This document shows, piece after piece, positions 1 through 39,479 of a stretch of 39,479 nucleotides of DNA. Numbering within the stretch: position 1 is the first letter of the stretch; each line of letters opens with the position of its first letter. Source of the stretch: a virus; IMG/VR virus record IMGVR_UViG_3300037485_000343, positions 1 through 39,479 of that record. One strand, 5' to 3'. A program made the translations under genes and the position numbers. The notes beneath the pieces are model-generated. The model was not told where the DNA came from. It ran no database searches and was given only the letters and a program-made list of their open reading frames with translations.

Positions 1-37
1 TAGCAGATACCCAATTCTTTTGGTTTACTCTTAATTT
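1..37. repeat. Terminal 37-bp direct repeat, left copy
   Basis: Bases 1-37 are identical to 39,443-39,479. The lysozyme gene is only intact when the two copies are merged, which shows that the sequence is circular or circularly permuted. A length of 37 looks like an assembler overlap rather than a biological terminal repeat, but this cannot be settled from sequence alone. Confidence 0.95.
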
Positions 38-337
38 TAATTTTGATGCGTTATAATTTGTGATACCTAAATTATATATAAAATCTCCAATAGCTGCTTG
101 TTTGTATATTGACTCTTCATGTAATAGTGGACTAGCTTTAAATGCTTGAGTCATTACTATCATAGCAGTATTTAATAAGTCATCTTCTGCTTGACGTCTT
201 GTCCATTTCATTCCTTGACTAATACCTAATGTTTGCCCATAACCTATAGTCCATTTTCCTGCTGGACATTTATAAGCCTCTAATTTACAACCTTCAAATT
301 CTTTAATTAATGACATTAATAATTCAAGCGTACTCAC
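1..337 (-). CDS. Endolysin (GH24 T4-type lysozyme), 5' part of a gene crossing the contig ends
   Basis: Phage lysozyme that cleaves peptidoglycan at lysis. The product carries the GH24 catalytic triad in its exact spacing, E-x8-C-x5-T: E15, C24 and T30, around FEGCKLEAYKCPAGKWTIGYG split between those residues. A GTG start at 337 is chosen because it overlaps the TGA of the upstream holin-like gene (GTGA) and gives the usual short N-terminus; an ATG at 316 is the alternative. The reading frame runs off base 1 and continues at 39,442-39,348 once the 37-bp end overlap is removed, giving 143 residues, a little short but typical for this family. It sits in a lysis cassette between two membrane-protein genes. 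Family assignment is firm; the start is inferred. Confidence 0.93.
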   Translation of the reverse strand, partial: MSTLELLMSLIKEFEGCKLEAYKCPAGKWTIGYGQTLGISQGMKWTRRQAEDDLLNTAMIVMTQAFKASPLLHEESIYKQAAIGDFIYNLGITNYNASKLKLRVNQKNWVSA

Positions 338-576
338 CAGTGCCTGCCAAGTATGTATGTTATAACTGTAAAAATTGCGCCTACTGAAAATACCATTCCG
401 CCAAAAAACCCTTTGTTATTAGCAGTGTCTTTTTTAAGGACTTCTAATACACTAACTATTCGTTCATATTGGTGGTTATTTTCTAATTTATCTTCAGTTA
501 ACTCTCTACACAGACCATCTAGTCTTGCTTCTACTTTTGCTACTCTACAATTAATATCTGACATAGACGTATCCAT
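334..576 (-). CDS. Holin-like / XhlA-like membrane protein
   Basis: An 80-residue protein with a charged, probably coiled-coil N-terminal part (about residues 10-52) and one C-terminal transmembrane segment (about 58-76, GGMVFSVGAIFTVITYIL) ending in GRHW. This is the layout of XhlA-type haemolysin/holin-associated proteins. It starts directly after the upstream TAA (TAAATG) and its TGA overlaps the GTG of the endolysin, so the two are translationally coupled. The likely role is membrane permeabilisation or control of endolysin release. The topology is visible; the holin function is inferred from shape and position. Confidence 0.65.
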   Translation of the reverse strand: MDTSMSDINCRVAKVEARLDGLCRELTEDKLENNHQYERIVSVLEVLKKDTANNKGFFGGMVFSVGAIFTVITYILGRHW

Positions 577-849
577 TTATGCAGTAAGTGTTATATTAAT
601 AACAGTTCCAACTGCTACATTTGTGTAAGCAGATACACTTTGAGCAGTAACAGGTCCAGTGGTAAGAGTTACTGTGCCTAATACTAAACTAGCTGATACT
701 AGTGCATTGGTGGCTTGTGCAAGTGTTAAACCAATAAGTTGTGGCGTAACGATCTGCGTTTTGCCTAACCCTTTTATACCTAGACGTCCATCATCAGGAT
801 TTTTACTGCCTACCCATACGCATCTTGCCAAATCTAAGAATTTAACCAT
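577..849 (-). CDS. Small PASTA-like domain protein
   Basis: A 90-residue protein. I start it at the ATG at 849, which overlaps the upstream stop as TAATG, rather than at an earlier in-frame ATG at 873 inside the upstream gene. Residues 33-90 have the PASTA pattern: a VTPQLIGLTLAQATNAL beginning, an LVLGTVT turn and a VAVGTVINITLT end. PASTA domains usually bind peptidoglycan or muropeptides in bacterial kinases and penicillin-binding proteins. The N-terminus (MVKFLDLARCVWVG) is not a signal peptide. Its place just before the lysis genes and after capsid genes suggests a virion or cell-wall-related role. The domain call is by eye. Confidence 0.6.
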   Translation of the reverse strand: MVKFLDLARCVWVGSKNPDDGRLGIKGLGKTQIVTPQLIGLTLAQATNALVSASLVLGTVTLTTGPVTAQSVSAYTNVAVGTVINITLTA

Positions 850-1172
850 TAGTGTTTGCCTTGTATCAAGCACATCTTACCATCTGATGATTGTAAAAAT
901 CTATGCATTTCTTGTCCAGCAATTTGACTATCTGGGCAATTCAAATCGTAACCATTTCTAATTGCTTTTTCAAACATAATTAGTGGTATTGTTGCTACCA
1001 TTCTTCCAAAAGACTCTCCACTCTGTGCACCTAAATCATGAAGTGCGCCGGGGTTCTTTCGAAGTTCAGCGTTACGTTCAAGTATCAGCTTTTCAGTAGG
1101 TTGACTAGTTTTGTGAGTAATAGTATTTGTATGTTCCTGATAGTGCATTTCACTTTTAATAACGCTGTCCAT
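849..1172 (-). CDS. Conserved phage protein of unknown function (post-capsid)
   Basis: A 107-residue soluble protein. The middle part (about residues 31-47, ERNAELRKNPGALHDLG) and the C-terminal part (QEMHRFLQSSDGKMCLI) resemble a family of small proteins often found next to capsid genes in short-tailed phages. No catalytic motif, signal peptide or membrane segment is seen. It begins two bases after the stop of the previous small gene and ends with a TAATG overlap onto the PASTA-like gene, so it is part of one transcription unit. Function is not known. Confidence 0.7.
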   Translation of the reverse strand: MDSVIKSEMHYQEHTNTITHKTSQPTEKLILERNAELRKNPGALHDLGAQSGESFGRMVATIPLIMFEKAIRNGYDLNCPDSQIAGQEMHRFLQSSDGKMCLIQGKH

Positions 1173-1174
1173 CT

Positions 1175-1342
1175 TTATACCTTTTGTACGTAGTCAGAAA
1201 GTGCTTCTGCTTCGGCTGCAGTAATTAAACCTATTTCACCTGAAGCAATTAACCCACTTTCAAAATTAATAGCATCTGTCCAAATATTTTTTATTTTAAC
1301 AGGTTTAGGTTCTTTGCTAGTTGTTGTATCTTTTTCAGCCAT
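1175..1342 (-). CDS. Small hypothetical protein, first gene after the post-capsid terminator
   Basis: A 55-residue ORF beginning MAEKDTTTSKEPKPVKIK and ending EALSDYVQKV. The N-terminal third is Lys/Thr/Pro-rich and probably disordered; the rest can form short helices. It stops two bases before the next ATG, which fits the tight late operon, and this spacing is the main support for it being real. It is the first gene after the terminator behind the capsid gene and the palindromic element, so it may be transcribed from a promoter inside that element. Function is not recognised. Confidence 0.65.
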   Translation of the reverse strand: MAEKDTTTSKEPKPVKIKNIWTDAINFESGLIASGEIGLITAAEAEALSDYVQKV

Positions 1343-1368
1343 ATTAATATCTCATATAAGAATGATTT

Positions 1369-1470
1369 TAATAAAATCTATATCTATCTATTAATATTAA
1401 ATTATCATTCAACAGGGTCAATTCTCGTATGACGAATGATATGATTAATAGATAGATATAGATTTTATTA
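1369..1470. repeat. Palindromic intergenic element, copy 1 (27-bp perfect inverted repeat)
   Basis: A 27-bp perfect inverted repeat (1369-1395 and 1444-1470) encloses a 48-nt loop. Inside the loop a second 8-bp inverted repeat (1403-1410 and 1434-1441) frames the core AACAGGGTCAATTCTCGTA (1411-1429). The same core appears at 18,193 and 26,082. On the minus strand the element could also supply a promoter (see 1393-1421). It fills most of the 172-nt gap between the capsid gene and the next small gene. Confidence 0.85.
1393..1421 (-). promoter_or_regulatory. Possible minus-strand promoter inside palindromic element copy 1
   Basis: On the minus strand TTGACC (1421-1416) is followed after 17 bp by AATATT (1398-1393), a 5/6 and 4/6 match to sigma70 boxes. 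A promoter is expected here because a terminator lies just upstream and seven or more late genes follow. The low-complexity AT context makes chance matches easy, so this is tentative. Confidence 0.35.
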
Positions 1471-1474
1471 TATT

Positions 1475-1509
1475 AAAATAAAAAGATGGCCACCTTTTAC
1501 AGTGGCCAT
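1475..1509 (-). terminator. Rho-independent terminator after the major capsid gene
   Basis: Reading the minus strand, an 8-bp perfect stem ATGGCCAC / GTGGCCAT (1509-1502 and 1493-1486) with an 8-nt loop is followed by CTTTTTATTTT. It begins just after the capsid stop codon and would allow high capsid expression with reduced transcription of downstream genes. Confidence 0.88.
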
Positions 1510-1514
1510 AATTA

Positions 1515-2576
1515 TTAAGCAGTTACAGCAGATGCAATAATAATATCACCAATAATTGCATGAGATTTTTCAGTGTTAACAATCAAAGACCAGTCAACTG
1601 ACATTTGACGATTTTCAGCCAAACCAGTTTTAGCCAATTCTTCTGTTCTATAGCCTTTCAAATAAGTCATAGCTAAGTAAGAAGGGTCAAGAATGAATAC
1701 GTCAGCAGAAGTGCCTGCAGCTGAATAAACACCAGTTGTAGAACCAGCAGTTCCAACATAAGGAATTTGTAGACGGTTAGGAACCATTTTCAAAGTACCA
1801 AAGTCAGTTACAAATACATTAACAGAACCCATCGCAGTAGCTGCAGAAGCAGACTTGCCTTGGTCAGACATCAATGTAGCAACACGAGCAGATGAAGTAA
1901 ATAGATACTCACTAAACTTACGAATAGTGCCAGGTACTGACATCATGATAGTTGGATCACCACCTTGTGAGTAAACAGATTGAACTGCATCACGCACAAG
2001 AGTTTCAGTCAACGCTCTAGCAGTACCATAAGTACGTTTTAGAGTTACACCTGAAGATTGGAAACCACCTATTGCGCCAGTTGCACCAGCAGAGAAGTTA
2101 GTAGTCAACCAAGATGGTAAGCCACCAGAAGTACCAGCAGCAGAGCCAGTATCAGCAAAAGATGCTTGGTTAGTCAAGGCAATAGCTTCAACGTCACGAC
2201 GCAACTCTTGTTGTCTACGCATCATTTGGTAGCTCAACTCTTTAGTACGACCAATCGTATCAGAAGAATCTGCTCTGAAAGATGTACGAACAACTTTAGT
2301 AGAGATTTGGTGATGGTTACCTACTCTCAAACCAAGAACAGTATTGTTACCTGAAGCATCAGAACCGTCAATAACCGCGTTGGTTAAGTTAGGAACTGCC
2401 AAAGCATCAGTAGTCCATTCTTTATATGGGTTCTTTGAAGTTTCAGTACCGATAGCATCAGTAAATGGTAAAGGGATTTTAGAAATATCCCAAATTTGGT
2501 TCATCACATCTTCACGGATTAAACCACCACGGACGACGCCCTTAAGTGTTGCTGCGTCTAAATTAGCTGTAGTCAT
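1515..2576 (-). CDS. Major capsid protein (DUF5309/SU10-like)
   Basis: A 353-residue protein that forms the capsid shell. The sequence pattern is that of the SU10-like/DUF5309 major capsid family: an N-terminal segment with DISKIPLPFTDAIG, a central stretch on receptor-like helices (QMMRRQQELRRDVEAIALTNQ, residues near 117-137, interrupted here for length) and the C-terminal end LAENRQMSVDWSLIVNTEKSH typical of that family. It follows the scaffold gene and precedes a strong terminator. It is richer in GC-ending and abundant-codon choices than its neighbours, as expected for a highly expressed gene. Family call is by pattern recognition; the capsid role is strongly backed by position after the scaffold. 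Confidence 0.92.
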   Translation of the reverse strand: MTTANLDAATLKGVVRGGLIREDVMNQIWDISKIPLPFTDAIGTETSKNPYKEWTTDALAVPNLTNAVIDGSDASGNNTVLGLRVGNHHQISTKVVRTSFRADSSDTIGRTKELSYQMMRRQQELRRDVEAIALTNQASFADTGSAAGTSGGLPSWLTTNFSAGATGAIGGFQSSGVTLKRTYGTARALTETLVRDAVQSVYSQGGDPTIMMSVPGTIRKFSEYLFTSSARVATLMSDQGKSASAATAMGSVNVFVTDFGTLKMVPNRLQIPYVGTAGSTTGVYSAAGTSADVFILDPSYLAMTYLKGYRTEELAKTGLAENRQMSVDWSLIVNTEKSHAIIGDIIIASAVTA

Positions 2577-2593
2577 TTTTTGATACCCTTAAA

Positions 2594-3700
2594 TTAATTA
2601 TATAAACCGCTTAGCAACTCTGCCACAGCGTCTGTTTCAGCATTACGTTTTTGATACCCTTGTGAAGACTTTGCAGTCTTTGTAAGTTTATCAAGTTTAG
2701 TAAGTGCCTTTGTTGTTTTACCTGTACTTTTTTGATACTTAGGAACTTGCACATCAAGTTTTGTTTTCGCAGTCTTAACACTAGACCTGTACTTCATAGC
2801 ATCTTTAATTACTTCAAGTACTCTAGCATCTTGTATGTTTGAAAACTCTTCTTGTGTAAACCCATAAGCATCAGCTGCAAAATCAGTCATTTCTGATAGA
2901 GCCTTTCTAAATACTTCAGGCTTTGCCCATGAAGGATTTTTTTCTAAGACTTTATCTGCTTGACTTTTAACGTACTCTTGCTGCATTGCTTGTTGCTCTG
3001 CAGTCATTTGTTGGTTAATACCATTCCTTTCTTGATTTACCGCATTAGAAATTTGTTCAATTTCTGAGTTGCGAAAATTAAAGTCTTGAACAGCAGCAGC
3101 GTATTCACCTGGATTTTCTGCTCTTAATCTATTCCAATCAACATCTTTATAACTACCTAACAAGGTATCTTTAAGATGCTGTGTTAGTTTATTTACAGAC
3201 TCAATTTTCTTGGTATACTCAGTAGCTACAGCAACCTTTATGTCGTCAAACTCCTTACGCTGTTCTGCGAGTTGCTTAGACTTATTAGTATTGCTTTTAT
3301 TGCTCTGGTAACCTGCAATTAAATCTTTTACTCCAACAGTAGCTACTTTACCATCAACTTTTACGTTAATGCCTGATAGGTTACCGTCTTCGTCTAGTAC
3401 TACATTTTTTTCATCTATACCTAGTGTTTTAGCCCAGGTAACTTCTTCTTCATCAGTTTCGTCCGAGTCATCATCTTCAGTTTCGTCTGAGTCTTCAGCC
3501 TCTGGTTCTTCGTCATCTTCTTGAGTCAAATCGTCTGGTTGGGTATCAGCCTCCTCCGATTTCTCAATAGATTTCTTTTTTGGTGCAGATGGTTTTTCTG
3601 GCTCACCTGATAACAGGTTAGCAATTTGGTCAACCATATTTACGCTTCCAGCCTCACTCGTAAGTTCTGCCGTTGAAGTAGTAGTTTGGTCAGTATTCAT
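2594..3700 (-). CDS. Capsid assembly scaffolding protein
   Basis: A 368-residue protein with a very acidic, disordered N-terminal third (runs of E and D at about residues 45-88), then a mixed region ending in SGINVKVDGKVATVGVKDLIAGYQ, then long charged helices and coiled coil (about 140-270), and a basic C-terminus rich in K and T. This charge layout is typical of phage scaffolding proteins, whose basic C-terminal helices bind capsid subunits. It lies between portal and capsid genes, the standard place. No protease domain is visible in it. Confidence 0.88.
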   Translation of the reverse strand: MNTDQTTTSTAELTSEAGSVNMVDQIANLLSGEPEKPSAPKKKSIEKSEEADTQPDDLTQEDDEEPEAEDSDETEDDDSDETDEEEVTWAKTLGIDEKNVVLDEDGNLSGINVKVDGKVATVGVKDLIAGYQSNKSNTNKSKQLAEQRKEFDDIKVAVATEYTKKIESVNKLTQHLKDTLLGSYKDVDWNRLRAENPGEYAAAVQDFNFRNSEIEQISNAVNQERNGINQQMTAEQQAMQQEYVKSQADKVLEKNPSWAKPEVFRKALSEMTDFAADAYGFTQEEFSNIQDARVLEVIKDAMKYRSSVKTAKTKLDVQVPKYQKSTGKTTKALTKLDKLTKTAKSSQGYQKRNAETDAVAELLSGLYN

Positions 3701-3708
3701 ATTCTATC

Positions 3709-3972
3709 TCACTCTTCGCTAAGTTGTTTAAATGCAAGTTGTCCAGTTTCTATATCTCTAAGTACAATTTCTTCCAACGCTTTTATTGCAATTATTTGAT
3801 ATTTAATAGTTAAAATATTATCAGTAGTAAGATCATTTATATATAACTGGTTAGCAACACTCCTTTGAAATTTATCAAAGTAATCTTTCATATATACGTC
3901 ATATGCTTGTTGAGCCTTATTACCTATATTTACTTCTTCATGCAATATATAATCTATATCTTTATTCGTCAT
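3709..3972 (-). CDS. Hypothetical protein between portal and scaffold
   Basis: An 87-residue, mostly helical protein (MTNKDIDYILHEEV to LAFKQLSEE) without membrane segment or known motif. It ends eight bases before the scaffold start and follows the portal stop by about 70 bases, so it belongs to the head operon. Small helical proteins at this position may assist head assembly, but nothing in the sequence proves this. Confidence 0.6.
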   Translation of the reverse strand: MTNKDIDYILHEEVNIGNKAQQAYDVYMKDYFDKFQRSVANQLYINDLTTDNILTIKYQIIAIKALEEIVLRDIETGQLAFKQLSEE

Positions 3973-4041
3973 TTTATTCCTTTAGCATACATTGTAATTA
4001 TCAACTCGTCTTGTGCCTTACGTAATGTAAGTCTTTTTCTT

Positions 4042-6225
4042 TCAAGGTGTCTCTTCAGTTGCACTGTCGCCTAAATCTTTATCAATTGCTTCTTCGTTGG
4101 CTTTAAAATTAGTCTCTTCATTTGCCTGAGTAGTTGCTTCTAGTTTAGTTAGTTCAAGTGCTGTTCTTGCCTCAAGTTCATCATACTTAAACTTAAGATC
4201 ACTTTGTTCTTTACTACTTTTACTTAATAATATTAGTTGTTCTAATTGCATTTTTAAATTGGCTATTTCAGCCGATGCAGTTTGCTTTTCCATTTCGCGT
4301 TGATGTTTACCTAACTCAACTTGTCCCTTTAGTTGTACATTAGCCATCTGTGCTTCAGCGGTAGTCGTTGCAGACTTAGCCAGTTCAGCTTGCATACGCA
4401 TCTGCTCCATCTGGGCTTGTTGTGCCTGCTGTTGTTGTTGCTGAGAACCTTGTGATGCCTGTTGTTGTGCTTGCTGACCTTCTTGTGAAGAAGGGTCAAT
4501 AAAATATTTGTTGGCGCCATTAAGACCTGAAAACTTACAGAAGTCATCAAGTGTTGCATATATTTTAGATGGATTTGTTAATGCCTGACCAGGCATGGCC
4601 ATAATTTTTTCTTGTACCATTTGTATCTGTTGGATAGCAGCTAACTTAGCACTAACATCACCGGTACCTGTTCCTACACGTACTGAACTCTTGGTACGTT
4701 TTGGCCATTCTGATGGATTAACTTTAACCCATTGACCACGATATTGAAAGTCTTGTATAGTGTCAACATGTTGAGTTACTATATCGCGAATTTTATTACA
4801 TAATGGTTTAATACCAGTTTCACATATAACACGAATAATTAAACCAATTAATTCTTCTTTGGCATTCATCATTCTCTCAACACCTTGAGAACCTACTCTA
4901 TCGCCTATGTTTTCTGGTGAGGCAGTGCCATCGGCAGATACGCCTATACGTCCTGCCTTGACTTCATCAAGATATTGCATCATACTAAAAGCTGCATCAC
5001 CAATTTGTGGTGTAGCTAATGGTTGTATTGCATCTAATCGTTTAGCTCTAATGAGGCCGCCAGGGCGAGAGACAAGAAGGTCATCAAGATTAACTTGACC
5101 TTCAAGAATAACGTTTCGTTGATTATTTTGTAGGTACATATTATCCATAATGTTTCGGATAATTGCTGTTTTGTTGTCTTGAATTTGTTTAAGTCTATCA
5201 TATACTGACAACCCTTGAAACTTGTGTGACATTAAAATAGCAGTTGTTGAAATCCAAGGACTGCTGTCAATAGACTCAATATCAAGTATTTTTGTAGGAG
5301 GTTCTACACCTGCTACAGTTATTTTCATAAGTTCTGCTATACCTGACCCGTCCATATCAAGTTTCATGTAGCACTCACCAATTTCAACTAACTTATTAGC
5401 ATCATCATTAGAAAGTGTGGAAGGTATAAGGGTTGGTTCGTTTTGATAGTTAAAACGATACGATGAACGTATTAAGTCAGATGACGCAATATCTTCAATT
5501 TCAGATTGCTCAAACCCTTCTTCACGTAAATCTGATAGTGACTTGTTAACTATCTGAGCCGTAAATCTAGCATTTGATAAGTCAATAGAATTATGTTGTG
5601 AATTAACTCTAAATTCTTCAGGTGCTACTCCATCAATTTTTATTCTACCATCTTTATTAGTAACAGATAGTTTAGCATCATATATTACTTGTGGTTGACC
5701 TTGTTCATCAATATATTGATTAGGAGTTAATTGCTTTATCTCTGTATTTTTATCAGCTACAATTATATGTAGTTGATCTTCTGTTAGTCCAGTATAGTTA
5801 TATACTTTTGTTTCTACTGACTCTTCATAGTATACTTTAAGTATACCATTACGTTGCATAAGTGCATCTTTTACAAATTGATGGATTAGTACAAACCCAT
5901 CATTCTGTTTCATTAGCACATCATATACATACTCAGACTCTATACTAGCTTGTAGCTCATCTGCTTCATTAATTGGGTCAAATACTACCACCTCGTTGTT
6001 CTGAGTAAATGACTTCATTATTTGAGGCATTATCCACTCAATAGCATCTGCTATATCTGTAGATACTATTGATGAACGACCTTCTTGTTCTGTACCATTT
6101 GGTAGACCAAGATAGTACATAAGTGGGTCTTGCAGCATTGCTGGACTTGAAGTAGTAATATTAGCATTACTAAGTTCATTTGCTATAATAGCAAGAATGT
6201 CGCTGTCAGATAACTTATTTTTCAT
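4042..6225 (-). CDS. Portal protein (head-tail connector)
   Basis: A 727-residue protein that should form the dodecameric portal ring through which DNA is packaged and ejected. The N-terminal half has the podoviral portal pattern (DIADAIEWIMPQIMKSF, then a tyrosine-rich segment ESEYVYDVLMKQNDGF and VKDALMQRNGILKVYYEE). The central part contains ILMSHKFQGLSVYDRLKQIQD and the NRVGSQGVERMMNAKEE-like stretch, also typical. Residues about 575-700 are Q-, A- and M-rich and form a long coiled coil, the barrel region of P22-type portals. The start overlaps the end of the peptidase-like gene by 11 nt. Confidence 0.93.
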   Translation of the reverse strand: MKNKLSDSDILAIIANELSNANITTSSPAMLQDPLMYYLGLPNGTEQEGRSSIVSTDIADAIEWIMPQIMKSFTQNNEVVVFDPINEADELQASIESEYVYDVLMKQNDGFVLIHQFVKDALMQRNGILKVYYEESVETKVYNYTGLTEDQLHIIVADKNTEIKQLTPNQYIDEQGQPQVIYDAKLSVTNKDGRIKIDGVAPEEFRVNSQHNSIDLSNARFTAQIVNKSLSDLREEGFEQSEIEDIASSDLIRSSYRFNYQNEPTLIPSTLSNDDANKLVEIGECYMKLDMDGSGIAELMKITVAGVEPPTKILDIESIDSSPWISTTAILMSHKFQGLSVYDRLKQIQDNKTAIIRNIMDNMYLQNNQRNVILEGQVNLDDLLVSRPGGLIRAKRLDAIQPLATPQIGDAAFSMMQYLDEVKAGRIGVSADGTASPENIGDRVGSQGVERMMNAKEELIGLIIRVICETGIKPLCNKIRDIVTQHVDTIQDFQYRGQWVKVNPSEWPKRTKSSVRVGTGTGDVSAKLAAIQQIQMVQEKIMAMPGQALTNPSKIYATLDDFCKFSGLNGANKYFIDPSSQEGQQAQQQASQGSQQQQQQAQQAQMEQMRMQAELAKSATTTAEAQMANVQLKGQVELGKHQREMEKQTASAEIANLKMQLEQLILLSKSSKEQSDLKFKYDELEARTALELTKLEATTQANEETNFKANEEAIDKDLGDSATEETP

Positions 6226-7066
6226 TATTATGCAATCTCATTAATCGTTCCATAGTTGTTTTTGGAGACTCATTTGCAAGTTCTTGTGGCGACATTAATG
6301 CTCTAGTTTGTGTCATGCGAGATTGTTGCTCGCCTGGTGACGCATAGTAAGTTTCAAAATCACTTTCACCACTATTTGCACCTTGGCCTAGTCCATATTT
6401 GTATTGAGTAACATGTGTTAACTCATGCAATAATGTACTTAGTAGTTGATCATTATTGGCATAATTTACAGATACTGAAGGATGCGCTATTAATGGACTA
6501 TTAAGTTCTTTAATTTTATCATACAATGCTATAGGACTAGGTAGTGCGCCAAGTGGTCCACTTTCTGACTGTCTTTTAAGTTCAATATCAGTCTGACCTC
6601 TTTTTGCAGGTAGTGTTCTATTAGTATACTTTTCAGTAGTTAAAGGTACACCAACCAAATCGGAACTGTTACTAAATAGTGCGGGATGGTTTAGTACATC
6701 TGATATTTTGCGATGTTCTTTAACACCAACTCTACCTAGTTCAACGTTTTTAGTATCATAATCATCAGTTAGTCCAACTGATTGTTTTAAAAAATTAATA
6801 ACACTAGGACTGATTTCAGTTGCACCATTTAGTTTGGCATCATTATCTGGTATCTCACCTAGTAAAGCAGTACTACCATTTTGCATCGGATTTTTATATA
6901 GCCCAAACTTTTTCCACACTTCTTCATCAGTGGCACCTTTACCAAAGGCTAGTGCAGCTTTCTGTGCTTTAGCAAAATCGTACCCTTTCATGCCGGCTAC
7001 TAGTGGACTAGCTTCAGCACCGCCAATAGGATTTATAGCTGCTAAAAATTTATCAAATGCAGACAT
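6215..7066 (-). CDS. HExxH metallopeptidase-like protein between terminase and portal
   Basis: A 283-residue protein whose C-terminal part contains HELTH (residues 214-218) in the context LLSTLLHELTHVTQYKYG, a zincin zinc-binding helix. A downstream E (about residue 246, in SPGEQQSR) may be the third ligand. The same arrangement occurs in polyvalent-protein metallopeptidase domains of phages. The N-terminal 100 residues are low in motifs and rich in short conserved-looking turns. It starts at a TAATG overlap with the preceding RMF-like reading frame and overlaps the portal gene at its end. It may process head proteins or be an injected effector; both are inference. Confidence 0.7.
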   Translation of the reverse strand: MSAFDKFLAAINPIGGAEASPLVAGMKGYDFAKAQKAALAFGKGATDEEVWKKFGLYKNPMQNGSTALLGEIPDNDAKLNGATEISPSVINFLKQSVGLTDDYDTKNVELGRVGVKEHRKISDVLNHPALFSNSSDLVGVPLTTEKYTNRTLPAKRGQTDIELKRQSESGPLGALPSPIALYDKIKELNSPLIAHPSVSVNYANNDQLLSTLLHELTHVTQYKYGLGQGANSGESDFETYYASPGEQQSRMTQTRALMSPQELANESPKTTMERLMRLHNNEK

Positions 7067-7228
7067 TACGCGAAAGTATTATTAAAACCATCTATCCATG
7101 CCTGATAGGCAGGTACTCCAACAGAAAAATGGGTTAGTACCGACTAGTGCACCAGTCTGTGCTGCTCTACGTCCATCGCCCCACGCTTCATTTAATTTAA
7201 ATGAGTTTTTATAAATTTTACCAGCCAT
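7066..7228 (-). pseudogene. RMF-like small protein with an apparent frameshift
   Basis: From the ATG at 7228 the frame reads MAGKIYKNSFKLNEAWGDGR and onward to GTNP, then passes into FFCWSTC and stops at 7084 (48 aa). Skipping one T in the run of five Ts (plus-strand AAAAA at 7125-7129) gives NPFSVGVPAYQAWIDGFNNTFA and a stop at 7068-7066 that overlaps the next ATG as TAATG. The restored sequence matches the ribosome-modulation-factor-like pattern (GRRAA...G...NP......AYQAW..GF) common in phages. Either the assembly has one extra base in a homopolymer, or the gene is mutated, or ribosomes shift frame here. Confidence 0.72.
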
Positions 7229-7404
7229 TAGCAACCTTTCTTGCCAGGTTTTGGCATAGGTGGGTTTTTAGGTGTTGATTTAGATTTTGCCATTTTATTG
7301 CCTCTAATTTTAAGTTTAATAAGTTGTTTTACTAATTCTCTCTTTTCATGAAAGGTCTTTTCTGGTTTATTCAATATCTCATATTGGTAATTATAAAACA
7401 TCAT
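7228..7404 (-). CDS. Small basic protein downstream of terL
   Basis: A 58-residue ORF that starts with an ATGA overlap on the terL stop and ends with a TAATG overlap on the RMF-like gene. The first 38 residues are charged and helical; the C-terminal 21 residues (from MAKSKSTPKNPPMPKPGKKGC) are a Lys/Pro-rich tail. An internal ATG could give only that tail, and short tails of this kind occur as separate small proteins in related phages. Perfect coupling at both ends is the main support. Function is unknown. Confidence 0.62.
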   Translation of the reverse strand: MMFYNYQYEILNKPEKTFHEKRELVKQLIKLKIRGNKMAKSKSTPKNPPMPKPGKKGC

Positions 7405-8816
7405 ATAATACCTAAATTAGAATACGAATAGTCAATCTTCTTGTCTCCATACCCACCAACAACTCTGTCTCCACCAACTGCACCTAGGAACAGGTATTGC
7501 ATAGCGTCGCCAGCATGAGAGTACTTACCCTTGTCTGGTACATCTTGGTATCGTTCTTGTCCTGATACCTGCATACGTTTATACTTATACCCACCAGCAC
7601 ATGCCTTACGAACTGTAGGTGCCGATGAATATACACAGAAAGCTGGTTTACCATTGAAGTCTAATCGCATCATGTAGTCCGCGACTGCCTCTCTACGTAT
7701 AGTGAAGTCGTTAGTATATGTAGGCCATGCGTTAACACCTTGATTGGCAAGTATCATAAACGGTGTCATCTCGTCTGTCTGTGCTCTTTGCACACCAGCA
7801 GGGTCGGCGTATATCTCCATAGACTTGAAGTCACGGTACGTAGTAGATAACTTCTCATGAAGCAGTCTACCAAACGACATAGCACCCATATCAAACGTAC
7901 ATAATTCGTCGAATACTACCATTCTACCAGATGCGGTAGTCTGACCAATAACAGCCGCTGGTGTTAACCCAAAGTCTATGCCAATATATAGCGTACGAGT
8001 AGGGTCAGGAATAAATGTCTCAGATGACGAATGTATCTGGTCATTATACTCTATCCATACTGGTCTACCATCTGCTATAAAACCGTACATACCTTTAACA
8101 TATACATTAATCCAGTCCTGTGTTTTGCCTGCCATCATGTTCTTGTAATAGTTACGAGGCAGATTTACTATGTTCTCAGCTTCCTCAGATATACCTGAAG
8201 GCTGTGTAAATAACTTATGATTATCTGGCTGTAGCTCTTCAAAAAGAGTGTACCACCAATGATCTGAGTCAGGTGGGTTAGTGTCTAGTATCACACCAAA
8301 GAACGTGGGTTGCACACCAAGTACTGGTGGAGGATAGCGACCAACCCGACCTTGTACCATGTCCATTACGCTCTTAGAAATCTCACGAGCCTCATTTATC
8401 CAAGCTGCTGTAATCTCTAATGATAGTAGTTTCTTAATGTCATCTGGCTTATCTAGCGCTCTAAACAGAAACTCTGAATGTACCGTAGTACCATCAGCCA
8501 ATGGTTGTTCCATTGTAAACACCATGTTTAGACTTGAGAAGTGACCAGAGTCTTCTTGTATCCATGTAAAGAAGGTTGCTATAGTTGTATCTAATAGTTC
8601 GCGATACGTGTTACGTATAATAGCAAACTTAGTACGTCTAATACCTTCTTTGTCAGGCTCTTGTTCCATAGCTATCATTAATAACTCTAAAACACATGTG
8701 ACAGACTTACCACTACCAATTGGACCAAGTAGTGCACGCACAAAGCCCGAGTCAATATCTCTAGCTTCGTGGAACTTTCTTCCAGTTGTTGATGGAGTGT
8801 AAATCATTTCTGCCAT
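7401..8816 (-). CDS. terL: Terminase large subunit
   Basis: A 471-residue packaging motor. The N-terminal ATPase has Walker A GPIGSGKS (residues 31-38) and the Walker B region ITAAWINEARE (135-145). The C-terminal RNase H-like nuclease has D281 in IGIDFGLTP, D338 in IYADPAG and D437 in SHAGDAMQY, the expected three acidic sites. Length is normal. A GAGG ribosome-binding site precedes ATATGGCAG. It is the first gene of the main late operon, with its own promoter just upstream (8839-8867). A candidate small subunit is encoded 1.2 kb away rather than directly adjacent. Confidence 0.97.
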   Translation of the reverse strand: MAEMIYTPSTTGRKFHEARDIDSGFVRALLGPIGSGKSVTCVLELLMIAMEQEPDKEGIRRTKFAIIRNTYRELLDTTIATFFTWIQEDSGHFSSLNMVFTMEQPLADGTTVHSEFLFRALDKPDDIKKLLSLEITAAWINEAREISKSVMDMVQGRVGRYPPPVLGVQPTFFGVILDTNPPDSDHWWYTLFEELQPDNHKLFTQPSGISEEAENIVNLPRNYYKNMMAGKTQDWINVYVKGMYGFIADGRPVWIEYNDQIHSSSETFIPDPTRTLYIGIDFGLTPAAVIGQTTASGRMVVFDELCTFDMGAMSFGRLLHEKLSTTYRDFKSMEIYADPAGVQRAQTDEMTPFMILANQGVNAWPTYTNDFTIRREAVADYMMRLDFNGKPAFCVYSSAPTVRKACAGGYKYKRMQVSGQERYQDVPDKGKYSHAGDAMQYLFLGAVGGDRVVGGYGDKKIDYSYSNLGII

Positions 8817-8838
8817 ATAACCTCACTTACTATAATGA

Positions 8839-8867
8839 ATTATATCATATATAGGTAGTATAGTCAA
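8839..8867 (-). promoter_or_regulatory. Late promoter for terL and the minus-strand operon
   Basis: On the minus strand TTGACT (8867-8862), a 17-bp spacer and TATAAT (8844-8839) with an extended TGA before the -10 box. This is a near-consensus sigma70 promoter about 23 bp upstream of the terL start, so the leader is very short. Confidence 0.82.
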
Positions 8868-8926
8868 GAACTATTTTATTTATTTACTGTAAAGTAGTTA
8901 AGTAGATGACAAATCTTTTTCCAGAC

Positions 8927-9049
8927 TTGCAAAATTTTTTTTTGAAATTGCATTTTATATTTCAGATTTTTGCAAAAAATTTTTTTGAGATTGCATTTTA
9001 TACTAAATTCTAGGTTTGCAAAAAATTTTTTTTGAAATCGCATTTTATA
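8927..9049. repeat. Three AT-rich tandem repeats with A-tract/T-tract cores
   Basis: Three units of 33-34 bp at 8927-8959, 8970-9002 and 9016-9049 share the form TTGC, A4-6, T7-9, GARATYGCATTTTATA. They are spaced 43 and 46 bp apart, about four helical turns, so the A/T tracts would be in phase and bend the DNA. They lie between the divergent late and early promoters. They may be an origin (iterons), a binding array for a regulator, or a bent-DNA promoter element. Confidence 0.85.
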
Positions 9050-9190
9050 TCAGAGGCTTATCACTGTCATCGTCCTCGTCATAGAACCCCCACCCATCTG
9101 CGTGAGAAGTCCATTGCTGGTTCACTCAGGTCAGAAAGTCGTTGCAAATCAATGGCTTACAATTAATTTCGACTTATGTGAAAAAAAGAT
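9050..9190. other. Rest of the divergent control region, no gene supported
   Basis: Of the 457-nt gap between terL and the first early gene, this part shows higher GC than its surroundings, one GGTTCAC heptamer (9119-9125) like those at 10,432-10,668, and a possible 26-codon minus-strand ORF (9045-9125, GTG start) that I do not accept as a gene because it has no ribosome-binding site. Nothing else is recognised. Confidence 0.5.
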
Positions 9191-9240
9191 TTGACATGCC
9201 CAGAATTGTGTGAAATAATGGCCTCGGATTCAAGAAATCC
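9191..9240 (+). promoter_or_regulatory. Early promoter with a hairpin at the predicted transcript start
   Basis: TTGACA (9191-9196), 17-bp spacer, AATAAT (9214-9219). The predicted start near 9226 coincides with a 5-bp hairpin GGATT/AATCC (9226-9230 and 9236-9240). It drives the first early gene at 9274. Confidence 0.85.
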
Positions 9241-9273
9241 ACCTAATCAATCTAATCAATAAGGAAGTATACC

Positions 9274-9777
9274 ATGAGCACTAAAAGACAAACAGCAACT
9301 GACGGCACTCAAGCACACAGAGACCTTGCAACCGTTAAGAACAACATCAACTACTGGATCAAGGTACATGGCATGGACCGTGAAGAAGCCAAGGCAAGGG
9401 TTAACCAACCATCATACGTTATGATGGATGCTCAGACCATCAACCGTGAAGTAGCAGCTGAGGCTAAACGTCAAGCTAACCTGAAGGCAAGACAGGAGCG
9501 AGAAGCTGAGGCTCAACGTAAAGAGGCTGAAGCTGAACAACAACGTAAGGACCAAGAGCAACAACGTAAAGAAGAACCCAAGACTGAGACTGAGAAGAAA
9601 ATCAATCAACGCCAGATCGGCATAACAGTCAATGGCGTGGTATACCAATCCATCTGCAAGGGTATGGCAGCAGTTGGGATACAAGACAAGGGTACCAAGA
9701 ATTGGTTCAAGATACGGGCTGACTTGAAGAAATCTGGTCAATCAATCTTCGGTGAGTTTACATTCATCCAACTATAA
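9274..9777 (+). CDS. First early protein: coiled coil plus NUMOD-like C-terminal module
   Basis: A 167-residue protein. Residues about 55-112 are an E/K/Q/R/A-rich, strongly helical, likely coiled-coil segment. The last 50 residues (GITVNGVVYQSICKGMAAVG, then W-x2-IR-x2-L-x2-SG and FGEFTF) match in pattern the C-terminus of the 246-residue protein at 14035, so the two share a module. Its form (V-NG-VY-S at the start, GI in the middle, F--FTF at the end) resembles NUMOD1-type DNA-binding modules. It is the first gene behind the early promoter and has a good AAGGAAG ribosome-binding site. A DNA-binding early function is inferred. Confidence 0.72.
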   Translation: MSTKRQTATDGTQAHRDLATVKNNINYWIKVHGMDREEAKARVNQPSYVMMDAQTINREVAAEAKRQANLKARQEREAEAQRKEAEAEQQRKDQEQQRKEEPKTETEKKINQRQIGITVNGVVYQSICKGMAAVGIQDKGTKNWFKIRADLKKSGQSIFGEFTFIQL

Positions 9778-9789
9778 GTTATAATAACC

Positions 9790-9807
9790 GAACTCAAGGA
9801 TGAGTTC
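9790..9807 (+). other. Short hairpin between the two first early genes
   Basis: GAACTC, 6-nt loop, GAGTTC (stem 6 bp). No T-tract follows, so it is not a clear terminator; it may act in RNA processing or stability. Confidence 0.45.
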
Positions 9808-9829
9808 AACTTAACCAATCGAGACTATT

Positions 9830-10054
9830 ATGAAAATGTATACTATTACTGCGTCTACCAAAGAAAATGCTGACGATAAAGCCGAGGCAATATGGGCAAA
9901 AGATGATGACAACTATGTTAGACTATACAGAGAGTCTAATGATAGTTACTACTATCCTTGTTCTACACCATTCGGCATTGTGTGGTCATTAGACTGCCCA
10001 TTTAGTGCTAAAGAAATGCTTGAGTACTTCAACATAGGCTTATGGACTGAATAA
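9830..10054 (+). CDS. Small early hypothetical protein
   Basis: A 74-residue acidic protein rich in D, Y and E (MKMYTITASTKENADDKAEA to EYFNIGLWTE), with no membrane segment or known motif. The first half looks like a small alpha/beta fold (a beta strand followed by a helix with ADDKAEAIWA). It is the second gene from the early promoter and its stop directly abuts the stop of the convergent minus-strand gene (10055). Function is not known. The ribosome-binding site is weak. Confidence 0.6.
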   Translation: MKMYTITASTKENADDKAEAIWAKDDDNYVRLYRESNDSYYYPCSTPFGIVWSLDCPFSAKEMLEYFNIGLWTE

Positions 10055-10366
10055 CTATTGCTTCATGTCGATGATTAGAGTAGTTGCAGAACTACTCTTT
10101 TCTTTGATTTCCAATGTCTTTAAGTCAGGCATACACTTGCGCAATATAGTGGTGAGTACTTCAGCCTGAAACTTCAATCTAGGCAAGTCCTCGATACTAC
10201 AAGATTTGGCTTGATGACCAAGTTCGAGCAGACCAATGACAGCCGACTCAGGGTCGAGTTTTTCTCTTAACTCTTCTGCTCTAAGTCCTGCTTTTACTCT
10301 CTTTTCGGCCAATACACCATTGTAGTAATCTCGCTCTATTTTCTTCCAATCTACCAATTCTGTCAT
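10055..10366 (-). CDS. Putative terminase small subunit
   Basis: A 103-residue helical protein that begins MTELVDWKKIERDYYNGVLA and has, near its end, ILRKCMPDLKTLEIKEKSSS. The pattern of a short N-terminal helix-rich DNA-binding part, a central oligomerisation helix (about 45-80) and a terminal LPDLK-like segment fits phage small terminase subunits. No other TerS candidate is present. It is on the late strand but is separated from terL by two plus-strand genes and the early control region. A ribosome-binding site AGAGG precedes the ATG. The assignment rests on pattern and exclusion, so it is moderate. Confidence 0.5.
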   Translation of the reverse strand: MTELVDWKKIERDYYNGVLAEKRVKAGLRAEELREKLDPESAVIGLLELGHQAKSCSIEDLPRLKFQAEVLTTILRKCMPDLKTLEIKEKSSSATTLIIDMKQ

Positions 10367-10424
10367 AAAAAACCTCTAAAATGATGAAATACCAATGAAA
10401 AATCAATGAAAAACCAGTAAAAAG

Positions 10425-10668
10425 GAGAACAGGTGAACAATTGAGGTTCACCCGTAAGTCATTGATTCATAAGAGAAATTCTCGATTTAGAACCGGTGAA
10501 CCAGTTCAATCTGGCTCCTATTTATACTAAAATATTATTTTCAGACTAGATCAATATATATAATTTTGGTTCACCTGGTTCACTTAACTATTTCTTCTTA
10601 TAAATCAATGACTTATATCGCTCTTAAAGAGAACCATTACTAGTTCTCCACATGTTCACCTGGTTCTC
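10425..10668. promoter_or_regulatory. Cluster of GTGAACC-type operator-like repeats
   Basis: At least five copies of a heptamer GTGAACC/GGTTCAC, often doubled at 9-bp steps as GTGAACCAGGTGAACC: 10425-10438 (GAGAACAGGTGAAC), 10445-10452 (GGTTCACC), 10489-10502 (AGAACCGGTGAACC), 10568-10583 (GGTTCACCTGGTTCAC) and 10653-10668 (TGTTCACCTGGTTCTC). In addition GAGAAC/GTTCTC form an inverted pair at 10629-10648. They fill the gap between the divergent terS-like gene and the primase promoter and look like binding sites for a regulator or replication initiator. Confidence 0.8.
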
Positions 10669-10732
10669 AATGAGCTTTTCTAAGACTCGATATATAGTAT
10701 CACGTATTGGTAATAAAATCAATAAAAAATAA

Positions 10733-10780
10733 TTGACATAAAGTAAAAAATATGATATAATGTGTACATCTTATAGGATG
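10733..10780 (+). promoter_or_regulatory. Consensus sigma70 promoter for the primase unit, with 5'-end hairpin
   Basis: TTGACA (10733-10738), 17-bp spacer, TATAAT (10756-10761) with TGA just before the -10 box: a full-consensus promoter. A small hairpin CATCTTATAGGATG (10767-10780) starts at the predicted transcript start. Confidence 0.93.
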
Positions 10781-10937
10781 CCTAATCAACATCGTAAAAG
10801 ATTATCACCAACATGATTAATTGGTGGTACAGTCCTCTATTCTATCCTGCCTATTTAAATACTGCCTACCAAACATTTGGTAAGGCAGTACTTTATCTGG
10901 TCACATGGTAGACTCTTTTAATGGCAAGGCACTATAG
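10768..10937 (+). promoter_or_regulatory. Structured leader (possible attenuator or small RNA) before the primase gene
   Basis: A leader of about 170 nt with three hairpins: 10767-10780; CACCAA/TTGGTG at 10806-10811 and 10821-10826; and a strong 14-bp stem with one bulged A at 10860-10890 (TACTGCCTACCAAA paired with the following arm). The last is followed only by CTTTATCT, a weak T-tract. It could be an attenuator, a processed small RNA or a stabilising leader. Confidence 0.5.
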
Positions 10938-12980
10938 ATGGTGTGTTATATGGCAATAGACAATATTAGTAATGCAGAATTCCTCTCAACAATATTTCCT
11001 CTCAACAATTCATTCCAATGTGACCAAAGATTTCGGTACATCAAACCTAACGAACTTAACCCAAACCATGCGCTATACTATGCTATATGTGCAGTTACAG
11101 AACAAACTCGTAAGAACGATAACTTCACATCACTAAACATCTTGGTATGTGATGACGTTGGTACTAAGGCAGAGACTCCTTCTCTACCGCCATCGTACAT
11201 CATACAAAGCTCACCTGGTAATTTTCAATATGGCTATATCCTCACAACTCCAGAAACAGATATAAATAAAGCTAAAGCACTAATCAATCACCTAATCAAA
11301 TCTGGTTACACAGATGCTGCCGCTCATGGTATAGTTCGTCTAGTACGACTACCATCTGGTGTCAATGGTAAGAATGAACCTGACAAGGTAGACTTTAAAG
11401 TTCATCTGACACACTGGGATCCAGCAACAACGTATTCATATCAGGAACTTACAGAGTTCTTTGGCACAGCTAGCAAATCATCATCTAAGCAATCATCAGA
11501 TAAGTACGAGATACCGACACATATACCAGATGGTCAACGTAACTCTGAACTCACCAAGTTGTGTGGTTATCTATTTGGTCAAGGGCACACTTTGGTAGAA
11601 GTCAGTGCTTTGATGTACACATATAATAACACATTATGTCAGACACCACTGCCTCAAGAAGAGTTACAAGCAATCATCAATTCTATATCGTCACGAGAGG
11701 CTAATAAGTATAAAGACATATTAGATAACATCTATCACATCAGAGCAACGAACACTTGGTTCGACTTCAATGACATGACGGAACTGTCTGCCGACTCACT
11801 CAACATCTCTAACATCGTAGAGTTTCCTGGCACTAAGGACAATAAACCTAGACTAGCAACATGGCTACCGAAGCAATCAGGGTTTAATCAGGTAGCCGAC
11901 TACACTTGGTATCCTGTGCCGCACCATCAACAAAAGCGTACAGTAATGCAAGATGGTAGACGACTGCTTAACACATGGCGAGGGTTTGCGGTTGAGCCAA
12001 CTCAAGGCAACATAGAACCATGGCTGACACATCTAACCCATGTAATACCAGAGGAAGACTATAGACGAGCACTGTTATGGTGGTTAGCATTCACTGTACA
12101 GTGTCCAGACAAGCGCACCTCATGGCAACCGATCATACTTGGTATATCTGGTGCTGGTAAGGATGCTCTATTCAGACCTATCGCCTCTATATTAGGTTCG
12201 GCGTATAAGATCATTGGTAACAAAGATATACAAGGTGACTATGACGACGGTCTATATCAGACTAAACTATTGCAGATATCGGAGGCGTCTGGACTGAGAG
12301 GTAAGGCTATAGACTTCTATAAGCGCATAACAGCTGCAGAGTCGTCCTCCATGCAGATGCTGAACATAAAGTGTAAAGGCAAGGTGATGCAGCATAACTT
12401 ATGTAACGTCTTGGTAATTACTAACAACATAGACGCTATGAAGTTTACCAAAGATGAACGTAGAGCATTCGTACTACGATCGCCGAACGTAATGACAGAG
12501 CAACAACAATCAGACTATTTTGATAATTGGTTAGATAAGAATGGTGCATCGTATCTATTTGATTATCTATTAAGATACGACCTATCAGAATTTAAGCCAG
12601 GCATTAGACCATATCGTACCAGACACTTCGACGAGTTGTTGAACGTAACTCAGAGTGATAACGAGATAAAGATAGAGGAGCTATTAGAACCGTATTTGGT
12701 AGCACTACCAGAAATGGTTAGGACAGTGCTTGGTGCAGATGGTGACAAGTATGGTACAACCAAAATCATCGTATGGTTACAAGATAATGGTTGGACTAGA
12801 TGGGATAACAATGAGTCAGGCAGACGTATAAAACGTAAGATCAATGGTACTACATGCACACCTAAATCACGTAATTGGTATGTCAAGAAAGGTTCAGAGT
12901 TTGAGAACTCTACACCAGCAGATATGTGTAGAGAGGTTGAGAGGGTTGAAGAAATATTTATGAAACGACACAAGTTCTAG
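10938..12980 (+). CDS. Primase-helicase (RepB-type primase, PriCT and DUF5906-type SF3 helicase)
   Basis: A 680-residue replication protein. The N-terminal part resembles RepB/archaeo-eukaryotic primases: CDDVGTK (71-77), SSPGNFQ (91-97) and RLVRLPSGVNGK (134-145). Residues about 197-252 fit a PriCT domain (GQRNSELTKLCGYLFGQGH and onward). The C-terminal half is a DUF5906-like AAA+/SF3 helicase with Walker A GISGAGKD (402-409), an LLQISEA Walker B region (444-450) and VLVITNN. It would unwind and prime phage DNA. The start at 10938 has AAGG eight bases upstream; an ATG at 10950 is also possible. Following genes are 8 nt downstream. Confidence 0.9.
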   Translation: MVCYMAIDNISNAEFLSTIFPLNNSFQCDQRFRYIKPNELNPNHALYYAICAVTEQTRKNDNFTSLNILVCDDVGTKAETPSLPPSYIIQSSPGNFQYGYILTTPETDINKAKALINHLIKSGYTDAAAHGIVRLVRLPSGVNGKNEPDKVDFKVHLTHWDPATTYSYQELTEFFGTASKSSSKQSSDKYEIPTHIPDGQRNSELTKLCGYLFGQGHTLVEVSALMYTYNNTLCQTPLPQEELQAIINSISSREANKYKDILDNIYHIRATNTWFDFNDMTELSADSLNISNIVEFPGTKDNKPRLATWLPKQSGFNQVADYTWYPVPHHQQKRTVMQDGRRLLNTWRGFAVEPTQGNIEPWLTHLTHVIPEEDYRRALLWWLAFTVQCPDKRTSWQPIILGISGAGKDALFRPIASILGSAYKIIGNKDIQGDYDDGLYQTKLLQISEASGLRGKAIDFYKRITAAESSSMQMLNIKCKGKVMQHNLCNVLVITNNIDAMKFTKDERRAFVLRSPNVMTEQQQSDYFDNWLDKNGASYLFDYLLRYDLSEFKPGIRPYRTRHFDELLNVTQSDNEIKIEELLEPYLVALPEMVRTVLGADGDKYGTTKIIVWLQDNGWTRWDNNESGRRIKRKINGTTCTPKSRNWYVKKGSEFENSTPADMCREVERVEEIFMKRHKF

Positions 12981-12988
12981 GAGTTAAT

Positions 12989-13093
12989 ATGAGTAAAGGT
13001 AGTAGTAGACGTCCAACAGACCAAGATAAGTATAACGAGAATTGGGAAAAGATATTTGGCGATAAAAAGAAAAAAATAAAAGTTTACATCTAA
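12989..13093 (+). CDS. Very small conserved-type protein (34 aa)
   Basis: MSKGSSRRPTDQDKYNENWE and a Lys-rich end. Tiny proteins beginning MSKGSSRRP with a following W-x-x-IF are frequent in phages next to replication genes. It starts 8 nt after the primase stop with a GGAG ribosome-binding site. Its last codons overlap the -35 box of the next promoter. Function is unknown; the basic, short sequence suggests nucleic-acid or protein binding at most. Confidence 0.65.
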   Translation: MSKGSSRRPTDQDKYNENWEKIFGDKKKKIKVYI

Positions 13094-13143
13094 GTTTAAA
13101 AAGATTATAATATATCAGCACCAAACACATCTGGTGTTGATAT
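13083..13143 (+). promoter_or_regulatory. Sigma70 promoter with a 12-bp stem-loop at the transcript start
   Basis: TTTACA (13083-13088), 17-bp spacer, TATAAT (13106-13111). It is followed at once by an almost perfect 12-bp hairpin (13112-13123 and 13132-13143, one G-T pair). It serves the small-gene run beginning at 13168. Confidence 0.85.
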
Positions 13144-13167
13144 TAACAAATCGATCGGAGCAATACA

Positions 13168-13422
13168 ATGAGAAAAGTAACAGTACTAGAAGTAAACGGC
13201 CTTAAACTAAAAGGCGCGTATGGCAGACAAACTAATATGGAGGATTGGCAATCTGGCAAAGACTTTAAAATAGAGGGCGGGCCATACTGCTCTATTAAAG
13301 ATTTGCCAGACATGGCTAAAGAGTTTGATGTACTAGAATTCGTATTATTAAATGGTGATGAACTATATACCGAAATAATAAGCGAAGATTTATTATATCT
13401 AATGAATGGAGAAGGAGCATGA
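13168..13422 (+). CDS. Hypothetical small protein
   Basis: An 84-residue soluble acidic protein (MRKVTVLEVNGLKLKGAYGR to LLYLMNGEGA). The N-terminal part looks beta-rich and the C-terminal part helical. It is the first gene behind the 13083 promoter, has a GGAG-type ribosome-binding site and ends with an ATGA overlap on the next gene. No family is recognised. Confidence 0.65.
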   Translation: MRKVTVLEVNGLKLKGAYGRQTNMEDWQSGKDFKIEGGPYCSIKDLPDMAKEFDVLEFVLLNGDELYTEIISEDLLYLMNGEGA

Positions 13423-13604
13423 GTTTAGCACAAAAGTTAATGGCAATAACTATATTCTTAGAGCACAATATGACTGATGCACAAGCAGAACGAATTGGTG
13501 ACATGGCAAGACAATTAAATCCTGTTGAACGCTATGATTTAGAGTGTTGCGCAAATGACACACTATATACTATATTAAGACAAATCTCAGCAGAGAAAGG
13601 TTGA
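13419..13604 (+). CDS. Hypothetical small helical protein
   Basis: A 61-residue protein (MSLAQKLMAITIFLEHNMTD to RQISAEKG), predicted all-helical from its spacing of hydrophobic residues. It is coupled to the previous gene by ATGA and has a GGAG ribosome-binding site. It contains two adjacent cysteines (LECCAND). No known motif is seen and the function is unknown. Confidence 0.62.
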   Translation: MSLAQKLMAITIFLEHNMTDAQAERIGDMARQLNPVERYDLECCANDTLYTILRQISAEKG

Positions 13605-13609
13605 ATGTA

Positions 13610-13798
13610 ATGTTAACTGAAAAAGAAAAAGAACGTAGTCAAAGATTTAATGAAGTTATAATTGAGTATAAGAAAAAGACTCGTGACCTTGAACGAAAGG
13701 TGTATTTATACCAATATGCAATGTATCTAGCAATAGCAACAGGTATAGTGGTAGGTTTTACTGCGCACGAGATAGGTGTACAACTATGGTCCTTATAA
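13610..13798 (+). CDS. Small single-pass membrane protein
   Basis: A 62-residue protein starting MLTEKEKERSQRF. A TTG at 13601 that overlaps the previous stop is possible, but AAAGG is correctly spaced for the ATG at 13610. The first 35 residues are a charged helix; residues about 37-57 (YAMYLAIATGIVVGFTA) form one transmembrane segment. It may be an early host-membrane-directed protein, which is inference from topology only. Confidence 0.6.
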   Translation: MLTEKEKERSQRFNEVIIEYKKKTRDLERKVYLYQYAMYLAIATGIVVGFTAHEIGVQLWSL

Positions 13799-13926
13799 CT
13801 GAAGTAGATGATAACAAAGAACCTGGTGACGACGAGGATAAAGAGTGTGATGTTAACTTAATAGTGTTAGACATAACTAAACCAGGTGATTTGTACGATA
13901 CTTTATTCGATATTTTTGGAGAATAA
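13786..13926 (+). CDS. Very small acidic protein (46 aa)
   Basis: MVLITEVDDNKEPGDDEDKE and a C-terminal LYDTLFDIFGE. It overlaps the end of the membrane-protein gene by 13 nt and fills the gap before the next promoter with no other ORF. It is strongly acidic, like many phage proteins that bind host enzymes or mimic DNA, but it is too short to claim this. There is no strong ribosome-binding site, so translation may depend on coupling. Confidence 0.5.
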   Translation: MVLITEVDDNKEPGDDEDKECDVNLIVLDITKPGDLYDTLFDIFGE

Positions 13927-13954
13927 AAAAGATTAAAAATATCGAAAATAATAG

Positions 13955-13997
13955 TTTTAAACACAGTCAGAATGAGATATAATATGATCTCATTCTG
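13955..13997 (+). promoter_or_regulatory. Promoter whose -10 box lies in a perfect 11-bp inverted repeat
   Basis: TATAAT (13978-13983) with a poor -35 (TTTTAAAC around 13955-13962). The inverted repeat CAGAATGAGAT (13968-13978) / ATCTCATTCTG (13987-13997) with an 8-bp spacer surrounds the -10 box. This looks like an operator. It drives the 14035 gene. Confidence 0.7.
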
Positions 13998-14034
13998 AAT
14001 AACACATTACATATTAACTAATTAGGAGGCCATC

Positions 14035-14775
14035 ATGGCTAAGAACAAATTTGAGTCAAACGAAGAAGTAGTTGCAGAAGAAGTTGCATTAACTGAAGAA
14101 CAACATTTGTTAATTGCCGCACTAGAGTCAGACAACGTAGTTGAAAGTCTTTCAGTATTGAAAGACGACGAAGGCACTACTGAAAGGCTTGCACAATTAA
14201 TTACAGTGTATGTGGCTTTACACGGTGCACTAGGCGATGAAGCTGGTGCAACAATTAATGCACATAAAAACTTGGTTACTTACAAACCTGCTAAAGTAAA
14301 GGCAGTAAAGAAACCTAAGGCTCCTAAAGAACCTAAGTTCAACGAACGTAAAGCATTGATAGAAGCATTAGATACTGACACATTATCTACATTGATTGAT
14401 GACGAACGTATCAGCGAAGAGTTAAAGAACGCTATTATTACCTATACTACTTTACGTGGTTTAGATTTACCAGAAGCCATCATTAACGCTGCCAAAGCAA
14501 CATTGGCATCTTTTGGTAAAGGTAGCAAAGGTGGGACTAGTGGTCCAAGACAAACATTTGGTGTAGAAGTTAATGGTGTTGTATATGCAACATTAACTAG
14601 CGCTATTGCTGCACAAGGTATTGAAAAAATCATTACTGGTGAAAACAAATCAGATGACGCAGACATTGCATGGCGCACAATTCGTCCTAGACTAGTAAAA
14701 GATGGTATTGCTAACTACAATGATGCAACATACACAAAAGTTGACTCACCAGTGGCGGCAACAGTAGAAGCATAA
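14035..14775 (+). CDS. Early protein sharing the C-terminal module of the first early gene
   Basis: A 246-residue protein. Residues 15-80 and 100-155 look like two related helical segments (each has an ALESDNVVESLSVL- or ALDTDTLSTLIDDER-like start and an ITVYVALHG- or ITYTTLRG-like end), linked by a K/P-rich stretch (KPAKVKAVKKPKAPKEPK). The last about 70 residues (GVEVNGVVYATLTSAIAAQG, then W-x-IRP-x-L-x-KDG and NDATYTKV) match the C-terminal module of the 9274 product. A very strong AGGAGG ribosome-binding site suggests abundant synthesis. DNA binding is likely but not proven. Confidence 0.68.
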   Translation: MAKNKFESNEEVVAEEVALTEEQHLLIAALESDNVVESLSVLKDDEGTTERLAQLITVYVALHGALGDEAGATINAHKNLVTYKPAKVKAVKKPKAPKEPKFNERKALIEALDTDTLSTLIDDERISEELKNAIITYTTLRGLDLPEAIINAAKATLASFGKGSKGGTSGPRQTFGVEVNGVVYATLTSAIAAQGIEKIITGENKSDDADIAWRTIRPRLVKDGIANYNDATYTKVDSPVAATVEA

Positions 14776-14789
14776 TAGAATGACGGTCA

Positions 14790-14815
14790 TGGTGCTCTAC
14801 CGTAAATGAGCACCA
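14790..14815 (+). other. Hairpin after the 14035 gene
   Basis: TGGTGCTC, 10-nt loop, GAGCACCA, an 8-bp perfect stem. No T-tract follows, so it is more likely a transcript-stabilising or processing hairpin than a terminator. Confidence 0.5.
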
Positions 14816-14836
14816 CTAATCAATAGGAACAAAAAA

Positions 14837-15586
14837 ATGAACGAGATAGTAAAAACAAACGCAAATGACATAGTTGGCTTAGACGCTGAGACTATGGCAC
14901 TTATTGCTCAAGCAGCACAAGACCAAAGTGAAGCTGAAGTATCTACAATACCTTTCATGTCAGTTAAAGGTAAGAAGTTTACTTTAGGCGAAGAGAAGCT
15001 TGGTAATATCTTAAATGTAGTTATATTGGCAGATGTATTTGACCATGCATATTACGATCGTCCTTATGACCCAGACACTATTAGTCCTCCTGCATGTTTT
15101 GCAATCAATGTATCTAGCAATGATTTAGTGCCAGACGAAGCGTCACCAGTTGTACAAGCTACATCTTGTAGTGAATGTCCAATGAATGAATTTGGTTCTT
15201 CACAAAATGGTAAAAGTAAGGCTTGCAGAAATGGTAGACGATTATTGGTTGCTGCCGTAACAGATGGCGTGCCAGATTTGGTTAATTTAGCTATTATTAA
15301 TATAGCACCAACATCGCTAAAAGCATATGCTAGATATTCTAAAGGTTTAGCAACAGTTAAGAAACTACCAATATGGGCAGTTGTTACAACACTATCATTT
15401 GATGATGATAGTACATGGCCACAGATTGTGCCAACGTTTAGCAATACCATAGACGGCAACTATATAAATGCTATAGCACCTAGATTGGCAGAATTTGCCG
15501 ACGCAGTTGCAATACCTTATGACGTATCTGGTTACATTGCACCAGAAGAAGTTGCCACATCTTCAAAGAAAAGTAAAATGTCATAG
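14837..15586 (+). CDS. Putative phage ssDNA-binding protein
   Basis: A 249-residue protein with a central cysteine cluster: CSECP (about 117-121), then FGSSQNGKSKAC with a third Cys (about 133). The preceding PFMSVKGKKFTLGEEKLG and YYDRPYDPDTISPPACFAIN stretches mark a phage family often placed beside DNA polymerase and thought to bind single-stranded DNA. The C-terminus is short and Lys/Ser-rich rather than acidic. It lies directly before the polymerase gene, with a terminator between them. Function is by context and family resemblance. Confidence 0.55.
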   Translation: MNEIVKTNANDIVGLDAETMALIAQAAQDQSEAEVSTIPFMSVKGKKFTLGEEKLGNILNVVILADVFDHAYYDRPYDPDTISPPACFAINVSSNDLVPDEASPVVQATSCSECPMNEFGSSQNGKSKACRNGRRLLVAAVTDGVPDLVNLAIINIAPTSLKAYARYSKGLATVKKLPIWAVVTTLSFDDDSTWPQIVPTFSNTIDGNYINAIAPRLAEFADAVAIPYDVSGYIAPEEVATSSKKSKMS

Positions 15587-15638
15587 AACCACCAATAGTT
15601 AGTCATCCATACCATTTTGGATGCAACACAAAATAAAT

Positions 15639-15671
15639 GGGTTGTAATCGTAATGGTTACAGCCCTTTTTT
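15639..15671 (+). terminator. Rho-independent terminator between the ssDNA-binding protein and polymerase genes
   Basis: GGGTTGTAA / TTACAGCCC (15639-15647 and 15657-15665, one G-T pair) with a 9-nt loop and TTTTTT at once after the stem. A smaller hairpin CATCC/GGATG lies just upstream (15604-15623). Confidence 0.88.
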
Positions 15672-15687
15672 ATGCCTAGGAGAAAAT

Positions 15688-17496
15688 ATGTATACAATAG
15701 ATTTTGAAACAGCAGGAATAGTAAATGGCAGTAACAAGTCACCAGAACCATGTGGAGTAGCAATAAAACATGATGATGGCCCATCTAATTACATATCATG
15801 GGGCCATCCAAGTGCTAATGAATTTTGTAAATTAGACGCACAAAATATACTAAATGAAGTATGGCTATCTGACGAAAAGATTATGTGTCATAATTCTAAG
15901 TTTGATTTAAGAGTAGCATTAGAATGGTTTAATCTACCAGTACCAGAACCATCAAGAATTGTAGATACTATGATTATGGCTTACTTAATTGATGCTCGTG
16001 AGACATCATTAAGTCTAAAACCATTAGCAGAAAAATATTGCAATATGCCACCAGACGATCAATCTAAATTGAATAATTGGTTAATAAAAAATGGACACAA
16101 ACCTGGTCGTGATATATGTAAAGCGCCGGCAGAATTAGTTGGCCCTTATGCATGCTCAGACGTAGATATGACGTATGCACTATATAAGTACTTAGAACCA
16201 CATGTATTAAATGGTGAACATATTGAACAAGCGTTTAATAGAGAAATGTCTGTATTACCAATTGTAATAGACATGGAAGCTCGTGGTATTAACATATCAA
16301 AAGACATACATGATATAAGAGCTAAATTAGAAAAGACGTTTGAACTACAAGATTTACAATTAACTGCATACGGCGATGGCGAAAAACCTGGCTCAAAAGC
16401 AATGTTCAATGTACTAAGACGTAAAGGACTAATTGACGAGTCAAAAATTGAGTACACACCAAAAGGCAATCCGCGATACGGTAAAGATTTTTTGGAAGAC
16501 ATGATTGCAGACAAAGAATTAGTTAACATATTAAAATTACGAGGTAAACTACAAAAGTTTATTGGCACATATCTTAAGCCATTCTCAGAGTCATCATCGC
16601 TATACGGATTTAAGTTTTATCCATACTATAACCAGACAAGGTCAGAAGATGACTTTGGTACACGAACAGGTAGGTTCTCTAGTAACATTCAGCAATTACC
16701 AAAAGACTCTGGCGATAACTTTACATTATACGCAGAAGATGACTCTACAATAAACGCTATGCCATCTGTACGATCTCTGATAGTGCCATCAGATGACAAC
16801 ATGGTATTGATAAAGCGAGATTTCTCAGGTCAAGAACTACGAGTAGTTGCACACTATGCAGAAGGCTCTATTCTTAAGGCCTACCAAGATGACCCTAAAA
16901 TGGATGTGCATGCGTTTGTAGATAATCTTATACAAGAAATGACTGGCCATCACCTATCTCGTACACCAGTTAAAATGATTAACTTCTTAAAGCTATACGG
17001 TGGTGGACCGGCTAAATTAGCAGAACGACTAAAAATACCAGTAGAACAAGCAAGAACATTCTTTAGAGTATATGATGAAGCATTACCAGAATTTAAAGGC
17101 TTAATGAAAGATATAGAAAACCTTGCACGATCTGGTAAAAAGATACGTACATGGGGAGGCAGATCATATTTGGTAGAACCACCATCACATGATCAGCACA
17201 CTGGTAGACGCAAAGAGTTTTATTATAAATTAGGCAATGTACTAATTCAAGGTTCTTCTGCAGATATGACCAAAGAAGCAATGATAAGATATTTTTACCA
17301 TCCTAATAAGAAAGGTAATTTATTAATGACCGTTCATGACGAAATAGTTATTGAAGTACATAAAGATTTTGCACATGATGAAATGACATTGTTAAAATGG
17401 GCAATGGATGACATACCAGGTTGGGATGTACCATTATGCTCAGATGGTGCTGTAGGTATTAACTTGGGTAAGATGGAGGCGTACGCAGATGAGTAA
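15688..17496 (+). CDS. polA: DNA polymerase, family A, with 3'-5' exonuclease
   Basis: A 602-residue replicative polymerase. Start chosen at 15688 because AGGAGAA precedes it and exonuclease motif I (DFET, residues 5-8) lies right at the N-terminus. Exo II is HNSKFD (68-73) and Exo III YACSD (154-158), so proofreading looks intact. Polymerase motif A is DFSGQELR (378-385), motif B R425-K429-F433-YG438 and motif C VHDE (549-552). The residue equivalent to E. coli 762 is Phe (F433). There is no 5'-3' exonuclease domain. The end overlaps the next nuclease gene by 8 nt. Confidence 0.97.
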   Translation: MYTIDFETAGIVNGSNKSPEPCGVAIKHDDGPSNYISWGHPSANEFCKLDAQNILNEVWLSDEKIMCHNSKFDLRVALEWFNLPVPEPSRIVDTMIMAYLIDARETSLSLKPLAEKYCNMPPDDQSKLNNWLIKNGHKPGRDICKAPAELVGPYACSDVDMTYALYKYLEPHVLNGEHIEQAFNREMSVLPIVIDMEARGINISKDIHDIRAKLEKTFELQDLQLTAYGDGEKPGSKAMFNVLRRKGLIDESKIEYTPKGNPRYGKDFLEDMIADKELVNILKLRGKLQKFIGTYLKPFSESSSLYGFKFYPYYNQTRSEDDFGTRTGRFSSNIQQLPKDSGDNFTLYAEDDSTINAMPSVRSLIVPSDDNMVLIKRDFSGQELRVVAHYAEGSILKAYQDDPKMDVHAFVDNLIQEMTGHHLSRTPVKMINFLKLYGGGPAKLAERLKIPVEQARTFFRVYDEALPEFKGLMKDIENLARSGKKIRTWGGRSYLVEPPSHDQHTGRRKEFYYKLGNVLIQGSSADMTKEAMIRYFYHPNKKGNLLMTVHDEIVIEVHKDFAHDEMTLLKWAMDDIPGWDVPLCSDGAVGINLGKMEAYADE

Positions 17497-18127
17497 ACAA
17501 AAATCTTGGTCATACTCTCAACTATCTGGCTATGAAAAATGTGCTCATGCGCACATGTATAGAAAGGTAATTAAAACGCCAGAACCAATTGGCTATCATG
17601 TGGCTAAAGGTAATGACGCGCATTTACTGGCAGAAAACTACCTACTTGGTAAGTACGATGTACTACCACCGGTACTTGGTAAATTTAGAAAAGAATTTGC
17701 TAAATTATTAGAGTTAAAAGCTGTACCAGAAGAAGCATATGTATTAAGTAAAGATTGGAAACTAATACCAGATGGTTGGGCCGATAAAAATGCTTGGTTA
17801 AGATTAAAGCTAGATGCCAGAGTAGATAACTTTATAGTAGATTTCAAGACTGGTAAAGTATATGATGACCATATAAACCAAGGTAGATTGTATGCTAACG
17901 TGCACATGATACTTAACCCTGATGTAAATGAGGTAGACGTAGAATTTTGGTATCTAAACAATGGTCAAGTTGTAGATTATACATTTAATAGAGAAAATTT
18001 AGCAGAAGATATAGCAAACTGGGAAAGACGTGCAAGCATAATGCACAATGATACTACATACAATCCAACTCCTCATGAGTATTGTAAGTATTGCTATGTA
18101 AAACATTTATGTAATTCTTACGAATAA
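17489..18127 (+). CDS. Cas4/RecB-like PD-(D/E)XK nuclease with an Fe-S cysteine set
   Basis: A 212-residue nuclease. C18 near the N-terminus together with C199, C202 and C208 (CKYC-x5-C) form the four-cysteine set of Cas4/AddB-type 4Fe-4S nucleases. H45 (GNDAHLLAE), D109 (KLDARVD), D118 and K120 (VDFKTGK) and Q131 (INQGRLYA) are the expected catalytic motifs. It overlaps the polymerase gene by 8 nt. It probably resects DNA ends for recombination-dependent replication or degrades host DNA. No CRISPR genes are nearby, so a CRISPR role is unlikely. Confidence 0.88.
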   Translation: MSKQKSWSYSQLSGYEKCAHAHMYRKVIKTPEPIGYHVAKGNDAHLLAENYLLGKYDVLPPVLGKFRKEFAKLLELKAVPEEAYVLSKDWKLIPDGWADKNAWLRLKLDARVDNFIVDFKTGKVYDDHINQGRLYANVHMILNPDVNEVDVEFWYLNNGQVVDYTFNRENLAEDIANWERRASIMHNDTTYNPTPHEYCKYCYVKHLCNSYE

Positions 18128-18130
18128 AAT

Positions 18131-18228
18131 ATCGACCCTGTTCAATGATAATTTTTAATCTATAGATTGATATAGATTTTTATTTTTCATTCAACAGGGT
18201 CAATCCTCGTATTGATTTAGGTCATATT
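18131..18228. repeat. Palindromic intergenic element, copy 2
   Basis: An inverted repeat GACCCTGTTCAATGA (18134-18148) / TCATTCAACAGGGTC (18187-18201), 14 of 15 paired, encloses a perfect 12-bp palindrome AATCTATAGATT (18157-18168). The right arm runs into the shared core AACAGGGTCAATCCTCGTA (18193-18211), followed by a part (to 18228) also found in copy 3. The plus strand from 18131 matches the minus strand of copy 1 over about 50 nt. It fills the whole gap before the VRR-NUC gene. Confidence 0.85.
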
Positions 18229-18504
18229 ATGATAGAATCTAAGATCGAAAATTATCTATATAATGAAATTAAAAAAGTTGGCGGTATATGCCCTAAATGG
18301 GTAAGTCCAAATATGAAAGGCGTACCAGATAGGATAGTTTTTCTAAACAACCAAGTTTGGTTTGTAGAATTAAAATCCACAACTGGTATACGTTCTAAAA
18401 TACAAGAACACTTTGAAAAGATTTTATTACAATATACTAGAAATTATAAAGTAATAAGTTCAAAAGAACAAGTAGATACGTTTATAAAGGATATATTAAA
18501 ATGA
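18229..18504 (+). CDS. VRR-NUC domain nuclease
   Basis: A 91-residue stand-alone VRR-NUC nuclease. It has GVPDRI (31-36, catalytic D34) and VELKS (46-50, E47 and K49), the PD-ExK core of the family, with the N-terminal SKIENYLYNEIKKVGG helix and a C-terminal helix (SSKEQVDTFIKDIL). Such small proteins act as Holliday-junction or flap nucleases and are common in phages. The gene starts directly behind palindromic element copy 2 and is coupled by ATGA to the next gene. No clear ribosome-binding site is seen. Confidence 0.92.
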   Translation: MIESKIENYLYNEIKKVGGICPKWVSPNMKGVPDRIVFLNNQVWFVELKSTTGIRSKIQEHFEKILLQYTRNYKVISSKEQVDTFIKDILK

Positions 18505-18953
18505 GTAAAGAAAGAGAGTTATTGCAAAAAGTATTAACAAAACTAAATTCCTATTATTATGATGGCAATGTCACAATAAAAAATGAAATAGAAGAACTAC
18601 TTGTCCAACCTGAGCAAAATAAAGCAGAGGCTATTATGTCTAATGGTGTTAGCGTTAGTAATGTATATGATGCTTATGAAGAAGGCAGAAAGTCTGTAAT
18701 GGTTGAGCAAGAGCCTGTGGCTTGGCTATATGAGTGGGTAGATGAAGCAGGCGAGCCTTTTAAAAATTTTGTTTACGACTTTTATGACGGTGCAAATTTA
18801 ATTCCTCTATACGCAGCACCACCAAAACGTGAGCCTTTGAGCGAAGACGCGATTCTGGATGCCTTACCTGAAAATCCTATGGGGTGTGCTGCGTTTATAC
18901 GCGGCGTTAAGTTTGCAGAAAAAGCACACGGCATTGGAGGTGGGGAATGTTAG
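18501..18953 (+). CDS. Hypothetical protein with EPVAWL and PLYAAP motifs
   Basis: A 150-residue protein. The N-terminal part is helical and charged; then comes QEPVAWLYEWVDEAGEPF and IPLYAAPPKREPLSEDAI, a short module found in many phage proteins of unknown function, and a C-terminal FIRGVKFAEKAHGIGGGEC. The last 11 codons lie in a 33-bp direct repeat also present at the end of the next gene. It begins by ATGA coupling. Function is unknown; the module seems to be exchanged between phages as a cassette. Confidence 0.72.
   Translation: MSKERELLQKVLTKLNSYYYDGNVTIKNEIEELLVQPEQNKAEAIMSNGVSVSNVYDAYEEGRKSVMVEQEPVAWLYEWVDEAGEPFKNFVYDFYDGANLIPLYAAPPKREPLSEDAILDALPENPMGCAAFIRGVKFAEKAHGIGGGEC
18917..18949 (+). 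repeat. 33-bp direct repeat, copy A (gene end plus ribosome-binding site)
   Basis: Identical to 19261-19293. It encodes the C-terminal EKAHGIGGGE of the upstream gene and at the same time carries GGAGGTGGGG plus the ATG of the next gene. It is a ready-made translational junction and a likely recombination site. Confidence 0.95.
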
Positions 18954-19294
18954 ATTATTGCGGCGAAGTCGAGTTTTACCCCATGGATGGGGATAATGAT
19001 AATTATAACGTATATGAACCCAATTTGGGCGGTGTTGAGTTTGCGAGAAGATATAAGAAGTCAACAAGACCATTTGTAACCAATCATGGTTATTATGATA
19101 ACTGGGTGTGGGCTGATAAGATTATCGAAAGAGATACATGTTATTCAATTTTAAGAGAAGATGTTTGGATGAATATCCCAAAAAAGATTGTTAGAGAAGT
19201 TAAAGTTACTAAAATGCTCGTATATTTGCCTATATTTTCTAAGATTTGCACCACAGCGTTAGAAAAAGCACACGGCATTGGAGGTGGGGAATGA
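18947..19294 (+). CDS. Hypothetical protein flanked by direct repeats
   Basis: A 115-residue protein (MLDYCGEVEFYPMDGDNDNY and so on) rich in D, N, Y and W, without a recognised domain. Both its start and its end lie in copies of the 33-bp direct repeat, so its own C-terminus is again EKAHGIGGGE. This suggests that the gene was inserted or duplicated as a unit through the repeat. It overlaps the previous gene by 7 nt and is followed by a coupled tiny membrane peptide. Confidence 0.65.
   Translation: MLDYCGEVEFYPMDGDNDNYNVYEPNLGGVEFARRYKKSTRPFVTNHGYYDNWVWADKIIERDTCYSILREDVWMNIPKKIVREVKVTKMLVYLPIFSKICTTALEKAHGIGGGE
19261..19293 (+). repeat. 33-bp direct repeat, copy B
   Basis: Second identical copy of 18917-18949. 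Here it ends the 115-residue gene and provides GGAGGTGGGG for the tiny gene starting at 19291. Confidence 0.95.
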
Positions 19295-19386
19295 TGGGGA
19301 TAGTATTTTTAGATTATATACTGGAGCACCAATGGTTTGTTACGTTAATACTATTTATGATTTTAGTAGGACATTGGGGTAGATGA
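19291..19386 (+). CDS. Tiny single-transmembrane peptide (31 aa)
   Basis: MMGIVFLDYILEHQWFVTLI and on to VGHWGR. Residues about 15-27 (WFVTLILFMILVG) are a membrane segment. It begins in an ATGATG overlap with the upstream stop, directly behind GGAGGTGGGG, and its stop overlaps the ATGATG of the helicase gene. The coupling at both ends is strong evidence for translation. The function is unknown; it might only pass ribosomes to the helicase gene. Confidence 0.62.
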   Translation: MMGIVFLDYILEHQWFVTLILFMILVGHWGR

Positions 19387-20729
19387 TGAGTAATTTTAAA
19401 CCACATGATTATCAGCAAGATGGCATAAACTGGGTATTATCGCATCAAGGTGCAGGATTATTTTTACCACCAGGGTTGGGTAAAACCAGTATAACGCTTA
19501 GTGCTATATTAAAACTAAAACAAGCAGGAGTTATAGATAGAGTATTAATAATAGCACCTTTAAGAGTATGTTATATGGTATGGCGCCAAGAGTCAGAAAA
19601 ATGGAACTTTCCTTTTTCTATTGGTCTATTGCACGGCAGAGAGAAAGATACCATTATAAGACAAAAGCATGGCATATATCTAATAAACCCAGAAGGCATA
19701 AACTGGCTAGTAAATAACCACATGCAATTATTTATTAAGTATAAATTTATGCTAGTGTGCGATGAGTCTACATTGTTTAAAAACCATTCATCATTACGCT
19801 TTAAGATGCTAAAACATATATTACCACTATTTAAAAGAAAACTTATACTAACAGGTACACCAGCGCCGAATGGCCTATTGCAACTTTGGTCACAGATATT
19901 TATATTAGATAGTGGTAAAAGGCTTGGTAAAAACATATCAGCATTCCGCAGACAGTGGTTCATACCAAGCTATGATGGGTTTGGCTATATAATGAGAGAC
20001 GGCGCAGATGAACAAATATATTCTGCTATAAACGATATAGTAATGCATAAAAGCACAGATGAATTAGAACTACCAGAAAAACTATATAATACTATATTGG
20101 TACAACTACCAACTGATGCATTAAAACTATACAAAGATATAAAGAATGACTTTATATCACAAATAGAAGATGAAACTTTAATCACTGCTATGAACGCAGC
20201 ATCACAGGCTTCTAAACTAAAACAAATAGCTAATGGTATGCTATATAATGATGACAAAGAAGGTTTAAACATACACAATGAAAAATTATCTGCACTAGAA
20301 GAATTGGTAGACTCACTTGGTGGTCGACCTCTGCTAGTTGTATATGAATTTAACCATGATTTGCATAAACTACAATCAACATTTAAAAATGCACCACGCA
20401 TTGGTGGAGGAGTGACAGGTAAAGAGTTAGAAACTATAGTAGAAAAATGGAACAAAGGTGAACTACCAGTATTGCTAATACAACCAAAGGCTGGCGGTCA
20501 TGGACTAAATATGCAAGATGGTGGTTGTCATGATATAGTTTGGTATAGTATAACGTTTGATTTAGAACTATATGACCAAGTAAATGCTAGAGTACATAGA
20601 CAAGGTGTAAAGAATACTGTTACTATACATCATATAGTTGCAGAAAACACTGTAGATAAGAAAATAATGACAGTACTAGAAGGCAAAGCAGAATTACAAA
20701 GTGCTCTACTAGACAGTCTTTTAAAATAA
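19383..20729 (+). CDS. SNF2/DEAD-type helicase
   Basis: A 448-residue superfamily 2 ATPase. Motifs: a Q-like HDYQQDGINW start, PPGLGKT (29-35, Walker A), IIAP (Ia), CDEST (126-130, motif II), LTGTPAPN (156-163, motif III), GGHGLNMQ (motif V) and ARVHRQG (402-408, motif VI). The helicase C-terminal pattern VHRQG...VTIHHIVAENTVDKKI is that of SNF2 proteins. Length is that of compact phage homologues, without extra domains. It may move along duplex DNA and aid replication, recombination or replacement of bound host proteins. Translation is coupled to the 31-aa ORF. Confidence 0.93.
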   Translation: MMSNFKPHDYQQDGINWVLSHQGAGLFLPPGLGKTSITLSAILKLKQAGVIDRVLIIAPLRVCYMVWRQESEKWNFPFSIGLLHGREKDTIIRQKHGIYLINPEGINWLVNNHMQLFIKYKFMLVCDESTLFKNHSSLRFKMLKHILPLFKRKLILTGTPAPNGLLQLWSQIFILDSGKRLGKNISAFRRQWFIPSYDGFGYIMRDGADEQIYSAINDIVMHKSTDELELPEKLYNTILVQLPTDALKLYKDIKNDFISQIEDETLITAMNAASQASKLKQIANGMLYNDDKEGLNIHNEKLSALEELVDSLGGRPLLVVYEFNHDLHKLQSTFKNAPRIGGGVTGKELETIVEKWNKGELPVLLIQPKAGGHGLNMQDGGCHDIVWYSITFDLELYDQVNARVHRQGVKNTVTIHHIVAENTVDKKIMTVLEGKAELQSALLDSLLK

Positions 20730-20744
20730 AAGTTTTTTTATCAG

Positions 20745-20783
20745 TATAATTATGATATAATAAACCATCATCATAAGATGATG
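20745..20783 (+). promoter_or_regulatory. Extended -10 promoter with hairpin at the transcript start
   Basis: TGATATAAT (TATAAT at 20756-20761) with only a T-run in the -35 place. A second TATAAT lies at 20745-20750. The hairpin CATCATCATAAGATGATG (20766-20783) begins at the predicted start of the transcript. It serves the nucleotide-metabolism block. Confidence 0.75.
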
Positions 20784-20800
20784 CCAATATAGGAACTAAC

Positions 20801-21001
20801 ATGTTAATAACAAGAACATCACCAGTAACTAAAGTAACTGTGTCATTAGACATTGACATAACAGAAGAGCAAATGTTTCAATGGCTACATGGTAAAGTAA
20901 TACAAGAAGCTATGCCTAACATAAGTGCAGATGAAAGAGAATTTATAAAAACCGGACTTTGTCCAGATTATTGGGAGTATTTAATGGGAGAAGAAGAATG
21001 A
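20801..21001 (+). CDS. Small conserved-type phage protein
   Basis: A 66-residue protein. The C-terminal ADEREFIKTGLCPDYWEYLM has the REF-x-x-TG-x-x-x-x-x-W pattern of a small protein family frequent in phages; the N-terminal DIDITEEQMFQWLHGKVIQE is a strand plus helix. It is the first gene behind the 20756 promoter with an AGGAA ribosome-binding site, and it overlaps the next gene as ATGA. Function is unknown. Confidence 0.7.
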   Translation: MLITRTSPVTKVTVSLDIDITEEQMFQWLHGKVIQEAMPNISADEREFIKTGLCPDYWEYLMGEEE

Positions 21002-21432
21002 TGGCATATATAGCAGGACCTTGGTTTACACCAGAGCAAATGGAGTTACTTGAAGTTGTAAAGACTATAGTATTAAAATCAGGCATACCTTACTTCTCAC
21101 CAAAAGATGAAAACCTATTTATACCAGGTGAGTCATCTGCTATGGACGTATTAGTTGGTAACTGTAATGCTATAGACTCTTGTGATCTATTAGTTGTTAT
21201 TACTAATGGTAAAGACGTTGGAACTATGTGGGAAGCAGGTTATGCATTTGCAAATGATAAACCAATAATATACGTCTGGATTGGCAGAGAACCAGGCCAA
21301 AAATTTAATCTTATGCTAGCTGCATCTGGTGCAGTGGCATATACGCTAGATGAACTGGCAGAGTCAATGAGACGCTTTGCACATTTTGGTGACTTTTTAG
21401 ATGACGGATTAAATCGTGGTGAAATAGAATGA
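20998..21432 (+). CDS. Nucleoside 2-deoxyribosyltransferase-like protein
   Basis: A 144-residue enzyme of the nucleoside 2-deoxyribosyltransferase fold: YIAGPWFT (4-11) at the N-terminus, DSCDLLVVI (60-68) and GTMWEAGYA (75-83) with the catalytic-type Glu E79, then PIIYVW. Start chosen at the ATGA overlap (20998), since the earlier in-frame ATG lies deep in the upstream gene and YIAGP must be near the N-terminus. It may transfer or remove deoxyribose in nucleotide salvage, or make an altered nucleotide. It is next to a 5'-deoxynucleotidase, which fits a salvage role. Confidence 0.82.
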   Translation: MMAYIAGPWFTPEQMELLEVVKTIVLKSGIPYFSPKDENLFIPGESSAMDVLVGNCNAIDSCDLLVVITNGKDVGTMWEAGYAFANDKPIIYVWIGREPGQKFNLMLAASGAVAYTLDELAESMRRFAHFGDFLDDGLNRGEIE

Positions 21433-21959
21433 AGTCTGTTCAAGATTTTTATATGCAAATGTTAAATTTGGCGCATATAAAAAGGTATTCTGTAATACCA
21501 AGAATACATGATGAAAGTATTGCAGAACACTCATTCTTTGTAGCATCAATAGTAATGAAGCTATATGATGACTATGAGTTTGATATAGGACATGCTACTT
21601 GCATGGCCATATCGCACGATTGGACTGAGTCGTACACAGATGATATTACTGTAGCTACCAAAAGAGCATACCCAAGTATAGCCAGGGCAGTAGAAGCAGT
21701 AGAGGCAAAGATTGCAAAGAATGAATTTTCACCTGTTGCATACGAACTTTGGAAAGAATACAAAGACGCAACATCTGTAGAGTCAAAGATTGTAAAGTAT
21801 GCAGATACGCTACAAGTAATACAATATGCACAAGGTGAAGTAAATATGGGTAATAACGCATATTTTAAAAGTGTAGTAGAAGATGCTACGTATAGAGCTT
21901 ATAAATTAGAAGGTGAATTACATGAGCATAAAAGATGTAAAAATATCAGTAAGAAATGA
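21429..21959 (+). CDS. HD-domain 5'-deoxynucleotidase (YfbR-like)
   Basis: A 176-residue HD phosphohydrolase. Motifs: SIAEHS with H34, HDWTE with H63-D64, and YADTLQ with D126, the metal-binding set, plus QGEVNMGN near the end as in YfbR-type enzymes that remove phosphate from deoxyribonucleoside monophosphates. Length fits. Coupled by ATGA to the deoxyribosyltransferase-like gene; together with ThyX, dUTPase and dCMP deaminase it would shift dNMP pools towards dTMP synthesis. Confidence 0.85.
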   Translation: MKSVQDFYMQMLNLAHIKRYSVIPRIHDESIAEHSFFVASIVMKLYDDYEFDIGHATCMAISHDWTESYTDDITVATKRAYPSIARAVEAVEAKIAKNEFSPVAYELWKEYKDATSVESKIVKYADTLQVIQYAQGEVNMGNNAYFKSVVEDATYRAYKLEGELHEHKRCKNISKK

Positions 21960-22209
21960 AGAATGGTTAGTATTTGCAAATGAAGTAAGTTCTCATATAG
22001 AGTCTTACACTATACCACAATATGGTGACAAAGGAGAAGATATTGCATCAGACTATTACCTAGAAGATTGTATTCGTAACATGAAAAGATATCTAGCTAG
22101 AGCTGGCAAGAATAGTAGACCCGGCCAAGAACAGTTAGACTTAATTAAAATAGCACATTATGCGCAAATGGCGCATACAATAATCGGAGAACAAAATGCC
22201 ACAAAATAA
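21922..22209 (+). CDS. Hypothetical protein in the nucleotide block (DUF3310-like pattern)
   Basis: A 95-residue protein; start chosen at 21922 because AGGTG is six bases upstream, although 21913 is possible. The segment YYLEDCIRNMKRYLARAGKN followed by LDLIKIAHYAQMA resembles the helical core of DUF3310-like or MazG-like small phage proteins, but the acidic metal site of MazG is not complete. It overlaps both neighbours. A role in nucleotide metabolism is suggested by its place only. Confidence 0.6.
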   Translation: MSIKDVKISVRNEEWLVFANEVSSHIESYTIPQYGDKGEDIASDYYLEDCIRNMKRYLARAGKNSRPGQEQLDLIKIAHYAQMAHTIIGEQNATK

Positions 22210-23092
22210 TAATACAGAACATGAAGCAATGCACACAACACTTAAATTTGGTGAGCCAGGCCATCTTGAATTTGTAGAACAACTTAATAATATTGATGTT
22301 AAGATTGTTGGTGCACCATCTATAGCAGAATTTAGAAAAACTATATCTGTGTTTATGATGAACACTTGGAATGACAATTTGCGCTATGAGTTTAATGATG
22401 ACGCTATTGACCAATGTATTAAAGATTTATTTGCTGGTAAAATATTACCAACTGGTATGGAGACTATTGGTATTACATGGACTGTTGCTGGTCTTAACAT
22501 GATTGATACAACACATCTTATTAGGCATAGATTGTTTTCTTTTTCTGCACAAACACATGCTGATAGAGACATGCGCGACGATCTTTGTGTGGTAACTCCC
22601 GGTATAATGGCTAATGAAGAGTTTTATGATAGATATAAGTCTATAGTAAGAAGTGCGCATAGTCTATATGTAGACATGATGGACTCTGGTGAAGTTAATT
22701 GCTTAGATGCTAGAACTATTATGCCACGATGCATGGATCATTTTTATATTACCAGATGTTGCATAAAAGACTTAATTGGTTATTGCCAAATGCGAGCCGA
22801 TGAACAAATACAAACAACTGTCGACAATGTAGTAGCTATGAAACTATGGTTAGAAGTATTAAACCTATACCCATTCTTAAAAGGATTGGTAGATTTTAAT
22901 AAACCAGACTCATATTATGTATCACAATGCAAAGCAGGTAAAACTAATATATTTCCACCTAACCAAAAGAATGATTTATTTGATTGGCACCCTGACCAAT
23001 TTGTGCACCCTAAAGGTCGCGACGAGTTTCCCGGTAGTGATGTATATCTAAATTTACGTAAAGAACTACTATCTCAAATAGACGCAATATAG
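22196..23092 (+). CDS. thyX: Flavin-dependent thymidylate synthase ThyX
   Basis: A 298-residue enzyme that makes dTMP from dUMP with flavin and folate. The signature RHR-x7-S is present as RHRLFSFSAQT (110-120), with Thr in place of the final Ser. The C-terminal motif DARTIMPRCMDHFYITRCC and LIGYCQMRADEQIQ (about 181-220) is also typical. The N-terminus carries about 20 extra residues, and the end has an extra C-terminal part (about 255-298). It overlaps the previous gene by 14 nt, with a GGAGA ribosome-binding site. Confidence 0.9.
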   Translation: MPQNNNTEHEAMHTTLKFGEPGHLEFVEQLNNIDVKIVGAPSIAEFRKTISVFMMNTWNDNLRYEFNDDAIDQCIKDLFAGKILPTGMETIGITWTVAGLNMIDTTHLIRHRLFSFSAQTHADRDMRDDLCVVTPGIMANEEFYDRYKSIVRSAHSLYVDMMDSGEVNCLDARTIMPRCMDHFYITRCCIKDLIGYCQMRADEQIQTTVDNVVAMKLWLEVLNLYPFLKGLVDFNKPDSYYVSQCKAGKTNIFPPNQKNDLFDWHPDQFVHPKGRDEFPGSDVYLNLRKELLSQIDAI

Positions 23093-23129
23093 CGCTAACG
23101 GCCAAGGATGGCTATTTTAATGGTGATTT

Positions 23130-23525
23130 ATGAATAATATACTAAGAAAACAACAAGAATTACAAAAATTAATAGCAAATAGCCAAAATACACCAGAAAT
23201 TAATATATCTGACTATCCATTTGTACCAAGTGGCGTGCTATGTGACCATATAAAAAGTCATGCATTTAGCATGCAAGAAGAAGTAGTAGAACTATTAATA
23301 GCCATTGGTGGAGACAAAGCTATACTTAAACCATGGTCAAAAAAGTATAATGCACTATGCAGTAAAGATTTTATATCTACACCAGATGTGCGTTCAGAGG
23401 CAATAGATATGCTATGTTTTTGTCTTAACATATGTTTAGCAGTTGGTATAACTCCTGACAACATAGATTTAGAGTACAATAAAGTACATGATAAAAATGT
23501 TGCAAGACAGAGCATAGGCTATTGA
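23130..23525 (+). CDS. All-alpha dUTPase / MazG-like NTP pyrophosphohydrolase
   Basis: A 131-residue all-helical enzyme. E50, E51 and E54 (MQEEVVELL) and E90 with D93 (SEAIDMLCFCLN) form the ExxE...ExxD metal site of dimeric dUTPases and MazG-like enzymes. LKPWSKKY and the final Y-x-x-V-x-x-KN-x-ARQ (NKVHDKNVARQ) resemble phage all-alpha dUTPases, which hydrolyse dUTP to dUMP for ThyX. It lies between thyX and the dCMP deaminase, which agrees with dUTPase. MazG-type activity on other NTPs cannot be excluded. Confidence 0.8.
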   Translation: MNNILRKQQELQKLIANSQNTPEINISDYPFVPSGVLCDHIKSHAFSMQEEVVELLIAIGGDKAILKPWSKKYNALCSKDFISTPDVRSEAIDMLCFCLNICLAVGITPDNIDLEYNKVHDKNVARQSIGY

Positions 23526-23526
23526 C

Positions 23527-23967
23527 ATGAGACCGTCAAAAATTAAAACATTTTTAGAAATGGCAAAAGTACTATCAAAACTATCCACGTGCAATAGACG
23601 TCAAGTAGGCGCCATAATGGTAGATAAAGATTGGCGAATAGTCGGTTCTGGCTATAATGGTAATGCAAAAGAACTAGTACATTGCATAGATGAACCATGT
23701 AAAGGTGCACTAAGTCTATCTGGTACAAGACTAGATTTATGTGAAGCTATACATGCAGAACAAAATGCACTAATGCAATGTTCAAATATAGATAGTATAG
23801 AAGCAATATTTGTAACAACCTCGCCATGTATGCACTGTTTAAAAATGCTAATGAATACCAATTGTAAACATATATATTTTAGTGAAGAATACGTAGATGC
23901 GTATAGAACAGAAGATTTATGGATAACAAATGGTGATAGGTATTGGACACAAATTAGTTGTACATAA
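23527..23967 (+). CDS. dCMP (deoxycytidylate) deaminase
   Basis: A 146-residue zinc enzyme that turns dCMP into dUMP. HAEQNAL (H76, E78) and PCMHC (C101, C104) are the zinc and proton-transfer residues; STCNRRQVGAIMV and GSGYNG are the usual substrate-binding parts. Length agrees with the family. It starts two bases after the dUTPase stop. It is the third source of dUMP for ThyX in this block. A promoter for the next unit directly follows. Confidence 0.95.
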   Translation: MRPSKIKTFLEMAKVLSKLSTCNRRQVGAIMVDKDWRIVGSGYNGNAKELVHCIDEPCKGALSLSGTRLDLCEAIHAEQNALMQCSNIDSIEAIFVTTSPCMHCLKMLMNTNCKHIYFSEEYVDAYRTEDLWITNGDRYWTQISCT

Positions 23968-23974
23968 ATAATAG

Positions 23975-24002
23975 TTTACATAAAGTTAAATTTTGATATA
24001 AT
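23975..24002 (+). promoter_or_regulatory. Sigma70 promoter for the 24030 gene
   Basis: TTTACA (23975-23980), 16-bp spacer, TATAAT (23997-24002) with TGA before the -10 box. The bases around the -35 (TTTACATAAAGT) match the 10733 promoter (TTGACATAAAGT). Confidence 0.85.
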
Positions 24003-24029
24003 ATTTTTCATTCAATAAATAGGTGACTT

Positions 24030-24290
24030 ATGAATACATTAGAAATTGTAGTAGCAGGAATTGATATGGAAGTTGATTTTGATTATTCAGCAGCAGTACC
24101 AGGTGTATATAGGGGACCATGTGATCGTAGTTATCCAGATGAACTAGAAGAAATTGATATAATTGCAGTAAGATGCCCAACAACTGTAGGCACACATGGT
24201 ATTGAATGGGTAGATTTACTTGAAGTGTTGACCGATAAGACGATAGAAAACATAGAAGACCAAATTAGTAATGCATACAACGATATGTAG
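24030..24290 (+). CDS. Small conserved-type phage protein
   Basis: An 86-residue acidic protein. DFDYSAAVPGVYRGPCDRSY followed by PDELEEIDI is a pattern I know from small phage proteins of unknown function. It has its own promoter and is followed by a very strong terminator, so it is a separate transcription unit and may be expressed at high level or at a special time. The ribosome-binding site is AGGTGA. No catalytic motif is seen. Confidence 0.7.
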   Translation: MNTLEIVVAGIDMEVDFDYSAAVPGVYRGPCDRSYPDELEEIDIIAVRCPTTVGTHGIEWVDLLEVLTDKTIENIEDQISNAYNDM

Positions 24291-24296
24291 CACGTA

Positions 24297-24355
24297 GCCA
24301 AGTCGTGACTTCGAAACTTGGCACACTCAAAGGTGACTTCGGTCACCTTCTTTTT
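24297..24355 (+). terminator. Tandem hairpins with a UUCG-loop terminator
   Basis: AAGGTGAC-TTCG-GTCACCTT (24330-24349) followed by CTTTTT is a textbook terminator. A first hairpin GCCAAGT/ACTTGGC (24297-24303 and 24316-24322) stands just upstream. Confidence 0.95.
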
Positions 24356-24369
24356 GTGGAATAACTATA

Positions 24370-24561
24370 ATGGCTAAACTTGACAGAAGAGAGTATTTTA
24401 TTAATTACAATAAAAAAAGAGAAAAGAAAATTCACACACGTCATTTGCCGGGCAATCGTGAAAGTGATGATGTTTGGAACATACAAAAAAAAGGACAGTG
24501 CTTTTCATACGATAGATTAATGATAGCATTTTTAACACAAAATTTTAAAATACTACTATGA
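24370..24561 (+). CDS. Small basic hypothetical protein
   Basis: A 63-residue Lys/Arg-rich protein (MAKLDRREYFINYNKKREKK and on to AFLTQNFKILL). It lies between the terminator and the ligase gene and overlaps the ligase start by ATGA, which supports it. There is no clear ribosome-binding site (only GTGGAAT ahead of the ATG) and no promoter is obvious after the terminator, so expression may depend on read-through. The charge suggests nucleic-acid binding. Confidence 0.55.
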   Translation: MAKLDRREYFINYNKKREKKIHTRHLPGNRESDDVWNIQKKGQCFSYDRLMIAFLTQNFKILL

Positions 24562-25610
24562 ATAAACATACACTATATAAAATAACAGCTAATGGCCAAA
24601 TATACACTTGGTGCATATCAAGTAAAAATGATGTAATATCTATGAACTTTGGTGTACTAGGTGGCGCCATACAAACGGCAAAAGAGCAAGTAGAAGTTAA
24701 CCAATCTGGTAGAACACTATCAGAACAAGTTAACTCTCGCATAATGTCAAGAATAAGTAAACAAATAGATAGAGGCTACAGACTATCTATAGAAGAAGCA
24801 AAACTAAATATAGGCATGAATGCTATGGACTTGCTTAAGCCAATGCTGGCACAACGGTTTGATAAAATAAGCGGTATAGACTATTCTAATTGCTTTGTTC
24901 AAAAGAAATATAATGGTCATCGTTGCATGATTACCAACACTGGTAATGACATAGTTGCCTATTCGCGTAATGGTAAACCAGTAGAAACTATTGGTCATAT
25001 ACTAAAAGATATAAAGTTAAAACCCGGCCAAACGTTAGATGGTGAATTGTACATACATAATACACCACTGCAAGACCTTGGTAGTCTAATAAGACGTAAA
25101 CAACCAAATAGTGTAATGCTACAATATGTCGCCTATGACTATATTGCAGATGTTAACTATCAAACAAGATTAGACATTTTGCAATACTCTAACTGGGGTG
25201 AGCATATAAGTATAGCACCGACAAAACCATGGACTTCTAGCATAGTACTTAAAGATGAATTAGACGAGTCTATACATGATGGCTATGAAGGTTTAATACT
25301 TAGACATGGCAATAAAGGTTATGAGGCAGGTAAACGTAGTAATTCTTTAGTTAAAGTTAAGAAAAGTATGGACCAAGAGTTTTTAGTTATTAATATATCA
25401 GCATCAAAAGATGGTTGGGCAATACTAGAATGTAGTGTTGGCACAAGTTCATTTAGAGTTAGTGCACCAGGCACTATAGAAAATAAATACCATATATTTC
25501 ACAACAAAGAAAAATATATTGGTAGATGGATTACGGTTGAGTTCTTTGAATGGACCAATGATGGTAAACCATTTCACCCATCAGCAATAGATTGGAGAAC
25601 TGATTTATGA
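24558..25610 (+). CDS. ATP-dependent DNA ligase with an N-terminal WGR-like domain
   Basis: A 350-residue ligase. Residues 5-75 look like a WGR domain (LYKITANGQIYTWCISSKND, a GVLGG turn and a final IDRGY). The ligase core follows: motif I KYNG with K117 as adenylation Lys, LDGELYIH (160-167, motif III), EGLILR (244-249, motif IV) and SLVKVKK (263-269, motif V), then an OB-fold-like end with EFFEWTNDGKPFHP. In motif I the usual Asp (KxDG) is Asn (N119). WGR domains bind nucleic acid in PARPs, so here it may guide the ligase to DNA ends. Confidence 0.88.
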   Translation: MNKHTLYKITANGQIYTWCISSKNDVISMNFGVLGGAIQTAKEQVEVNQSGRTLSEQVNSRIMSRISKQIDRGYRLSIEEAKLNIGMNAMDLLKPMLAQRFDKISGIDYSNCFVQKKYNGHRCMITNTGNDIVAYSRNGKPVETIGHILKDIKLKPGQTLDGELYIHNTPLQDLGSLIRRKQPNSVMLQYVAYDYIADVNYQTRLDILQYSNWGEHISIAPTKPWTSSIVLKDELDESIHDGYEGLILRHGNKGYEAGKRSNSLVKVKKSMDQEFLVINISASKDGWAILECSVGTSSFRVSAPGTIENKYHIFHNKEKYIGRWITVEFFEWTNDGKPFHPSAIDWRTDL

Positions 25611-25822
25611 AACCAATACTATCACTAGTAGAAAAGAAACATTTGCTACCATGCCCATTCTGTGGTAGTACAGATATTAAAATACCTACAGAATTTGACG
25701 CATACATATCATGTACCAATTGCTTATCATTTGGACCAAGTCCAATTGTTGCAAATTTAGAACATGATAAAAACTATATGACGAACATTATATCTTTGTG
25801 GAATACTAGACATGGAAAATAA
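25607..25822 (+). CDS. Lar-like zinc-ribbon protein (restriction alleviation family)
   Basis: A 71-residue protein with CPFCG (C16, C19) and CTNC (C36, C39) forming a zinc ribbon, followed by GPSPIVANLE and a final ISLWNTRHGK. The CPFCG...C-x2-C...GP...A...WN-R layout is that of Lar-type phage/prophage proteins; Rac prophage Lar modulates EcoK restriction and modification. Whether this one acts against restriction is not shown. It is coupled to the ligase gene by ATGA and overlaps the next gene by 11 nt. Confidence 0.72.
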   Translation: MKPILSLVEKKHLLPCPFCGSTDIKIPTEFDAYISCTNCLSFGPSPIVANLEHDKNYMTNIISLWNTRHGK

Positions 25823-26015
25823 AGAATTTGTTACTGCTAGAAAACTAGGTTTATACCTAAGTTGCGATGAGTCTTATGTTAGAAGATTTTTAAGATTGCC
25901 AAATGCTCCTAAACCAAAAGTACTTGGTGTAAGAGCATTGAAAGGCAGATCGCCACATTTATACGACGAAGATGAATGCCTATCGTTTTTAAAATTGGTA
26001 ATGAAAAAACAATAA
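25812..26015 (+). CDS. Small helix-turn-helix DNA-binding protein (excisionase/MerR-like)
   Basis: A 67-residue protein with TARKLGLYLSCDESYVRRFLR (positions about 8-28, broken here by a basic second helix), then a wing with Pro (APKPKVLG), PHLYDEDECLSFL and a basic end. This is the winged helix-turn-helix layout of excisionases and MerR N-termini. No integrase exists here, so it is more likely a transcription regulator. It is the last plus-strand gene and the best candidate seen for binding one of the operator-like repeats. Confidence 0.68.
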   Translation: MENKEFVTARKLGLYLSCDESYVRRFLRLPNAPKPKVLGVRALKGRSPHLYDEDECLSFLKLVMKKQ

Positions 26016-26032
26016 AAATATTCTATTTAAGG

Positions 26033-26120
26033 GATGATAATTTTTATCTGATATAATCTATCAAATAAAAAATTATCATCTAACAGGGTCAATCCTCGTA
26101 ATGATTTGGATCATATTTTA
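26033..26120. repeat. Palindromic intergenic element, copy 3, at the convergent junction
   Basis: A long hairpin: 26033-26047 (GATGATAATTTTTAT) pairs with 26065-26080 with one extra A, and TGATA/TATCA pair inside. Next follow the shared core AACAGGGTCAATCCTCGTA (26082-26100) and ATGATTTGGATCAT (26101-26114), itself a 5-bp hairpin, matching copy 2. On the plus strand TGATATAAT (26049-26057) is also an extended -10 sequence. It lies between the last early and the last late gene and may act as a two-way terminator. Confidence 0.82.
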
Positions 26121-26129
26121 ATGATATTA

Positions 26130-28424
26130 TTAATCATTTATTGATTTATATTTTTCATTAATCCATTTTTCAGCCTCAGTCATTTTCTTTTTAATGGCTC
26201 TACCTTGGCCTTCAACATAGTTTATAGCTTTAGGATATGGTTGAGTGGCTTGTTCAGCAGCTCTAGTATACAAAGATAGTCTACCAAGGTCTTTTCCAGA
26301 CATATTTAATAGTCCAGTTTTAACAGGCCAACCAGTTTTATATGCAGCTAAAGCAACCCTTGGCCCTATTGGTATATATCCGGCCATTGGCGTCATAAGC
26401 AATTTTTCTACTAAACCAGGATTGCCGGCATTGGCTATATTACGTACACCCATACCAGTTAAATCAGAACCTTCTTGCATTCTGTCCATGTAGGCTAGTT
26501 TAGCTACCTTTTGTAAATCTTTTACTCTACCACCTTGGTCTGTTAATAGTCGTTTAGTATCTGAACCCATTAAATGGTTCATTATTTTTTCTGGAGCAAA
26601 TTGACCAGTTGGCGTCATACCATGTTCCAATATTAAATTGGTCATAGCATTACGTTCATTAAGGTCTTTCCACTGTGCAACAGTAGATGTACCACCTTTG
26701 GTCTGTACACCACGTTCTACAGCATCATCTACATGTTGAAGTAAAGGTTTAAGAGCCTCTGCTTTGCGTGTATCACTACTAGAGTACGCATCATTTATAT
26801 CACTACGTAAATTACGCCTAATCTCTTTGTAATTGTCACCTTCAAGTATTGACGATTTAAGTCTACCGGTCAATGGGTCTCTACTTGGTGCCATTGCCAT
26901 AATTTTATCTGCATAGCCTTTTACTAGTTTACCAATACTAGGGTCTATTGTTTTATCTACAATAGTTTTATTGGCTATATCTCTTATATCATTTATATCT
27001 TGCGGTCTAAAATGTGCTATAGTGCCAGCTTCTAACGCATCATATTGATTGCCAATATCCGCAAGATGGCTTTGTAATACTTTTGGCGTTAATGATAAAT
27101 TACCAGAATTAACTACATCAGGACTCATACCCATGGTATTAGCGGCTATACGATTATTAACTATAGCATTGGCGTTATCATATAGAGCTAATGAGTCACC
27201 AAGTTGTGAGTCAGACCTCATCGCATGCTCAAACTTTTGTAATCGCTTAGAGCCAGACTCCATACCTGGTAAGTATCTTAGTCCTTGTTCTTCGCCCCAT
27301 TTTAATAAATCTTTTTCAGTAGTATTACCAGCTCTAAAGTCTGGCATTCTAGTAACATAAGGTTTAAGCGCGGCGCCTGCCGAAGAACCTACACCAGAAC
27401 TTAATGCACCTTCCCACCAAGATTGGTCTGGATGTAATGCACTTTCTATAGCACCAAGTGTAGCACCACCAAGTATTTCTCCACCCAACCCTTGTGTATA
27501 TGGGTCAGATATTTTTGGCCTTAATTTTACATAGGCCGAACGTCTAGTCCATGGGTCAGTTATTTCAGTTTTAAATCTACCACCAATTTTGCTAGCAAAA
27601 GGATTATCATTAGACGCTATTTTTTCTACTAATTTGGTAAACGCGCCTTTACCTTCATTAACGGCAGCCATTGGTGCTTCAGACAATGTAGATAATACTT
27701 CTTCACCAATTTTGCCGGCGGTCTTACCAACTGTAGAACCAGATACTATGTAAGGTAGCATAGCGCCTAAATGACCTGACACACCCTGGTTTTGTAAGAA
27801 CTCACCCATTATGGCATCTTTACTTGCCTGATCTTCATCTACTGCAGTCATCTTTTTAATCATGTTTGCAGATGCTTCAGGTCCAACCAAAGATGGATGT
27901 TGTGTATTCCATCTGTCTGCCGCCATACCTGCCAAGCCATAACCTAAAGTATTTATACCAGATAATAGTTTATCAGCCTCTCTACCAGCAGAAATCATAG
28001 CTTTATCAATAGGCCCCATTTGCATAACGTCGTTATATCTAGCTAATGCATCAGGTCCTTTAGAACGAGCTAATAACTCATTTTGGGCATCTGTACCAAA
28101 TGTACCACTAGATGTAGTATGCTCACCCCCTTGGTGAAGATTGGGTTGCCCTAATGCTGCAGTATTTCTTATTGCAGCTCTTTTGCTATTATAAATATCT
28201 TCAACAGTTGGTTTAGGTTTATATGCCTCTGGTTGTACAAATTGAGTACCATCCCAAATTGCACCTCCCAATTGGTCACCAGACTTGAATTGTGATGGTT
28301 CAACTTCTGTGCCATTATAGTTAGTACCATTTAACTGGTTTATTAGTGCTTGGTCAGTTACTTCAGTAGTACCACTTGGTGCATTAAGTTGATCTAGTAG
28401 TGCCTTATCTTTAACTTCACTCAT
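26130..28424 (-). CDS. Large internal virion / DNA ejection protein
   Basis: A 764-residue protein; I start it at 28424 (MSEVKDKALLDQLN), which overlaps the upstream stop by 8 nt, rather than 23 codons earlier. The N-terminal part has two short repeats (KALLDQLN and QALINQLN), found in many ejection proteins. Gly/Ala-rich amphipathic stretches (about 215-370) could enter membranes; the C-terminal half is helical with charged coils. It is the last gene of the late operon and follows three other ejection-type proteins, as in P22- and T7-like phages. No lytic transglycosylase motif was found. Confidence 0.78.
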   Translation of the reverse strand: MSEVKDKALLDQLNAPSGTTEVTDQALINQLNGTNYNGTEVEPSQFKSGDQLGGAIWDGTQFVQPEAYKPKPTVEDIYNSKRAAIRNTAALGQPNLHQGGEHTTSSGTFGTDAQNELLARSKGPDALARYNDVMQMGPIDKAMISAGREADKLLSGINTLGYGLAGMAADRWNTQHPSLVGPEASANMIKKMTAVDEDQASKDAIMGEFLQNQGVSGHLGAMLPYIVSGSTVGKTAGKIGEEVLSTLSEAPMAAVNEGKGAFTKLVEKIASNDNPFASKIGGRFKTEITDPWTRRSAYVKLRPKISDPYTQGLGGEILGGATLGAIESALHPDQSWWEGALSSGVGSSAGAALKPYVTRMPDFRAGNTTEKDLLKWGEEQGLRYLPGMESGSKRLQKFEHAMRSDSQLGDSLALYDNANAIVNNRIAANTMGMSPDVVNSGNLSLTPKVLQSHLADIGNQYDALEAGTIAHFRPQDINDIRDIANKTIVDKTIDPSIGKLVKGYADKIMAMAPSRDPLTGRLKSSILEGDNYKEIRRNLRSDINDAYSSSDTRKAEALKPLLQHVDDAVERGVQTKGGTSTVAQWKDLNERNAMTNLILEHGMTPTGQFAPEKIMNHLMGSDTKRLLTDQGGRVKDLQKVAKLAYMDRMQEGSDLTGMGVRNIANAGNPGLVEKLLMTPMAGYIPIGPRVALAAYKTGWPVKTGLLNMSGKDLGRLSLYTRAAEQATQPYPKAINYVEGQGRAIKKKMTEAEKWINEKYKSIND

Positions 28425-29613
28425 GCCATTTACCTTCTGCATCTTGATAATAAGTTTTATTACCAAGTACTTTAGATTTAATAAAATTACCACTAGGCGG
28501 ACTAGAAGGTGTTTGCAAATCTGGTCTACCAGAACTTGAGCCTAATGCATCAAGTTCTGACGCTAGTGCAGATTTTTTAGCAGTCCAAGTCTCTGGTTTT
28601 TCTCCCCATTGTGGTATATATGCATCAGCCTTATCTTCTGCTTCTTGTGCAGTATAACCACCACCAGTTAGTGCATGTATTATATTAATCTTTGCTGCTT
28701 GTTGAGCTTGACTAAATAATTGCTGGTTTGCTGACTGCATACTTTTACCAAATGTCTTTAGTACAGGTATATTAGTACCAGCAATAATATCACCAGCGTA
28801 ATCAGTTAAATTAGTCTCTGAACTTGTAGGGTCCATATCTCTAGTACTCATTAGCTTATCTAAGCTTTCTACAGCTTTATTTAGGCCAGTGTAGTGAGTA
28901 AATGCTTTGTTCTGTGCCTCAGTAGTAGTTGTAGGATGTGCCACAACTTCACCAGTTTTCTTATTGGTAGTAGCTGACACGTTTAATGGTATACCCCAAG
29001 CACGTTTTTCTTCAGATGTTGCTGGTTGCATTTGCATACCATCACCAGTAAAGATATTGGTGCCACTATTTTCTTTATATGGTTCACCAACTGGTATGGC
29101 TGTATTATTTGGCCCAAGAACAAAATTGACCTTATAACCAGGTTTGCCAGGTGCGCCCATTGAGTGCACAGAAGATGGTGTAGTTGGTCTATTAAAATTA
29201 TCCAACATTTGCAGACCATGAGTTGCCATAGTTTCATCTGGCAATGCACTAACTCTAGCTGCAAACTCTCTAGGGTCCATAGCGCCACCAAGAAGTCCTG
29301 TGCCACCAGTAGGCAGTTGTGCGTCACGATACGGTGTTGGTATACCATTACCAGGTTGGCCTCTATCACCAACTAATGCCTTCATCTGTTCTACAGCATC
29401 TAAGTGTTCTTTTTGCTTTTCTTTTGCCAATCTTTCTTGGGGCGTAACTCTATATAATTCAGCATAATTAGGCTGCTGCGGTATAGACGCTGCTTGATTT
29501 TGTCCTTGAGATAAAAACGCCAGCATCTGACCAAGACCGTTATTGGCGTCTGGTGCTGCTACACGCGGTTTTACTATATCACCACTTAATAAATCTTGTA
29601 TTGTGAGGCCCAT
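28417..29613 (-). CDS. Internal virion / ejection-associated protein
   Basis: A 398-residue protein. The N-terminal half is Pro/Gly/Gln-rich and probably disordered. The C-terminal part has NIIHALTGGGYTAQEAEDKA followed by YIPQWGE and a W-x-x-KKSALASEL helix, a pattern seen in phage proteins beside ejection genes. It starts next to the stop of the preceding gene and overlaps the following one. A role in the virion interior or in DNA injection is inferred from place and composition. Confidence 0.65.
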   Translation of the reverse strand: MGLTIQDLLSGDIVKPRVAAPDANNGLGQMLAFLSQGQNQAASIPQQPNYAELYRVTPQERLAKEKQKEHLDAVEQMKALVGDRGQPGNGIPTPYRDAQLPTGGTGLLGGAMDPREFAARVSALPDETMATHGLQMLDNFNRPTTPSSVHSMGAPGKPGYKVNFVLGPNNTAIPVGEPYKENSGTNIFTGDGMQMQPATSEEKRAWGIPLNVSATTNKKTGEVVAHPTTTTEAQNKAFTHYTGLNKAVESLDKLMSTRDMDPTSSETNLTDYAGDIIAGTNIPVLKTFGKSMQSANQQLFSQAQQAAKINIIHALTGGGYTAQEAEDKADAYIPQWGEKPETWTAKKSALASELDALGSSSGRPDLQTPSSPPSGNFIKSKVLGNKTYYQDAEGKWHE

Positions 29614-30149
29614 TAGCCACCTCCAGATAGCATTTTAAGTAAGGTATCCCATGTTGCATTTGGATGAACTGCACCAGGCATTTGAGGCATAGTGGCAGGA
29701 GTCATCATCTGTCTTTGTGGTTGCTGTTGTTGGTTTGTGGCACCTTGCATAGACTGCTGCATCATTTGGTCATACATTGGGTTGTCAGGTTTGCCAGCTG
29801 CTAGCCCAGCAGATACGTCTTGCTGTTGTGCATACTTTTGCCATTTACCTTTGCCACCATTTGGTGCAGAAGCAGTAGCTGGAGTGGCTGACGCACCAAT
29901 ATTAGATGACATCATTGGGTTAGTTGCGTTTTGAGAACCAGACAAAACTTGATTTAAACCACTTTGTGGTAATGAAGCACCTGCTACAGGACCAGACATT
30001 GCAGAACCAATGCCACCCATAGCACTCGCGCCACCTTTCAACAAACTCATTAATCCACCACCTGCACCAGCAGCACCAGCAGCACCAGCACCAGCACCAC
30101 CAGCTAATAGCCCAGACAACATTGGAAGTAAACCTAATATAGGAAGCAT
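29613..30149 (-). CDS. Gly/Ala-rich hydrophobic virion protein
   Basis: A 178-residue protein. Residues 1-60 are hydrophobic and Gly/Ala-rich (MLPILGLLPMLSGLLAGG, then long GA runs), able to insert into a membrane. The rest is Q-, M- and P-rich and low in complexity. It begins with a TAATG overlap on the upstream gene. This composition matches small ejection proteins that help form a channel in the host envelope, but no homologous motif can be named. Confidence 0.62.
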   Translation of the reverse strand: MLPILGLLPMLSGLLAGGAGAGAAGAAGAGGGLMSLLKGGASAMGGIGSAMSGPVAGASLPQSGLNQVLSGSQNATNPMMSSNIGASATPATASAPNGGKGKWQKYAQQQDVSAGLAAGKPDNPMYDQMMQQSMQGATNQQQQPQRQMMTPATMPQMPGAVHPNATWDTLLKMLSGGG

Positions 30150-30988
30150 TATTTACCACCTCCTGCACTAGCACCCATCGCGTTACTATTGCCGGAACTA
30201 CCACCCGAATTAAGTACTGTTGGTGAGCCAATAGAGTTGGCATAATTAGACATATTTTGCCAAGGCATCATTGTAGGTGCAAATGAACCCATGCCAAGAT
30301 TTTGCATATTTTGACCTTGGCCTAATGCGTTAGACTGGACACCTTGTTGAGCACCTAACAAGCTAGACATTAACTGCTGTCTAGCAAGAGTCCCTTGATC
30401 TGCTTGTTGTGCAATGTTAAGTTTATTTTGTAAGTCTTTATCAAATGTATTGTACCCGGTTTCTGCTAAATTCTTTTGCAAGTTACTATTAATATCATAC
30501 ATACCTTGAGATGTTGCAACGCCATGTCTAGAACCACCAGACATACCAGAGGCTGCTGCTCTAGCGTCAAGGTTGGCTAACATATTATCAGTTGCACGGT
30601 TAGCGTCACCAGCGTAAGATGCTTTCATCGCATCAGCATAGTTATTGCCTTGTCCGCCCATCATCTGGCCATATATCTGACTAGTTGCAGTCGGATTGCT
30701 TAATGACTGTTGCAAAGAGTTAGATAAGGCATTAGCATTATCCATACCTTGATAAACACCACCAGCTAATTGGTTTTGCCACTCTGGCATTGCCGATTGG
30801 TTAGTTTGATCTATATAAGATTGCGCACCCGGCGTTTGTGTATTTATTGCACTACCAGTATTACCAAACGTGTCTGCCGCAGCACCATACATTTTGGTAA
30901 GTGCATCAACTTGCCACTGTGGTATTGACTGATTAAAATTACTTTGGTTCTTTGCTGCACTTTGGTTATAACTTCCGCCACCTGACAT
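30149..30988 (-). CDS. Gln/Asn-rich internal virion protein
   Basis: A 279-residue protein rich in Q, N, A, G and M. SIPQWQVDALTKMYGAAADT and DARAAASGMSGGSRHG are patterns I associate with podoviral internal virion or injection proteins. The Gly-rich C-terminus ends in SAGGGK. It has helices suited to a DNA-ejection tube, no catalytic residues and no signal peptide. It is coupled to the next gene by TAATG. The assignment rests on composition and gene order. Confidence 0.68.
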   Translation of the reverse strand: MSGGGSYNQSAAKNQSNFNQSIPQWQVDALTKMYGAAADTFGNTGSAINTQTPGAQSYIDQTNQSAMPEWQNQLAGGVYQGMDNANALSNSLQQSLSNPTATSQIYGQMMGGQGNNYADAMKASYAGDANRATDNMLANLDARAAASGMSGGSRHGVATSQGMYDINSNLQKNLAETGYNTFDKDLQNKLNIAQQADQGTLARQQLMSSLLGAQQGVQSNALGQGQNMQNLGMGSFAPTMMPWQNMSNYANSIGSPTVLNSGGSSGNSNAMGASAGGGK

Positions 30989-30989
30989 A

Positions 30990-31418
30990 TTACTCTCCTA
31001 ATTTATTGAGTGATTTACCTGTTACCACATATTTTTGTGTCATACCGTGACGGTGCCATAATCTTATTATTGACTCACGACCTGAACCTTCTAAGGATGT
31101 TGCACCATTTTGTCTAAGTATATCTTCAAACTTACTAAAATTCTTTTTGGTTATAATACACCTACCGCCAATAGCTACGACAAATGCCACTCTATCAGTT
31201 GGTCTATTAAAATATGATACAACTATTGCACCGTGTACTTTTTCATTATCATCGGTAACAATAATAAGTTGCCAACTACCTTGGGTTAACATTACCTTTA
31301 TCTCAGCTGCATCGTAGTCACCAGCAGAATATGAAAGTGCTGACTCTATATAGTGCTCTACGTAAGGCCATGTTTGGTTAATATAATCAGTATGTACTGC
31401 TATTATTTTTAAATTCAT
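30990..31418 (-). CDS. GNAT-like acetyltransferase-fold virion protein
   Basis: A 142-residue protein with the alpha/beta order of GNAT proteins: a helix-rich start (INQTWPYVEHYIESALSYS), strands WQLIIVTDD, VHGAIVVSYF and VAFVVAIGGR, then the helix FEDILRQNGATSLEGSG and the end IRLWHRHGMTQK. Phages of this gene order often have such a protein before the ejection genes (compare T7 gp13). The acetyl-CoA loop (Q/R-x-x-G-x-G/A) is only weakly visible as GGRCIITKK, so activity is doubtful. It is coupled to its neighbour by ATGA. Confidence 0.62.
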   Translation of the reverse strand: MNLKIIAVHTDYINQTWPYVEHYIESALSYSAGDYDAAEIKVMLTQGSWQLIIVTDDNEKVHGAIVVSYFNRPTDRVAFVVAIGGRCIITKKNFSKFEDILRQNGATSLEGSGRESIIRLWHRHGMTQKYVVTGKSLNKLGE

Positions 31419-32119
31419 ACTATTGACACAAGTGTTACTGTTACTATCACAGAAGGACTCTGTGGATGAATAGGTGCTATTGCAGATGCAGGATAGGTTA
31501 ATATTGATGAAGTTCCTATGTCTGTAGTCCAGTATAACTCAAAATAGTCATTAGTGGCAACATTAACCAATAGGTTTACAGTTAAAATTGTGTGCCCATT
31601 AGTTGACCCATGCTTAGATGGAACACTGGTTAAACTTGCTGAGTTAGATATATCGACACCATTTTTTCTAAACCATATTGTTATATCATCATCAGTTGTT
31701 GATGTATTTGATAACTGCATACTAAACTGAATATTATATATTCCTGCTATACTAATAACTATTCTTGAAGTAGGACTTCCGATTGATATGCCATTTGACA
31801 AATCAGTAGAATTTAACGTTACAGCAGTAACTGTTGCCCCTATTGCAGTCTGTGTTGTTGTGTCATGAAAGGCCCCGTATGGAACTCCTAACGTTATAGA
31901 ACTCCAACCAGTTGACCTATAGACATAAGCCCCTTCTGCAACAATAGTAGGTAAAATAGCATTAGCAAAATAATAAATTTTACCTACTGTAGGTTTAGTT
32001 GGTAAGGCAGTTAAGATGGTTAAGTTGCCTAACTGCAATGATTTATTTTCAAGTATTGAAAGCTGTCTAAACAGGTATTCTTTTAGTTGATTGTCGGCAT
32101 TTACTGGTGGTTGTTCCAT
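31415..32119 (-). CDS. C1q/TNF-like jelly-roll virion protein
   Basis: A 234-residue protein. An N-terminal helix (NQLKEYLFRQLSILENKSLQ) probably forms a trimeric coil. Residues about 85-234 look like a C1q/TNF-type beta sandwich: AVTLNSTDLSNGISIG, a GIYNIQFSMQLSN strand pair, ITIWFRKNGVDISNS and LTVNLLVNVATNDYFELYWT. Such domains form trimeric tips or decorations. It is found between tail and ejection genes, so a tail decoration or receptor-binding role is plausible. It starts with a TAATG overlap. Confidence 0.65.
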   Translation of the reverse strand: MEQPPVNADNQLKEYLFRQLSILENKSLQLGNLTILTALPTKPTVGKIYYFANAILPTIVAEGAYVYRSTGWSSITLGVPYGAFHDTTTQTAIGATVTAVTLNSTDLSNGISIGSPTSRIVISIAGIYNIQFSMQLSNTSTTDDDITIWFRKNGVDISNSASLTSVPSKHGSTNGHTILTVNLLVNVATNDYFELYWTTDIGTSSILTYPASAIAPIHPQSPSVIVTVTLVSIV

Positions 32120-33681
32120 TATCTCACTCCATTAACAACATATTGAATGTCGAGTCCAGTCAAGGTGAAAGGCAATGTACCAGTAGAGTAGACACGCCAT
32201 GAGAGTAGCTTTCCAGTCGTTCTTATATCTACCTTACGCATAGTATTTGGGTCAAATGAAACAGGTGCTTTCCATGCTATTGGCCCTGCGACAAACTGCT
32301 GAGAACCAAGTTGTATGAGTACAGGTGACTGTGAAACAATGTGTGGAAAAACGCTTTGTGTAGTAGTTACCACCTCTTGGCCTTCTAGTGGAAAACTTAG
32401 ACGTTCAAGCAACGTATTTTGGGTAGTAGTAGCATCATCTAACTCTAAAGAGATAATGGCACTATTGACATTATTGGTTGATACGATAGTCCGAGAGAAT
32501 ACAGACGTTGGGTCATACGTCCAGTTCTTAGGGTTTTCATTCCAACCACCCAAAGCATTACTCCACAGGATTGGCACTTGTAAGTTCGGGCCAAAGTTAA
32601 GGCCAGTTGTTGTGCTTGGAATACTTCGCATTGATACCAAGTCATCTTGTGTATTAATAACAAACGCTATATTAGGTAGTATGTGGTTAACTTGCGGAAT
32701 ACAGAACCAAATCTCTTCAGTAACAGGATTTGCATAAGCAAATGAATTGGCATAATAGACTGGGTCAATGCTACCTACCAACATAGTCTGCATCTGGTTA
32801 TGCAGTACAGAGACAAAACTATTACCATCTGTCTTTAAGATGTCACCATCTGATAAGAAGTAATGGTAGCCTTTGCTTTCAACTACACAGTTTTTAGCCA
32901 GTAGGCCATAGCTAGTGGTTAAAACTTTCCTATCCCAAACAAACTCACCACCAACAAAAGACAAGGAACTAATACCGCGCTGTGAATACAACATGAAGTT
33001 ATCGCGCAACGTCATACCATCCACAAGATCGCCCATGTCGCCACCGACTGAGGCAATCCCAGCAATGGCCGCTAAGTCTGTTTCATCCCAAGTATAAGGA
33101 AGTCCATTAATATCAGCAGGGTGTGACCAACGATAACTGGTCGCTAAAACAGTTGCCGACTGCTGAAGATTTAAAGCAAATAAGAAATTCTTATGTGAGC
33201 GAACAACTTTAGCACTGAGTCCATGTGCTTGCCAGGTCTGGCCAGCTTTAAAATTGAGTGCTTGAAGTTTCTGTGCAGTTTGCTGAGGTGACCAGTAGTT
33301 AGGGTAATCTTGAGCATTATTAACAATGGGTATATTACCTAGTAAACAACCTGTCCAGAGTAATTCGCCGCCTGCGCTAATACCTGGGTAACCACCCGTC
33401 TTGGTAACGTCAGTCCATGAGGTTCCGTTATACACCCAAGCTGCACTCTGGCCTATGAGTAAATAGAAGTTACCACTTTCACCAAGGACGGACATGATAA
33501 GCCCAGCCTTAAAGTTAGCTGGTGGAGTTGCTAACGTGTATGACATATTAGAGGCTTTGATCTTACCATTGAACAACTTATAGTTAGTACCATACGTCAG
33601 CGTGTTAGCTGGTAGGTCGCAGGGTTCTAGGTCAAAGTTTATATTTTGAACGCCAAGACTGTTGAGCTTTAAAACTGTCAT
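32119..33681 (-). CDS. Tail stabilisation/hub protein (P22 gp10-like)
   Basis: A 520-residue beta-rich protein that should close the tail tube below the adaptor. The N-terminus (GVQNINFDLEPCDLPANTLT followed by YGTNYKLFNGKI) and the central LVDGMTLRDNFMLYSQRGIS and YHYFLSDGDILKTDGNSF are marks of P22 gp10-type packaged-DNA stabilisation proteins. The rest is made of beta strands with regular W and Y. It is near the gp4-like adaptor gene, as expected. It overlaps the 96-aa gene as ATGA. Confidence 0.85.
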   Translation of the reverse strand: MTVLKLNSLGVQNINFDLEPCDLPANTLTYGTNYKLFNGKIKASNMSYTLATPPANFKAGLIMSVLGESGNFYLLIGQSAAWVYNGTSWTDVTKTGGYPGISAGGELLWTGCLLGNIPIVNNAQDYPNYWSPQQTAQKLQALNFKAGQTWQAHGLSAKVVRSHKNFLFALNLQQSATVLATSYRWSHPADINGLPYTWDETDLAAIAGIASVGGDMGDLVDGMTLRDNFMLYSQRGISSLSFVGGEFVWDRKVLTTSYGLLAKNCVVESKGYHYFLSDGDILKTDGNSFVSVLHNQMQTMLVGSIDPVYYANSFAYANPVTEEIWFCIPQVNHILPNIAFVINTQDDLVSMRSIPSTTTGLNFGPNLQVPILWSNALGGWNENPKNWTYDPTSVFSRTIVSTNNVNSAIISLELDDATTTQNTLLERLSFPLEGQEVVTTTQSVFPHIVSQSPVLIQLGSQQFVAGPIAWKAPVSFDPNTMRKVDIRTTGKLLSWRVYSTGTLPFTLTGLDIQYVVNGVR

Positions 33682-33968
33682 ATAACCCCCTGCATCTTTG
33701 CTAACAATAATTGACTTGATTGGTTGGCTTGCATAGTCTCATTCCTAAAAGACTCAACAGCTGCACTGGTGCTTCTTTGTTGCATAGAATTTTCTATTGT
33801 CAGCATTGGCAACCATGCAATCGAGCAACCGTGTTCGTCCATAACTTCACCTGTGTTTGGATTAGTGCCAACTAACTTGGTGTACCAAGCACAACGATGG
33901 ATTGCTCCATCTTTAATCTCTTCGCAGGAACTACCCAAAGGACATGTTAATATTGTTTTTATTTCCAT
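33678..33968 (-). CDS. Small cysteine-containing tail-region protein
   Basis: A 96-residue protein. The first half has four cysteines (CPLGSSCEEIKDGAIHRCAW and later HGC), which may bind metal; the second half is a helix with FRNETMQANQSSQLLLAKM. A small protein with ITCPLGSxCEE occurs in the tail modules of other phages, with unknown function. It starts as TGATG on the fibre gene stop and is coupled by ATGA to the hub gene. Confidence 0.7.
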   Translation of the reverse strand: MEIKTILTCPLGSSCEEIKDGAIHRCAWYTKLVGTNPNTGEVMDEHGCSIAWLPMLTIENSMQQRSTSAAVESFRNETMQANQSSQLLLAKMQGVI

Positions 33969-34609
33969 CAGTTTTTAGCGCAGATAATCATATCAATGTA
34001 TCTAGGCACCCAATCAGAAGCACTGCCGTTTGCTGAAATTGAACCAGATGGAGTACCAGCAGAAACGGAAGATATTGCTGCATACCCTATGCCTGTAGTG
34101 GATGCCGCTGACGATGCCGCACCACCTGCTGGCTGTCCATACCCGGGGCCAATTCCAGCGATCTCGCTATGTGTATGCCCAGAGTCTGTGTGTGTATGTG
34201 CGGCTAATGCTGTACCAGTAAAAACGTGGGTATGTGAAGATACAACGTTATTTAAAATAGGTGATGCACTACCACCGATACCATTACCAGCAGTATTAAC
34301 AACCCTAAGCATACGATTATTAGCGTTATCAGTAATATCTTGAGTCCACCCTGTAGGAGCGGATGCCTGTGCAAATGGCATCCTTGTACCAGATACAAAA
34401 TAAAAGTTGGTTAGTCCATGCAAGGCATTTAATTCTGCCTCAGTTGCTGTAATAGTGGTTGCAAAACCATTTCCGGCAGCACCAGGGAATTGCGCCTTTA
34501 ATATTGACTTAATCAAACGTAAGTGGTCATCACCTTGATTGACTGGATCAGAACTGGTTGGGTTTGACGTAATAAAACTTGATATGGTAGAACCTGTTTC
34601 TAAGCCCAT
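33968..34609 (-). CDS. Tail fibre with a collar-type, HxH-rich tip
   Basis: A 213-residue protein. The N-terminal SNPTSSDPVNQGDDHLRLIK and LKAQFPG is the widespread phage fibre start. The C-terminal part from TRMPFAQASAPTGWTQD has a collar-like fold with three HxH motifs (SHTHVF, AAHTHT, GHTHSE), which bind metal ions along the trimer axis of fibre tips such as T4 gp37. It ends RYIDMIICAKN, also typical. It should take part in receptor binding. It lies between the adaptor and the hub genes. Confidence 0.85.
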   Translation of the reverse strand: MGLETGSTISSFITSNPTSSDPVNQGDDHLRLIKSILKAQFPGAAGNGFATTITATEAELNALHGLTNFYFVSGTRMPFAQASAPTGWTQDITDNANNRMLRVVNTAGNGIGGSASPILNNVVSSHTHVFTGTALAAHTHTDSGHTHSEIAGIGPGYGQPAGGAASSAASTTGIGYAAISSVSAGTPSGSISANGSASDWVPRYIDMIICAKN

Positions 34610-34612
34610 AAT

Positions 34613-35233
34613 TTAACCTGCAAAAGTGGTTAGTGAAGTGCCAGACCAAGTAGACTTGGCATCATTTAAAGTAATCTCTGACATTGCTTGTTGAAAGCGT
34701 CCATCCCACAAGGTCGAGGCTTCTGCGTCTTTAACAAAGCTGTTAATCTCAACTAAAATACCAAAAACATAAGCATCTGGATTGGAGTCAGAAAGCCAGT
34801 TGGTTGTTAAATTAGTAGACAATGGAGGTAAAGTTCTAAAATAATCTATCTCTAATGAGTGCGTACTATCATAAAATGGTTGTACATGAATATTTCCAGA
34901 AATAACGGTATAACATGGGAATTGTGTTTCTCCATTATTAACCAGATTAGCCATCTGTTCTGGATTAACTTGTAGCAATGTAACCCTGCTCGCTGAGTTA
35001 GTTTCATCTATTACCTTAATGGAACGCATAACAGAATAGTCAGTTGGTAATGGATAATATTCAAGAGTTGAACTCATTGCCGTCTTAGCTCGACTAGACA
35101 TATCTAATGTCATCAGAGTTCTATTAATTCTTGCTTCAGCAACCTTTATAAATAAATCTATGCGAGATGTTACCTCTGTGTCCTGCCTATCTGCATAACC
35201 TAACGCCAAGTCTACAATTTCTGAATAATTCAT
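34613..35233 (-). CDS. Head-tail adaptor (P22 gp4-like)
   Basis: A 206-residue helical protein. Start chosen at 35233 (MNYSEIVDLALGYADR), an ATGA overlap; a start at 35245 is less likely. The N-terminal helix, FIKVAEARINRTLMTLDM and the YYPLPTDYSVMRSIKVIDE stretch are marks of the gp4-type adaptors that bind the portal and open the way to the tail. The length fits. The end has an Arg/Gln helix and then a short tail. Confidence 0.85.
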   Translation of the reverse strand: MNYSEIVDLALGYADRQDTEVTSRIDLFIKVAEARINRTLMTLDMSSRAKTAMSSTLEYYPLPTDYSVMRSIKVIDETNSASRVTLLQVNPEQMANLVNNGETQFPCYTVISGNIHVQPFYDSTHSLEIDYFRTLPPLSTNLTTNWLSDSNPDAYVFGILVEINSFVKDAEASTLWDGRFQQAMSEITLNDAKSTWSGTSLTTFAG

Positions 35234-35937
35234 TCTATTTCCCAAGTAATAGGCGGTACATATTCAAACTGCCATGTTCCCAAATACAAACCAATATCTG
35301 CATTAACCCCAGTTACAGAGTAAGTTCCACAGTCAGATGAAAGTAATTTGTTCTGTTGCATTATTGATCCCTTTCCAACATAAGAATACACGCCATTTGA
35401 TGCAAGAATAACTTTATGTAAAAATGCCTCTGCTGATTTCCCTGTATAGGTATAACTGCCATTATTAGCAACAATTAGACTATTTTTGTTATTTAAAGCA
35501 GAAACGCCAACATAACTATAAGCTCCATAGTTTGTTGTTAGTATGGTGCTTCCTGTCTTATTTGTTGATTGCCCTGTGTAGGTATACACGCCATTTGATG
35601 CAAGAATAACTTTATGTAAAAATGCCTCTGAATTTATACCTGAATAGTTATAGCTTCCACTACTTGCATCTATTAGACTATTCTTATTGCTTAATGCGTC
35701 AATACCTACATAACTATATTCGCCATAATTGCTATTAATAACAGTATTATTCTGAATATATGCTGTATTTCCATCATAAGAATAAATCCCTTTGTCAGCG
35801 ACTAATATTCTATTTAAAACATTAATAATAATGTTTTGGCCAGTAAGGCAATAATCTCCTTTTGCAGCGTAATTTACACCCCTTTTGTCAACAAAATTAC
35901 AAAATGGTAATTCAGCAAATGATGAAAATCCCAGCAT
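35230..35937 (-). CDS. Tandem-repeat fibre-like protein (GxYxYxG repeats)
   Basis: A 235-residue protein. After a phage-typical N-terminus (MLGFSSFAELPF) there are about eight units of 19-24 residues, each with G-x-Y-x-Y-x-G (IYSYDG, EYSYVG, SYNYSG, VYTYTG, AYSYVG, SYTYTG, VYSYVG, TYSVTG). Some units are duplicated almost exactly (EAFLHKVILASNGVY twice). The units should form beta arches and stack into a fibre. Its function may be in the tail or capsid surface. It is coupled to the adaptor gene. Confidence 0.75.
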   Translation of the reverse strand: MLGFSSFAELPFCNFVDKRGVNYAAKGDYCLTGQNIIINVLNRILVADKGIYSYDGNTAYIQNNTVINSNYGEYSYVGIDALSNKNSLIDASSGSYNYSGINSEAFLHKVILASNGVYTYTGQSTNKTGSTILTTNYGAYSYVGVSALNNKNSLIVANNGSYTYTGKSAEAFLHKVILASNGVYSYVGKGSIMQQNKLLSSDCGTYSVTGVNADIGLYLGTWQFEYVPPITWEIE

Positions 35938-35946
35938 AAGTATTCC

Positions 35947-36090
35947 TTATTCTTTAGGTAGTGCTTCAACTTGTGGTGTTGCCTGTTCTTTAATTTTCTC
36001 TACAATGTCTGCCACTTGTACATAGGGTGCTTGACCTAGTGCTTGCAGGATAAGGTTAATTTCTTGTACTGAAAGTTCTAGGTTAATCAT
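35947..36090 (-). CDS. Small conserved-type tail-region protein (47 aa)
   Basis: MINLELSVQEINLILQALGQ and on to VEALPKE. Small proteins with this N-terminus (MINLxLxVxExNxILxALGxxPY) occur in the tail modules of very many phages. The protein should be one helical hairpin. It starts with a TAATG overlap on the previous gene. Function is unknown, possibly in tail assembly. Confidence 0.8.
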   Translation of the reverse strand: MINLELSVQEINLILQALGQAPYVQVADIVEKIKEQATPQVEALPKE

Positions 36091-36419
36091 TAGGCTACCC
36101 AAGGTAATTGCGGAGTGACAATAGTTGGATTTATTTGTGCTTCAATTTGACTTGCTACATTTGCTTCATACGATGCTACTTGTTCTACACCCAATGCCGC
36201 TTGCGTCCAAGCAATAACTTCTTCCAAAGTTAAATCAATGTAGGGTGTGTAGTCAGGCTTGTCAGGATCAACTTCAAATGATGCTGTTCCATATACTGAA
36301 CCTGTGTAAGTTCCGTCTGTAGCGGTGAGTGTCCAGTGTGATGTTACGACATAATCAAGCATACCGTTGACATCCGGTTTGCAATTTAAAGCTACGATGT
36401 TCCAAGTGTTTGTAATCAT
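36090..36419 (-). CDS. Small conserved-type tail-region protein (DUF7936-like)
   Basis: A 109-residue protein. WNIVALNCKPDVNGMLDYVV and SHWTLTATDGTYTGSVYGTA, then DYTPYIDLTLEEVIAWTQA and LGVEQVASYEANV are the marks of a small protein found beside tail-fibre genes in many marine and freshwater phages. The first half should be a beta sandwich, the second half helical. It is coupled by TAATG to the 47-aa gene. Function is not known. Confidence 0.78.
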   Translation of the reverse strand: MITNTWNIVALNCKPDVNGMLDYVVTSHWTLTATDGTYTGSVYGTASFEVDPDKPDYTPYIDLTLEEVIAWTQAALGVEQVASYEANVASQIEAQINPTIVTPQLPWVA

Positions 36420-36420
36420 A

Positions 36421-36528
36421 TTATTTTCCTAGTAAAGAGTTAATTTGTTCTTGTTGCGTGTCGATGATGGCTGTAAATACCCACACAGCCCCACGTTTAG
36501 TTGATGCAGCGTTCCAGTCGATGGTCAT
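36421..36528 (-). CDS. Very small protein (35 aa)
   Basis: MTIDWNAASTKRGAVWVFTA and on to NSLLGK. It has one short hydrophobic stretch (GAVWVFTAII) and then a QQEQ helix. It overlaps the previous gene by 4 nt and ends one base before the next ATG region, which supports it. Function is unknown; it could be a tiny membrane protein or fibre assembly factor. Confidence 0.58.
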   Translation of the reverse strand: MTIDWNAASTKRGAVWVFTAIIDTQQEQINSLLGK

Positions 36529-36725
36529 TTAACAGCGTCCTTGAAGGGTGTTAAATCTTCATCAGTCCAGAAGTCTTTAGCTAACATGATTTCAATGTGT
36601 TCTTTGTTTCTTTTGATACAATCTACCCATTCGATGTCAGTCATCATCTCAGACTTAACACCGTTGATTAGGTTTACAGAGTCCATTGTGGCTGAGTATT
36701 GTTGTGCTGGGTTTATTTCTAACAT
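36525..36725 (-). CDS. Small conserved-type tail-region protein (66 aa)
   Basis: The C-terminal half (WVDCIKRNKEHIEIMLAKDF and WTDEDLTPFKDAVK) is a pattern found in small phage proteins next to fibre genes. It is helical and acidic at its end. It starts one base after the stop of the large fibre gene and overlaps the 35-aa gene by ATGA. No function is known. Confidence 0.72.
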   Translation of the reverse strand: MLEINPAQQYSATMDSVNLINGVKSEMMTDIEWVDCIKRNKEHIEIMLAKDFWTDEDLTPFKDAVK

Positions 36726-36726
36726 T

Positions 36727-38730
36727 TTATTTTCCTTCTAAAAGTTCTAAACGAGCGGTAAGTTCTTTAATGGCATTAACTAAAACAGGAATTAGGCTGG
36801 ACTCGTTAAATCTAAGTTTATCCAAATCTTCATTGTCTATAATGACAGGACTATCTCCTTCTAAAGCAAGAACATCTTGCGCTTTAAACCCATATCTAAC
36901 TATACCTGTAGCCACATCAGTTTCTCTGTTTTCTTTGAATTGATAGGCAGTTGGTTGTAGCTGATTAACAAAGTCTAACCCGTGCGGTACAGGTGCAAAG
37001 TTAGTTTTATCCCTAGCATCAGATACAACAGTCCACGCCACTTGGATATAAGCATTAGTAACACCTGCTGAACCCATACAGAACCGATTGTTTTCAGTTG
37101 TTGGGTTGAATACAGGAGCATACATCCCTGCTGAGTCTAGTGGGTTGAACGCTGAGTTGCCCGAACCTGTGGTGTTGTTATAAAGTGCATTCACACCACT
37201 TGCTGTATTGCTGTAACCTGTGGTGTTGTTATAAAGTGCATTCCGACCACTTGCTGTATTGTAGTTACCTGTGGTGTTAGAAGAAAGTGCACTCAGACCA
37301 CTTGCTGTATTGCTGTTACCTGTGGTGTTAGAAGAAAGTGCATTCACACCACTTGCTGTATTGCTGTAACCTGTGGTGTTAGAAGAAAGTGCATTCAGAC
37401 CACTTGCTGTGTTGTAGTAACCTGTGGTGTTAGAATAAAGTGCATTCACACCACTTGCTGAGTTGCCCGAACCTGTGGTGTTGTTATAAAGTGCATTCAC
37501 ACCACTTGCTGTATTGCTGTAACCTGTGGTGTTAGAATAAAGTGCACCATCTCCAGCAGCAAAGTTTGACGTTATAGCACCGCCACCGTAGGAACCTCGT
37601 AGGGCATTTGCACCTGTTATGGTTATCGAACCTGCTACTGTAAGTTTTGTTGAAGGCGAACTAGTCCCAATCCCCACGTTGCCTGAGGAGTCGATGCGCA
37701 TTTTTTCAACTACAGCTCCAACGGAACTACAAGTGCTGAATTGCATATAGCTGGCATAGTTACTTGCTGTTGCGTTTTCACGTCTTCCTGCTATAGACCC
37801 TGTTGGATATCCAGCAATTGTTCCATTTGCTGTAAAACCAACGGATCCACCAATATCTGCAGCGATTGAATCTGTGGCTGCCACAGTGAGCATACCAGCA
37901 GTATTTAAAGCAGCGATATTTGCGCCAGAAATTAATGCTGTTCCTGCGACTCCAGAATTTAAATAAGTACCTACTTGAAATTTTACTGTAGGACTACTCG
38001 TCCCAATCCCCACGTTTCCTGAGGAGTCGATGCGCATGCGTTCTACTGCTGCAGTAGTGGCAAAATTACTAGATGTAGAAAAACTTAAACCAAATCCTGT
38101 TGTTGCTCCTATTCTAAAACCAGATATGTTTGCCGCCTCTGGAGTTTGAGCAGCGTTATACCATGTTATTTTATTGCCGTTATCACCTGTATTAAAGATA
38201 TTATCTAATCTAAGTGTTTCAGTAATAGCTGAAGTAGTTACAGCAATATGTTCTTTAGCCTGAGGACTACTCGTCCCAATCCCCACGTTTCCTGAAGCAT
38301 CTTTATAGACTTGACCTGAGCCTATGTTCAGTATGCCTGTAGAGCCTGTAAGTGTGCCTGTGTAGGCGAGGTTAGCTGCGGTTGTTGTGCCTGTGAATAG
38401 AACATTACCTGATGCATCATACCAAACACCTTTTTCAGAAGGATAGGTAACAAAGACATCTTTAGTGCCACCTGTAAATGAAACTAGCGCCCCAGCGTTT
38501 GATGATGCTAAGACGGTAGTACGGGCAAGTAAAGTACCAGCTGAAGTATAAGTACCAATACCTACTTCCCAGTTGGCGCCTGCTTGATCTGATATACAAT
38601 AGTAAGTAGTGTTTGCGTTACCGATAGTTGAAAAAGACTGGAAACCTGTAACAGCACCTAGCAAAGTTACAGCACCAGTACCAACTACTGATGTTGTTTC
38701 ACGAACACGATCATTAAGTACGAGTGCCAT
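36727..38730 (-). CDS. Large tail fibre with C-terminal peptidase S74 chaperone
   Basis: A 667-residue fibre. Residues about 1-100 are a beta-rich start common in phage fibres (MALVLNDRVRETTSVVGTGA). Three spaced modules carry SSGNVGIGTSSP or ASGNVGIGTSSP, then eight 17-residue repeats of the form AL-x-x-NTTG-x-x-NTASG-x-N (nt 37,140-37,560), like the head repeats of trimeric adhesins. The last about 100 residues (SDARDKTNFAPVPHGLDFVN, then FKAQDVLALEG and a coiled end) form the S74 intramolecular chaperone, which folds the trimer and may cut itself off at the conserved S-D site. It is likely a receptor-binding fibre. Confidence 0.93.
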   Translation of the reverse strand: MALVLNDRVRETTSVVGTGAVTLLGAVTGFQSFSTIGNANTTYYCISDQAGANWEVGIGTYTSAGTLLARTTVLASSNAGALVSFTGGTKDVFVTYPSEKGVWYDASGNVLFTGTTTAANLAYTGTLTGSTGILNIGSGQVYKDASGNVGIGTSSPQAKEHIAVTTSAITETLRLDNIFNTGDNGNKITWYNAAQTPEAANISGFRIGATTGFGLSFSTSSNFATTAAVERMRIDSSGNVGIGTSSPTVKFQVGTYLNSGVAGTALISGANIAALNTAGMLTVAATDSIAADIGGSVGFTANGTIAGYPTGSIAGRRENATASNYASYMQFSTCSSVGAVVEKMRIDSSGNVGIGTSSPSTKLTVAGSITITGANALRGSYGGGAITSNFAAGDGALYSNTTGYSNTASGVNALYNNTTGSGNSASGVNALYSNTTGYYNTASGLNALSSNTTGYSNTASGVNALSSNTTGNSNTASGLSALSSNTTGNYNTASGRNALYNNTTGYSNTASGVNALYNNTTGSGNSAFNPLDSAGMYAPVFNPTTENNRFCMGSAGVTNAYIQVAWTVVSDARDKTNFAPVPHGLDFVNQLQPTAYQFKENRETDVATGIVRYGFKAQDVLALEGDSPVIIDNEDLDKLRFNESSLIPVLVNAIKELTARLELLEGK
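37140..37560. repeat. Eight 51-bp tandem repeats in the fibre gene
   Basis: The string CCTGTGGTGTT starts at 37,166, 37,217, 37,268, 37,319, 37,370, 37,421, 37,472 and 37,523, a constant period of 51 bp (17 codons). The units differ by a few bases. Such arrays can gain or lose units without frameshift, and short-read assembly may miscount them. Confidence 0.95.
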
Positions 38731-38739
38731 TTAATTTCC

Positions 38740-39156
38740 TTAAGTTACTTGAAATACGCCATTGGTGGCATCAAGTACAATTTGTACGGTTTCACCCGCT
38801 GTTGCAGTTTGACTTGAGCCATAATCCCAAGAGCCTATTGGTATATTCAAAGTTGAATTGTAAAGAATGGCATAACGATAAGTAAATCCTGCACCTGTTG
38901 AAGTCCATGTTGCTGGACTAGCAAGAACAAGTTTAAAGACACCACCTGTTTGTGACGATGAGGTAGTGGTACAAGTATTACCTCCAGCGGTGTAACCATT
39001 AGCAGTTGCAAGATCAGTTGTACCAGCAACAAATGTTGTATTAGCTAAGTTGATTGTATTAGAAAGGGCAACCTTCCAAACATCGGTTGCAGCATTGCCA
39101 TTTTCTAAAAGTGATTCAACACCAGCGGTGTATTTTGAGTAAACGGATGTAGTCAT
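38740..39156 (-). CDS. Small tail-fibre-associated protein
   Basis: A 138-residue protein with MTTSVYSKYTAGVESLLENG, then WKVALSNTINLANTTFV, and at the end FRYAILYN-like FTYRYAILYNSTLNIPIGSW and DYGSSQTATAGETVQIVLDA. This pattern belongs to a group of small beta-rich phage proteins often just before or after a fibre gene. It may be a fibre base or a fibre chaperone. The start follows the stop of the holin-like gene by one base. Confidence 0.75.
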   Translation of the reverse strand: MTTSVYSKYTAGVESLLENGNAATDVWKVALSNTINLANTTFVAGTTDLATANGYTAGGNTCTTTSSSQTGGVFKLVLASPATWTSTGAGFTYRYAILYNSTLNIPIGSWDYGSSQTATAGETVQIVLDATNGVFQVT

Positions 39157-39157
39157 T

Positions 39158-39337
39158 TTATTTTCCTATTTTATCAGTAAAAAACATGCCTTGCGAGCCA
39201 GCTAAAGCCATAACTAATGATGTTATAGCTTGTGATTGTTCAGATGGCATATTATATATACCAAATGCTCCAAGACACCAAATTAGTCCTCGAATTGTAC
39301 TGCCTTCACGCAATAAATTTTTTAGATACTCTTTCAT
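39158..39337 (-). CDS. Second holin-like small membrane protein
   Basis: A 59-residue protein: MKEYLKNLLREGSTIRGLIW and on to GMFFTDKIGK. Two hydrophobic segments (about 17-30, RGLIWCLGAFGIY, and 37-54, AITSLVMALAGSQGMFF) with charged ends form the hairpin of class II-type holins; STIRG-x-x-W and a final DK are frequent in such phage proteins. It follows the endolysin gene, 10 nt after its stop, with AGGTGA as ribosome-binding site. Pore function is inferred. Confidence 0.7.
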   Translation of the reverse strand: MKEYLKNLLREGSTIRGLIWCLGAFGIYNMPSEQSQAITSLVMALAGSQGMFFTDKIGK

Positions 39338-39347
39338 AGTTCACCTG

Positions 39348-39479
39348 TTATTTGATTAATAAGTCAGCTTCACGCTGACGTCTTTTAACAAGTCCGGCTA
39401 ATACGTCTCCACCAGATTTGTTCCATTTTTTAATTTCAGTAATAGCAGATACCCAATTCTTTTGGTTTACTCTTAATTT
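39348..39479 (-). CDS. Endolysin (GH24 lysozyme), 3' part
   Basis: Continuation of the gene that starts at 337. The frame from the first bases reads KLRVNQKNWVSA, identical to the last codons before base 1, and goes on with ITEIKKWNKSGGDVLAGLV and KRRQREADLLIK before the stop (39348-39350). This is the usual GG-x-VLxGLVxRRxxEAxL end of GH24 lysozymes. Bases 39,443-39,479 repeat 1-37. Confidence 0.93.
   Translation of the reverse strand, partial: KLRVNQKNWVSAITEIKKWNKSGGDVLAGLVKRRQREADLLIK
39443..39479. repeat. Terminal 37-bp direct repeat, right copy
   Basis: Identical to bases 1-37. Removal of one copy gives a circle of 39,442 bp in which the endolysin gene is intact. Confidence 0.95.

Follow-up and report, generated by a model that had tools for sequence, protein, structure and literature searches.

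The replication function of the origin of the PICI EcCICFT073 has been tested experimentally, its ori region being required for replication, and the cos sites of this element are described separately from ori (PMC6092414). In SaPI Rep and SCCmec Cch2, iteron recognition resides in the C-terminal domain (PMC7581432). In P4, the annotated type 1 repeats of ori1 read GTTCACC, are doubled at 9-10 bp, and direct their ACC ends towards a 35-bp core of 83% AT. The CFT073 PICI carries GTCTACC iterons around a 40-bp core (78% AT) just 3' of its primase, and Acinetobacter phage Alexa has TGCAACC iterons with one IHF-like box downstream of its primase. From P4 ori1, the CFT073 PICI and Alexa we defined the NNNNACC iteron format used throughout this analysis.

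Here we examine an intergenic array at 10425-10668 of a phage record of 39,479 bases (the window, meaning the whole stretch of DNA that was analysed), in which a replication module occupies the plus strand from 10.9 kb and structural genes lie on the minus strand. The array shares its geometry with P4 ori1 and with the tested PICI origin, and this geometry is conserved among relatives. By analogy with those systems, we consider it probable (roughly 0.84) that the array is a phage replication origin of the P4/PICI type with added IHF sites, bound by the adjacent primase-helicase. Origins with P4/PICI iterons are already known; new here are the two IHF-like boxes, the polymerase-encoding phage family, and the location upstream of the primase.

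Likeness to the EcCICFT073 origin extends to two convergent sets of NNNNACC iterons at 9 bp, an AT-rich core and a DUF5906 primase nearby, and the four-base part varies between PICI lineages also. Unlike the window's array, which is 5' of the primase and has two IHF-like boxes, the PICI origin is just 3' of its primase and lacks a match to the IHF consensus; unlike the PICIs, the window's family encodes its own family-A polymerase. As the array is 5' of the primase and not immediately 3', we do not file it as a strict PICI origin. With P4 ori1 it has in common GTTCACC (also readable on the window's complementary strand), the 9-10 bp doubling, ACC facing an AT core, and a DUF5906 helicase, whereas P4 has a second site (crr) and a Toprim primase, and no IHF box was seen in ori1. 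The resemblance to SaPI and SCCmec Cch2 would lie in a self-loading helicase that reads iterons via its C-terminal domain, but those systems are Gram-positive and place the origin downstream of the gene.

Sites and geometry of the array

Exact GTGAACC occurs six times in the 39.5 kb of the window, against 3.1 expected from shuffles, and four of these copies fall within 139 bp (Table 1). The original prediction had counted five GTGAACC sites in the array; there are four exact copies, or approximately 11 sites when GWGAACM-type variants are counted (about seven, differing by one or two letters). Its description of doubled sites stands, but not the uniform 9-bp spacing, as two pairs are 8 bp apart (10425/10433 and 10488/10496) and two are 9 bp apart (10568/10577 and 10653/10662). 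The AT-rich setting between divergent ORFs, and the perfect consensus promoter of the primase, are both as predicted. Features that had been overlooked are the convergent symmetry of the inner sets, whose ACC ends face each other across the AT-rich core, the two IHF-like boxes, and the combination of a fixed ACC with four variable bases.

The cluster had also been held not to be expected by chance. For GTGAACC itself this is borne out, as four copies within 250 bp arose in none of 200 dinucleotide shuffles of the window; however, four copies of any GC-rich heptamer within 250 bp were found in 14 of 100 shuffles. Heptamer clusters are therefore not rare by themselves, and significance rests on the geometry and its conservation. 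Our geometry detector required two copies of one NNNNACC at 8-10 bp, their ACC ends directed at a core of 20-120 bp, and an inverted copy on the opposite side. The window gave a single match, exactly at the array (inner copies 10496 and 10568), which thus conforms to the iteron format, while there were no matches in 200 shuffled windows, nor in T7, lambda or P2. Single matches were likewise returned by P4 (the annotated ori1), by a 45-kb stretch of CFT073, where it falls just 3' of the PICI primase, and by 7 kb of Alexa (downstream of its primase). Of eight further E. coli PICI-type loci, six were positive, with [GA]TCTACC or GTTCACC, and the other two contain repeats (GTTCACC and CCCTACC) that failed the strict rule; in these loci the format lies 3' of the primase and the four-base parts differ ([GA]TCTACC, GTTCACC, CCCTACC). 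Among five VapE-type phages fetched without selection for ACC, only one gave a detector-type repeat set. The cumulative GC skew of the window turns at approximately 11-12 kb, in keeping with an origin in this region, but the turn coincides with the switch in gene strand.

Just outside each inner iteron set, on both sides of the core, lies an IHF-like box, AATCAATGACTTA, that fits the IHF consensus WATCAANNNNTTR. Read on the opposite strand, the left box is TAAGTCATTGATTCATA and closely resembles TAAGTAGTTGATTCATA of lambda (position 27606), the IHF site H'. A scan of viral contigs for the mirrored double-IHF pattern recovered, besides the window's family, mainly sequence unrelated to it; a pair of IHF boxes is therefore not diagnostic by itself. 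In the collection of literature that we searched, there was no known phage origin of the iteron type with IHF. Rfam and tRNA scans of the window, and a DNA-level search of a phage collection, returned no match.

Table 1. Features in and around the array (window coordinates)
Feature	Position	Strand	Remarks
Conserved 103-aa ORF (TerS-like in the original prediction)	10055-10366	-	not thought to bind the array
Left outer iteron cluster: GAGAACA 10425-10431(+), GTGAACA 10433-10439(+), GTGAACC 10445-10451(-)	10425-10451		counterparts in L001/L008
Left IHF-like box, AATCAATGACTTA (WATCAANNNNTTR)	10455-10467	-	
Left inner iteron pair: TAGAACC 10488-10494, GTGAACC 10496-10502	10488-10502	+	ACC into core
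Core, 65 bp, 78% AT	10503-10567	none	proposed melting site
Right inner iteron pair: GTGAACC 10568-10574 and 10577-10583	10568-10583	-	9 bp apart, ACC into core
Right IHF-like box, AATCAATGACTTA	10603-10615	+	
Right outer iteron cluster: GAGAACC 10629-10635(+), GAGAACT 10642-10648(-), GTGAACA 10653-10659(-), GAGAACC 10662-10668(-)	10629-10668		
Consensus sigma-70 promoter, TTGACA-N17-TATAAT	10733-10761	+	upstream of primase, outside array
Primase-helicase (RepB_primase/PriCT_1 + DUF5906 helicase), proposed initiator	10938-12980	+	start more likely ATG at 10950
Primase C-terminal domain, proposed to bind iterons, modelled as winged-helix-like	12700-12900	+	pLDDT 81

Outside the array, the one further single site that had been noted, at 9119, is present, and a second lone GTGAACC (29081-29087) had been missed; the latter is within a coding region and is probably a chance occurrence. 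Upstream of TerL, at 8930-9050, there are three direct repeats of approximately 33 nt resembling GCAAAAAATTTTTTTTGAAATTGCATTTTATA, followed by the lone GTGAACC at 9119 and an IHF-like AATCAATGGCTTA (9147). We considered the 9119 site with its IHF-like box as a second, P4 crr-like site and do not claim it, because of the relatives inspected only L001 and L008 retain this site and a similar box.

Conservation among relatives and competing explanations

The array is present in 15 IMG/VR contigs that carry the primase and/or the small 103-aa ORF, and in all relatives examined. Trailing ACC, 8-9 bp spacing, AT-rich core and IHF boxes are constant; in most relatives the core spans 63-70 bp with 72-86% AT, and the boxes match or nearly match the consensus in every family array inspected. 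The leading four bases vary between genomes, all sites of one genome shifting together: GTGAACC in the window, L001, L002, L006 and L008; GGGAACC in L003, L004 and L016; GAGAACC in L022, L107 and L110; GAGGACC in L005; TGGAACC in L025; TAGTACC and TGGTACC in L017 and L018; and, on both arms of L007, GGTAACC inside with GAGAACC outside. Such concerted change implies a co-evolving phage binding protein. The original prediction had held that absence of the motif from close relatives whose intergenic regions are otherwise alike would count against it; the exact heptamer is indeed missing in several, but has unexpectedly been exchanged across the whole array for another ending in ACC. In every relative with sufficient sequence, the proteins retained close to the array are the primase, that of the small ORF and further replication proteins, and the primase is 79% identical between the GTGA and GGGA types. 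The distance from array to primase is 270 bp in the window and approximately 1.6 kb in L022. L005 has its array past the small ORF and a promoter-like sequence still upstream of the primase, and the array is thus separable from both flanking genes.

These comparisons bear on other functions that the array might serve. At a packaging site of the cosB or pac type, the small TerS-like protein would bind the repeats while IHF bends the DNA, as at lambda cosB, and in keeping with this most relatives have only approximately 60 bp between the TerS-like ORF's start codon and the beginning of the array, and a Pfam Terminase_2 gene adjoins IHF and NNNNACC repeats in unrelated phages (the L044 group and L064). 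We nonetheless regard packaging as unlikely, given that the CFT073 PICI has the same array without terS, a separate cos, and an ori region that is needed for replication (PMC6092414), and that P4 ori1 shares the format. Furthermore, the array of L005 is downstream of the small ORF, the contigs of relatives end at differing places, and the ORF itself has no family match and yields a low-confidence helical model without a clear HTH, its core being almost invariant although the array motif changes.

An operator array, at which a phage regulator controls the divergent promoters, would suit a location between divergent genes and near a strong promoter, and an initiator bound there could also autoregulate. 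The repressor or activator originally put forward, the HTH protein at 25812, does not accompany the array, however: it is confined to two of nine records, the window and its nearest relative, and the other candidate, ORF 9274, is weak or missing in more distant relatives. The primase promoter stands 65 bp outside the array, from which it is separated in L005, and no good leftward promoter overlapping the array was found; regulation by such a protein is accordingly a very improbable function of these sites. Least credible, with hardly any weight in our assessment, is an attP-like recombination site with arm sites and IHF. IHF beside direct repeats is typical of tyrosine-recombinase arms, one IHF-like box resembles the lambda H' site, and one pattern match (L045) is near a tRNA-like 3' end. 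Against this, there was no integrase match among the window proteins scanned (a subset of the ORFs), and the array remains close to the primase, its symmetry is centred on an AT core, and its iteron format is that of P4 ori1.

The primase-helicase as proposed initiator

The suggestion that a replication initiator such as the primase-helicase binds the sites is supported by the format that the array has in common with P4 ori1 and the functionally tested PICI origin. DUF5906 is detected in the window primase at 27.4 bits (5.8e-06), 0.2 bit under the Pfam cut-off of 27.6, and this helicase domain also occurs in the CFT073 primase, in P4 alpha and, above the cut-off, in the L022 relative. When the window primase was compared directly with P4 alpha by profile, there was no match, and at most a weak alignment, and a primase search of genome contigs found no relative. 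The model of the last 120 residues (pLDDT 81) has mostly winged-helix proteins as its best matches, all weak (Z at most 4.4); nothing matched strongly in a Foldseek/VIA search with it, and 1KA8, the origin-binding domain of P4, was absent among the matches listed. A short segment between the invariant W-x-R-W-D and R-I-K varies from one iteron class to another and is the same throughout the GTGAACC class, a pattern that relatedness alone could produce.

Taking together the restricted distribution of the HTH protein, the retention of the primase near the array, the shared DUF5906 domain and the winged-helix-like C-terminus, we infer that the primase is the initiator. Its binding and ring loading, and the role of IHF, are modelled on the P4 and PICI relatives and on the IHF consensus. 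The C-terminal domain of the primase-helicase would bind the GTGAACC iterons, allowing the protein to assemble on both arms of the array. Because the two arms are oriented towards one another on either side of the AT-rich core, a pair of helicase rings could load and melt it, and both forks would be primed by this one protein. IHF at the flanking boxes may bend the arms and thereby aid assembly.

Several other observations concern the proteins of this family. In L005 (8873-11026) and L022 (3093-5240) the PriCT_1 and helicase parts of the primase are kept with an N-terminal region unlike that of other relatives, a natural domain swap. The proteins at 9274-9777 and 14035-14775 of the window appear to share a C-terminal segment (VNGVVY...GI...W..IR..L), suggesting that they are paralogues, and the early region encodes a ThyX-like thymidylate synthase and an ATP-dependent DNA ligase (22196-23092 and 24558-25610).

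Wider occurrence and implications

Scanning viral contigs for an IHF-like box followed by two ACC repeats gave at least 119 matches, at least 71 of them non-redundant, with a bimodal distribution. Both repeats have identical four-base parts at 20 of the 71 non-redundant places among the matches listed, where we estimate from base composition that fewer than one would be expected by chance; most of the others look like chance. As this set was chosen by ACC, it cannot alone prove that ACC is special. Several of these places that are unrelated to the window lie directly 3' of VapE-type primases (L033, L084, L106), where a Toprim primase gene ends (3' end; L092), or beside a Terminase_2 gene that has a primase-helicase no more than a few kb away (L044, L064), and some places in the scan may be other IHF-linked sites. 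Near the VapE-type primase and possible NNNNACC array of L106, an ORF (1-935) matches a PHROG described as cytolethal distending toxin B subunit, which may only reflect a nuclease fold.

More broadly, and as a tentative proposal that we think could well be wrong, one origin code may be common to many phages and satellites whose primase-helicases are otherwise unrelated (DUF5906, VapE, Toprim, AAA_25); in this code the last three bases of the iteron, ACC, are fixed and directed at the melting core, a leading four-base lineage address is rewritten together with the C-terminal domain of the initiator, and IHF boxes are optional. If true, this would be akin to plasmid incompatibility groups, for phages.

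The P4/PICI layout is encountered here, with IHF boxes added, in a family of uncultured phages that have a DNA polymerase gene of their own. Since close relatives differ in the four address bases while all else stays, the family constitutes a natural experiment in the mutual re-specification of an origin and its self-loading helicase-primase. Lineages that keep the layout and rewrite the box sequence make this lock-and-key relationship between origin and starter protein testable, and the family also bears on whether the origin address limits replication interference among co-infecting phages or satellites.
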